Below, one piece after another: positions 1 through 48,711 of a stretch of DNA of 48,711 bases. The stretch spans positions 1 to 48,711 of the forward strand of contig CALIIW010000108.1 in assembly GCA_938018185.1 (NCBI GenBank), given 5' to 3'. Position numbers and translations under genes: made by a program. The notes under the pieces were generated by a model, which worked only from the letters and a program-made list of their open reading frames with translations, did no database searches and was not told the origin of the DNA. The first letter of the stretch is position 1. Every line of letters starts with the position of its first letter. This DNA is from an uncultured Saprospiraceae bacterium. Its GTDB lineage: Bacteria > Bacteroidota > Bacteroidia > Chitinophagales > Saprospiraceae.

Positions 1-117
1 GGAATAGTTGCTGTAATTCAACCTGCAGGTTCTAAGAATGATCAGGCTAGTGTTGATTATTGCAATGCCAATGGAATTCCAATGGTAAAAACAGGAACGC
101 GTCATTTCAAACATTGA
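1..117 (+). CDS. purH: PurH C-terminus (AICAR transformylase / IMP cyclohydrolase), partial
   Basis: Reading from base 1 in frame gives 38 residues and a TGA stop. They match the end of the bifunctional purine enzyme PurH: a [11 protein letters not shown] segment, then an NGIPMV segment, then the terminal TGTRHFKH. PurH carries out the last two steps of IMP synthesis, formylating AICAR and closing the ring, in the cytoplasm. Only the end of the AICAR transformylase domain is in the window. The stop lies 37 bases before coaX on the same strand, so co-transcription is possible, though no functional link is known. Confidence 0.88.
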
Positions 118-154
118 TCATACACCAAGGAATGCCGTTCTAACATCTTTTTGA

Positions 155-886
155 ATGAATCTTGCAATTGATAAAGGAAATACCAGGACCAAAACTGCCA
201 TCTTTAATGGCCACAAACTGCTTGAAAAACAGATTTGGGATAAGTTTGGCTTTAGGGAGTTAAATAAACTTTTAAAAGATAAACCTCAAATACAACGAAT
301 AGTACTGAGTACAGTAACTATAGTAAGTGAACCTTTCAAAAGAAAGATTCAAAAAAATAAACAGAATATTATTTTATCCCATAAGGTCAAGATTCCCATA
401 AATAATAAATATAAGAGCCCAAAAACTTTGGGAAATGATAGATTGGCAGCAGTAATAGGTGCAAATGAGTTATATCCAAAAAGTAATTGCTTGGTCATTG
501 ATGCTGGAACATGCATAAAATATGACTTTATAAATAAAAAAGGAGAATATTTTGGGGGAGCAATTAGTCCAGGTATGAACATGAGATTGGAAGCAATGCA
601 CCATTTCACCGCAAAACTTCCATTATTTGAGCTTTCGAAATATGAAGGATTGTATGGTAGGAATACCGAAGAATCGATGATCACAGGAGCTCAAATGGCG
701 ACTTTATTAGAAATGGAAGGATTTATTGAGAGATATTCTAAGAAATATGGCCAATTAAAGGTCATTTTGACTGGCGGCGACTCGAATTACTTTGTGAAAA
801 GATTGAAAAGAAAGATATTTGTGCACCCTAATCTAGTGCTTGTAGGATTAAATAAAATATTAAACCATAATGCCCTTAAAATTTAA
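155..886 (+). CDS. coaX: Type III pantothenate kinase
   Basis: This 243-residue protein is predicted to phosphorylate pantothenate with ATP, the first step of coenzyme A synthesis, in the cytoplasm. It has the ASKHA-fold marks of the CoaX family: an N-terminal phosphate-binding DKGNTRTK segment (residues 6-13), GNDRLAAV near residue 93, the VIDAGTCIKYDF strand near 115 with the conserved Asp, and GGAISPG near 134. Length is normal for the family (about 240-260). The ATG at 155 puts the DxGNT motif a few residues from the N-terminus, as expected. Its last 17 bases overlap the next gene, which suggests translational coupling. Confidence 0.93.
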   Translation: MNLAIDKGNTRTKTAIFNGHKLLEKQIWDKFGFRELNKLLKDKPQIQRIVLSTVTIVSEPFKRKIQKNKQNIILSHKVKIPINNKYKSPKTLGNDRLAAVIGANELYPKSNCLVIDAGTCIKYDFINKKGEYFGGAISPGMNMRLEAMHHFTAKLPLFELSKYEGLYGRNTEESMITGAQMATLLEMEGFIERYSKKYGQLKVILTGGDSNYFVKRLKRKIFVHPNLVLVGLNKILNHNALKI

Positions 887-2240
887 GTATACTTTATTAT
901 CCATATTGCTATTATTAGCAATAAGTCCTTATGCTTCTGCACAAGTTTACTCTAGCGATAATAACACCCCAAAATTTAATTCTCCTTATTCTAGAATTGG
1001 TTTAGGCGACATTGCTGATCAAAATTTTGCCATATCAGCTGCTATGGGTGGTCTTGGAGCGTCATTCAACAGTAGGTATGCTACAAACTTGGTAAATCCT
1101 GCTTCTATAGGTTTTATAGATCGTACGGTCTTTGATGTAAGTGGATTTTTTAAATATGGTCAGTTGGATACTGGTGATAAAAAGATAAACACTTTTGCTG
1201 GAAACTTTCAGTATTTATCTTTAGGTTTTCCAATGAAAAACGAAGTTAACATTGAACTAGACAATCGACCTCCTTTATTATATTGGAGAATGAATCTAGC
1301 CTTAGTACCCTATACAAATGTTGGCTACAATGTTCAAATAAACTCAGCAACTGAGACTGATAGTTTGCTTACAAACTTTACAGGTAAAGGAGGAACCTAC
1401 AAATTGATTTGGACGAATGCTGTTAGGCATAAAGATTTTTCATTTGGAATTAATGCTGGCTATATGTTTGGCAATCTAATCAACGAAAGAGAAGTCTTTT
1501 TTGACGGAGACGATAATGTATATTACAATGATCTTCTTGATGAGATTAGTTTGAGTGGCTTGGTATGGTCATTTGGAGCACAGTACAAACATCAATTCAA
1601 AAAATTGAATGATAAGAAAGAAATGGTTAATTCTGGTCGGAGCATAACTGCAGGAATTTATCTAAATTCTCAGTCTGAAGTTAATACCAGTACCTCTCAG
1701 TTATATAGAAGAAGAAGTTCCACTTTTAATCCACCCCAAGGAATAGATACCCTTCGAAATGTAGTAGATCTAAAAGGCAAAGCGGTGCTCCCTGGAGGCT
1801 TTGGAATTGGTTTTATGTATGAAAATGAAAACAAATTTCGTATCGGAATCGATTATTCTGCGTCTCAATGGAGTAACTATGAAAATGACGGAAAATCTGA
1901 GGATTTATTAAATTCTTGGAGAGTAGCTGCTGGAGGAGAATGGACGCCTGATGTTAGTTCATACAATAAATACATGCAAAGAGTCCGTTATCGTTTGGGT
2001 GCCTTTTATGACAAAGACCCCCGCGCAGATGAATTCGGTGAACAATTGAGCGTTTTCGGTATTACAATAGGTACAGGAATGCCCATAATACTGCCAAGAG
2101 GACAAACTGCGTTTTTTAATCTTGGCCTAGAATTAGGAAAATTTGGAACCTCAAATTCACTAAATGAATCATATATGAAGTTAAATTTAGGATTTACCCT
2201 AAATGATAACCTTTGGTTTTATAAAAGAAAATTTAATTAA
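870..2240 (+). CDS. Putative outer membrane beta-barrel protein
   Basis: This 456-residue protein has a clear signal peptide (hydrophobic residues 8-22, cleavage near ASAQ). The start of the mature part, SPYSRIGLGD followed by an AMGG...NLVNPAS segment, resembles Bacteroidota outer membrane proteins of the PorV/FadL-like fold. Alternating hydrophobic and aromatic strands follow. The C-terminal strand ends in WFYKRKFN rather than a classic terminal Phe. The gene begins inside coaX, and the next gene starts two bases after its stop, so coaX, this gene and the TPR gene probably form one operon. Its substrate or partner cannot be read from the sequence. Confidence 0.75.
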   Translation: MPLKFKYTLLSILLLLAISPYASAQVYSSDNNTPKFNSPYSRIGLGDIADQNFAISAAMGGLGASFNSRYATNLVNPASIGFIDRTVFDVSGFFKYGQLDTGDKKINTFAGNFQYLSLGFPMKNEVNIELDNRPPLLYWRMNLALVPYTNVGYNVQINSATETDSLLTNFTGKGGTYKLIWTNAVRHKDFSFGINAGYMFGNLINEREVFFDGDDNVYYNDLLDEISLSGLVWSFGAQYKHQFKKLNDKKEMVNSGRSITAGIYLNSQSEVNTSTSQLYRRRSSTFNPPQGIDTLRNVVDLKGKAVLPGGFGIGFMYENENKFRIGIDYSASQWSNYENDGKSEDLLNSWRVAAGGEWTPDVSSYNKYMQRVRYRLGAFYDKDPRADEFGEQLSVFGITIGTGMPIILPRGQTAFFNLGLELGKFGTSNSLNESYMKLNLGFTLNDNLWFYKRKFN

Positions 2241-2241
2241 A

Positions 2242-3648
2242 ATGATTGTTTTTAAAAAATTACTTGCTTTTACCCTATTACTTGCTTTTTCTATTGTTAG
2301 TCAAGTTTCACTTCAAGCACAATGTGCGAATTGGAACAGCGCAAGCAATTTAGATGAACTAGAAGGAGCACACTCTATTTATAGAGGGCACATGAAATCT
2401 AAAGATTTAGATTCTGCTATACCTTTTTGGACAACTGTATTTGAAGCTGCCCCTGCAGCTGATGGAAAAAGAGATACGCATTATGCTGACGGAATAAAGA
2501 TTTATAAGCATCTGTTAGAAAAAGAAACGGATGAAGCTAAAAAGGCTGAATACAAAGCAAAGGTTATTGCTTTGTACGATGGTGTCATCGCCTGCTTTGA
2601 ATCTGGAGCTATTAAGATGGAGAAGAAAACCCCTGAGGAAAAAATCGCTTTTTACAAGGGAAGAAAAGCATTGGATATGTATACCCTCCAAATGCCTTTT
2701 GATGAGCAACAGATTGTCTTAAATGAGGCATTTAAAACGGCAGGAAATGCAACGGAGTATAGTTTGCTTACGCCATATGCTTACATATCAATTTACAGGT
2801 TTACAGAGAATAAATTGACAGCTGAGGAAATGAGAGCCATTAATGATGAGATTATAAGAGTTGCAGATCATAACATAGCTAGCAGCGAAAAATACAAAAC
2901 ACAATATCAACAAGCTAAGGAAGCGGCATTGGGAATAATTACCCCTTACGAAAACCAAATTTTTGACTGTGAATACTTTAAGCAAAAGGTAGAGCCGGAT
3001 TACCGAAAGGATGCTGACAATCCAGATGTAATCAAGGAAACTATAAAGGTTTTAAAAAGACAAGGATGTACTGAACAAGATCCTTTGCTAGCAGAGTTGG
3101 AAGGAAAGTGGGCTAAATATGCAGGCGCTGAAAATGCAAAAAGACAACAAGAATTTGAAGCTAACAATCCAGCTATGATGGCAAAGAAAGCAAAAGAGGC
3201 AGGAGATTATGCAGGTGCTATCGCAAAATATAAAGAAGCAATTGGCCAAGAAACAGATCCATCTAAGCAAGGTTTGTATTATTACCAAATCGGTCAAATT
3301 ACAGGCTTAAAGCAAAAGAATTTGAGAGAAGGTGTTTCTAATGCAAAGAAAGCTGCTGAACTGAGACCTGATTGGGGAGAGCCTCATTTATTAATTGGAA
3401 ATATCTACATTCAAAATGCAAGTAAATGTGGAGATGCTTTCAAAACTAAATGTGCATACATCGCGGCTGTTGATAAGTATAGAAAAGCGAAATCTGTAGA
3501 TCCTTCTATTGCAGGCAAGGCTGATGAGAAAATAGCAAAGTACAATAGTACTAGACCTGACAAAGAAAATGCTTTTATGCAAGGAATCATGGAAGGAAGC
3601 ACTGTCAATTTACCTTGTATAGGTACTTCCATAAAGTTGAGATTTTAA
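2242..3648 (+). CDS. Secreted TPR-repeat protein (paralogue 1)
   Basis: I chose the ATG at 2242, just after the previous stop, because it places a signal peptide (hydrophobic residues 5-25, then SLQAQ) at the N-terminus of a 468-residue protein. An in-frame ATG at 2203 would lie inside the upstream gene and bury the signal. The body is helical and TPR-like: an APAADGKRDTHY block near residue 75, and a C-terminal TPR pair around KEAGDYAGAIAKYKEA and LRPDWGEPHLLIG. It is a clear paralogue of the 3828-5273 gene, sharing the same block order and a C-terminal V-N/P-L/C-P-C motif. It is probably a periplasmic or outer-membrane-associated scaffold. The specific role is unknown. Confidence 0.75.
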   Translation: MIVFKKLLAFTLLLAFSIVSQVSLQAQCANWNSASNLDELEGAHSIYRGHMKSKDLDSAIPFWTTVFEAAPAADGKRDTHYADGIKIYKHLLEKETDEAKKAEYKAKVIALYDGVIACFESGAIKMEKKTPEEKIAFYKGRKALDMYTLQMPFDEQQIVLNEAFKTAGNATEYSLLTPYAYISIYRFTENKLTAEEMRAINDEIIRVADHNIASSEKYKTQYQQAKEAALGIITPYENQIFDCEYFKQKVEPDYRKDADNPDVIKETIKVLKRQGCTEQDPLLAELEGKWAKYAGAENAKRQQEFEANNPAMMAKKAKEAGDYAGAIAKYKEAIGQETDPSKQGLYYYQIGQITGLKQKNLREGVSNAKKAAELRPDWGEPHLLIGNIYIQNASKCGDAFKTKCAYIAAVDKYRKAKSVDPSIAGKADEKIAKYNSTRPDKENAFMQGIMEGSTVNLPCIGTSIKLRF

Positions 3649-3697
3649 GAAAAACTTAAGTTTCTTATATATTTACTTTAAGTAAAAAAAATACTTT

Positions 3698-3729
3698 AGC
3701 CTCGTTTACATAGTAAGCGGGGCTTTTTT
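3698..3729 (+). terminator. Rho-independent terminator after the coaX-TPR operon
   Basis: A 12-bp stem (AGCCTCGTTTAC pairing with GTAAGCGGGGCT, including G-T pairs) with a 3-base ATA loop is followed at once by a run of six T. It lies 50 bases after the stop of the first TPR gene and before the promoter-like box of the second, so the two TPR paralogues are probably separate transcription units. Confidence 0.8.
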
Positions 3730-3771
3730 AATTATATATGATATATTATGTATGTATCACTTTAGAATCTA

Positions 3772-3779
3772 TATCTTTG
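3772..3779 (+). promoter_or_regulatory. Bacteroidota -7 box for the TPR lipoprotein
   Basis: TATCTTTG matches the TAnnTTTG box used by the Bacteroidota primary sigma factor. It lies 48 bases before the ATG at 3828 and just after a terminator. A clear TTTG -33 box at the usual distance is not visible; the region there reads TATGTATG. Confidence 0.5.
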
Positions 3780-3827
3780 CCTTGTATTTATGCTCCAAAA
3801 ACCACATTTCTTAATTAAATTTTCATC

Positions 3828-5273
3828 ATGAGAATCAACATTATATTTATGGCTTTCGTAGCATTTTTGTTACTTGAAGCATGTACCCCAAAGGTTGCTC
3901 CTACTACTACTCAAGTAGTAAAGGAAACGCCACCTCCTCCACCTCCTGTAAATCAAAATTTAAGTCCATGTAAAAAATTTACGGATTCAAATAATGTAGA
4001 AGGTGCTAAAACCAATCATGTTTTGTATCGTGATTTTTTAAAACAAAAACAATATGCAGAAGCTTTTCCATATTGGCAAAAAGCCTACGAGATGGCACCA
4101 GCTGCTGACGGAGTCAGGGACTATCATTATTTAGACGGGGTTAAATTTTATGAGCATTTTTTAACAACAGAAACGGATGCTGCTAAGAAGGAAGAATACA
4201 CAAACAAAATTTTAGATTTCTATGATCAAGCTTCAATGTGTTATCCAGATAAAGCTTCAATGTACAAAGGCTTAAAAGCATTTAAACTTTATTATAGCTT
4301 TCCTGACAAAAAAACAAATAAGGAGAAATATGATCTCTTCAAGGAAGTGATTGACAAGGAAGGTGAAAAATCTCCAGATTTTGTAGTGAATCCATTTACT
4401 GCCTTGATGGTAGACTTATACATTGGTGGAGAAATACCTTTAGAAGAGACAAGAATGTATGCGGCAAAAATTCTTGAAGTTGTTGATTATGGAACTAAGA
4501 ATGCTAAGACTGCTAGAGAGAAAGAGCGTTGGGCGCTTGTGAGTGGTTATGCTCCGGCAAGGTTAGAAACGATGGAAGGTGTAGAAGGTTTTTATGATTG
4601 TGCTTATTATAAAGCGAAATACATGATCGAGTATCAAGAAAACCCTACAGACTGTGAGACGATCGCCTCTGTGTATGGAAGATTGAAATGGGGGAAATGT
4701 TCTGATTCCGACCCGGATTTAAATAAATTAAAACCTGAAATGACGCGTTGTTTTCCACCTGTTCAAACAACAACAACTGCCCCTGCAGCCCTATGTTCTG
4801 ATAAGCTAAGAAACGGAGATTACAATGGTGCCTTAGGATGTTATGAAGAAAAAGCAAATGCCTCTTCTGATCCAGAAAAGAAAGCACAGTATTATTTGAC
4901 AATGGCTAAGATTTATTATTCTCAATTTAAGAAATACAGCAAGGCTAGGACCTATGCACGAAAAGCATTAGAGCAAAAACCAGGCTGGGGAAAACCTCAC
5001 ATCCTTATTGGGAAACTTTATGCCTCCTCTGGGGCGCTCTGTGGCTCTGGAACAGGTTTCGATAGTCAAAGAATAACTTGGGTTGCTATTGACGAATGGA
5101 ACAAAGCAAAACGTGATCCGGAGACTGCATCAGAGGCGAAGAAATTAATTGGAAAGTATACCCAATATATGCCTAGTAAGGAAGACATCTTTCAGCGATC
5201 ATTAAAAGTTGGAAGTTCTTATAAGGTGCCATGTTGGATTCAACAATCGACGACGATTAGAGCGGCGCCGTAG
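3828..5273 (+). CDS. TPR-repeat lipoprotein (paralogue 2)
   Basis: This 481-residue protein has a lipoprotein signal: a hydrophobic stretch at residues 6-16 and the lipobox LEAC, with the lipidated Cys at about 19. A short Thr/Pro linker (TPPPPPPVN) follows. The mature part is TPR-like and parallels the upstream paralogue block by block: FPYWQKAYEMAPAADGVRDYHY, ETDAAKKEEY, the Cys-rich middle, a TPR near YNGALGCYEEKA, and KPGWGKPHILIGKLYASSGALCG. The end, SSYKVPCWIQQSTTIR, carries the family's C-terminal motif. It probably sits on the inner face of the outer membrane. Paralogy is directly visible; the function is not known to me. Confidence 0.75.
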   Translation: MRINIIFMAFVAFLLLEACTPKVAPTTTQVVKETPPPPPPVNQNLSPCKKFTDSNNVEGAKTNHVLYRDFLKQKQYAEAFPYWQKAYEMAPAADGVRDYHYLDGVKFYEHFLTTETDAAKKEEYTNKILDFYDQASMCYPDKASMYKGLKAFKLYYSFPDKKTNKEKYDLFKEVIDKEGEKSPDFVVNPFTALMVDLYIGGEIPLEETRMYAAKILEVVDYGTKNAKTAREKERWALVSGYAPARLETMEGVEGFYDCAYYKAKYMIEYQENPTDCETIASVYGRLKWGKCSDSDPDLNKLKPEMTRCFPPVQTTTTAPAALCSDKLRNGDYNGALGCYEEKANASSDPEKKAQYYLTMAKIYYSQFKKYSKARTYARKALEQKPGWGKPHILIGKLYASSGALCGSGTGFDSQRITWVAIDEWNKAKRDPETASEAKKLIGKYTQYMPSKEDIFQRSLKVGSSYKVPCWIQQSTTIRAAP

Positions 5274-5300
5274 ATTTTTTTAGTTCATAGTTCATCGTAA

Positions 5301-5352
5301 TTCGTTCATCGTTGATTTAGGTATTCCTAGAATTTATTCAACGATGAACGAA
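5301..5352. repeat. 15-bp perfect inverted repeat between convergent genes
   Basis: TTCGTTCATCGTTGA at 5301-5315 is exactly reverse-complemented at 5338-5352, with a 22-base loop. A partial extra copy (GTTCATCGT) precedes it near 5290. It lies between the stops of two convergent genes, so it may act as a two-way terminator, although no T run follows. The motif also looks like short dispersed intergenic repeats seen in Bacteroidota genomes. Confidence 0.7.
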
Positions 5353-5402
5353 AGTTTCAACTACGATAAAAATCTTTTCGAAAAAACTTTAAGCTTTCAC
5401 CA

Positions 5403-6851
5403 TTAAAAATCATAGCACTTCACCTTCTTTCCTCTTCCACCAAAGTTTATTCCTCCTATATTAAAGCCAGAACCAAAAGAATAAAGTTTTAAGCCCACAT
5501 AGAAATCCGTTCCAGTATATTTTTTGCTTTTCATAAAAGAACCTAGGTTATCTGTCCCTATTGTCAAGAAGGCTAATCTAAGGGACATGCCAACGTTTAA
5601 AGATTTATAATTGTACATAGAAATAGGGAAATGAATTTCACCCCATTTGTGTTCATATCGAGGTGTAATATTTACTAAACTTTCTCTTTGTACACTTTTT
5701 TCAGCGAAAGCGATCCCTTGCAACCATTGACCAGAAACAAATAATCCTTCGATAATATTTACATCTCCTTGAAGCGCAATTGCAGCAGGTAATCCGACAA
5801 GAAATTCGTTGCCAACATAGGAAGCTGTCGCTGTTCCAAGGGCATCATTACTCAATTGTGTTGTCAATGCTTCAGCGGTAGTTAATGACTTATATAATGA
5901 TTCTGAAAGTTCAAAATCAATCTCCGTATCTAATCTATGTACTTCGGTATTTTGCTTAAATCGAATGGCTCCAATATCCAGTAGAGAAATGCCAATCCTA
6001 TAAAGATACTGATCTTCATAGCCATCAACCATATAGTTAAAGCCAATGTCAACGCCTACCCCTTTACCATTTACTTTAGCTTTTAAATTTTGCCCATCCA
6101 TCATGTCAATGTTTGAATTAGTATAACCAAATTCAAAATCAACTCCTTCCACATTAATAGTGTCTGAATTGACTGACATGGAATAGGTCATCTGACCAAG
6201 ATCTGCAAACATAGCTTCATAGCCTTGTAGATATTTTATATTTGCTCCAATAGCTATTTTGCCAGTATACGTTTCAATGCTCTTGCTATAATGAAAGCCC
6301 AATTCCGTCCAAGCCATTGAGGCAATTTTAGCAGGAATTAAAGGGACCGTTTCCCCTACTCCTTTAGCAGCAAAATAATAATAATTGTATATCCCAGGAA
6401 TTTTTTTGGTAGACATAGAAGCTCTAGCATTGAAAAATACACCAACAGCCTGAGTTTCATCTGGTTTGAACAATATTGAAGGACCGTTTACTTTAAGTTG
6501 TAAATTTGCAAATCTATTGGAAGTAGAATCTGGATTAAAATCATAATAGAAATTAGACAATGGATTCAATTCTTGATTATATCCTGCTTCTATATCTTCA
6601 CTATTTTTGATAAGATGTCCAGTGGAAGTGTTTGTAATAAATGCAAAGTTATTTTCGAAAAATGCGGCAGCTGAAAAGAGGCCAACTTCCCATTGCAATG
6701 GGTAATGACCAGAATTCGCAGGATTCAATTGAGCGCCATGCATGCCCGCATAGGTACTTGTTCTCAATCCAATTTGCTCTTGGCAAAATAATTGACTAGT
6801 CAATAAAATTGAAAATATTAAAAAAATAGTATTTCTGATAGATCTATTCAT
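5403..6851 (-). CDS. DUF5723-like outer membrane protein
   Basis: This 482-residue protein has a signal peptide (hydrophobic residues 9-20, cleavage near LFCQ). The mature start, AGMHGAQLNPAN, is typical of Bacteroidota membrane proteins annotated DUF5723, which are predicted beta-barrels related to the PorV/FadL group. The rest alternates glycine-rich, aromatic strands with acidic loops, and the end is unusually basic and Cys-containing (GRGKKVKCYDF). It is transcribed in the same direction as dgkA, 109 bases downstream of it. A TATTTTTG box in that gap suggests its own promoter. The function is unknown; the family call comes from recognising the N-terminal pattern. Confidence 0.65.
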   Translation of the reverse strand: MNRSIRNTIFLIFSILLTSQLFCQEQIGLRTSTYAGMHGAQLNPANSGHYPLQWEVGLFSAAAFFENNFAFITNTSTGHLIKNSEDIEAGYNQELNPLSNFYYDFNPDSTSNRFANLQLKVNGPSILFKPDETQAVGVFFNARASMSTKKIPGIYNYYYFAAKGVGETVPLIPAKIASMAWTELGFHYSKSIETYTGKIAIGANIKYLQGYEAMFADLGQMTYSMSVNSDTINVEGVDFEFGYTNSNIDMMDGQNLKAKVNGKGVGVDIGFNYMVDGYEDQYLYRIGISLLDIGAIRFKQNTEVHRLDTEIDFELSESLYKSLTTAEALTTQLSNDALGTATASYVGNEFLVGLPAAIALQGDVNIIEGLFVSGQWLQGIAFAEKSVQRESLVNITPRYEHKWGEIHFPISMYNYKSLNVGMSLRLAFLTIGTDNLGSFMKSKKYTGTDFYVGLKLYSFGSGFNIGGINFGGRGKKVKCYDF

Positions 6852-6904
6852 TTTCTCTATTGGATAGAGAAAACAAATATTAACCCAACTTTATTGGATG
6901 ATGG

Positions 6905-6912
6905 CAAAAATA
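6905..6912 (-). promoter_or_regulatory. Possible -7 box for the DUF5723-like gene
   Basis: On the - strand this reads TATTTTTG, matching TAnnTTTG, 53 bases before the start codon. No TTTG -33 box is visible about 20 bases upstream, so support rests on one short match. Confidence 0.3.
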
Positions 6913-6960
6913 AACTGAAAATTTTGAATATTCTTTTTTGGTGGTTGGCATTTTCGTCAA

Positions 6961-7323
6961 TCAACTAAAATGCATGATCAGTTTTGGTAAAAAGATGATC
7001 ATGCCGATAATAGCAGCGGTTATAGCAGTAATAAAAACAGCAGCTGCAGCAACATCCTTCGTTTTTTTTGCCAATTCATGGTACTCTGAAGTGACTAAAT
7101 TCGTCAAGTATTCGATGGAAGTATTAAAAGCTTCTGCGGCGATAACGATGCCTATTGCAATAACAATTAAGCACCATTCCGTAGCATTTATTTTTAAATA
7201 AAATCCGAAAAAAGTGGCAACAAAGGCTGCAGCCAGATGAATTTTTGCATTTGGAGTGAAACTAAAAAGATCAATTACGCCTGCTATCGCAAATTTGAAG
7301 CTATTTAATAATCTTTTCAGCAT
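6961..7323 (-). CDS. dgkA: Diacylglycerol / undecaprenol kinase, DgkA family
   Basis: This 120-residue integral membrane kinase of the prokaryotic DgkA family phosphorylates diacylglycerol or undecaprenol, recycling lipid carriers for envelope synthesis. The amphipathic N-terminus (LLNSFKFAIAGV), a first membrane helix (HLAAAFVATFFGFYL), the catalytic region ending EAFNTSIEYL, and a last helix (AAVFITAITAAIIGMIIFL) are in the family order. The EAFNT motif carries the conserved acidic residue. The ATG at 7323 is used; a TTG two codons earlier is less likely. The gene starts 23 bases inside the upstream EEP-fold gene, so the two are probably translationally coupled. In a Gram-positive-like setting the substrate would be undecaprenol; here it cannot be decided. 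Confidence 0.88.
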   Translation of the reverse strand: MLKRLLNSFKFAIAGVIDLFSFTPNAKIHLAAAFVATFFGFYLKINATEWCLIVIAIGIVIAAEAFNTSIEYLTNLVTSEYHELAKKTKDVAAAAVFITAITAAIIGMIIFLPKLIMHFS

Positions 7324-8248
7324 TGACAAAATTTCTATTTATTTGATAAGAACCTTTGACTCCAAGGTGACTGGTAAATCTATTAGATATAATTTGAAAA
7401 TCAACACAATTAAAATGTTGGGAAAAGAATATATGATCTGTAGGATTGTCAAAAAACTGATACCTTCTACTATCATTCAGCATACAAGTTTTTTTCAAGT
7501 CTTGCAAATGTGTTGACCATTGAACTTGATTGTAATCTCCCACAGTAATGACTGGTTTGCCAAGTTCTTTTACGTAATTTTTTACTGTTTGAAAATGTGC
7601 CTTGACCTTTTTATTGTCATTAGAACTAATCTCCGGGTAGACAAAACTACTAACTAAACTTATTTCATCAAGTCCGTTAGAGATGTCCACGGCCAAGTTA
7701 GGAATATCCATATGATAAAAAGTATCTACCATGCTAAAAGGTTTTTTAGAAAAAATCCCAATTCCTAAAAAATCTTCCATTCGATAAACTATTGTGTGGT
7801 AAGGATAAGCTGATTTAAGTTCTTTTTTCAATTCTCTTCCCCAATCAGGACTGATTTCATGAACAGAAATAACATCTGCATTATCTTCAAGGATTGATTT
7901 TATGGATGCATGAACATTCTCATGAAATGCCGAAGCATTAAATTGAGAAATATCAAATACCTCTTCTATGGTTTTTTGTGGATGGGAGAGTGTATTATTC
8001 GAAGCATTTTTTAAGAAGAGGCAAAGAATAGAACAGCCAATAAAACTAGTAAACATTAGTCTAGGCTGTCTGATGGTTAAAAAGAATAGACCCATAAATA
8101 GACAAGCAAACATAGTATGCACTGCATAATTTGCTCCTTTTCTAGTTACATTAAAATCAGGTGGGAACATACTTAAAACAACCACAGCGGCTATTAGGCC
8201 GATAATGGTCCATTGTAATGTGGTATTCCTTATTAATTTTGGTCGCAT
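7301..8248 (-). CDS. Membrane-anchored endonuclease/exonuclease/phosphatase-fold protein
   Basis: This 315-residue protein has three N-terminal membrane helices (about residues 11-28, 41-59 and 64-80) and then an EEP-fold domain facing the periplasm or cytoplasm. Recognisable EEP elements are E131 (VISVHE), GIGIFSK near 162, VGDYN at 236-240 with D238 and N240, and DHIFFS at 271. Two usual catalytic spots look changed: the HP strand reads SSFVYPE, and the terminal S-D-H reads T-S-H (292-294), so the last Asp is missing. It may therefore be a weak or inactive member. It is followed by overlapping dgkA. Confidence 0.7.
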   Translation of the reverse strand: MRPKLIRNTTLQWTIIGLIAAVVVLSMFPPDFNVTRKGANYAVHTMFACLFMGLFFLTIRQPRLMFTSFIGCSILCLFLKNASNNTLSHPQKTIEEVFDISQFNASAFHENVHASIKSILEDNADVISVHEISPDWGRELKKELKSAYPYHTIVYRMEDFLGIGIFSKKPFSMVDTFYHMDIPNLAVDISNGLDEISLVSSFVYPEISSNDNKKVKAHFQTVKNYVKELGKPVITVGDYNQVQWSTHLQDLKKTCMLNDSRRYQFFDNPTDHIFFSQHFNCVDFQIISNRFTSHLGVKGSYQINRNFVNAEKIIK

Positions 8249-8255
8249 GTGTGTT

Positions 8256-8263
8256 CAAAGTTA
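8256..8263 (-). promoter_or_regulatory. Possible -7 box for the EEP-dgkA operon
   Basis: On the - strand this reads TAACTTTG, a match to TAnnTTTG. It ends 8 bases before the ATG at 8248, so transcription would begin almost at the start codon and give a near-leaderless mRNA. No -33 box stands at the usual distance. Nothing else is evident in the 8249-8460 gap between the divergent genes. Confidence 0.3.
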
Positions 8264-8460
8264 GGGAATGTAACGCAAACCCTCGAAGTTTAGACGTAAA
8301 TAAGCAGATTAAGTATCTAAATTCTTGTTGAAAGGCTTACTTTTTAACTAAAGGCAATAAATAATACTTATATGTCAATTAAGATGCCTGATAAACAAAC
8401 TATTAAGCCATATTTACCGTTAAAAATTAGACCTATTTCTTGATTGTAATACATGCCACC

Positions 8461-11238
8461 ATGAATAGATTCTTCACCTTATCATTCAAATTTTCGTTAA
8501 TACTCGTCCTGCTTTTGACCTTATGGTCGCAAGAGCTGTCTGCAACTCATAATAGAGCTGGAGAAATTACTTATGTTCAAGTTCCTGATGAACCCTTTAC
8601 CATCATTGCTACAGTGACAACCTATACAAAAGAAAGTAGTGATCAGGCAGATCGTGATAGTCTTGAAGTTTGTTGGGGTGATGGAACTTGTGATTGGGTA
8701 CTGAGATCAAATGGACCGGGCAGTCCGCCTCAGGGTGAAAGTCTTCCAAACGATACGAAGAAGAATCTTTACGTGATGAAGCATTTATATCCAGGTCCAG
8801 GGCATTATATTATGTCCATGCAAGATGCAAATAGAAATGGCCAAATATTGAATGTGAATCCTCCAAATTCAGAACAAATAGAATTTTTTCTTCAAACAAC
8901 AGTAACCTTATTTGGTTCGCAATTTCAACCTTTGAATAATTCTCCCATTCTTTTGCAACCACCCATTGATATTGGTTGTGTTGGAAAACGTTTTATTCAC
9001 AATCCCAATGCTTTTGACATCGATGGTGATAGTTTGTCTTATAAACTCATAGTCCCCAAACGGGATGTCAATACAGACGTGCCTTTGTATTCTTTTCCAG
9101 ATCAGGTTAATATAGGACCTGATAATATTTTCAATTTCAGTGAAACTACTGGTCAATTTATATGGGATGCCCCCCAACAAGAGGGAGAGTACAACATTGC
9201 CATGTATATTATTGAATATAGAGATGGTCTTCCTTTGGACACTATGATCAGGGATATGCAAATTTTGATTCTGACTTGTGACAACTTACCTCCAGAAATA
9301 GAAACGGAAGATGTGCTTTGTGTTGTTGCTGGTGATGTAATTGAATTTGATATGATTGCAACCGATCCAGATGTCCCTTTACAACAAATTGAAATTTCTG
9401 CATTGGGAGGACCTTTTGTTATAAACAACAGTCCCGCTACTTTTACGGCACCTGCTGGTTATCAAGATCAACCCGTCATCGGAACTTTTAAATGGGAAAC
9501 GCAATGCGAACATATTTCAGATCAATTTTATACAGTTGTCTTTAAAGCAGTTGATGATTATTTCGGAGGTTTCAATTCCGGCTTAGCAACATTAAAAACT
9601 GTAAGGATTAAGGTGGTTGGTCCACCACCTCTTGACTTACAAGCTGAAGCTGATAATGCAGATATAAAACTAAGTTGGGAAAGTCCCTATGCCTGCGAGG
9701 ATGCAGATGATGAATATTTCAGAGGTTTTACGGTTTGGCGAAGAATTGGCTCCAACCCATTTCCAGTAGATAATTGTGTGCCTGGTTTAGCAGGAAAAGG
9801 ATACGCTAAAATTATCAACCTAACAGAAGAGCTAGAAAATGGGCGTTATATATATGTTGATAAAGGGCTAGAAAGAGGGAATACCTATTGTTATAGAATC
9901 CTTGCGGAATTTGCCAGGTTAAGCGCAGGCGGCAATGAATTTAATTTGGTTGAAAGTTTGGCTTCCGAAGAACTTTGCTTGCAATTGAGTAGAGATCTAC
10001 CGCTAATAACTCATGTCGATGTAAATGCAACTGAAGGTTCGAATGGAGAAATCATTGTGCAATGGGCTAAGCCCATTGCGGAAGATCTTGATACAATTTT
10101 AAATGCGGGTCCATACGTTTATGAAGTTTGGAGAGCAGGGGGAATTACAAATACAGGTTTTAATCCAATACCTGGAGCTGTATTTAGTAGTCCAACTTTT
10201 GCTGGTGCGAATGTGACTTCTTATTTGGACGAAAATTTAAATACAGTTTCAAATCCCTATTCCTATCAAATTGCCTTTTATGTAAATAATGAATCCGAAC
10301 CTTTGGGTTTTACTTCAGCAGCTTCTTCCGTTTTTCTTGACATTGCACCTACAGATGAAGCGAATGTCTTGACATGGGAGTTTGATGTTCCATGGGAAAA
10401 CTATGAATATGTAATTTATAGAAAAGATCCCGGAGCCAGTAGCTTTGACTCCATTGACATCACCATAGATACGACCTATAGAGATGAAGGCTTGATTAAT
10501 GGAGAAGAATACTGCTACTATATTAAAACGATAGGTTCTTATGGAGTAGAAGGAATTGTAAATCCAATTTTTAATCGATCGCAAGAGAAATGTTCTATCC
10601 CTTTTGATAACGTTCCACCTTGTCCTCCGGAATTGATGGTTAGTAATATTTGTGATAGTATAGATATTTTTGTAGAAGAAGATCTTTTTGAAAACCTACT
10701 TAATTGGACAAATCCAAATGATGTTTGTGAAGAAACGGATGATGTCGAAAGGTATAATATATATTATTCAAATTTAGAAGGTGAAGAGTTAGATTTAATA
10801 GGATCGGTATCCTTTGCAGATGTTACAGAATATATCGATTCTCCTGAATTTGGCGTTGCAGGTTGCTATGCAGTTACAGCGATTGATTCTGTTGGCAACG
10901 AAAGTGATTTAAGCAATATAGTTTGTGTGGATAATTGTCCGTTATATGAATTGCCAAATGTCTTTACTCCAAACTCTGATAGGGCAAATGATTTTTTCAT
11001 TCCCATTGCTCAAAGATTCATTGAAAGTGTAGATATGCAGATCTTTAATCGATGGGGTGGATTGGTACATACAAATAGTTTGCCTCAGCTAAATTGGGAT
11101 GGAACCAACCTAAAAGGTAAAGACCTTGAAGAAGGTGTTTATTTTTATGTCTGTAAAGTTTACGAAAAACGAGTAAATGGTATAGTTTTGAGTGATGAAA
11201 TCCTAAGTGGGTTTATTGAATTGCGTAGAGGAAATTAA
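8461..11238 (+). CDS. T9SS type B secreted protein with fibronectin-III-like domains
   Basis: I use the ATG at 8461; a TTG seven codons upstream would only lengthen the signal peptide. The 925-residue protein has a signal peptide (hydrophobic residues 8-20) and then a beta-sandwich region beginning ATHNRAGEITY, a start common in Bacteroidota surface proteins. Several fibronectin-III-like modules follow, for example around PPLDLQAEADNADIKLSW, ITHVDVNATEGSNGEIIVQW and LLNWTNPNDVC. The last 90 residues are a gliding-motility-associated C-terminal domain (LPNVFTPNSDRANDFF, then IFNRWGG, LNWDGTNLKG and GVYFYVCKV), the sorting signal of type B type IX secretion. The product is expected on the cell surface or outside. 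ribE starts 10 bases after its stop. Confidence 0.88.
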   Translation: MNRFFTLSFKFSLILVLLLTLWSQELSATHNRAGEITYVQVPDEPFTIIATVTTYTKESSDQADRDSLEVCWGDGTCDWVLRSNGPGSPPQGESLPNDTKKNLYVMKHLYPGPGHYIMSMQDANRNGQILNVNPPNSEQIEFFLQTTVTLFGSQFQPLNNSPILLQPPIDIGCVGKRFIHNPNAFDIDGDSLSYKLIVPKRDVNTDVPLYSFPDQVNIGPDNIFNFSETTGQFIWDAPQQEGEYNIAMYIIEYRDGLPLDTMIRDMQILILTCDNLPPEIETEDVLCVVAGDVIEFDMIATDPDVPLQQIEISALGGPFVINNSPATFTAPAGYQDQPVIGTFKWETQCEHISDQFYTVVFKAVDDYFGGFNSGLATLKTVRIKVVGPPPLDLQAEADNADIKLSWESPYACEDADDEYFRGFTVWRRIGSNPFPVDNCVPGLAGKGYAKIINLTEELENGRYIYVDKGLERGNTYCYRILAEFARLSAGGNEFNLVESLASEELCLQLSRDLPLITHVDVNATEGSNGEIIVQWAKPIAEDLDTILNAGPYVYEVWRAGGITNTGFNPIPGAVFSSPTFAGANVTSYLDENLNTVSNPYSYQIAFYVNNESEPLGFTSAASSVFLDIAPTDEANVLTWEFDVPWENYEYVIYRKDPGASSFDSIDITIDTTYRDEGLINGEEYCYYIKTIGSYGVEGIVNPIFNRSQEKCSIPFDNVPPCPPELMVSNICDSIDIFVEEDLFENLLNWTNPNDVCEETDDVERYNIYYSNLEGEELDLIGSVSFADVTEYIDSPEFGVAGCYAVTAIDSVGNESDLSNIVCVDNCPLYELPNVFTPNSDRANDFFIPIAQRFIESVDMQIFNRWGGLVHTNSLPQLNWDGTNLKGKDLEEGVYFYVCKVYEKRVNGIVLSDEILSGFIELRRGN

Positions 11239-11248
11239 AAACTTTAAT

Positions 11249-11875
11249 ATGTTTACTGGTATCATTGAAACTTTAGGAAAAGTAGAAAGTCTTCAAACAG
11301 AAGGTTCAAATATACATTTGACCATTTCTTCTGCTATTTCAAATGAATTAAAAATCGATCAATCTATTTCCCACAATGGTGTATGCTTAACTGTTATTGC
11401 TAAAGATGACAATTCGCATACAGTTACTGCTATAAAAGAAACTTGTGATCGTTCAAACATTGGCCAATTAACTATAGGTGATTCTGTAAATTTAGAAAGA
11501 GCCATGTTGGCACATTCTAGATTTGATGGGCATTTTGTCCAAGGACATGTAGATGGTTTATCAACTTGTTTGAATATTGAAAATCAAGAAGGTAGTTGGC
11601 TGTATACGTTTTCTTATCAAGAATCAGAAGAGATGATGTTTGTTGATAAGGGTTCTGTTACAATTAATGGCGTAAGTCTAACGCTTGTAAAGCCGGAAAA
11701 CAACAAGTTTTCAGTAGCCATTATACCTTATACTTTTGAACATACGAATTTTAAGGATTTAAAGATTGGAGATCATGTAAACTTAGAATTTGATGTAGTT
11801 GGAAAATACATAAACAAACAAGCTAAATTCTATTTGCAAAATTTGGTAAAGGAGAATTTGATCAATTTAAAATAG
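11249..11875 (+). CDS. ribE: Riboflavin synthase, alpha chain
   Basis: This 208-residue enzyme converts two molecules of 6,7-dimethyl-8-ribityllumazine into riboflavin. The start at 11249 gives the family's exact N-terminus, MFTGIIETLG; a GTG 42 bases upstream lies inside the previous gene. Both lumazine-binding barrels are visible: HNGVCLTV near residue 46 and NGVSLTLV near 145, with SRFDGHFVQGHVDG at about 90. Length is normal (about 200-215). The other rib genes are not nearby. It follows the T9SS cargo gene closely and shares its terminator. Confidence 0.95.
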   Translation: MFTGIIETLGKVESLQTEGSNIHLTISSAISNELKIDQSISHNGVCLTVIAKDDNSHTVTAIKETCDRSNIGQLTIGDSVNLERAMLAHSRFDGHFVQGHVDGLSTCLNIENQEGSWLYTFSYQESEEMMFVDKGSVTINGVSLTLVKPENNKFSVAIIPYTFEHTNFKDLKIGDHVNLEFDVVGKYINKQAKFYLQNLVKENLINLK

Positions 11876-11885
11876 ATAACTTTAA

Positions 11886-11946
11886 AAAAAACTTACAAAA
11901 AAGGCCCTACTGGAAAAATCTAGTAGGGCTTTTTTGTAAGTTTTTT
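11886..11946. terminator. Long two-way terminator after ribE
   Basis: A GCCCTACT / AGTAGGGC core with a 10-base loop is extended by A6/T6, CTTAC/GTAAG and a further A/T tract, making a stem of more than 20 bp broken only by one bulged G at 11903. It has T runs on both strands. It sits between ribE (+) and the HhH coiled-coil gene (-), so it can end transcription from both sides. Confidence 0.85.
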
Positions 11947-11970
11947 GGATTTTTAAATATGTGAAGTAAA

Positions 11971-13452
11971 TTATTCTTTACCTCCAGAAAGGAAATCTTG
12001 ATATTCTTTTAATTCCGTCCACTTTCCATTAGCTGCAAGTTCCGCTTGCTTAGGCCATGTCTTTGGATCTGCCAATCTGTATCTATCGCCAGCTGCCGTA
12101 AGCACTTCTTGAATTTGTGGCACAGTAGCTTTTGAAAGATCCACCCAAGTATTCATACCTGCTGCTTTTAATAAGCTTTCAATTTTTGGACCTATGCCTT
12201 CTACAACTTTAAGATCATTAGGTTTAGCTGCTGCAAAGCCGATAGATTTGAAGTACAGTTTTTCGACTTTACTTTGTCCACCTTCTCCATCATTTCCTAC
12301 ATCTAACCACTTTTGATACTTAACCAATTCATCCCAATTCCCTTTTGCGGCATGTCCTGCTTGTTCTGACCATTTTTGTGGATTATGAATGCGGTACCTA
12401 GGACCTGCATCATCCAATACTTTTTGCAGTTCAGAAATATCTGCATTTGCTATATCAGCCCAAGTCTTGTATCCTGCCGCCTTTAATAAGCCTTCTATCT
12501 TTGGACCTACACCTTCTATTATTTGTAATTCGGTTGCCTTAAAGTTGGCCCCCATACCAGTTTGTTTAACTGGCTCTTCTCGTTTTATTGATGGCGTTGG
12601 TGTCGTGACAGGAGGAGTTATTATTGGGGTTCCAGTATTCTTTGCATCATCAGATGATTTTCCAGAAGAAACAAATCCTGCGCTATCATAATCGTTGGTA
12701 GATTTTTCTTCACAAGCCTTGAGTGCTCTTTCTGTAGCAGATAATTTATCTCGTGTTACAGAATTATCTCTATCAAGCTGCGTATATTTTGAATAAAGGG
12801 CGTCGTAGTCTGAAGTCTTCGTTTGAAGATTGGATTTCAAACTTGCAATTTCCCTTTCTAGATTATTATATTTTAATTGTAATGCATCATTAGAATTCGT
12901 GTTATTCGACTGAAGCTTAGCATTTAAGACTGCAAATTCCTTTTCAAGATTATTGTATTTTAATCTTAATGCATTTTCTGCATCAGTGTTCTGGGATGCA
13001 TAACTGGATTTTAGATTTGCATATTCTTGTTCAAGATTAGCAAGTTTTAATTGCAAGGCTTCGTGTGCTTCCTTAGATATTCCAGAGTCACCACCTGTAC
13101 CCACAAACTTAGTTTGTTCCCAATCTGATTTTTGCAACTCAAGACTTCGGAATTGGTTTTGGCTATTATTCAGCTCTAATTCTGTATCAGCCAATCGGCT
13201 TCTTACTTCTTTATTGTCTCGTCCTAATTTTTCATAATCGAACCTCAATCCAGAAACTTCTTTGTCTAACTCTGTGTTTCGTGCTGTAGATTTTCGAATA
13301 TTCATCTCTAGTTCTTCAACTCTAGATTTAATTTTTCGAACTTTTGATGATCCAAAAAACCAACCCAAAAGCCAAGACAAAAGTAGCAAAGGGATTAATA
13401 ACCAAGGCCAAATTGTACAATTAAGCAGAAAAACAATTGCTAAAAATTGCAT
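11971..13452 (-). CDS. Membrane-anchored coiled-coil protein with two helix-hairpin-helix domains
   Basis: This 493-residue protein has four parts. Residues 1-34 are strongly hydrophobic and followed by basic residues (KVRKIKSR), which predicts a membrane anchor with a cytoplasmic C-terminus. Residues about 40-250 form a coiled coil that includes three near-repeats of 28-30 residues (131-160, 161-189, 190-217; core LKYNNLE). A Ser/Thr/Pro linker covers 260-300. Two copies of a domain of about 75 residues follow (308-383 and 413-488), each with a hairpin I/V-EG-V/I-GPKIE-x-LLKAAG, then RYR, a Trp-Pro/Ser turn and KxxELxxYQxxL. I recognise this domain from C-terminal extensions of Bacteroidota ribosomal protein bL21. 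The hairpin suggests nucleic-acid binding, but that is inference. It lies 53 bases after an OmpA-type gene. Confidence 0.75.
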   Translation of the reverse strand: MQFLAIVFLLNCTIWPWLLIPLLLLSWLLGWFFGSSKVRKIKSRVEELEMNIRKSTARNTELDKEVSGLRFDYEKLGRDNKEVRSRLADTELELNNSQNQFRSLELQKSDWEQTKFVGTGGDSGISKEAHEALQLKLANLEQEYANLKSSYASQNTDAENALRLKYNNLEKEFAVLNAKLQSNNTNSNDALQLKYNNLEREIASLKSNLQTKTSDYDALYSKYTQLDRDNSVTRDKLSATERALKACEEKSTNDYDSAGFVSSGKSSDDAKNTGTPIITPPVTTPTPSIKREEPVKQTGMGANFKATELQIIEGVGPKIEGLLKAAGYKTWADIANADISELQKVLDDAGPRYRIHNPQKWSEQAGHAAKGNWDELVKYQKWLDVGNDGEGGQSKVEKLYFKSIGFAAAKPNDLKVVEGIGPKIESLLKAAGMNTWVDLSKATVPQIQEVLTAAGDRYRLADPKTWPKQAELAANGKWTELKEYQDFLSGGKE

Positions 13453-13505
13453 ACTCTTTATTTTTAATTAAAATTAATTTATACTAATTTGATTCAAAAT
13501 AGTAT

Positions 13506-14360
13506 TTACTTGTCTTTAGTATCAAGGACGATGATAACTCGTCTATTTAATCTTCTATCTGATTCTACTTTATTTGGAGCGACATGATTCGATTCTCCCT
13601 TACCTCTATATTTCAATTGATTATAAGGCGCACCTTTTTCTCTCAAAATATTTCTTATAACTTTTGCTCTAGCCCTTGACAACCTTCTATTTGGTCCAGG
13701 CTCTCCAGTTCCATCAGTATGACCAATAATATCTGCTACTAGTTTATTATCTGACTTCAATTTTTCTGCGATAGAATCTAAATATTCATCTACTTCCCCA
13801 GATTTTTCAAATTTGACACTGTTAGAATCAAATAAGATATGTACGTCCCCAGAGGCAGTTCTTTGAATTTTTGGTTCTTCGAAAGCTTTTTTACCCAGCC
13901 AATTAAATGCTACTGATTCAAATGGTTTTGAAGTATCAATAGCATCTTTTGAGACCTTTTCTGATTTGATTTGTATTTTTTCTTCGGCTATTGGAGGAGA
14001 AAAAAGCGCTCTTGTCTTATTGGCTCTCAACATCCCCATATTATCATAGCCATCTGGTTTTTCTTCTTCATCAAAATAATAGCCTGTAATCTCTAGACCT
14101 TCTGCTCCCTCACCATCAGCTATAACATTTGATTTGTAGTCTTCAAATTCGTTTGAGGTAATTGGTACCGCATTATTGTAATCAAATACAATAGGTCCAA
14201 GTTTTGCATCTTTTGTACCAAGGGGTGGAATGATATTTTCTGAAGTTTTATCTATTGCCCCATCGCAACAAGGAGCAAAAAAATCAGCGTTGAAGTATCT
14301 ATAGCAGCATAGAAAGTAGATAAAAGAAATAATAAGAATAATGATCTGTCTAAAACCCAT
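13506..14360 (-). CDS. OmpA-family protein with a second, degenerate OmpA-like domain
   Basis: I use the ATG at 14360; a TTG eight codons upstream is less likely. The 284-residue protein begins with a hydrophobic segment (residues 5-20) followed by Cys pairs at 18-19 and 31-32. Residues about 173-280 are a good OmpA C-terminal peptidoglycan-binding domain: ILFDSNSVKFE, DIIGHTDGTGE (209-220, with the Asp that binds diaminopimelate), RRLSRARAKVI and SDRRLNRRV. Residues 56-134 look like a worn copy of the same fold (IVFDYNNAVPITSNEF, LEITGYYFDEEE, LRANKTRALF). It probably lies in the periplasm, anchored to the inner membrane and bound to the wall. The HhH coiled-coil gene follows it in the same direction. 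Confidence 0.82.
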   Translation of the reverse strand: MGFRQIIILIISFIYFLCCYRYFNADFFAPCCDGAIDKTSENIIPPLGTKDAKLGPIVFDYNNAVPITSNEFEDYKSNVIADGEGAEGLEITGYYFDEEEKPDGYDNMGMLRANKTRALFSPPIAEEKIQIKSEKVSKDAIDTSKPFESVAFNWLGKKAFEEPKIQRTASGDVHILFDSNSVKFEKSGEVDEYLDSIAEKLKSDNKLVADIIGHTDGTGEPGPNRRLSRARAKVIRNILREKGAPYNQLKYRGKGESNHVAPNKVESDRRLNRRVIIVLDTKDK

Positions 14361-14484
14361 AGTAAATATGAATAAGTTGCTCAATTATGTCTAAATCCAA
14401 GTTAATAAAAATTGTAATAATTCTTATCAAATTGAACCAAAGGAGTCTAAATATTCCTTTTTTTTACCATATATCAGGTAGAAT

Positions 14485-14523
14485 GTCAAAAAAAAAGGCC
14501 AAGCATAAAAAATGCTTGGCCTT
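14485..14523 (-). terminator. Terminator of the rpoB-rpoC operon
   Basis: On the - strand a perfect 12-bp stem, AAGGCCAAGCAT / ATGCTTGGCCTT, with a 5-base loop, is followed by a run of ten T. It stands 33 bases after the rpoC stop. Apart from it, the 14361-14555 gap shows nothing. Confidence 0.9.
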
Positions 14524-14555
14524 ATATAGGTTTTACGAATTACTTTTTAAAAAGT

Positions 14556-17500
14556 TTATTCGTCTACTTCTTCTAAATGGTGCAATCTAGCTTGCTCTCT
14601 TTCGTACACCTCTCTTGTTGAAACAAAAAGGTCATTATACTTTCTCCAACCTGTACCTGCAGGGATTTTCTTTCCAACAATTACGTTTTCTTTCAATCCA
14701 TTTAAGTAATCTCTTTTAGCTCCTATTGCAGCTGTACTCAAGACTTTGGTCGTTTCTTGGAATGAGGCAGCTGAAATCCAACTACTTGTTCCAAGAGAAG
14801 ATTTAGTAATACCTTGAAGTATTGGACTAGAGGTTGCAGCGACTGCTTCTCTGTATTCCACTAACTTCTTATCGTTTCTCTTCAAGAATGAGTTTTCTTC
14901 TCTCACTTGTCTAAGTGAAACAAGTTGGCCTTTGCTAAGCTTGGTTGATTCCCCTGGCTCAGTGACAAATTTCTTATCAAAAATCCAATCATTCTGCTCT
15001 AAGAAATCATATTTCTCAGGTGCTTCTCCTTCTAAGAAGGTCGTATCACCTGCGTCATCTATCTGGACTCTTCTCATCATCTGTCTGACGATAACTTCCA
15101 TGTGCTTGTCATTGATACCAATACCTTGAGATCTATAAACTTCTTGAACACCATTTACCAGGTGGTAAGAAACTGCAAATGGCCCTTGTATATTCAAGAT
15201 ATCTCTTGGTGCTACTGATCCATCCGATAAGGTTGTCCCTGCTTTTACATAATCGCCATCTTGTACAAGAATGTGCTTTGAAGTACCAATCAAGTATTTT
15301 GTTTGCTGGCCATCCTTCGCGTTAATGATGATTTCTTGGTTTCCTCTTTTGATTCTACCAAACTTAACCTCACCATCAATCTCAGCAACGAATGCTGGAT
15401 TTGAAGGATTTCTTGCTTCAAATAATTCTGTAACCCTTGGCAGACCACCCGTAATATCCTGGATAGAACCTTGTTTTCTAGGAATCTTAGCAATTCTAGA
15501 ACCAGCAGTGATTTCTTCACCATCTCCTTTTACCGAAAGGTATGCACCTACCGGTAGGTTGTATGTTTTCAATTCCTCTCCATCAGGTGAAATCACCTTA
15601 ATCTTAGGAATCATCTTTCTTCTCTTTGCTTCTGTGATAATAATCTCAGAATAACCTGTTTGCTCATCCTTCTCTTTTCTGAATGTAGCACCTTCTTCCA
15701 TGTCTTCAAATTTCAAAATTCCTGCGAATTCTGAAACGATCAATGCGTTGAATGGATCCCATGAACAAATCACGTCTCCTTTCTTAAGCATTTGTCCTTC
15801 TTTTACATTAAGATTTGATCCGTACTTGATATGGGTAGAAGTATATACTTTATCAGAATCTGGATCAACCAACTTGATTTCACCTGATCTAGAAAGAACG
15901 ATACTTGTTACTTTGCCATCTGCTTCTTTATGGTCTACAGTTCTAATGTCTTCAAATACAACTTTTGCATCAAATTTAGAAGCCAACTCAGACTCTGATT
16001 TAGAAACAGATGCAATACCCCCAACGTGGAAAGTACGAAGTGTCAATTGAGTACCTGGTTCACCAATTGATTGGGCAGCAATAATACCAACTGCATCTCC
16101 AATCTCTGCGATTCTACCTGTAGCCAAGTTATTTCCATAGCATCTCTTACATACTCCTCTTTTGGTTTCACAGGTAAGTACAGATCTAATAGAGACTTCT
16201 TCTATGGCAGCCTCAGAAATTGCTTTTGCAACTTCTAAAGTGATGTACTCTCCATTGCCAATTATCATTTCATCCGTCAGTGGATGAAGAACATCATGCA
16301 AGGAATATCTTCCTACTATTCTATCAACTAATGATTGAATTTCTCTGTCATTTTCCATCAATGCTGTAGTTGGAATACCTCTAAGTGTATTACAATCTTC
16401 TTCATGAACTACAACATCTTGAGCAACATCAACAAGTCTTCTTGTAAGATAACCCGCATCGGCAGTCTTCAAGGCTGTATCGGCCAGACCTTTTCTCGCA
16501 CCGTGTGTGGAGATAAAGTATTCTAATACTGATAATCCCTGTAAGAAATTCGAAAGAATCGGGTTTTCAATAATCGCTCCACCCGTGTCACCTGACTTTC
16601 TTGGTTTTGCCATCAGTCCTCTCAATCCACACAACTGTTTAATCTGAGCTTTAGATCCACGGGCTCCTGAATGAAGCATCATGTATACTGAGTTAAAACC
16701 TTGCTTATGTGAAGCCAATTCATCCATCAAAACGGATGTTATCTGATTATCGGCAAAAGTCCATTTATCTATTACTTGGTTATATCTTTCATTACCAGTA
16801 ATCAATCCCATTTCATAGTTATCCCAAACTTCGTCAACTTCTGTTTGAGCTTGCTCCAAAGTAGAAGCTCTATTTGAAGGTGTTATTAAATCTCCTAAAT
16901 TGAAAGAAAGACCTCCTCTGAATGACCAGTAGAAACCCATGTCTTTAATTTCATCCAGGAAGTTTGCACAAATATGGAAACTAGTCTCGGTAATGATATC
17001 AGAAATAACTTTCTTCAAGTTCTTCTTAGTCAAAAGTTCGTTGATAAAAGGTATTCCATCAGGTCTTGCCTGATTGAATATTACTCTACCAACTGTGGTC
17101 TCTACTCTACCCATTCCTAAAGTTCCATCTTCAAGAGTTGTCAGTGCATTCACAACAATTTTTGTGTGCAAGTCACATACTCTTTCATTGAAAGCGATCA
17201 AAACTTCTTCTGTAGAATAAAATCTCATTCCCTCCCCTTTCACTTTAAGTTCAGGTGTGGAGCTTCTTTCTTTGGTAAGATAGTATAGCCCCAAAACCAT
17301 ATCCTGTGAAGGCAAGGTAATTGGAGAACCGTTTTGTGGATTAAGCATGTTATGTGATGAAAGCATCAAAACTTGAGCTTCCAAAATAGCAGCTTGACTC
17401 AAAGGCACATGAACGGCCATTTGATCACCATCAAAATCTGCGTTGAAGGCACCACAAACTAGTGGGTGCAATTGAATTGCTTTTCCTTCTATAAGAACAG

Positions 17501-18857
17501 GTTGGAAAGCCTGAATAGAAAGTCTGTGCAGTGTTGGTGCTCTGTTAAGCATCACTGGATGACCTTTCAATATATTTTCAAGTATTTCCCAAATTACTGG
17601 ATCTTTTCTATCTACTAATTTCTTTGCTGACTTTACCGTCTTTACAATACCTCTCTCAATCAATTTTCTGATGACAAAAGGTTTAAAAAGTTCAGATGCC
17701 ATTCCTTTTGGAAGACCACATTCATGAAGCTTCAAAGTAGGTCCAACAACAATAACAGATCTACCTGAGTAATCCACACGTTTTCCAAGAAGGTTCTGAC
17801 GGAAACGTCCTTGCTTTCCTTTCAAAATATCTGATAAGGATTTCAAAGCTCTACCACCTTCAGCTTTAACAGCATTAGATTTTCTTGAGTTATCAAAAAG
17901 TGAATCCACCGCTTCCTGAAGCATTCTCTTCTCATTTCTAAGAATTACTTCTGGTGCTTTGATCTCCAACAACCTCTTCAATCTATTATTTCTAATGATC
18001 ACTCTTCTGTAAAGATCATTTAAATCTGAACTTGCGAAACGTCCACCATCCAAAGGAACAAGAGGTCTTAGTTCCGGCGGAACTACAGGTAAGAATTGGA
18101 TAATCGCCCATTCAGGATTATTTTCCATTCTTGTATGACCATCTCTGAAAGCTTCGACTACTCTTAGACGCTTAAGTGCTTCTGATTTTCTTTGTTGAGA
18201 AGTTTCAGTAGCTGCTTGATGTCTAAGATCATAGCTCAATTGATCCAGGTCTAATCTCATCAAAAGATCTCTGATCGCATCTGCACCCATCTTTGCGATG
18301 AACTTATTTGGATCTTCGTCTTCTAATAGCTGATTCTCTTTTGGAAGTGTTTCTAGAATTTCAAGATATTCCTCTTCCGTTAAAAGCGTATTTTTTTCAA
18401 CATCGCCTTCTTTTATTCCTGTTTGGATTACTACATATCTTTCATAGTAGACAATCGATTCTAACTTTTTAGATGGTACGCCTAGTAGGTAACCAATTTT
18501 GTTTGGCAATGATTTGAAAAACCAGATGTGAACAACAGGCACAACTAATTTGATGTGTCCCATTCGCTCTCTTCTCACCTTCTTCTCTGTTACTTCAACA
18601 CCACATCTATCACAAACGATTCCTTTATATCTAATACGCTTATACTTTCCACAAAAGCATTCGTAATCCTTTACAGGTCCAAAAATTCGCTCACAAAACA
18701 AGCCATCTCTTTCTGGCTTATATGAACGATAGTTTATTGTTTCCGGCTTAAGAACTTCTCCAAAAGATCTTTCTAGGATATCATCCGGAGATGACAAACT
18801 TATTGTGATCGTTGAAAAATTTGTATGCTGTCCTTTCGTCTTCTTTTTAAATGACAT
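14556..18857 (-). CDS. rpoC: RNA polymerase beta' subunit
   Basis: This 1433-residue catalytic subunit of RNA polymerase is full length. The N-terminal zinc-binding module shows [20 protein letters not shown], the active site is NADFDGD at residues 472-478 with the three Mg-chelating Asp, and the second zinc site is the [14 protein letters not shown] cluster. The bridge-helix/trigger-loop region ([19 protein letters not shown], then [13 protein letters not shown]) and the C-terminal omega-binding end are all present. It starts 39 bases after rpoB and is followed by a strong terminator, so it ends the operon. Nothing looks unusual for the phylum. Confidence 0.98.
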
Positions 18858-18896
18858 ATGCTATTTATTTAAGAAGTTATTTTTAATAATGCTTTA

Positions 18897-21800
18897 CTAG
18901 TCAAATTTTACATCAAGTGCTAATCCTCTCAATTCATGTATCAATACATTGAATGATTCTGGTATGTTAGGCTCTGGAAGATTGTCACCTTTGACAATTG
19001 CTTCATAAGCTTTTGCTCTACCATTAATATCATCCGATTTGATCGTCAATAATTCTTGCAAGATGTTTGATGCACCAAATGCCTCCAGTGCCCATACTTC
19101 CATCTCTCCAAAACGCTGACCACCAAACTGTGCCTTACCACCAAGTGGTTGTTGAGTAATCAATGAGTAAGGTCCGATAGATCTTGCGTGCATCTTATCA
19201 TCAACCATGTGTGATAGTTTCAACATGTAGATTACACCTACTGTAGCCTGTTGATGGAATTTATCTCCTGTACCTCCATCAAACAAATAAGTCTGTCCCA
19301 ATGAAGGAAGTTTTGCTTGCTGAATGTAAGTTTCAATTTCATCCATACTTGCTCCATCAAATATCGGTGTACCGAATTTCATTCCTAACTTCTCACCAGC
19401 CCAACCTAAAACGGTTTCGAATATCTGGCCCAAGTTCATTCTTGAAGGTACCCCAAGTGGGTTAAGTACAATATCAACTGGTGTTCCATCATCAAGGAAA
19501 GGCATGTCTTCTATTCTTACGATTCTAGAAACAATTCCTTTATTACCGTGACGTCCGGCAAGCTTATCACCTACTTTCAGTTTTCTCTTCTTAGCCATAT
19601 AAACTTTGGCTAATTTCAAGACACCTGCAGGTAGCTCATCTCCAATACTGATGTTGAATTTCTCACGCTTATAACGTCCTACTTCTTCGTTTACTTTTAT
19701 ACTGTAATTGTGAAGTAATCTTGCGATCAATTTATTCTTTTCATCTTCTGAAGTCCAACCAGAGTAATCAACTACAGAGTAGTCAATCTTATTCTTAAGA
19801 ATTGTCTGAGAGAACTTTGTTCCCTTTGCAACCAATTCTTCATTGTAAATACTCTTAACTCCTTGTGAAGTTTTGTTCTTAAGAAGAACCATTAACTTAT
19901 CTATCAAAATGGTCTTCAACTCATTCAACTTAATAGCATGTTGCTCATCAAGTTTTACAAGCAAATCTTTTTCTTGAGCTTTTTGAACTTTGTCTTTTTT
20001 TGCTCTTGCAAATAGTTGCTTATTAATGATAACACCTTTCGTTGATGGAGGTGCTTTCATCGAAGCATCTTTTACATCACCAGCCTTATCACCAAAGATT
20101 GCTCTAAGTAGTTTTTCTTCAGGAGTCGGATCAGATTCACCTTTAGGTGTAATCTTTCCAATTAAAATATCATTTTCTTTAACCCAAGCACCAACTCTAA
20201 TAATTCCATTTTCATCAAGATCCTTTGTTGCATCTTCAGAAACGTTTGGAATATCATTTGTCAATTCTTCTTCACCCAACTTTGTATCTCTTACATCAAG
20301 TTCAAAGTGTTGAATGTGTAAAGAGGTAAAGATATCTTCTCTTACAACTCTTTCTGAAAGTACAATTGCATCCTCAAAGTTGTATCCTTTCCAAGGCATG
20401 AAAGCTACTTTTAAGTTTTGACCTAAAGCCAATTCACCTAATTGAGTCGCATATCCATCACAAAGAATAGATCCTTTTGATACTCTATCGCCTTTTTTCA
20501 CAATCGGCTTCAAGTTAATGCAGGTACCTTGATTGGTTCTTCTGAACTTAATCAAGTCATAGTGCTTTCTATTATCTTCAAAAGAAACCAATTGGTCTTC
20601 TTCTGTTCTATCGTATTTAATTACAATTTCATTTGCATCGACATACTCTACAACTCCTTCTCCTTCTGCATTGATAAGCATTCGTGAATCCACGGCTACT
20701 TTTCCTTCGATACCGGTACCCACTATTGGACTTGCTGGTCTAACCAAAGGCACTGCCTGACGTTGCATGTTAGATCCCATCAGGGCTCTATTCGCATCAT
20801 CATTTTCTAAGAATGGAATCAAGGAAGCAGATACCCCAACAATTTGGTTTGGAGCTACATCCATGTATTCTATATCAGCAGGAGCCAAAACTGGGAAATC
20901 TCCATGCTCTCTACATTTGATCTTATCTGTAAGGAAAGCTCCTTTAGGATCTATCGGAGAGTTGGCTTGTGCGATCTTTTTGAAATCTTCTCCTTCCGCA
21001 GAAAGATAAATTGCGTCATCGTTTACAGCAACTTTTCCTTTTTGAACAGGTCTGTATGGCGTTTCCAAGAAACCCATTTTGTTCACTTTTGCGTGAACGC
21101 AAAGTGTGGATATCAAACCAATGTTCGGGCCTTCCGGAGTTTCAATGGTACACAATCTACCGTAGTGAGAATAGTGAACATCTCTTACTTCGAAACCTGC
21201 TCTTTCTCTAGATAAACCACCAGGTCCAAGAGCAGAAATTCTACGCTTGTGCGTAATTTCTGAAAGTGGATTTGTTTGATCTAAGAATTGAGACAATTGT
21301 GATGTTCCAAAAAATGAATTAATAACAGAAGAAAGTGTTCTCGCGTTGATCAAATCAACAGGAGTAAATACTTCGTTATCTCTAACATTCATTCTTTCTC
21401 TAATGGTTCTAGCCATTCTAGCCAAACCAACACCAAACTGTGCATATAATTGCTCTCCAACCGTTCTAACTCTTCTATTGCTCAAGTGATCGATATCATC
21501 GATCTCTGCTTTTTGATTCATTAGTCTTACCAAATACTTGACGATCTCAATGATGTCTTCTTTGGTCAATACCAAGATCTCTTTAGAAGTTTCAAGACCA
21601 AGTTTTCTATTGATCTTATATCTTCCTACTTCTCCAAGATTATATCTCTTATCAGAAAAGAATAATTTATCTATAATCCCTCTTGCTGTTTCCTCATCCG
21701 GTGGATCAGAACCTCTCAATTGTCTATAGATATATTGAACAGCTTCCATTTCGGAAGAAGTTGGATCTTTTTGTAGTGTATTATATATGATACTGTAATC

Positions 21801-22721
21801 TTCTTCAACATCTTCTTTTTGAAGGATGATGTCTTCTGTTTCAGCATCAATAATAAGTTGAATATTTTCATCGCTTAAAATGGTATCTCTTTCTAAGATG
21901 ATCTCATTTCTTTCGATAGTAACAACCTCACCAGTATCTTCATCTACAAAGTCTTCACTCCAAGATTTAAGAACTCTGGCAGCTAATTTTCTCCCGATTG
22001 CTTTTTTAAGTTCTTTTTTGTTGGCCTGGATTTCATCTGCTAAATCGAATATATTCAAAATAGCTTTATCGGTATCAAAACCGATGGCTCTCATCAAAGT
22101 AGTAACTGGGAATTTTTTCTTTCTATCGATATAAGCATACATCACTGTATTGATATCGGTAGCAAATTCCATCCAAGCTCCTTTGAAAGGAATAATCCTT
22201 GCAGAATGTATTTTAGTTCCATTTGGGTGGAAAGACTGGCCAAAGAATACTCCAGGAGATCTATGCAGTTGTGAAACGATTACACGTTCCGCCCCATTGA
22301 TCACGAAAGTTCCTTTGGGAGTCATATAAGGAATGTTCCCTAAGAATACGTCTTGTACAATAGTTTGAAAATCGACATGCTCTTCATCATTACAAGACAA
22401 CCTCAACTTAGCCTTTAGTGGGACACTATAAGTAAGACCTCTTTGCATACACTCACCAATGGTGTATCGAGGTGGGTCAATAAAGTAATCAAGAAATTCT
22501 AATACAAAAATATTTCTTGCATCGGTTATAGGGAAGTTTTCCTGAAAAACTCTGTAGAGTCCTTCATTCATTCTATTTTCCGGTGTTGTTTCCAATTGAA
22601 AGAATTCCATGAAGGATTTCAATTGAATTTCCAACAAATCAGGATAATAAGAAGGAAGTTTAATCTTACCGAAGCTAATTCTAGCTGCTTCTGATTTATT
22701 AATAATTCCGTTTGTCGACAT
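18897..22721 (-). CDS. rpoB: RNA polymerase beta subunit
   Basis: This 1274-residue protein is the beta subunit, complete from its [19 protein letters not shown] start to the [11 protein letters not shown] end. The rifampicin-binding cluster is [13 protein letters not shown] (residues 474-486) followed by [13 protein letters not shown]. The positions equal to E. coli S512, D516, H526 and S531 are S477, D481, H491 and S496, all the sensitive type. The GRHGNKG motif of the active centre and the conserved [14 protein letters not shown]-type C-terminal region are present. It is separated from rplL by 214 bases that hold a large RNA hairpin, as is known for rplL-rpoB in enteric bacteria. Confidence 0.98.
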
Positions 22722-22831
22722 AAGTTTTCAAGTTTTTAACCAGAATTGACCGTTCCAATTCTGTAGTTTTGATAAATTGCTTACGGAATACGCAAATATT
22801 GTCTTTTTCGTTTTTTCTCTTAGACACCAAT

Positions 22832-22865
22832 AGGCCTAGTTAACTTTTGAAAGTTAACTAAGCCT
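22832..22865 (-). promoter_or_regulatory. Large hairpin in the rplL-rpoB gap (processing site or attenuator)
   Basis: The - strand RNA reads AGGCUUAGUUAACUU and then, after a UCAA loop, AAGUUAACUAGGCCU when the closing U-A pairs are opened: about 15 consecutive pairs including one G-U. No U run follows (the next bases are AUUGGUGUCU), so a simple terminator is unlikely. It sits between rplL and rpoB, where E. coli has an attenuator and an RNase III site. Confidence 0.65.
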
Positions 22866-22935
22866 GAATTGATATATGTCTATTGTAAGTAGTCTATTTA
22901 GCATAAAACGCTTAAGGGCTGCTATAGTTAAAAAA

Positions 22936-23310
22936 CTATTTCAGCTCTATTTCAGCACCAACTGCTTCAAGAGCTGACTTCATTGATTCTGCATCGTCTT
23001 TAGGTACACCCTCCTTGATTACTCCAGGAGCAGCGTCTACTAAATCTTTAGCTTCTTTCAGTCCAACACCCAATAGCGTTTTAACTTCTTTTACTACTTT
23101 AAGCTTTGCAGCACCAGCTGAAGCAAGAACAACATCAAAAGATGATTTCTCTTCAGCAGCAGCGCCACCAGCGCCAGGAGCTGCAGCAACAGCTACAGCT
23201 GCAGCAGCAGGTTCAATACCATGCTCTTCTTTCAGAATATCCGCTAATTCGCTTACTTCTTTTACAGTAAGTCCTACCAACGTATCTGCTAATTGTTTAA
23301 GATCTGCCAT
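22936..23310 (-). CDS. rplL: Ribosomal protein bL12 (L7/L12)
   Basis: This 124-residue stalk protein has the standard plan: an N-terminal dimerisation domain ([19 protein letters not shown]), an Ala/Gly/Pro-rich hinge near residues 35-52, and the C-terminal factor-binding domain ([20 protein letters not shown], then [13 protein letters not shown]). The stalk recruits translation GTPases to the ribosome. It follows rplJ by 96 bases, as in the usual rplJL pair, and a 214-base gap then separates it from rpoB. Confidence 0.97.
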
Positions 23311-23406
23311 TATTATTTATATTTTTAAAAATTCGCTAATAAATTTATTCAATCTATAAGCGCGTTACTTGGAAGCCATACCTATATAACACACTATCAA
23401 TTTTGT

Positions 23407-23934
23407 TTACTCCGCTCTATTTTCAAGCGCTTTTAACAATCCTGACAATGTATTTTGACCAGAATTTAAAGAAGAAATAACTGTCTTGATTGGTGACTGT
23501 AAAAGTAAAATTACATCTCCTATCAAATCTTCTTTTGACTTCAAACTAGCTAATGCTTTAATCTGTTCGTCACCAACATATACATCAGTATCGATGTAAG
23601 CTGCTTTTAATTCTGGCATATCATTCTTCTTTCTAAATTCTTCCAGAACTTTAGCAGGTGCATTAGCTATTTCGCTAAACATGATTGCTGTTGGTCCTTT
23701 TAAAGAATCATAGATTGAAGCATAATTTTTGTCTTCAGGAGCACCTTCTAATGCCTTGATAGCTAAAGTGTTTTTAACTACTTGGATTTCAATGCCTTTC
23801 TCAAAACAAACTCTTCTTAAAATATTTATTTTTTCAACCGATAAAGTTGAAGGGTCCGTTAAATAGAAAAATGGAAATTTTTCGAATTTAACTTTTAATT
23901 CCTCAACTGCGGTATGTTTTTCTGAACGTGTCAT
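23407..23934 (-). CDS. rplJ: Ribosomal protein uL10
   Basis: This 175-residue protein anchors the bL12 stalk to 23S rRNA. It has the usual order: an N-terminal RNA-binding part (FYLTDPSTLSVEKINILRR, then VVKNTLAIKAL), a GPTAIMFS strand near residue 90, and a C-terminal helix ending LSGLLKALENRAE that binds bL12 dimers. The start lies 29 bases after rplA, too little room for the large L10-leader structure known in other phyla. None is seen. Confidence 0.96.
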   Translation of the reverse strand: MTRSEKHTAVEELKVKFEKFPFFYLTDPSTLSVEKINILRRVCFEKGIEIQVVKNTLAIKALEGAPEDKNYASIYDSLKGPTAIMFSEIANAPAKVLEEFRKKNDMPELKAAYIDTDVYVGDEQIKALASLKSKEDLIGDVILLLQSPIKTVISSLNSGQNTLSGLLKALENRAE

Positions 23935-23963
23935 TTTTTTTCTCTTAATAAATGATCAATAGA

Positions 23964-24656
23964 TTAATCGACTTCCTTTTTGATAGAAACCTTAATTCCT
24001 GGACTCATTGTGCTAGCAACAGTGATTGACTTCATATAAGCACCTTTCAATGAAGAAGGTTTCATCTTATTTAGAGCATCTAAAACTTCTTTAGCATTAT
24101 CAGATAATTGTTGAGGAGTAAATCCTACTCTTCCAACTGAAGTGTGGATAATTCCAAATTTATCTACACGAAAGGAGATTTTACCTTTCTTTACTTCTTC
24201 AACTGCTGCGCCAACATTAGGAGTCACGGTACCTGTTTTTGGATTAGGCATCAGTCCTCTTGGGCCTAAAATTCTACCAATCTTACCAACTTGAGCCATT
24301 GTTTGAGGCATTGCTATGATAACATCAACATCTGTCCAACCACCTTGTACTTTTGCTACTAGTTCGTCTAAGCCTACAAAATCTGCACCTGCATCTTTAG
24401 CTTCTTGCTCTTTATCTGGCGTACAAAAAACAGCAACTCTTTTAGTTTTTCCTGTTCCGTGTGGCAAAGAAACTGTTCCTCTAATTGCTTGATCAGCTTT
24501 TTTAGGATCTACACCTAATCTTACATGTAAGTCTACTGAGGCATTAAATTTTGTTGTATTGACTTCTTTTACTAAAGCCATTGCATCTAATAGAGCGTAC
24601 AACTTTTCGGAATCAACTTTTTTGTTTACTTCCTTTCTCTTTTTACTAATTCCCAT
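23964..24656 (-). CDS. rplA: Ribosomal protein uL1
   Basis: I set the start at the ATG at 24656, giving a 230-residue protein that begins [10 protein letters not shown], the usual length; reading further upstream would run into the end of rplK. Conserved uL1 blocks are [38 protein letters not shown] and GRVGF. uL1 forms the mobile L1 stalk at the ribosomal E site and often represses its own mRNA. The 71-base gap before it can form a small GTTTC/GAAAC hairpin (24685-24703), a weak candidate for such control. Confidence 0.96.
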
Positions 24657-24727
24657 TATTAAAATTAAAATTTGAGGTAATTGCGTTTCAAACTCTGTGA
24701 AACTCCCTACTGGCTTTTTTGAGCCAT

Positions 24728-25180
24728 TTATTTTTCTTCTCCGCCCCAAGGTGGCGTACCTTTTACAACAATACCCATTGATCTTGCTGTACCGGCAACC
24801 ATTTTCATGGCAGAATCTATTGTGAAAGCATTTAAATCTGTCATTTTACTTTCTGCGATGGTCTTTACTTGATCCCATGTAACATTTCCAACCTTATCTC
24901 GGTTAGATACAGGAGAACCTTTTTTCAACTTTGCTGCATCCAATAATTGAGTGGCAGCAGGAGTTGTTTTAAGGACAAATTCAAAAGACTTGTCTTTAAA
25001 AACAGTAATGACAACAGGAGTTAATACACCAGGCCTATCTGCAGTTTTAGCGTTGAAACGCTTGCAGAATTCCATAATGTTAACACCTTTTGCACCTAAT
25101 GCAGGACCAACTGGTGGTGCTGGATTGGCTGCACCCCCACGTACTTGTAATTTTATAAAACCTTCTACTTCTTTAGCCAT
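24728..25180 (-). CDS. rplK: Ribosomal protein uL11
   Basis: This 150-residue protein binds the GTPase-associated centre of 23S rRNA. The conserved N-terminal block [15 protein letters not shown], then [11 protein letters not shown] and the C-terminal RNA-binding [10 protein letters not shown] are all present. It is slightly longer than the 141-residue enteric form because of a tail ending TPPWGGEEK. It starts 71 bases after nusG, in the standard nusG-rplK-rplA order. Confidence 0.97.
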
Positions 25181-25251
25181 TTTGTTTTCTTTACATCAAG
25201 ACTACAGGGAAGCTGATCTATAGTCTAATTTATTTAAAATGAGTGCGTATG

Positions 25252-26028
25252 TTATGCTTGTTTGTCTACTTGTATAAAGTTCAATTCCACTTCTGTTCCT
25301 CTTCCAAAAATCTTAACAATTACTTTAAGTTTTTTCTTCTCTTCATTAACTTCTTGAATATCACCTACAAATTCGCTGAAAGGTCCATCAATAATTTTGA
25401 CAGTCTCTCCAACAATGAAAGGCTCAATTAGAGCTTCTCCTACATCTTGTGATTCATCAACTTTTCCTAGCATCCTATTTGCTTCTGACTGCTGCATAGG
25501 AATAGGATTCGTTTTGCCTAAAAAGTGAATCACATTTGGCATCCCAGTAATTGTTTGAACCATTTCCCCTGAAAAGTATTGAGGGATTGCTTCTACTAAG
25601 ATATAACCTGGTAAAATATTTCTTTCAGAAATTACTTTTTTACCTGCTCTTATTTTATAAACTTTTTCCGTTGGTACTAGAATAGAAGTAATAATATCTC
25701 CCCATTCTGACCTTTGAATTTCTAGTTCAATTCTTTCTTTAATTTTCCTTTCTTTTCCACTTATAACTCTAAGCGAATACCATCTTTTTGGGTTAGGAGC
25801 TGGTTTTGGTTCTTCTTTTATTGGTTCCTCCTCTATTGCTTCTTCTTCTGGAGCTTGCTCTACTTCTTCAATTCCTTCTGCTTGCACATCCCCTTCAGAC
25901 TGTTCTTGTCCTTCAGTTATTTCTTGCTCTTCAGTTTGATTTTCTTCAACGGACTGTAGCTTCTCTGCAGCTTGCTCCTCAGCAGATTGCTTTTGTTCCT
26001 CAGAAGATGTATGTTTTTCGTCAGTCAT
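25252..26028 (-). CDS. nusG: Transcription elongation factor NusG with an acidic N-terminal extension
   Basis: The ATG at 26028 gives 258 residues, about 75 more than E. coli NusG. Residues 1-80 are low-complexity and very rich in Glu and Gln (EEQ, EEVEQAPEEEAIEEEP). The canonical protein begins at KRWYSLRVISGKERK (residue 81). The NGN domain includes VPTEKVYKIRAGKKVISERNILPGYILVEA, and the KOW domain is VGETVKIIDGPFSEFVGDIQEV. NusG binds RNA polymerase and modulates pausing and Rho. It starts 13 bases after secE, the usual neighbour. Confidence 0.95.
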   Translation of the reverse strand: MTDEKHTSSEEQKQSAEEQAAEKLQSVEENQTEEQEITEGQEQSEGDVQAEGIEEVEQAPEEEAIEEEPIKEEPKPAPNPKRWYSLRVISGKERKIKERIELEIQRSEWGDIITSILVPTEKVYKIRAGKKVISERNILPGYILVEAIPQYFSGEMVQTITGMPNVIHFLGKTNPIPMQQSEANRMLGKVDESQDVGEALIEPFIVGETVKIIDGPFSEFVGDIQEVNEEKKKLKVIVKIFGRGTEVELNFIQVDKQA

Positions 26029-26041
26029 AATCAAGTTCTAG

Positions 26042-26242
26042 TTAAGATGCTCCGCCTAATGTATAAATTACATCTAAGCCTTTGTTTGCAACACTATCCA
26101 TTAAAAAAATAATGATCGTGATGATCACTGAAGCAACCAAAACAAGTTTAGTGCTTTCGAACAAACTTGGCCAAGTAGGCCAAGTAACCTTATTCACTAA
26201 TTCGTTATAACTTTCCTTAATTGAAAAAATAAATCTTTCCAT
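26042..26242 (-). CDS. secE: Preprotein translocase subunit SecE
   Basis: This 66-residue single-span protein has the short SecE plan: an amphipathic helix (FSIKESYNELVNKVTWPTWPSLFESTK) followed by one membrane helix (LVLVASVIITIIIFLMDS). SecE clamps SecY in the protein-conducting channel of the inner membrane. It lies between tRNA-Trp and nusG, the standard arrangement in Bacteroidota. Confidence 0.95.
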   Translation of the reverse strand: MERFIFSIKESYNELVNKVTWPTWPSLFESTKLVLVASVIITIIIFLMDSVANKGLDVIYTLGGAS

Positions 26243-26258
26243 TTTATTTTTTTTTTAG

Positions 26259-26329
26259 CACGGGCACTAGGATTCGAACCCAGATCAAAGGTTTTGGAGA
26301 CCTCTATTCTACCATTGAACTATGCCCGT
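26259..26329 (-). tRNA. tRNA-Trp (anticodon CCA)
   Basis: The 71-base cloverleaf has acceptor arms ACGGGCA / TGCCCGT, anticodon stem GAGGT / ACCTT with loop CTCCAAA (anticodon CCA), and a T arm around GGGTTCGAATCC. The discriminator base is G. The terminal CCA is not encoded (CTA follows). It sits between tuf and secE. Confidence 0.95.
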
Positions 26330-26378
26330 ATCACGTACAAATTATTTGTAAAACAAACTCATCCTCCTCAAAATGGGA

Positions 26379-26410
26379 AAATTAAGCACCTGCATTCAGG
26401 TGCTTAATTT
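26379..26410 (-). terminator. Terminator or attenuator after tuf
   Basis: A perfect 14-bp stem, AAATTAAGCACCTG / CAGGTGCTTAATTT, with a 4-base loop is followed on the - strand by TTTTCCCATTTT. It lies 33 bases after the tuf stop and before tRNA-Trp and secE, so it should limit read-through from the tuf unit into the secE-rpoC unit. Confidence 0.75.
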
Positions 26411-26442
26411 CTCATTACATATGTTTTCTATGTAGTAAACTA

Positions 26443-27639
26443 CTACGATAAAATCTCTGTAACTTGACCTGCTCCTACCGTTCTACCTCCTTCTCTTATC
26501 GCAAATCTTAATCCTTTTTCCATTGCAATAGAGTTAATCAAATTAACTTCAATTGTAACGTTATCGCCTGGCATAACCATTTCAACGCCGTCAGGTAATT
26601 TACAATCACCAGTTACGTCAGTTGTTCTAAAATAGAACTGTGGTCTATAGCCATTGAAAAACGGTGTATGTCTTCCTCCTTCGTCTTTACCCAAAACATA
26701 AACTTCGCATTTGAAGTGTTTGTGCGGCTTAACAGAACCTGGAGCACAAATTACCATTCCTCTTTTGATCATTTCTTTATCGATACCTCTAAGAAGAAGA
26801 CCAGCGTTATCACCAGCTTCACCTCTTTCTAGAATCTTACGGAACATCTCAACTCCTGTAATAGTTGATGTCAAAGGCTTCTCGCCTTCTTTCATCATAC
26901 CAAGAATCTCAACAGAATCACCAGTATTGATAACTCCTCTTTCAATTCTTCCAGTTGCAACAGTTCCTCTACCTGTAATTGAGAACACATCCTCAATAGG
27001 CATAAGGAAAGGCTTATCAACCTCTCTTACTGGTTCTGGAATATCTTTATCAACTGCTGCCATTAAAGTTTTGATAGCTTCAATTGCTCCAGCATCACCT
27101 TCTAAGGCTTTAAGTGCAGAACCTGGTATTACAGATGCATCATCACCTCCAAATTCGTATTGCTCAAGAATTTCTCTTACTTCCATCTCTACTAGCTCGA
27201 TCATTTCTGCATCGTCTACTAGATCTACTTTATTCATAAAAACTACAATCTTAGGTACACCTACTTGCTTACAAAGCAATACGTGTTCCCTTGTTTGTGG
27301 CATAGGTCCGTCTGTAGCAGCAACAACAAGAATAGCTCCGTCCATTTGAGCAGCACCTGTTACCATGTTCTTTACGTAATCCGCGTGACCCGGACAATCT
27401 ACGTGTGCATAGTGACGATTTGCTGTTTCGTATTCAACGTGAGCAGTATTAATAGTGATACCTCTTTCTTTTTCTTCTGGAGCAGCATCGATTGACGCAT
27501 AATCCATTTTATCTGCTAGACCGTCTGCTGACAACACAGTGGTGATGGCGGCTGTTAAGGTGGTCTTACCATGATCCACGTGACCTATGGTGCCGATATT
27601 TACGTGAGGTTTAGTCCTTTGAAAGGTTTCTTTAGCCAT
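26443..27639 (-). CDS. tuf: Elongation factor Tu
   Basis: This 398-residue GTPase carries aminoacyl-tRNA to the ribosome. G motifs are intact: GHVDHGKT (about residues 19-26), the switch region [22 protein letters not shown] near 81, NKVD near 136 and SALKA near 175. Domains 2 and 3 follow ([14 protein letters not shown], then [21 protein letters not shown]). It sits downstream of four tRNA genes, like tufB of enteric bacteria. No terminator separates it from tRNA-Thr(GGT), so it is probably cut from a joint transcript. Confidence 0.98.
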
Positions 27640-27703
27640 CAGTAATTGATTTTAAAAATGAATAATAATTTTATTTAAAGTTACAATATTCTAATTAATA
27701 CTT

Positions 27704-27778
<75 letters not shown>

Positions 27779-27852
27779 TTTATAACAAAACCAACTTAAG
27801 ATTTCAATCTGCACTTCTTCACTTCACTTGACCTTTGTCAAGCTTTAATTCT

Positions 27853-27928
27853 TGGAGCGGGAGATGAGACTCGAACCCACGACCCTCAGCTTGGAAGGCT
27901 GATGCTCTACCAACTGAGCTACTCCCGC
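27853..27928 (-). tRNA. tRNA-Gly (anticodon TCC)
   Basis: The acceptor arms are GCGGGAG / CTCCCGC. The anticodon stem TCAGC / GCTGA closes the loop CTTCCAA (anticodon TCC, reading GGA/GGG). The T arm contains GGGTTCGAGTC. The discriminator T and the CCA end are encoded. Confidence 0.95.
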
Positions 27929-28027
27929 ATTATGAACCTTTCAAGCAATTGCTTATCCGGTTTATCTGCAAACATTCAATTTTAAATGTCTTGCTTCTTA
28001 TTTCAAATATCCCCTCAGATAAATTTG

Positions 28028-28110
28028 TGGGGGTGATAGGAATCGAACCTATTCAGACGTAGTCACCAGATTTACAGTCTGGCCCGGCTCTCCAACTCCG
28101 GCGCACCCCC
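28028..28110 (-). tRNA. tRNA-Tyr (anticodon GTA)
   Basis: This 83-base class II tRNA has a long variable arm. The acceptor arms are GGGGGTG / CACCCCC. The anticodon stem CCAGA / TCTGG closes the loop CTGTAAA (anticodon GTA). The discriminator is A. CCA is not encoded (CAA follows). Confidence 0.95.
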
Positions 28111-28138
28111 AACGAATTATTTTATCCTGTCAAAGGAG

Positions 28139-28212
28139 AGCCGATGGAGGGATTCGAACCCCCGACCCGCTGATTACAAATCAGCTGCTCTGGCCAACTG
28201 AGCTACATCGGC
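28139..28212 (-). tRNA. tRNA-Thr (anticodon TGT)
   Basis: The acceptor arms are GCCGATG / CATCGGC. The anticodon stem GCTGA / TCAGC closes the loop TTTGTAA (anticodon TGT, reading ACA/ACG). The discriminator T is followed by CTC, so CCA is not encoded. This is the first tRNA of the tuf unit. Confidence 0.95.
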
Positions 28213-28296
28213 TTTTCAGTGAATAAATTCAATATTGAATTCATTTTCTACACTCAAACTCATTAGCTTTTAAAGTCATTTCTTTGAAAGCGAATG

Positions 28297-28304
28297 CAAA
28301 GATA
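28297..28304 (-). promoter_or_regulatory. -7 box of the tRNA-tuf operon
   Basis: On the - strand this reads TATCTTTG, a full TAnnTTTG match, 85 bases before the first tRNA. A TTTG -33 box is not clear. The rest of the 28213-28716 gap is A/T-rich and holds only this box and the hpf terminator; I see no gene in it. Confidence 0.55.
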
Positions 28305-28673
28305 ACCCTTTTGAGAAAAAATGGAAATTAATTTCAATATTTATTATTCAATCTCGCCATACGAATTGACATTACGTCCTTGAAGCTCTTAATGTTACTG
28401 TTTAAGGGCAATTAAGACCACATATATTTAAATATATTTTTAAACTTAAAATAAGTCTAAGCCTCATTTTTCTACTATCTACAGCTTTGATACCTAATCA
28501 AAAATCAACAATTGCTCAATAATGTTAAAAGGTAATTGACAAACTCCTTTTTCTAAAGGCTTAGCTCTTAATTATTTACACACTTTTGAAACGACAACAG
28601 AACATTTACATGACTTACTTTAAGCTTATTTCAACTAGGTGAAAATCAAGAAACTTTTGTTGTAAAATGAAAA

Positions 28674-28697
28674 AGGCGCATGGAAAACCATGCGCCT
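28674..28697 (-). terminator. Terminator after hpf
   Basis: A perfect 10-bp stem, AGGCGCATGG / CCATGCGCCT, with a 4-base loop is followed on the - strand by TTTTTC. It lies 20 bases after the hpf stop and separates xerC-hpf from the tRNA-tuf unit. Confidence 0.88.
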
Positions 28698-28716
28698 AAA
28701 ATATTTTGTTTATTTA

Positions 28717-29016
28717 TTATCTAGATCTCCTTCGATCTTTATATTTTAAGACTTGCCTCCGTAAGCCAGAAATTGCTTCATCGGCAGCTTTTTCGAATTT
28801 TTTATGAGTAGAAGTACCAAAAATTACATTGCCTGGTACATTCAACTGAATTTCTACCACCTTATCTTTTATTTTGCCTGAATTTTCAAGCTTTAAGGTT
28901 ACTGTAGCTTCAATAATATTTCCGAAATACTTCTCAAGCTTTTCTAATCGATTCGTGATGAACTCTTTTAATTTTCTATCTGCAGAGAAATGTATCGCAT
29001 TAATATTGATTCTCAT
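28717..29016 (-). CDS. hpf: Ribosome hibernation promoting factor, short type (HPF/YfiA family)
   Basis: This 99-residue protein binds the 30S subunit in stationary phase and blocks the mRNA/tRNA channel. The N-terminus MRININAIHFSADRKLKEFITNRLEKLEK (beta-alpha), the VTLKLEN strand and the basic C-terminal helix (FEKAADEAISGLRRQVLKYKDRRRSR) match the family. It lacks the C-terminal dimerisation domain of long HPF, so it is the short form. It follows xerC by 131 bases on the same strand and has its own terminator. Confidence 0.9.
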   Translation of the reverse strand: MRININAIHFSADRKLKEFITNRLEKLEKYFGNIIEATVTLKLENSGKIKDKVVEIQLNVPGNVIFGTSTHKKFEKAADEAISGLRRQVLKYKDRRRSR

Positions 29017-29147
29017 GGTAAGTTTTTTAAAAATTAAATAATCATTTGTCTTTAGTGCTTGTTCATATTACCTTTTCACTTACATAATCTTACTTTTAAA
29101 ATGTTAATAATTCCCCCCTTTGATCCTCCAGCAAGTTCCTTTGCTTA

Positions 29148-30035
29148 TTAATCTGCCTTTGGATGGGCTTGTTTATATACTTCTTTTAGTCTTTCTATTG
29201 AGTTATGTGTGTAAATCTGAGTGGCTGCTAAATTAGAATGCCCAAGTAATTCTTTGATGGCATTCAAATCGGCCCCATTATTTGATAAATGTGTCGCAAA
29301 TGAATGCCTTAATATATGTGGGCTTCTGTGTTCGTTTGTCGTAACTTTTGAGAGATACTTGTTTACTAAATTATAAACGAATTTTGGATAGAGTTTCTTG
29401 CCCTTAGCCGTTATAAATAAAAAATCATCATCCATTGATCCAAACTCCTTTTCTCGCAGATCTAGATAATCATTAAGTACTTCAGTCAAATCTTTCCCAA
29501 ATGGGATAATCCTTTCCTTAGATCTTTTACCAAGTACTTTCATTTCTTCTTTCAATAGATCTACATCACTAATTTTGAGATTGATAAGTTCAGCTCTTCT
29601 GAGACCACAATGATATAAAATAGAGAGTATTGCTTTATTCCTGCAGCCTTCAAAATCTAGTGAAAAAGGTATATCATTGAAAAGCCTATCTAGACTTTCT
29701 TCTTTAATGTAGTTAGGAAGGCGTTTCATCTCCTTTGGCGCCTGTACCTTGCGCATTGGGTTAAGCTCTATTTCAGAACGCTGGAGCAAGTATTTGTAGA
29801 AACTATTTAAACAAGATAATTTTCTGTTTATAGATTTTGCACTTATCTTTTGCTGCAGCATATCTACAATCCAAGACCTGATGTGAAAATGGTTCGCAGC
29901 TTTTAAATCCGTTATGCCGCTTTTTGTATCAAGAAATGTATGAAACTGTTCTAAATCTGTTTTGTAAGCTAAAACAGTGTGGGTGGAGAATCTCTTTTGA
30001 AATTCAAGATACTTATAGAAACTTTGCTTCAACAT
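29148..30035 (-). CDS. xerC: Tyrosine recombinase XerC-like
   Basis: This 295-residue protein has the two-domain Xer plan: a SAM-like DNA-binding domain (residues 1-85) and a catalytic domain. Active-site residues are R146 (HCGLRRAEL), a Lys near 170, H240 and R243 (HILRHSFATHL), H266 (LLGHSNLA) and the nucleophile Y275 (QIYTH). Xer recombinases resolve chromosome dimers at dif. The match to core XerC/D length, and its place beside hpf and the tRNA-tuf cluster, argue against a mobile-element integrase. No dif-like site was recognised nearby. XerC and XerD cannot be told apart with certainty from sequence alone. Confidence 0.88.
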   Translation of the reverse strand: MLKQSFYKYLEFQKRFSTHTVLAYKTDLEQFHTFLDTKSGITDLKAANHFHIRSWIVDMLQQKISAKSINRKLSCLNSFYKYLLQRSEIELNPMRKVQAPKEMKRLPNYIKEESLDRLFNDIPFSLDFEGCRNKAILSILYHCGLRRAELINLKISDVDLLKEEMKVLGKRSKERIIPFGKDLTEVLNDYLDLREKEFGSMDDDFLFITAKGKKLYPKFVYNLVNKYLSKVTTNEHRSPHILRHSFATHLSNNGADLNAIKELLGHSNLAATQIYTHNSIERLKEVYKQAHPKAD

Positions 30036-30132
30036 TTACTGTTTATTGGTATAATTTAGGTTTTTTGTGAATCAATTACAAGTCTTTTACGCATAAATAA
30101 GAGCCGATGAAAATAACGGCAAAATCAAAAAG

Positions 30133-30591
30133 ATGGCAAAATCAAAATCGACGATTAGAAAAGATAAGGATTTTTTAAAGAAACCCTATTACGAGGGAGG
30201 TCTGACTGCGATGCGTGAATTTATACGTCGTCAAATGAAATATCCGAAGGATGCTATTGACAAAAAAATTGAAGGTACCGTGCATGTTAATTATGCTGTA
30301 AGCGGCAGTGGCAAAGTCATCAAAACAAAAGTTGTTTCTGGAATTGGGTATGGTTGCAACGAAGAAGCGGAAAGAATCGTCAAACTTCTCAAATTCAAAA
30401 TGGATAAGATCCTTAAAAAGAAGGTGACTTTTAACAAAAAAATTAGAATAAACTTTAAGCTACCTAAGGCTGCTCCTAAGAAAAATCAATCTACTAGAAG
30501 TATTTCTTATACTGTTTCTCAATCAAAGAAGAAGGGTACTGTTGAGAAGAAAAAGCCAAAGCAATCTTATGGGTATACGATTCAGTTTTAG
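30133..30591 (+). CDS. TonB C-terminal-like protein without membrane anchor
   Basis: This 152-residue basic protein contains a TonB C-terminal-type fold at residues about 23-110: GGLTAMREFIRRQMKYPKDA, then EGTVHVNYAVSGSGKV and the closing KVTFNKKIRINFKL strand. True TonB proteins have an N-terminal membrane helix and a Pro-rich linker; here the N-terminus is MAKSKSTIRKDKDF, with no signal peptide or membrane segment. The last 40 residues are Lys/Ser-rich. No in-frame upstream start restores an anchor. It may be an isolated or cytoplasmic relative. It is divergent from xerC and followed by a hairpin. Confidence 0.7.
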   Translation: MAKSKSTIRKDKDFLKKPYYEGGLTAMREFIRRQMKYPKDAIDKKIEGTVHVNYAVSGSGKVIKTKVVSGIGYGCNEEAERIVKLLKFKMDKILKKKVTFNKKIRINFKLPKAAPKKNQSTRSISYTVSQSKKKGTVEKKKPKQSYGYTIQF

Positions 30592-30739
30592 GAACAACCT
30601 TATGTCTGATTGGAAACAAGAAGAATAAAGTTGATTTGGGACAGTCGAAATTAGAATCTATGACGTGCATCAGGGTATGCTCAGAAGCCACGGATTTTAG
30701 AGCATTTCCAAAGATCAAGTTTGTTTCAGAACATTTTTT

Positions 30740-30771
30740 AAAAAAAAACCTTCTCTTAAAAAAAGAGAAGG
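30740..30771 (-). terminator. Strong - strand terminator with no - strand gene in front of it
   Basis: The stem CCTTCTCTT / AAGAGAAGG with a 5-base loop is followed on the - strand by a run of nine T (30740-30748). In the + direction a smaller AAGGC-TTA-GCCTT hairpin and TTTTC follow, which may serve the TonB-like gene. Confidence 0.8.
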
Positions 30772-30947
30772 CCTAAGGCTTAGCCTTTTCATACTAACCC
30801 AATTTTGAAATCGCAATTTCTTATTATTACCCACGAATGGGTACGCAATCCTTGAAGGATCTATCTTATTCTTTTATGAAATGTTCTGGAATAACCGAAT
30901 GGTTATCTATGTAACGCATTAGAGCTTTTAGATGCTGCCATAAAAAA
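30740..30947 (-). ncRNA. Candidate structured small RNA
   Basis: Between two - strand terminators lie about 175 bases without an ORF. They contain three perfect short hairpins: 30828-30843 (TACCCA arms, UUCG loop on the - strand), 30848-30860 (ATCCT arms) and 30891-30906 (ATAACC arms). A TTTCATA / TATGAAA pair (30787-30793 with 30875-30881) can enclose the first two. This is what an independent small RNA would look like. No TAnnTTTG promoter was found on the - strand, and no match to tmRNA, RNase P or SRP RNA consensus was recognised. The strand is inferred from the terminators. Confidence 0.35.
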
Positions 30948-30977
30948 AGCCACACAGAATTGCTCCTGTGTGGCTTT
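30946..30977 (-). terminator. Terminator of the susC-susD operon
   Basis: A 12-bp stem, AAAGCCACACAG / CTGTGTGGCTTT, with an 8-base loop is followed on the - strand by a run of T (TTTTTTTATGG). It lies 18 bases after the stop of the last gene of the operon. Confidence 0.88.
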
Positions 30978-30994
30978 GTAGAATAATTATAAGT

Positions 30995-31798
30995 TTAATT
31001 TGTCAAAGGAGGCCAATCTGTTCCATCACCCCTAGTTAAGGTAGTAACTCCAAATTCACCATAAGTATTTGACCAAGATAAGGTTAGGTCAGCACCGTTC
31101 ACTTCAACATTAGTATATGACCAAGTATCATCATAATTGTCAAGTCCTAGTATAGATAATTTATTACAAAGATCGCTTAATTGTAAAGTACCCCATCCTG
31201 CTGCTGGACCACCATAGCAATTTTGATAAGTACCAAAAGCCCAATCATCGAAAGTATAGACACCTGCAGCAACCTCTGTAATGGTAGCTGTTCCAGTTTC
31301 TGGACCTGCCTCACAAAAATGATCAACTGTTGAGAATGCATATTCGCCAGCTAGCGTAGAAAGACAGGAAGCCTTAATATTTATAGTTCTTCTTGCTGTT
31401 CCTGTTATAGCAGTGAAGTTAAAATTGTCCCCAACTTCAATACCATTAATGTCAATACCTAGAGCCGTACAAGCTTCCGCTAAAGACGCAGTAAAATTGC
31501 CAGGATTTGCACTAGACCCAATAGAAACAGGTCCATGCGATCCTAGAGCCCCGCTGTAGTCAATCATGTAATCTGAGTTGCTAATTGCATCTCCCCCTTG
31601 ACCAACATCGAAACCAACAAAAGTGTTGTTTAGATCTCCTAAATCATAAAATCCAGGTTCAACATTTTGAAAGAAGAGCACAGTGCCACCTTCTGTAAAA
31701 AAGTCATCATCTTCAATATCTGAACATGATATCGTAAAAACCATAATTCCTAAAAAAGGAATAATCAGTTTTAAGCTATTTAAAATATTTTTCTTCAT
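30995..31798 (-). CDS. Surface lipoprotein of the SusCD operon
   Basis: This 267-residue protein has a lipoprotein signal: basic start, hydrophobic residues 8-22 and the lipobox TISC, with the Cys at 25, followed by an acidic DIEDDD stretch typical of the lipoprotein export signal of Bacteroidota surface lipoproteins. The mature part is beta-rich, with CSTLAGEYAF near residue 145 and a C-terminal WSYTNVEVNGADLTLSW segment. It is the last gene after susC, susD and a 230-residue protein; its ATG shares one base with the stop before it. By position it may be an extra ligand-binding lipoprotein, like SusE/SusF. I do not recognise its family. Confidence 0.72.
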   Translation of the reverse strand: MKKNILNSLKLIIPFLGIMVFTISCSDIEDDDFFTEGGTVLFFQNVEPGFYDLGDLNNTFVGFDVGQGGDAISNSDYMIDYSGALGSHGPVSIGSSANPGNFTASLAEACTALGIDINGIEVGDNFNFTAITGTARRTINIKASCLSTLAGEYAFSTVDHFCEAGPETGTATITEVAAGVYTFDDWAFGTYQNCYGGPAAGWGTLQLSDLCNKLSILGLDNYDDTWSYTNVEVNGADLTLSWSNTYGEFGVTTLTRGDGTDWPPLTN

Positions 31799-32490
31799 TA
31801 TTTTTTATTTAAAAAATTAAGGATTTTTATCAAATCTGATTCTTTTTTAAGATTCGATTTGTTTGCTTTAAAATAGGATCTTAGTTTCTTGTCTTTTGAA
31901 ATAAAATATTCTTTTAATTTTTTCTTATTTGTAGGAATTTCTTCCAATAAGCCATTAATAAAAAGATAATATTTTTCTTTCAAAACCACCTTATCATTAT
32001 AATTACCTGCATCTAATATCGGGTTATAATTTGATTTCAGATAAGAAGTCTCGTATCTTAAGTACAAGGAGATTTGATCTTTAACTAAGAGTTCTAGAAA
32101 TTCTAAACCTGGATTAGATAAATTAAATTTTTCGAAAAATCTATTCCCTTGGTCCGATTTCAAAATAAAAGCTTTGATATAAGTTGGAGGAATAGCCAAG
32201 ACATCCATACCTTCTTTAAGAAAGAGTTTTTTTGCCAATGGATCATACTTTATCAGGTATTTGTCGATCACCAAATCATTATTGGTGATTACATCAGCCT
32301 GAGTCCAATCTTCAGTTATCTGCGTATTATATTCAATCTCTTTTGTTCTCAAATCAAAAGTTTCCACATTTGCAGCGATGTACAAATCTTCAATGTCAAG
32401 TGTAAATAACCCGCCTGCATCTTGAGCATTAATTTGCAAAAGAAAGCCAACAAAAATTATTAAACAAAAATATTTTTTACACTTAATCAT
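31798..32490 (-). CDS. Hypothetical periplasmic protein of the SusCD operon
   Basis: I start at the ATG at 32490; a GTG nine codons upstream would overlap susD. The 230-residue protein has a signal peptide (hydrophobic residues 8-20, ending QINAQ). The rest is mixed: a beta part rich in Asp and Thr (LFTLDIEDLYIAANVETFDL), then Lys-rich helices to the end. It contains no Cys beyond the signal region and no motif that I recognise. It starts 11 bases after susD, and its stop overlaps the next start by one base, so it is surely co-transcribed. A role in handling the SusCD substrate is possible but inferred only from position. Confidence 0.65.
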   Translation of the reverse strand: MIKCKKYFCLIIFVGFLLQINAQDAGGLFTLDIEDLYIAANVETFDLRTKEIEYNTQITEDWTQADVITNNDLVIDKYLIKYDPLAKKLFLKEGMDVLAIPPTYIKAFILKSDQGNRFFEKFNLSNPGLEFLELLVKDQISLYLRYETSYLKSNYNPILDAGNYNDKVVLKEKYYLFINGLLEEIPTNKKKLKEYFISKDKKLRSYFKANKSNLKKESDLIKILNFLNKK

Positions 32491-32501
32491 CCTCTTAAAT
32501 T

Positions 32502-33866
32502 TTATTGGAACACCCACAATTTAGCGTCCAACAATGCACCACCTTGAGAAGCCTTCGCAGCTTCTACATTAGCACTATTTGTTGAAGATTCAGAACTAGG
32601 GTACAACCATCTTTGAGGGATGGCACCAGAAGGATTAGATCCATTTGAACCTCCAGTTTTTGGAGTCAAAGCAGGAAACCCAGTTCTTCTCCAGTTAGAC
32701 CAAGTCTCATGGAAGTTATATCCAAAATAAGCTTTATAAGCTTCAGACAATATTGCGTTAGTTTGATCACTAGTAGTTAAACCAGCAATATCTGCGGTAG
32801 CAGCAACTGAAGCAGAATCAGGCATAACACCTAAAGTTTCATAATTGGAATAAATAGCACTTGCCAAAGAGCTTGAAGGATCAGATCCAGCTTGGGCTTC
32901 ACATTCCGCCTTTATGAACATTAATTCTGTAAAACCAATCAAAGGTACAGTTGCGTCATTTTTCGTCCAGAAACCATCGATTGAACTTCCGTCCATGATA
33001 ACTGCCCCTCTAGGATCAGATTCCATTAAAGCAACAAAGCTCTCATCAATTCCCAAAGTACCACCTCTTTCAGAAGAAAAAGCTGCTAAAGACCAGTTTC
33101 CAGAATCTGTATCATCAAAAGTTAAATTTGATTGCTCCGCAGCATTTGCATAAGACATTCCAACAGAAGTTGCAGCTTTTGCAAAATTTGCAGGATCCTT
33201 TTTAGATAAGTGCAAATAAAATCTTGCTTTCAGACCATGAGCGGTTTTGATCCATAGATCAGGTTGCCCTGCTCCATCTGAATTTTCATATATCAAATCA
33301 CCACCTATATAGTCAGCAATACCATCTGTCTGTCCTAAGTGAGCAATTGCCTCATCTAATAATTTAAAGACTTCAGCATATAATGATTCTTGAGAATCAT
33401 AAGATGGTTGAATGTTGTCATTCCCTTGAAATGCTTGTGTCCAGGGCATGTCTCCAAAATAAGCGGTACCTAATCCTAACTGCTGAGCCATTATAATTTT
33501 AGCAACTCCTGAATAATAATTTCTATCTTCCTCAGCTGCTTTTTCAACCATGATTTTACATGATTTTAAAACACCAATATAAAGACCTGTTCTCCAGTAA
33601 TTATCAAAAGTATTTTCACCAAGAACATAAGTAGTATACTGTAATTGTTGTGCATCAATTCCTTCAAATTGTTGCATAACGATACCAGCCACTCTTGCTT
33701 GATTTCCACCTTCGTTATATGCAGCAGAAGCTATAGCTTCCGGCAAAATAAGGTTTAAACCAACATCAGTAGGTCTGGTAGGATCCGTGTTATATTCCTC
33801 CAAAGAAAGCTCACAATTGAAACATAAAAATGGAATAAGGAATATGAATATATATTTAAATTTCAT
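32502..33866 (-). CDS. SusD/RagB-family nutrient-binding outer membrane lipoprotein
   Basis: This 454-residue protein has a lipoprotein signal (residues 2-17, lipobox CFNC with the Cys at 18) and then the LSLEEYNTDPTRPTDV opening characteristic of the SusD-like subgroup that begins with an N-T-D/N-P motif. Helical TPR-like segments follow (YIGVLKSCKIMVEKAAEED, DLWIKTAHGLKARFYLHLSKKD). The end, with WRRTGFPALTP and a IPQRWLYPSSE segment, is a hallmark of this family. SusD lids the SusC channel at the cell surface and captures ligand. It starts 17 bases after susC. The substrate is unknown: no glycoside hydrolase, peptidase or other enzyme is beside it. Confidence 0.93.
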   Translation of the reverse strand: MKFKYIFIFLIPFLCFNCELSLEEYNTDPTRPTDVGLNLILPEAIASAAYNEGGNQARVAGIVMQQFEGIDAQQLQYTTYVLGENTFDNYWRTGLYIGVLKSCKIMVEKAAEEDRNYYSGVAKIIMAQQLGLGTAYFGDMPWTQAFQGNDNIQPSYDSQESLYAEVFKLLDEAIAHLGQTDGIADYIGGDLIYENSDGAGQPDLWIKTAHGLKARFYLHLSKKDPANFAKAATSVGMSYANAAEQSNLTFDDTDSGNWSLAAFSSERGGTLGIDESFVALMESDPRGAVIMDGSSIDGFWTKNDATVPLIGFTELMFIKAECEAQAGSDPSSSLASAIYSNYETLGVMPDSASVAATADIAGLTTSDQTNAILSEAYKAYFGYNFHETWSNWRRTGFPALTPKTGGSNGSNPSGAIPQRWLYPSSESSTNSANVEAAKASQGGALLDAKLWVFQ

Positions 33867-33883
33867 TTTTTAATTAGTTTGGT

Positions 33884-36800
33884 TTAAAATGTAAATTTCA
33901 CACTAGCTACATAAGATTTTGTGTTTGGCATATTGAAATAATCCAAACCAAATCCATTAGAGTCACCAGTCAAGTTCGTTTCTGGATCAACACCTGGGTA
34001 CTTCGTACTTAACCAAAGATTTCTTCCAGTCAAAGTAATACCAATTCCTTCAAATGGTGAATTTTCCATTTTACTCTTAGGGATGTCAAAGCCTAAAGAA
34101 AGCTCTCTTAATCTAATCCAAGAAGCATCATAGATATTCATTTCACCAATTCCTCCAAAACCGTATTTCACTCTGTAATATTCTCCAAAACCTACAGATT
34201 CATCTGCATCCCCTAAAGCAACAGGTAAGCTATTTGTTTCATAAACTGGGTTTTCAGTAGAACCAGTATTCACTACTCCTTCAAAGACAACAACATCTCC
34301 TCTTTCATCAGCTGAAAGCTGAGAAGTTCCGAAGTAATTCATGATACCACAGGTACCACACCATACTTGACCACCTTCTCTGACATCAAATAAAACACCA
34401 AGGCTTATACCTTTGAACGAAAGTGTATTTCTAAGCCCTAAAGTCCAATCTGGATTCGGATCTCCTAAAACTTTTTCAGTAGGATCTGTTAATGGCCATC
34501 CATCAGAACCAACTATTACATCTCCACCTTCAGTTCTTTGCCAACCGGTTCCAAAAATCACACCGTATGGTTGACCAGCTACAACTTCAGAAGAAGTTGA
34601 TGTAAAACCAGAAAGTCCGATAGATTCGATACCTTCAGCCAAAGCCACAACATTGTTTTCTATTTTAGTAAAGTTTGCAGCAATATTCCATTCGAAATTA
34701 TTATTTCTTACTGGAGAAAAATCAGCTGTTATCTCCCAACCTTTGTTTTCAATTTCTGCAGCATTTTGCGTAATGTTTCCATAACCTGTTGCTCCTGAAA
34801 GTTGTACATCAATGATTACATCTCTTGATTGCGCATTGAAATAAGTCACATCCAAGCCAATTCTTCCTTTCCATAATTTGAATTCACCACCAACTTCGAA
34901 AGTAGTAGTTGTCTCAGGAGTTAAAGAGTTATTTCCTAACAAACCAGATCTTTCAAAAGAATTTACACCAAAAGCAGGGAAAGATAAATCTTCAATAAAT
35001 CCATCTCCTCCTGAAGCTGCAGGATTGTAGTAACTGATGGTTCTATAATTTAAGGCATCGTTTCCTACTGATCCATAGGATGCTCTCAACTTACCATATG
35101 AAAGGAAATCATTTTTTGTAAATCCTGCTAATTCCGTAAAGGCAAAACCTAAACTAACTGAATAAGATTGGTAAGTATTATTGTCTGCTGGTAATGTAGA
35201 AGACCAATCATTTCTAAAAGTAAGATTAGCGAATAAGAAATCACTAAATCCTAAATCTGCTGTTAAATAAGCACCATGAATTCTTTTTCTGAAGATACCT
35301 TCTCCAGCTTGAACATCCGTAGCATTTGAGATATTGAAGAATCCAGGAATTGCGAAAGTAGTTCCATTAGCCCATTTGTTTGTCAATTGATGTTGCCAAA
35401 CATTATGTCCTAGGATCGCTCCAAAACTAAAATTGTCAAATTGCTTATTAAAGTTTAAGAAGATATCAGAGTTGATATCTTTGTTATTGTATGTCTCTTG
35501 GTACAATTGTCCCGTAAGACCTCTATTCAATTCAACATCTATAGCAGCTTTTCTTTCATCTGTGTATTGATCTAAACCAAGTTTGTAATTAACTGATAAA
35601 TTACTTGTTAATTCATAACCAAGCTTAGCAGATCCAATAATTCTATTTACATTATCTGTAGAAGGGTTTCTATTGACAGTCCAATAAGGATTGTCATAAA
35701 TTCCGTGTCTATAAGATCTTTGAGTTCCATCAGAAAACAAATAAGTATCTGGATCATCGGCAGCCGCTTGGCCTTCTAAACCATTACCAATATCAAATGT
35801 TGGGGTATTTCTTAACATCCCTAACATGACACCAGATAGGTTCGATCCTCTTTGTATTCTAGTTCCACCAGAGTTGATATAATTTGCTGACATTCCAGCA
35901 GTTAATTTTTCTGTAACATTAATATTTGTATTCACTCTAAACGAGGTTCTATCAAATGTTGCATTTGGAACGACTCCTTCAGAAGTAAGACGACCAGCAG
36001 AAATATAGTAATTTCCTAATTTTGAACCTCCAGAAACTGAAGCATTCAAATCAGCTGTCTGACCAGTTTTGAAAAAAGTGTACGGATCGTAGACGTTTGC
36101 AGCTTGTCCATTACCTGTACCTTTTGCAACTAATCTTCCATTTTTATCAAATGGATAATCAGTTGCACCATCATACTCTAGCTCAGAAATTTTAGGTCCC
36201 CAAGAGAAACCATCACGTGTATCTGGGCCTCGATATACGCCTGTTCTTCCTTGTGCATAAGTGGATTGTCTAGCAGGTAACTGAGATACCTGATCGAAAG
36301 ACATAGATGCTCCAATTGAAACTTGAGGCTTTCCTTCTTTACCTTTTTTTGTTGTAATAACAATTGCTCCGTTTGCAGCTCTTACACCATAAAGTGCTGT
36401 TGCAGCAGCCCCCTTAAGTACCGTCATTGAAGCGATATCGTTAGAGTTGATATCAACCACACGGTTAGAAAAATCGACACCATCAGTGCCATCTCCGTTT
36501 CCATAATCGGAAGCATTTGAACTATTGTCAATTGGTACCCCATCAATAACAAACAATGGAGAGTTATTTCCATTAATAGAGGAGGAACCTCTAATCCGAA
36601 TGTTAGAGGAAGCACCTGGTGATCCAGATGAACTTGTAACAGTAACACCTGCAACCTTCGAACTCAAAGCATTTACCAAGTTTACTTCTTTTGCCCCTGT
36701 TATCTCGTCGGCATCAACATTCTGTACAGCATAACCTAGTCGAGCTCTATTTGCTTCAAGACCAGTTGCTGTTACAACAATTTCAGAAAGTTCAACACCT

Positions 36801-37084
36801 TCTGAAAGTACAATATCCATTACATTAGAAGCACCTAGGGCAATTTCTTGTGTAACAAATCCTGTATAACTGTAAATTAATGTGTTTACATCATCTGGAA
36901 CGTTCAAAGAATATGTTCCATCAATGTCTGTGACTGTACCTACTGAGGTACCTTTAGCGATAATACTTGCACCTATTAAAGGTTCTCCAGTATTATCAGT
37001 GAGCGTTCCGGATACTGTTCTTTGCGCAAAAGATAGACTTATTGCAAAGATAAGCATGAACAACACTAGCGAGAGTTTTTTCAT
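33884..37084 (-). CDS. SusC/RagA-family TonB-dependent transporter
   Basis: This 1066-residue outer membrane receptor has a signal peptide (residues 1-20, SFAQ). A carboxypeptidase-regulatory-like domain (VSGTLTDNTGEPLIGASI through about residue 95) follows, then a short TonB-box region (LSEIVVTATG), the plug (VNALSSKVAGV, IRIRGSSSINGNNSPLFVIDGVPID) and a 22-strand barrel that ends YVASVKFTF with a terminal Phe. It imports large nutrients together with SusD, driven by TonB. Length is typical. No ECF sigma/anti-sigma pair or hybrid two-component regulator lies beside it, so its regulation is not evident from this window. Confidence 0.96.
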   Translation of the reverse strand: MKKLSLVLFMLIFAISLSFAQRTVSGTLTDNTGEPLIGASIIAKGTSVGTVTDIDGTYSLNVPDDVNTLIYSYTGFVTQEIALGASNVMDIVLSEGVELSEIVVTATGLEANRARLGYAVQNVDADEITGAKEVNLVNALSSKVAGVTVTSSSGSPGASSNIRIRGSSSINGNNSPLFVIDGVPIDNSSNASDYGNGDGTDGVDFSNRVVDINSNDIASMTVLKGAAATALYGVRAANGAIVITTKKGKEGKPQVSIGASMSFDQVSQLPARQSTYAQGRTGVYRGPDTRDGFSWGPKISELEYDGATDYPFDKNGRLVAKGTGNGQAANVYDPYTFFKTGQTADLNASVSGGSKLGNYYISAGRLTSEGVVPNATFDRTSFRVNTNINVTEKLTAGMSANYINSGGTRIQRGSNLSGVMLGMLRNTPTFDIGNGLEGQAAADDPDTYLFSDGTQRSYRHGIYDNPYWTVNRNPSTDNVNRIIGSAKLGYELTSNLSVNYKLGLDQYTDERKAAIDVELNRGLTGQLYQETYNNKDINSDIFLNFNKQFDNFSFGAILGHNVWQHQLTNKWANGTTFAIPGFFNISNATDVQAGEGIFRKRIHGAYLTADLGFSDFLFANLTFRNDWSSTLPADNNTYQSYSVSLGFAFTELAGFTKNDFLSYGKLRASYGSVGNDALNYRTISYYNPAASGGDGFIEDLSFPAFGVNSFERSGLLGNNSLTPETTTTFEVGGEFKLWKGRIGLDVTYFNAQSRDVIIDVQLSGATGYGNITQNAAEIENKGWEITADFSPVRNNNFEWNIAANFTKIENNVVALAEGIESIGLSGFTSTSSEVVAGQPYGVIFGTGWQRTEGGDVIVGSDGWPLTDPTEKVLGDPNPDWTLGLRNTLSFKGISLGVLFDVREGGQVWCGTCGIMNYFGTSQLSADERGDVVVFEGVVNTGSTENPVYETNSLPVALGDADESVGFGEYYRVKYGFGGIGEMNIYDASWIRLRELSLGFDIPKSKMENSPFEGIGITLTGRNLWLSTKYPGVDPETNLTGDSNGFGLDYFNMPNTKSYVASVKFTF

Positions 37085-37123
37085 ATTAATCCAATTTTGA
37101 TTAGTAAATAATTCTTAACTAGC

Positions 37124-37131
37124 CAAAAATA
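37124..37131 (-). promoter_or_regulatory. -7 box for the susCD operon
   Basis: On the - strand this reads TATTTTTG, matching TAnnTTTG, 39 bases before the susC start. A TTTG lies 26 bases further upstream, longer than the usual spacing of about 20. The 37085-37206 gap shows nothing else. Confidence 0.45.
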
Positions 37132-37206
37132 GAGAAACCTTTAATATATACTTAACTCAAAGGCAATTTTCTTTACATATAATTAACTTTTGGTGGTAAA
37201 ACCCCG

Positions 37207-37926
37207 CTATTTCCTTGAAATTTCCTTCAAATAAAGTTGTATGGTAGTATACAATCCATAATATAAGGCATCCGAAATGATGGCATGACCTATAGAAACT
37301 TCTAAAAGTTGAGGTATTTTATCTTTAAAATAATGAAGGTTGTCCAAATTTAGGTCATGACCTGCATTGATTCCAAGGTTTAAATCAACCGCTAGTTCTG
37401 AAGATTCTATAAATGGTTGAATTGCTGCTTCCTTATCTTTATGATAGTTTTTAGCATAATCGCCTGTATAAAACTCTATTCTATCTGCGCCTGTTTCTTT
37501 AGCTGCTTCTATTAATTTAGGAATAGGGTCAATAAATAAGGACACCCTCATGCCATTTGAGTGTAATCGCTGTATCAAATCAGTAAGCTTGCTCTTTTCC
37601 TTTATGGTATCCCATCCTGAATCAGAGGTTAATACATCAGGTGAATCAGGAACCAATGTTACTTGTTCAGGTAATACGGACTCTACTAGATTTAAGAAAT
37701 TTACAGAAGGGTTGCCCTCAATATTGTATTCAGTGGTTACAACCTCCTTTAGAAGTGGGACATCCGCATATCTAATGTGTCTTTCATCCGGACGAGGATG
37801 AACTGTAATCCCTTGAGCGCCAAACTTTTCACAATCTTTTGCTACTTGAATAAGATTTGGCAAATTCCCACCACGAGAATTTCTTAAGGTGGCTATTTTA
37901 TTAATATTAACACTCAATCGAGTCAT
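37207..37926 (-). CDS. pdxJ: Pyridoxine 5'-phosphate synthase
   Basis: This 239-residue TIM-barrel enzyme joins 1-deoxyxylulose 5-phosphate with 3-amino-2-oxopropyl phosphate to make pyridoxine 5'-phosphate (vitamin B6). The N-terminus [20 protein letters not shown] carries the family's N-x-ATLR motif; [13 protein letters not shown] follows (usual HLREDRRHI), then [36 protein letters not shown] and the phosphate-binding [11 protein letters not shown]. Length and block order are normal. It is divergent from the CPBP-cdsA-psd genes, and its likely promoter overlaps theirs. It ends 122 bases before susC on the same strand. Confidence 0.96.
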
Positions 37927-38000
37927 AAATCATTAAAATTAGAAGTCTTTAAATAAATCGGACACAAGTTTTCAAAATAGCATAGCCCGTGAAAAATTGC

Positions 38001-38019
38001 TACTTTTGCCACAAAAGTA
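38001..38019. promoter_or_regulatory. Palindrome holding two opposed -7 boxes
   Basis: TACTTTTG (38001-38008) and its reverse complement CAAAAGTA (38012-38019) are separated by CCA. Each is a full TAnnTTTG match in its own direction: one faces the CPBP gene (ATG at 38030), the other faces pdxJ (ATG at 37926). No TTTG -33 box is clear on either side. The same palindrome could instead be an operator. Confidence 0.5.
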
Positions 38020-38029
38020 AGATCATTAA

Positions 38030-38965
38030 ATGGAATCTTCAGAAGATAATATTATTGACTCAAATAAGGACTATTATGCTGCTGTAAATAAGGCTCATCC
38101 TGGGCCTGTAATTGGGATGCTTTTAGCTTTTATAGTCTTGTTTACATTGATTGGAACGGCAATTATATTTGCAGGCGGTTTGGCTTTTGGTTATGATCGT
38201 GGTGAAATAACAGGAATCGCTTCTGGTTTGGCCATTGATCCTGCAAGAGGATTTTTAAAATATATGGTTTCGGTCAACCAACTTTTCACCTTTTTAATTC
38301 CCGGTCTTATTGTAAGTTGGATTGCCTATAAGAAAAAATGGAAAGAATATCTTTTTGTAAATAATTTTCCAAATCTAAAATACATCCTTTTAGGAATACT
38401 TATTACTTTGTCTAGCTACCCTTTGGTCCAATTTTCATATTGGATAAACCAACAAATTCCTTTGCCAGATGTATTTATGCAAATGGAAGACACTACGGCT
38501 GAGATGTTGAAAAGCATGCTTGCCTTTGATTCTCCTTTTGAGTTAATACTAAATATTTTAATTGTTGCTGTACTACCAGCTTTAGGTGAAGAAATTGTGT
38601 TTAGAGGACTACTCCAAAAAAACTTAGAATGGCTTTTTAAAAATGGCCATCTAGCTGTATGGGTTTCAGCAATAATTTTTAGTGCGATTCATATGCAGTT
38701 TGAAGGATTTTTACCGCGTGTTATTTTAGGGGCACTTTTGGGATATCTTTTCTATTATTCTAAAAATTTATGGATTCCAATTATTGCCCACTTTTTCAAT
38801 AATGCTTTGACCTTAATGGTTCAATCTTTCTATGCTGATTTTGAGCAAACTAGTGAAACTGCTCCTCCTTGGTGGGCCACCTTTCTATTCACAGCTTTGA
38901 TGATTTATCTATTCACACTTTTAGTGAAGAATAAAGAACCTGAGGATTCAATTCCAATTGCATGA
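38030..38965 (+). CDS. CPBP-family intramembrane glutamic protease
   Basis: This 311-residue protein has about eight membrane helices. The abortive-infection (CPBP/Rce1-like) motifs are clear: E187-E188 with R192 in EEIVFRG, a His in SAIHMQFEGF, and H-F-x-N-N in AHFFNNAL. In this superfamily the Glu pair and the two His/Asn motifs form the active site of a membrane endopeptidase. The substrate is unknown. Its stop overlaps cdsA by four bases (ATGA), so coupling to phospholipid synthesis is likely at the level of expression. Confidence 0.9.
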   Translation: MESSEDNIIDSNKDYYAAVNKAHPGPVIGMLLAFIVLFTLIGTAIIFAGGLAFGYDRGEITGIASGLAIDPARGFLKYMVSVNQLFTFLIPGLIVSWIAYKKKWKEYLFVNNFPNLKYILLGILITLSSYPLVQFSYWINQQIPLPDVFMQMEDTTAEMLKSMLAFDSPFELILNILIVAVLPALGEEIVFRGLLQKNLEWLFKNGHLAVWVSAIIFSAIHMQFEGFLPRVILGALLGYLFYYSKNLWIPIIAHFFNNALTLMVQSFYADFEQTSETAPPWWATFLFTALMIYLFTLLVKNKEPEDSIPIA

Positions 38966-39789
38966 AAGGAATAGGAACAAGAGCATTGACAGGATTTTTC
39001 TTTACAGGATTAATTTTGGCCTGTGTTTATCTTAATCAATTTTCTTTTATTGGGCTCTTTCTTATCATTAGTGCATTAGCCGCACAGGAATTTTTAAGCC
39101 ATACCTCCGATAAAAACTATTTCGCACTTAGATGTGGTTTAAGTACCATTTGTGCTTTAATACCAGGTATATCCTTGGCATACTATCAGACTTATCAAGT
39201 AAGTTCATTTATAGGTCTTTCCATTGCCCTATTTTTAATTGTACTTGTTTTTATCTTTATAGTAGAGCTATTTTTAAAATCTGAAAAACCATTACAAAAT
39301 ATTGCATTCAGTATGATGTCTATCATTTATACTGGTCTTTTTATTAGCTCTATTTTTTACATTGCTTTTAAGAATGGGCAATATGAGCCTAATTTAATAT
39401 TCGGCATACTTGCCATAACTTGGGCCAATGATTCCTTTGCTTATCTATTTGGGTCAGCATTTGGGAAGACCAAACTTTTTGAAAGGATTTCTCCCAACAA
39501 AACTTGGGAAGGAACGCTTGGAGGAATCGCAATGGCTTTTGTCTTCTCCTTTATAGCTTTCAAACTCTTTGGTATTTATTCCGTAACAAACTGGCTAGTA
39601 TTTGGGGCTATTATTTCGATCATAGGGACCTTGGGCGATTTGGTAGAGTCCATGTTTAAAAGAAGCTTACAGATAAAAGATTCTGGAAATATTCTACCCG
39701 GACATGGCGGTATTTTAGATCGTTTCGATAGCATCATGATTCATTTACCTATAATCACAGCTTATATTATTTTTGTGAACAACTATTAA
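38962..39789 (+). CDS. cdsA: Phosphatidate cytidylyltransferase
   Basis: This 275-residue inner membrane enzyme makes CDP-diacylglycerol from phosphatidate and CTP, the branch point of phospholipid synthesis. About seven membrane helices are visible. The signature lies near residues 225-252: SMFKRSLQIKDSGN, then LPGHGGILDRFDS, with the metal-binding Asp residues. The loop with FERISPNKTWEG (about residue 173) is also typical. It overlaps the CPBP gene by four bases, and psd follows 50 bases downstream, so two lipid genes stand together. Confidence 0.95.
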   Translation: MKGIGTRALTGFFFTGLILACVYLNQFSFIGLFLIISALAAQEFLSHTSDKNYFALRCGLSTICALIPGISLAYYQTYQVSSFIGLSIALFLIVLVFIFIVELFLKSEKPLQNIAFSMMSIIYTGLFISSIFYIAFKNGQYEPNLIFGILAITWANDSFAYLFGSAFGKTKLFERISPNKTWEGTLGGIAMAFVFSFIAFKLFGIYSVTNWLVFGAIISIIGTLGDLVESMFKRSLQIKDSGNILPGHGGILDRFDSIMIHLPIITAYIIFVNNY

Positions 39790-39839
39790 AAACCAAGTGA
39801 GCTAACGTTTTGTTAGATACAAATAAACTAAACACACAG

Positions 39840-40484
39840 ATGATTCATAGAGAAGGAAAAGCAACTATTTTATTGAGTTTGGCTTTTACAGCAATTATCA
39901 ACTTAATAACTTGGTTTCTTGCACCATCTTTTATTTTTATTTCCATTGTCGCTGCTTTGGCTTTACTAGTGATAGTATTGCAATTCTTCAGAAACCCTAC
40001 ACGTGCTATCGGAAGTGAAAATTTAGATATCGTCTATGCCCCAGCTGATGGAAAAGTTGTTGTAATAGAAGAAACAGAAGAAAACGAATACTTTAAAGAC
40101 AAAAGACTTCAAGTATCCATTTTTATGAGCCCTTTGAATGTTCATGTAAATAGGAATCCAATTAGTGGCGAAGTAAACTATGTCAAACACCATCCAGGCA
40201 AATTCCTTGTTGCATGGAATCCTAAGTCTTCAACTGAAAACGAGCGAACTACCGTCGTCCTAAAAAACAATAATACGGAACTGTTAATTCGTCAAATTGC
40301 TGGCGCATTGGCTAGAAGAATTGTGAACTATCTAAAAGAAGGTCAGCAGGTGGAACAAGGCTCTGAAATGGGTTTTATAAAATTTGGATCTAGGGTTGAT
40401 ATCTTTTTTCCAATAGGAACTGATATTCAAGTAAAGATAGATGAGATGGTGAAAGGGAACGAGACGATTTTGGCGAGGATTTAG
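39840..40484 (+). CDS. psd: Phosphatidylserine decarboxylase, short (archaeal-type) family
   Basis: I use the ATG at 39840, which gives the usual MIHREG N-terminus; a TTG ten codons earlier is less likely. The 214-residue proenzyme has two N-terminal membrane segments (about residues 8-48), then YAPADGKVV, the MSPLNVHVNRNP block, RTTVV and the cleavage site G183-S184 in KFGSRVD. Self-cleavage there makes a C-terminal alpha chain of 31 residues with an N-terminal pyruvoyl group. The enzyme turns phosphatidylserine into phosphatidylethanolamine. It directly follows cdsA, consistent with one phospholipid operon. Confidence 0.93.
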   Translation: MIHREGKATILLSLAFTAIINLITWFLAPSFIFISIVAALALLVIVLQFFRNPTRAIGSENLDIVYAPADGKVVVIEETEENEYFKDKRLQVSIFMSPLNVHVNRNPISGEVNYVKHHPGKFLVAWNPKSSTENERTTVVLKNNNTELLIRQIAGALARRIVNYLKEGQQVEQGSEMGFIKFGSRVDIFFPIGTDIQVKIDEMVKGNETILARI

Positions 40485-40505
40485 TTGGTTGATGGTTGCT
40501 ATATG

Positions 40506-40537
40506 CTTTACTAAGCTTGAGTTTAGCTTTAGTGAAG
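40506..40537. repeat. Imperfect stem-loop after psd
   Basis: CTTTACTAAGCT (40506-40517) pairs with AGCTTTAGTGAAG (40525-40537), with one G-T pair and one bulge. It lies between the convergent psd and parE genes. There is no T run, so it may be a repeat remnant rather than a terminator. Confidence 0.45.
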
Positions 40538-40543
40538 GCAGAA

Positions 40544-40559
40544 GATTGGTAAAGCTAAT
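40544..40559 (+). repeat. Left copy of a 16-bp direct repeat flanking parDE
   Basis: GATTGGTAAAGCTAAT here is repeated exactly at 41302-41317, 742 bases further on and beyond the other end of parDE. Similarity continues loosely past the repeat (TAGTTG follows both within a few bases). Confidence 0.8.
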
Positions 40560-40596
40560 ATAGTTGAGCTTGCTAAAGTTAACGCGCTGTTTCAAC

Positions 40597-40890
40597 TTAC
40601 CCAAATTCCAAATTTAAATCAATGTTTTCATGTAAAATTCTGACTATAATACATTTCGAATTTTCTACTCTGTAAAAAATCAAATGCTTATTACATTTTA
40701 ATTTTCTATAATTACCTTCCGTATAATAGTAAACTGACCCTATTTCAGGATTATGAGAAATACTGTTAAAATGATCATGAAAATCATCCTGGTACTTTTC
40801 AGCTTGTATTTGTCCCCAACTCAAAAAAGTGAATTCATATATCGCTTCTAGATCAAGAATGGCTTGCGGGCGTAGAAATATTTTAAGCAT
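40597..40890 (-). CDS. parE: ParE/RelE-family toxin
   Basis: This 97-residue protein has the ParE toxin fold: FLRPQAILDLEAIYEFTFLSWGQIQAEKYQ (two helices) at the N-terminus, the NPEIGSVYYYTEGNYRKLKCNKHLIFYRVE strand core, and VRILHENIDL at the C-terminus. ParE members poison gyrase; some relatives cut mRNA at the ribosome, and sequence alone does not settle which applies. Its start overlaps the antitoxin gene by eight bases, so translation is coupled. Confidence 0.88.
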   Translation of the reverse strand: MLKIFLRPQAILDLEAIYEFTFLSWGQIQAEKYQDDFHDHFNSISHNPEIGSVYYYTEGNYRKLKCNKHLIFYRVENSKCIIVRILHENIDLNLEFG

Positions 40891-41134
40891 TAATCTTATG
40901 CTTTTTTCTCATCCTTGCTTTAAATTTTTCGTTATCAAAAGATTTTGGTTTCCCGCTTTCTTCTCCAACTACTAAAGCTTCATTGATCGTTTTCATTTTT
41001 TCCATTTCGACTTCTAAAAGCCTTAATCCATTTCTGATAATTTCACTTGCTGAGGAATATCTTCCAGATTTAATCTCTTTTTTGATGAACTTATCGAAAT
41101 GGTCGCCTAATATTATTGAAGTATTCTTTGACAT
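40883..41134 (-). CDS. parD: ParD-family antitoxin
   Basis: This 83-residue protein has a ribbon-helix-helix start (NTSIILGDHFDKFIKKEIKSGRYSSASEIIRNGLRLLEVE), the standard ParD DNA-binding and dimerisation domain with the GRYSSASE turn. The C-terminal tail (about residues 50-83) is charged and presumably wraps the toxin. ParD proteins repress their own operon, and a perfect inverted repeat lies in the promoter 19-37 bases upstream of the start. The gene precedes the toxin and overlaps it, as usual. Confidence 0.9.
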   Translation of the reverse strand: MSKNTSIILGDHFDKFIKKEIKSGRYSSASEIIRNGLRLLEVEMEKMKTINEALVVGEESGKPKSFDNEKFKARMRKKHKINA

Positions 41135-41148
41135 AATACAATTTTAAA

Positions 41149-41180
41149 TAAATATACCATATTCTGGTATAAATGTCAAA
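41149..41180 (-). promoter_or_regulatory. parDE promoter with embedded operator
   Basis: On the - strand, TTGACA (41174-41179) and TATATT (41151-41156) are 17 bases apart, a good sigma-70 layout. The same bases also give the Bacteroidota form TTTG, 20 bases, TATATTTA. The inverted repeat TATACCA, 5 bases, TGGTATA (41153-41171) fills the spacer and overlaps the -10, as an autorepressor site would. Confidence 0.7.
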
Positions 41181-41258
41181 TTGTTTCATACTGAGTTTAA
41201 AGTTGAAAAGACTTCTTTATGTTTTATTTCCACTGTGTTGGGTATGCTATCAAAATTG

Positions 41259-41300
41259 AAATGAAGCTGAAAGCTTCATTTAGCGGGCTTCATTTAGCGG
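41259..41300. repeat. Hairpin followed by a 14-bp tandem repeat
   Basis: AAATGAAGCT, GAA, AGCTTCATTT (41259-41281) is a perfect 10-bp inverted repeat. GCTTCATTTAGCGG then occurs twice in tandem (41273-41286 and 41287-41300), sharing bases with the right arm. It directly adjoins the right copy of the 16-bp repeat. Confidence 0.7.
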
Positions 41301-41301
41301 G

Positions 41302-41317
41302 GATTGGTAAAGCTAAT
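41302..41317 (+). repeat. Right copy of the 16-bp direct repeat flanking parDE
   Basis: This is the exact second copy of GATTGGTAAAGCTAAT (first copy at 40544-40559). It lies in the 41135-41410 gap, which otherwise holds the parDE promoter and short repeats but no gene. Confidence 0.8.
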
Positions 41318-41343
41318 TTTTAGTTGTTTGTTGGTGGACTAGG

Positions 41344-41373
41344 ACACAAAGTCCACAAAGGAGCGCAAAGTTT
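41344..41373 (+). repeat. Short 10-base periodic repeat (CACAAAG type)
   Basis: ACACAAAG, CCACAAAG and GCGCAAAG occur at 10-base steps. Motifs of this kind (CACAAAG phased about every 10 bases) are familiar in intergenic DNA of many environmental bacteria. A weaker version lies near 43933-43950. Confidence 0.5.
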
Positions 41374-41410
41374 CACAACGTAGGAATACAATTACAAAAT
41401 AAATTATCGG

Positions 41411-42475
41411 TTAGTTACCAAGCGCAACACCAGCTATAATTTCTTTTTCTTGCCAAACCATTTTTCCTGTAGTATCAATGTAAGCCCATGAGCCATCCTT
41501 TTTTACTAAGGCAAGTCCATTTTTAAAAGATTCCACTTCATCATAAATACAATCAACGACAACTTGCCCTGAGGTATCTATGAAACCCCATGCATGATTT
41601 ATGTAAACCTGGGCTAAACCGTTAGAAAACATAGCAGCATCTTGAAATTGTGGTTTTATTATTACGCTGCCCGTATTATCAATATATCCAAATCCTTCAT
41701 CCGTTTCTATCAAAGCAAAACCTTCGTTGAAGTCCCCTGCGAAATTATAGATTGGCTCTACCACTACCGTTCCATCAGTTCTTAAGAAACCATATTTTTC
41801 ATTGATAATGATAACAGCCATATCTTCATAAATCAATCCAGATTCGAAAGTATCTTCAATGTCAAACTGTGGTCTTATTATATCCTTTCCGGCTTCATTA
41901 ATCAAGCCCCATCTTCCTAATCTTTCTACAGCAGCAACGCCATTTTGAAAAGCGTATGCCCTATCGAATGTTGCTTCTATTGTCTGATTTCCTTCCATAT
42001 CGATATAAAAATACGATCCATCTTCCTCAAGGCAAACGGCTGCCATCCCGTTTTTAAAATCTCCGGCAGTATGGAATTGATGATCGATGACTATTTCCCT
42101 AGATTTGTTGATATATCCCCATAATCCATCTACACATACGGCAGCTAATCCTTCACTAAAGTCTGAGGCATCATCAAATTGTATCTCAATGTGTTTAGAT
42201 CCTCTTTCATCAATAAATCCCCACTTATTAACCAGTTGTACTTTGGCTAAACCCTCTTCAAAAGTGCCTACATAGTTAAATAGATTTTTCATTAGCAATC
42301 TACCTAAACTATCAAGTGGTACTAATTTATTATTTAGTCTCACATTGCTAAAGCCATTATGAAAATCTTCGGCGTAAATATATTGTGGTTCTATAACTAC
42401 GGTTCCTGATTGATCGATGAAACCAAATTTTCCTTTTTCTCGGATTTTAAAAAGATGCGTGTCCATTTCGTGCAT
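41411..42475 (-). CDS. WG-repeat protein
   Basis: This 354-residue protein is built almost entirely of WG (KWG) beta repeats. The cores are KFGFID, KWGFID, LWGYIN, SYFYID, RWGLIN, KYGFLR, GFGYID, AWGFID and SWAYID, each followed by xxGxxVIxPQF and F.NGLA.V segments at steps of about 35 residues. There is no signal peptide, so it is probably cytoplasmic. WG repeats are thought to be binding or scaffold modules; no enzymatic motif is seen. It starts 10 bases after the TlpA-like gene. The ATG at 42475 or the one at 42466 may be used. Confidence 0.88.
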   Translation of the reverse strand: MHEMDTHLFKIREKGKFGFIDQSGTVVIEPQYIYAEDFHNGFSNVRLNNKLVPLDSLGRLLMKNLFNYVGTFEEGLAKVQLVNKWGFIDERGSKHIEIQFDDASDFSEGLAAVCVDGLWGYINKSREIVIDHQFHTAGDFKNGMAAVCLEEDGSYFYIDMEGNQTIEATFDRAYAFQNGVAAVERLGRWGLINEAGKDIIRPQFDIEDTFESGLIYEDMAVIIINEKYGFLRTDGTVVVEPIYNFAGDFNEGFALIETDEGFGYIDNTGSVIIKPQFQDAAMFSNGLAQVYINHAWGFIDTSGQVVVDCIYDEVESFKNGLALVKKDGSWAYIDTTGKMVWQEKEIIAGVALGN

Positions 42476-42485
42476 TTTACGCAGG

Positions 42486-43886
42486 CTATTTTCTTGTTAA
42501 GATTTCAAATTCTCCTAAAATATCTCTTCCTGCATTTTCCGAAAGGTAGGTAAATTTCCCGTTTTTGTCGACAATATGATAAAGAGGTATTGCAGAAATA
42601 TCATAATCTTTTGAAACATCGCTCATAGAAAGCACCAAACCATTTATCCCATGAGGCTTATATCGTACCATCGCGTCTCTCCAAGCTTCTTCTTTTTTAT
42701 CAATTGAAACATTCAACAAGACGACACCCAAATCACTTAGCCTTTTGCGTAAGTCCTGATTCTTTTTAAACCCAGCAATACAAGGTTTACACCAAGAAGC
42801 CCAAAAACTAATGTAGACAACTTGCCCTTTGAAATCGCTCAAAGAAACCAAATTGCCTTCCTTGTCAACCATTTCAATCTCAGGAGCAAGTACATCTGCC
42901 ACGCCACTGATCTCCCCTCCATACATCGCCATGATCTGTTCTTGATATTCAGGATATGGACAGGCATTTGCAAAATCTCCGATTTTATCTCTTCCCAACT
43001 CCGCATTTCCGCTACGCTCATAAACTTTAATTAATAAATGGGCATGCTCATACCACCTAACCTTTCCAGAAAATGTTTGAGTAATTATAGAATAAAGCTC
43101 TTTATGCACATTGTACTTTAAAGGATCTGAAGGCAAGTATTTATATATCGTAAATGCATTTAAGAAATTTCTATAATCAGGATTTTCAAGTTCTGATTCT
43201 ATGTTTAAGTAATTTGGATTGGCCACATTCATTAGATTCAAGTTGGACTGCAAATCGTTGGGAGCTTGTCCTTGAAATTTGGTCACTAGCCAAGTTACTT
43301 TGTGAACAGTATTTTCCCAATGGGCTTTTTTGGTATACTTTTCTTTTAAACTAGTATTTGCAGAAGAGCCATTAATCAAAGCTAGTTTCTCTTTCAAACG
43401 AGCGTTTTCTGCATCGTTAAATTGAGAAGCTGACATACTTTGGATGTCTGACAATATCTTAGTATCAAATTCCACACTTAAGTATCCTGATTCAAAATGG
43501 GATTTTTGCATGGACCCAAATCGTCTAAGATAATCTGCAATTAATTTGTTGTTATTGGCTCCTTTTCCACTAAATGCCAAAGTATTTTTTACATCTCTAC
43601 CATTGAATGATATGGCCAATTCATCATCCATTTCTAGGAAGACAGGAAAATTTTGGCCTTGATAAGTAAACTCAAGAAAACCATCGTTTTCTAAATCGTA
43701 CAGAAAAGTGGAGCTGTTGTCTTCCCGTAAATCTACTCTTAAAACTTTTGCATCTGCTTTATCTTTTAATTTTAGAAAAATAAAGCGGTCTGTAGGCTCA
43801 GAAATTTTGATAGTGATTGGGACAGAAGCAGTAGCGGAAAAAGCTGCTGCTAAAAAAATAAATAGTGTGAAATAGTAAAAACGCAT
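42486..43886 (-). CDS. TlpA-like thioredoxin-domain protein
   Basis: I use the ATG at 43886, which gives a signal peptide (RFYYFTLFIFLAAAFSATAS) at the start of a 466-residue protein; starting 26 codons earlier would bury it. The C-terminal third is a TlpA/AhpC-type thioredoxin domain: LVSLSDFKGQVVYISFWASW, the redox pair C366-K-P-C369, the DKKEEAW turn and the cis-Pro region (ISAIPLYHIVDKNGK). The N-terminal part resembles the DUF4369-like segment of Bacteroidota thioredoxin-like proteins. It is probably a periplasmic disulfide reductase. The WG-repeat gene follows in the same direction 10 bases later. Confidence 0.85.
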   Translation of the reverse strand: MRFYYFTLFIFLAAAFSATASVPITIKISEPTDRFIFLKLKDKADAKVLRVDLREDNSSTFLYDLENDGFLEFTYQGQNFPVFLEMDDELAISFNGRDVKNTLAFSGKGANNNKLIADYLRRFGSMQKSHFESGYLSVEFDTKILSDIQSMSASQFNDAENARLKEKLALINGSSANTSLKEKYTKKAHWENTVHKVTWLVTKFQGQAPNDLQSNLNLMNVANPNYLNIESELENPDYRNFLNAFTIYKYLPSDPLKYNVHKELYSIITQTFSGKVRWYEHAHLLIKVYERSGNAELGRDKIGDFANACPYPEYQEQIMAMYGGEISGVADVLAPEIEMVDKEGNLVSLSDFKGQVVYISFWASWCKPCIAGFKKNQDLRKRLSDLGVVLLNVSIDKKEEAWRDAMVRYKPHGINGLVLSMSDVSKDYDISAIPLYHIVDKNGKFTYLSENAGRDILGEFEILTRK

Positions 43887-44028
43887 CGGTGTTATTTTGA
43901 TGTTAGTTGATGGTTGATTGAAGGGTTTAAGCACATAGAGCACAATAGGATGACAAATAGACACCTAAGGCTTTCTGCATAAATAAAACGTATTCATTTG
44001 GTGATTGATTGCTTTTGTAGGTAAAGAT

Positions 44029-44092
44029 CATGTTTCGGAAGCTTTCCCTTTATACAAGTTAGATGTCATGGACCATGTTTCAGAAGCTCTCC
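44029..44092 (+). repeat. Two near-identical 19-bp repeats in the TlpA-lysS gap
   Basis: CATGTTTCGGAAGCTTTCC (44029-44047) recurs at 44074-44092 with two changes. An inverted relative (CTTCAAGCTTCAGAAAC) follows near 44109-44125, then TTCG(G/T)TTGTTC-type repeats up to 44181. The 43887-44183 gap holds no gene. Confidence 0.6.
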
Positions 44093-44183
44093 ACCGCTCA
44101 ATGCCAGACTTCAAGCTTCAGAAACACAGCATTCTGTTCGTTTGTTCGGCTATTTGAATGTTCGGTTATTCGTTTGTTCATAT

Positions 44184-45953
44184 TTATCTTTCGCTTGCTT
44201 CAAGCGCTTCTTCACTATCTACTTTATTCTCCGCTTTCATCTGAGGAAAAAATAGTACTTCTTGGATGGATGCATTATTTGTTAAAAACATTACCAATCT
44301 GTCTATTCCAATTCCAAGTCCAGAAGTAGGAGGCATGCCATATTCCAAAGAACGAATAAAGTCTTCGTCAAGAACCATTGCCTCATCGTCTCCTCTTTGT
44401 GCCAGCTTCAGTTGATCTTCAAATCGCTCTCTTTGTTCGATTGGATCATTTAACTCAGAATACGCATTGGCCAATTCTTTACCATTCACAAATAGCTCAA
44501 ATCGTTCGGTTAGTTCTGGATTTGTTCTATGCTTTTTTGCCAAAGGAGACATTTCTATAGGATAGTCCGTAATGTAAGTTGGCTGAATCAAATGATGCTC
44601 TACTTTCTCGCTAAATATTTCATCAATTAATTTTCCTTTTGCCATTTTTGGATCTACAGCTATTCCTAAATCCTTGCAAGTCGCCTTTAATTGTTCTTCA
44701 TCCATTTTAGAAACATCAACACCTGTATATTCTTTAATAGAATCATACATACTCAACCTCTTATAAGGACCTTTGAAGTCCACATCATTTTCGCCGAAAG
44801 GCGCCTTTGTGGTACCATTGACAGCAATGGCAACATGCTCTAGGCATTGCTCTACCATTTCCATCATCCAGATGTAATCCTTATAGGCCACGTATATTTC
44901 CATGGCAGTGAACTCCGGATTATGCGTCCTATCCATTCCTTCATTACGGAACATTTTTGCAAATTCATAGACACCTTCAAAACCACCTACGATCAATCTT
45001 TTTAAATAAAGTTCGTTTGCAATACGCATGTATAACTTCATGTCCAAAGTATTGTGATGCGTTTCGAATGGTCTAGCTGCAGCACCTCCATGAATAGGTT
45101 GAAGAATTGGTGTTTCTACTTCTATCCAACCTTTATCATCAAAGAATTGACGCATGCTTTTGATAGCCTTTGTCCGCTTCAAAAAGATTTCTTTCACTTG
45201 TGGATTTACAGTAAGATCCACATAACGTTGTCTATATCTTAATTCTGGATCTGTAAACTCATCGTGCTTATTTCCTTCTTTGTCTACTTTTACTATCGGA
45301 AGGTTTTTGATGGCTTTCCCTAAAAAGGTCAGAGATTTTACCTTAAGAGATAGCTCCCCAGTTTGAGAAGAGAACAACTCCCCTTTGACACCAATGTAAT
45401 CTCCAATGTGTAAAAGCTTTACCAACTTATCTGTCAAAGCAATATCCTCTTCGTTTGCACCAATGGTTCCTTTCTTCATGTAAAGTTGGATCCTGCCTTC
45501 TGTATCTTGCAACTTTGCGAATGGTCCTCTTTGCCCCATAAATCGCCCAGCCAAACTTACTTCTCCTAAAGCGCTTGGTTGAAAATTGCCTAAAGCTTCT
45601 ACCCTACAAAAAACCAAATAATCAGCCAATGACATAGGCTCTCTTGGAACAACAGCATCGAATTCAAGATCTGCTGAAAATTTAACAGTCTTCAATAAGT
45701 CTTCATCGGCTAACAAGGATTCTGCTTTAAATTTATTTTTTAAAACAGCATCAGCCAAAAGAACACCGCCCGCAGGTCCGACGCCCTTTATTTCTTCCAT
45801 GAGAATGGCAAGATTCTGTTTATATTTTTCAGAACTAAAGTTTGAGGTCTTAAAATTAACATCAAACATGGCTGCTGGAAAAGGATCAATTCCGAGTTCC
45901 TTAATTTCTTCTAAACTCTTTCTTCTGACTACTTCTTGTTCGCTTAAATTCAT
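44184..45953 (-). CDS. lysS: Lysine-tRNA ligase, class II, with an insertion before the OB fold
   Basis: This 589-residue enzyme charges tRNA-Lys. The class II catalytic core is clear: motif 2 at [20 protein letters not shown] and motif 3 at [15 protein letters not shown], close to the C-terminus. The start [26 protein letters not shown] is that of Bacteroidota LysS. In most LysS the OB-fold strand equal to EVSLAGRFM comes at about residue 55-70; here it comes at 131, so about 70 residues (about 42-128) are added. The loop after it is about four residues short ([14 protein letters not shown]). The reading frame is intact across the insertion. The gene has a short Glu-rich tail and stands alone. 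Confidence 0.95.
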
Positions 45954-46242
45954 TTAATCTTTAATTTGAATTGAACTATTATGCAATATTAAAATCGATT
46001 ATAGGCTAATTTTTTGCAAAAAATATCACTTTTTCAACTTTTACTCCTCCGACAGAATGGTAATTGTATCAAATTATAAAAGTTCATACTTTATTGACAA
46101 ATTAAGGCTCATCACGATCTCTATGGCATGATACAGGTTTAAATTAGTTGTAAAAGTATTAATAGTTTAGGATAATCACCTAATCTGAGCAGTTTACAAT
46201 TTCTTAATACCTTGATTTCCAATACTAGTCCTATAAATACCT

Positions 46243-46250
46243 TATCTTTG
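46243..46250 (+). promoter_or_regulatory. -7 box for the large repeat protein
   Basis: TATCTTTG, a full TAnnTTTG match, lies 37 bases before the ATG at 46288. It is identical to the box at 3772. The 45954-46287 gap between lysS and this gene holds nothing else that I can identify. Confidence 0.55.
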
Positions 46251-46287
46251 GAAGGCAAAAACACTTACAATTTAAACAAACATATCT

Positions 46288-48711
46288 ATGCAAGGGTTAA
46301 GAATCATATCTTATCTATTTGTACTCTCAATTCTCTCATTGATTGAGCTAAAAGCGCAATGTCCTCAAGTCAATATAGAAATAACCAATGTTAATGGCGT
46401 TGGATGCGAAACCAACCCGCTACAGAGTGGAGAAATGTGCCCCTTAGACTTCTTTACTATTTTTCTTGAGCAAGATATTTTGCTGCCTCCAAATACTGAA
46501 ATTGATTGGTACAAAGATACAGATAGTAATGTAGATTTTGACGCGGAACATTATATTGGAACTTCTCAGATCAATATAAATCAAAGCACCATTTCAGAAT
46601 GTAGCCCTTGTCCAGAAATCTTAGGTATTCTTGTGGATGCTTGTCAAGGTGGCAATTTTGGAAATGAATCAGAAAATGAATTTGTTGTTATAAGTTCTGG
46701 AGGAGGTTTTAATGTAGATGAATTAAGTTTTGATTTTTTCTCCACAAATAATTATCATCCAGATCCTGCCCTACTTCCTTTTCATGGTGACATAAACACA
46801 ATGAACAGTGTCTGCGAATTAATGTTTCCGCAAGCTTCATTGATAAATTCTGTTTCAAATTCTGTTCAATGTACAGAGGTTTATGGCGCAGGACCAGGCG
46901 ATTTTATTCCGGCAGGAGCATTGGTGCTTCTTTTTACTAAATGTGAAGTAACCATTGATTATGACTTTAATGACATGTGTGCAAATGGCGCTCCGATTTA
47001 TATTTTACAAAATGCTTGTTGTAGAGAAAGAGGTGCTTTCACAAATCCTGATGGCGATCCTGGTTTTAGAACTCAAATATTAAGTATTAATGGTCCGAAT
47101 TGTGATTGCAGTACAGAACTTACCTATCAGACAAATGATCCTGTATTAAGTTCTATACCAAATGGTGGAGGCGCAGGAATAATTTATTATGGATTGGATG
47201 GAGATCTTATTTCGGTTTATGACCCAAATTGTATTGCTCCTCCTGTGACATTAATTCCTTTGCCACCCTTAACTTCTACTCTAGATCCTTTTGCATACAT
47301 AGTCACTTATGAAGATTGCGGAGAGACAATATTTATACAAGGCTTATTAAGTCCAACTTTTGAAGGCTGTCCAGAAACAACCACTGATATTTTCACTTTC
47401 GATGTTAATTGCGAAGAGCCAAATGTTGCAAATGATGAAGTTTGCATTGGTGGAACAGTAGACTTAGATCTTTTAAATTTAGATAATCTTAATGGTGGTT
47501 GGGTGACAGAATCTGGACTTGGAATTAATGAATTTTCTCCGACAGAATTAGGTGATGTTTGCTTTATATTTTATCCATCAGAATGCTGTGTTGATTCAGC
47601 AAAGGTTTGCATTGAAGTATTAGAAGGTGAAGCCTTAGACATTATCCCAGACACTTCCATTTGTGTAACGTTTGGAGAAATTGATCTCGATGGATTGATA
47701 AATACCGACCCGATACCAACAGGTACTTGGTCAACGGGAAGCAATACATTTGATCCAAGTAATAACAATCCAGATGACCTTGTTATTATTTCATTTACAC
47801 CAGATGATGAATGTGGCATTGAAGTAACAACGGAAATTTTAATTACCGCATCACCTGACTCAACAATAACTGAAGCAATTTGTGCGAATGAATCCATAGA
47901 AATAAATGGAGAGTTATTTCACGTCAACAACCCAAGTATGACTTTTAATATCCCATCCTTAATTGGATGCGATACTTTACTGAGTGTCAATGTAAGTTTT
48001 TATGATCTCCCAGAATCCAACTTTGTTGACACCATTTGTTTTGGTGAAAGTATCATGGTTGGAGATTCTACTTTTAATAATCAAACTTCCACTGGCGTAG
48101 TCACTTTTACTAAAGATCCCAATTCAACTGATTGTGATAGTTTGGTTAATGTTGACATCCATGTTTTGCCAGAGGTGGTAGATGGACCAGATGACCTACA
48201 AGAACTTTGTGCAGGCAATAACGAAAGTTATGAAACACATAACACCGTTTTTGACGAAGACAATCCTTCAGGGCTTGTCACCATTCAAAATGCAAATGGA
48301 TGTGATTCTACTTTTATGGTTATCGTTGATTTTCTTGCTGCTGTAAGTGGCCCAGATTATACAGATCAGTTTTGTGCTGGTTCTGGCGATAATGTTATGA
48401 TTGGAAGCATGATATTTGATGAAGACACCCCAACAGGTACAGTGACCTTATCCTCTCAGCTTACAGGATGCGATTCTTTGATAAATGTAAACCTTACTTA
48501 TATAAACCCTTCTGTTGGAATTGATGTTAACGAACAAACATGCGACCCGAATTTTTCACTTGATTATGGCAATGGGCAAGTCTTTGACATGATAACGCCT
48601 TCTGGACTGGTGACCTTGAATTCTAACGCAGGGTGTGATTCTACCTTCATGGTCAATATTGAATTTTCAGGCGCAGTACAAGGACAGGATATTAGTGAGC
48701 AAACTTGTGAT
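46288..48711 (+). CDS. Large secreted repeat protein, N-terminal 808 codons (runs off the window)
   Basis: The frame from the ATG at 46288 stays open to the last base, 808 codons without a stop. The protein begins with a signal peptide (hydrophobic residues 5-20, ending LKAQC). About 370 residues of beta-rich, Cys-containing sequence follow (LDFFTIFLEQDI, NEFVVISSGGGF). From about residue 540 on there is a repeating unit of 60-75 residues, each with GCD-S/T-L/F, then an acidic turn with C, FDE-x-x-P-x-G-x-VT and the next GCDS. At least four units are visible. This repeat style is typical of T9SS-secreted proteins of Saprospiria and relatives. The sorting domain would lie beyond the window. 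Confidence 0.8.
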   Translation, partial: MQGLRIISYLFVLSILSLIELKAQCPQVNIEITNVNGVGCETNPLQSGEMCPLDFFTIFLEQDILLPPNTEIDWYKDTDSNVDFDAEHYIGTSQININQSTISECSPCPEILGILVDACQGGNFGNESENEFVVISSGGGFNVDELSFDFFSTNNYHPDPALLPFHGDINTMNSVCELMFPQASLINSVSNSVQCTEVYGAGPGDFIPAGALVLLFTKCEVTIDYDFNDMCANGAPIYILQNACCRERGAFTNPDGDPGFRTQILSINGPNCDCSTELTYQTNDPVLSSIPNGGGAGIIYYGLDGDLISVYDPNCIAPPVTLIPLPPLTSTLDPFAYIVTYEDCGETIFIQGLLSPTFEGCPETTTDIFTFDVNCEEPNVANDEVCIGGTVDLDLLNLDNLNGGWVTESGLGINEFSPTELGDVCFIFYPSECCVDSAKVCIEVLEGEALDIIPDTSICVTFGEIDLDGLINTDPIPTGTWSTGSNTFDPSNNNPDDLVIISFTPDDECGIEVTTEILITASPDSTITEAICANESIEINGELFHVNNPSMTFNIPSLIGCDTLLSVNVSFYDLPESNFVDTICFGESIMVGDSTFNNQTSTGVVTFTKDPNSTDCDSLVNVDIHVLPEVVDGPDDLQELCAGNNESYETHNTVFDEDNPSGLVTIQNANGCDSTFMVIVDFLAAVSGPDYTDQFCAGSGDNVMIGSMIFDEDTPTGTVTLSSQLTGCDSLINVNLTYINPSVGIDVNEQTCDPNFSLDYGNGQVFDMITPSGLVTLNSNAGCDSTFMVNIEFSGAVQGQDISEQTCD

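Follow-up and report, generated by a model that had tools for sequence, protein, structure and literature searches.

A possible mimic of the susC translation start next to a susCD operon, apparently within an RNA circuit acting on nutrient uptake in a Saprospiraceae bacterium

The 48,711-nucleotide stretch of DNA analysed here (the window), from the genome of an uncultured Saprospiraceae bacterium (G000), contains a near copy of a susC translation start in the spacer behind a susCD operon, close to a strong terminator. We tentatively read this element as a minus-strand mimic of the susC start that could titrate small RNAs (sRNAs) directed against susC, an explanation that we place first while holding it at somewhat under an even chance. 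The locus apparently belongs to an RNA circuit acting on nutrient uptake. SusC transporters are main gates for polymer uptake in Bacteroidota. The features on which the analysis relies are the following.

30946-30977, minus strand: stem of the first terminator, directly 3' of the last operon gene (terminator scan)
30746-30774, minus strand: strong stem of the second terminator, with nine T at 30740-30748 (terminator scan)
33884..37084, minus strand: susC-type gene with TonB-dependent receptor plug and carboxypeptidase-regulatory domains; start motif at 37079-37097
32502..33866, minus strand: susD-type gene with a SusD-like_2 domain
30133..30591, plus strand: gene with a TonB_C domain, converging on the element
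30828..30843, minus strand: hairpin UACCCA-UUCG-UGGGUA, 6 bp with a UUCG loop (read by eye), possibly forming the 5' end of the minus-strand RNA
30787..30805, minus strand: copy of the susC translation start, AAATTGGGTTAGTATGAAA; its plus-strand reading is an anti-susC seed
30786..30817 (approximate, from sequence), minus strand: 32-nt run identical in G001, a genome of the same genus

The copy AAATTGGGTTAGTATGAAA differs from the susC start in two changes and lies 6.3 kb from it. When up to two mismatches were allowed, the susC start was its sole other match in the genome. In other genomes, the motif is a common susC start, AAATTGGATTAGTATGAAA, and 60 genomes gave 36 matches in 19 genomes with up to two mismatches, compared with 9 for the reversed pattern. 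Searching the 60 related genomes with the spacer returned one strong match outside its own genome, in G001: query positions 118-205, adjoining the second terminator, matched at 86% (E 1.8e-21), and the next best match had E 3.6e-4. The motif of the copy came back among the weaker matches. The two genomes share the 32-nt identical run, their neighbouring proteins are 61-79% identical, and the remaining spacer aligns poorly. A susC pseudogene was considered and rejected, as the likeness to susC does not extend beyond about 20 nt and a 2-nt indel distinguishing G000 from G001 disrupts the frame. Since this difference falls just after ATGAAA and shifts the frame, the copy does not look like coding sequence.

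The element has three homologues, in G000, G001 and G004, and is syntenic among them, adjoining TonB_C, xerD-like (phage integrase family) and S30AE genes. It sits at the end of the susCD operon and on the same strand in G000 and G001, while in G004 an opposite-strand gene lies between operon and element. A strong terminator on the susC-sense strand follows the copy in all three loci, being the one sense-strand terminator found in each of the G001 and G004 spacers, and no terminator was found on the other (antisense) side of the seed in the window, G001 or G004.

The terminator scan of positions 29500-32500 detected three terminator-like sites, all on the minus strand (shuffles 1.4 ± 1.4), the third of which (30768-30787) overlaps the second terminator; the plus strand of this region yielded none. 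A first-pass annotation of the window had described two minus-strand terminators without a gene between them, which the scan and the lack of any ORF of at least 50 aa between the two corroborated. Its remark that the second terminator has nothing obvious to end is right for the window and does not extend to G001, where no terminator other than the equivalent one was found between the operon's last gene and the gene that follows, so that it can end the operon. In the window, the two operon proteins encoded after susD (30995-31798 and 31798-32490, minus strand) had no Pfam match at E 0.001, and the G001 operon ends with an extra relative of the second of them.

At gathering scores, the Rfam scan of the whole window revealed five tRNAs and nothing else. 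The same annotation had called for such a scan, and no family passed its cut-off at the element; at E up to 10, nothing convincing was obtained in the window region. Matches to rnk_leader, PyrR and csRNA were discarded, since they look like terminator or anti-start likeness. The element is conserved and apparently non-coding. Scanning the spacer for promoters of sigma-70 type gave none; a home-made Bacteroidota-type scan also gave none there, a result that says little because the scan is loose (62 and 53 sites window-wide).

The first-pass annotation had proposed a new structured RNA on the minus strand, stressing the number of clean hairpins as unusual. The hairpins are present by eye, including the one with the UUCG loop at 30828-30843. 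The fold of the 208-nt stretch gave z = -2.41, with 4 of 200 shuffles as good, and that of the stretch without the second terminator z = -1.15, with 25 of 200 shuffles as good, which is within chance. As the fold without this terminator was not better than shuffles, the hairpins alone are no evidence of a structured RNA. The TTTCATA/TATGAAA pair, described there as able to enclose two of the hairpins, is absent from the minimum-energy fold, TATGAAA being the start-codon part of the susC-start copy. What remains of the proposal is a conserved, apparently non-coding element with a minus-strand layout that is similar in three genomes, in keeping with a minus-strand RNA; its signal resides not in the hairpins but in the susC-start copy, which is also readable from the plus strand. 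We regard it as highly improbable that the element is a structured RNA defined by its hairpins and unrelated to susC: the clean hairpins and the terminator would suit such an RNA, but the fold is ordinary once the terminator is removed, and the conserved part is the susC-start copy with its excess of matches over the reversed pattern.

The 107-nt 3' part including the terminator folded with z = -3.31. The sense RNAs of the three genomes gave z of -3.31, -3.10 and -3.10 against shuffles and share one order of parts: a 5' hairpin, the susC-like motif region, a GGC-GCC mini-hairpin (or an alternative pairing) and the terminator. The minimum-energy fold of the window has part of the motif paired with the mini-hairpin stretch, and that of G004 leaves the motif open.

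According to the preferred mimic reading, the minus strand would produce an RNA of roughly 100 nt, from about 30846 to 30740, either driven by its own promoter or arising as the read-through 3' end of the susCD operon. In this RNA, the susC ribosome-binding and start region would be reproduced immediately ahead of the strong terminator. Acting as a sponge, it would pair with an anti-susC sRNA complementary to exactly the susC-start region, and titration of that sRNA would be expected to spare susC translation.

Candidate partners belong to an antisense sRNA family, apparently not yet filed in databases, in which a complement of the susC start is followed by a terminator. The motif was located at 45 places in 40 regions, and at 20 of these places no ORF of more than 80 aa began. 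By eye, 14 of these showed the complement TTCATACTAATCCAATTT, or a near form, and then a terminator hairpin with a T-run, 4 had a sense-side terminator instead, and 2 had no terminator on either strand (L075 and L101, set aside). A covariance model built from 10 hand-picked antisense-type loci (R1) matched, at E up to 0.01, at least 83 of 248 genomes of the window's bacterial family (Saprospiraceae, judging by named records), some of the matches being susC starts read backwards. The aligned family comprises 76 members from 53 genomes and 30 genera, drawn from among the matches listed and complemented by four loci of genus g1 added by hand (27.9 to 34.4 bits); G137:C430 (start of a long ORF) and G152:C621 (not fetched) were left out despite E up to 1e-4. 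The stem of the family is 95.4% paired and covaries strongly, covariation being the property by which the first-pass annotation wanted its own proposal judged: the score was 0.932 as compared with 0.279 for shuffled alignments, and slid versions did not exceed 0.338 in two runs (0.189 in the second). CATACTA occurs in 69 of the 76 members and TTTTTCATACTA in 57. A terminator hairpin with a T-run directly follows the seed in 75 of 76, partly by construction, because the R1 loci were hand-picked as antisense-type. A model-free pattern (antisense seed plus T6) was found in 12 of 248 genomes against 0 for the control; among these places, the one in G001 is susC itself and one in G164 lacks a clear hairpin. 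In G082, the predicted pairing of the sRNA with a susC start reached -66.6 kcal/mol, against -27.5 ± 4.2 when shuffled.

Named public records carrying the seed or a susC start amounted to 23 stretches: 17 labelled as Saprospiraceae, 2 each as Lewinella and Flavilitoribacter, 1 as Bacteroidetes and 1, perhaps a chance match, as Thermodesulfobacteriaceae. No viral contig carried the seed. When R1 was run across the order with E up to 1e-4, it matched 1 of 159 genomes, a member of the same bacterial family; this search bounds the range loosely because many same-family genomes were sampled and the filters were strict.

The family resembles a known regulator. In its passages on FopS, a published account of sRNA control of the SusC translation start in Bacteroides (PMC11697453) describes this sRNA as repressing SusC-type transporters by pairing with their translation start, with a seed in its single-stranded 5' part and a terminator, and reports it as conserved within Bacteroidaceae; there, GibS appears as a Bacteroides sRNA sharing part of its seed with FopS. 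As far as those passages go, FopS (RF04319, BTncRNA_FopS) and the antisense family are alike in having a single-stranded seed (U-tract, CAU and leader complement) followed by an intrinsic terminator, and several copies in some genomes, whereas the leader complement differs. The FopS model gave 22.4 bits for the antisense member L161 (cut-off 56), no match at gathering score in 10 antisense member loci, and none over the cut-off in 40 relatives, 27 of which matched at E up to 1. The best match among these relatives was L231 (G051:C3:156885-156953; 44.1 bits, E 3.1e-5), from the same order. With E up to 10 allowed, FopS was absent from the Rfam matches of the window region, and GibS (RF04182) scored 16.8 bits on the window minus strand (cut-off 115, E 6.3). 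Read in the FopS layout, the window has its seed on the plus strand and no plus-strand terminator after it; unlike FopS, it carries a sense copy before a terminator.

In five of the six genomes of the window's genus, the antisense RNA follows a small ORF, whose stop it trails by 6 to 11 nt, downstream of a gene for a pseudouridine synthase. This ORF, of 50-52 codons, is conserved behind the gene in all six (L158 = G000:C290, L073, L076, L147, L148 and L159). G000 has kept the small ORF, and the anti-susC seed after its stop is missing. A pattern search of the whole G000 assembly gave the window element and susC as the zero-mismatch places among the matches listed, the others carrying two or three mismatches (179 places against 99 for the reversed control). 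With the small-ORF seed missing and this search result, the element is the only such seed found in G000. The antisense sRNA that the mimic would capture was not found in G000 (assembly 91.9% complete); G001 and G004 have it.

These observations bear on two further explanations. One is that the plus strand is the active one, encoding an antisense sRNA that may be the 3' end of the mRNA of the TonB_C gene and whose seed would block the susC start as FopS does in Bacteroides; we consider this possible, although rather unlikely. Antisense loci greatly outnumber sense loci, related seeds in the genus sit in the 3' region of the small-ORF gene, the one in G000 has been lost with the window copy as the only one found there, and the 3' end of the mRNA of the converging TonB_C gene would include the plus-strand seed. 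The seed TTTCATACTAAYCCAATTT of the family is present at 30787-30805 read on the plus strand, and R1 matched plus-strand positions 30778-30826 with 25.4 bits (E 0.00098 in the window, E 0.101 in the genome), a weak score because an unrelated minus-strand site, 14489-14549, matched at 20.4 bits. Against this explanation, the seed is not followed by a terminator in any of the three syntenic loci, it has two A-C mismatches against the G000 susC, and no promoter like those before other antisense members was seen.

The other explanation, which we judge unlikely, is a relic, in which an antisense sRNA locus has decayed, is overlapped by the end of the susCD operon on its 3' side and no longer has a function. 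The antisense terminator missing at the window copy and the loss of the rluA-linked seed in G000, where susC and the copy have both diverged, would agree with decay. The identical 32-nt run in G001, next to proteins of 61-79% identity and in a spacer that otherwise aligns poorly, speaks against a relic.

The mimic reading gains from loci of the same kind elsewhere. A sense copy followed by six T was found in 6 of 248 genomes, with 0 for the control. Clear terminator hairpins followed it at four places, namely those in the window, G001 and G127 and one of two in G131. The second place in G131 is an antisense member, that in G190 is a susC gene and that in G156 has a weak hairpin. Similar sense loci, with a mismatch or other spacing, occur in G004, G027, G006 and G024. 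Those of G006, G024 and G131, representing three genera, adjoin homologous kinase genes (GHMP_kinases_N; the other two proteins are 60% and 51% identical to that of G024) and give weaker support, because the hairpin there could serve as the terminator of the kinase gene as well. Antisense members are also present in G001, G004, G127, G131, G006, G024 and G027. A sense-side terminator was detected at 20 of the 76 antisense members as compared with 7 of 380 shuffles, which keep base composition only. Convergent neighbours could be the cause of such terminators; a convergent gene is found at 13 of these 20 members, about the same share as for all members (49 of 76).

We have compared the predicted pairings. 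In G001, the core pairing of the antisense RNA was better with the mimic than with susC (-36.3 vs -24.4 kcal/mol), whereas in G004 the order was reversed (-22.0 vs -28.4 kcal/mol). The core pairing of the plus strand with susC gave -22.6 (G000), -24.7 (G001) and -27.7 kcal/mol (G004). For longer sequences, the mimic and the antisense RNA reached -53.3 in G001 (-26.6 ± 4.5 shuffled) and -41.5 in G004 (-31.1 ± 4.7). The corresponding values for the plus strand with susC were -41.9 kcal/mol in G000 (-23.2 ± 4.5 shuffled), which speaks for the plus-strand explanation, -41.3 in G001 (-28.9 ± 5.1) and -37.9 in G004 (-29.6 ± 4.1). The core pairing energies do not decide the active strand; the terminators favour the minus strand, and the lack of the partner sRNA in G000 favours the plus strand.

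Overall, the mimic reading is supported by the copy itself, which is conserved and syntenic in G001 and G004, by the terminators, by the antisense family with its covarying stem, by the loci elsewhere that combine a sense copy with a terminator, and by the G001 pairing; transcription, the active strand, pairing in the cell and any effect on susC are inferred from these. The partner sRNA missing from G000, the lack of an identified promoter and the G004 energies weigh against it. A broader proposal, which we advance with a little more reserve, is that susC is under a two-sided RNA circuit in Saprospiraceae-type bacteria, made of widespread antisense sRNAs covering the susC start and rarer sense mimics titrating them, the window element being one of the latter. 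Some mimics would lie where the susCD operon itself ends, and transcription of such an uptake operon would then relieve its repression.

Sponge or decoy RNAs in which a transcript piece imitates the target of an sRNA include SroC and the chbBC decoy of ChiX; with such RNAs, an operon that is transcribed can relieve its own repression. The element in the window would likewise imitate a target; the sequences and the phylum are others, and its predicted mimic is a near copy of the target start directly before a terminator. Our literature search found no report joining Saprospiraceae, sRNA and SusC, and the titles and abstract starts among the matches listed mentioned neither such a sponge in connection with Bacteroides and SusC nor an antisense RNA of this kind against susC starts. 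If other Bacteroidota have a FopS-like family with a seed of its own, antisense control of susC starts would be a more widespread strategy, perhaps one that evolved repeatedly, and sense mimics would add a counter-regulator to it. The core claim is testable, because the named species Flavilitoribacter nigricans DSM 23189 has both an antisense member (on NZ_PDUD01000026.1) and a susC with a matching start (on NZ_PDUD01000011.1).

Many antisense members are preceded by promoter-like blocks, read by eye, for example GGAACTAAT just before GAGAG or TTGGCC and then GCAACATTT. At L167, L185 and L177, two antisense members stand in tandem within about 130 bases.
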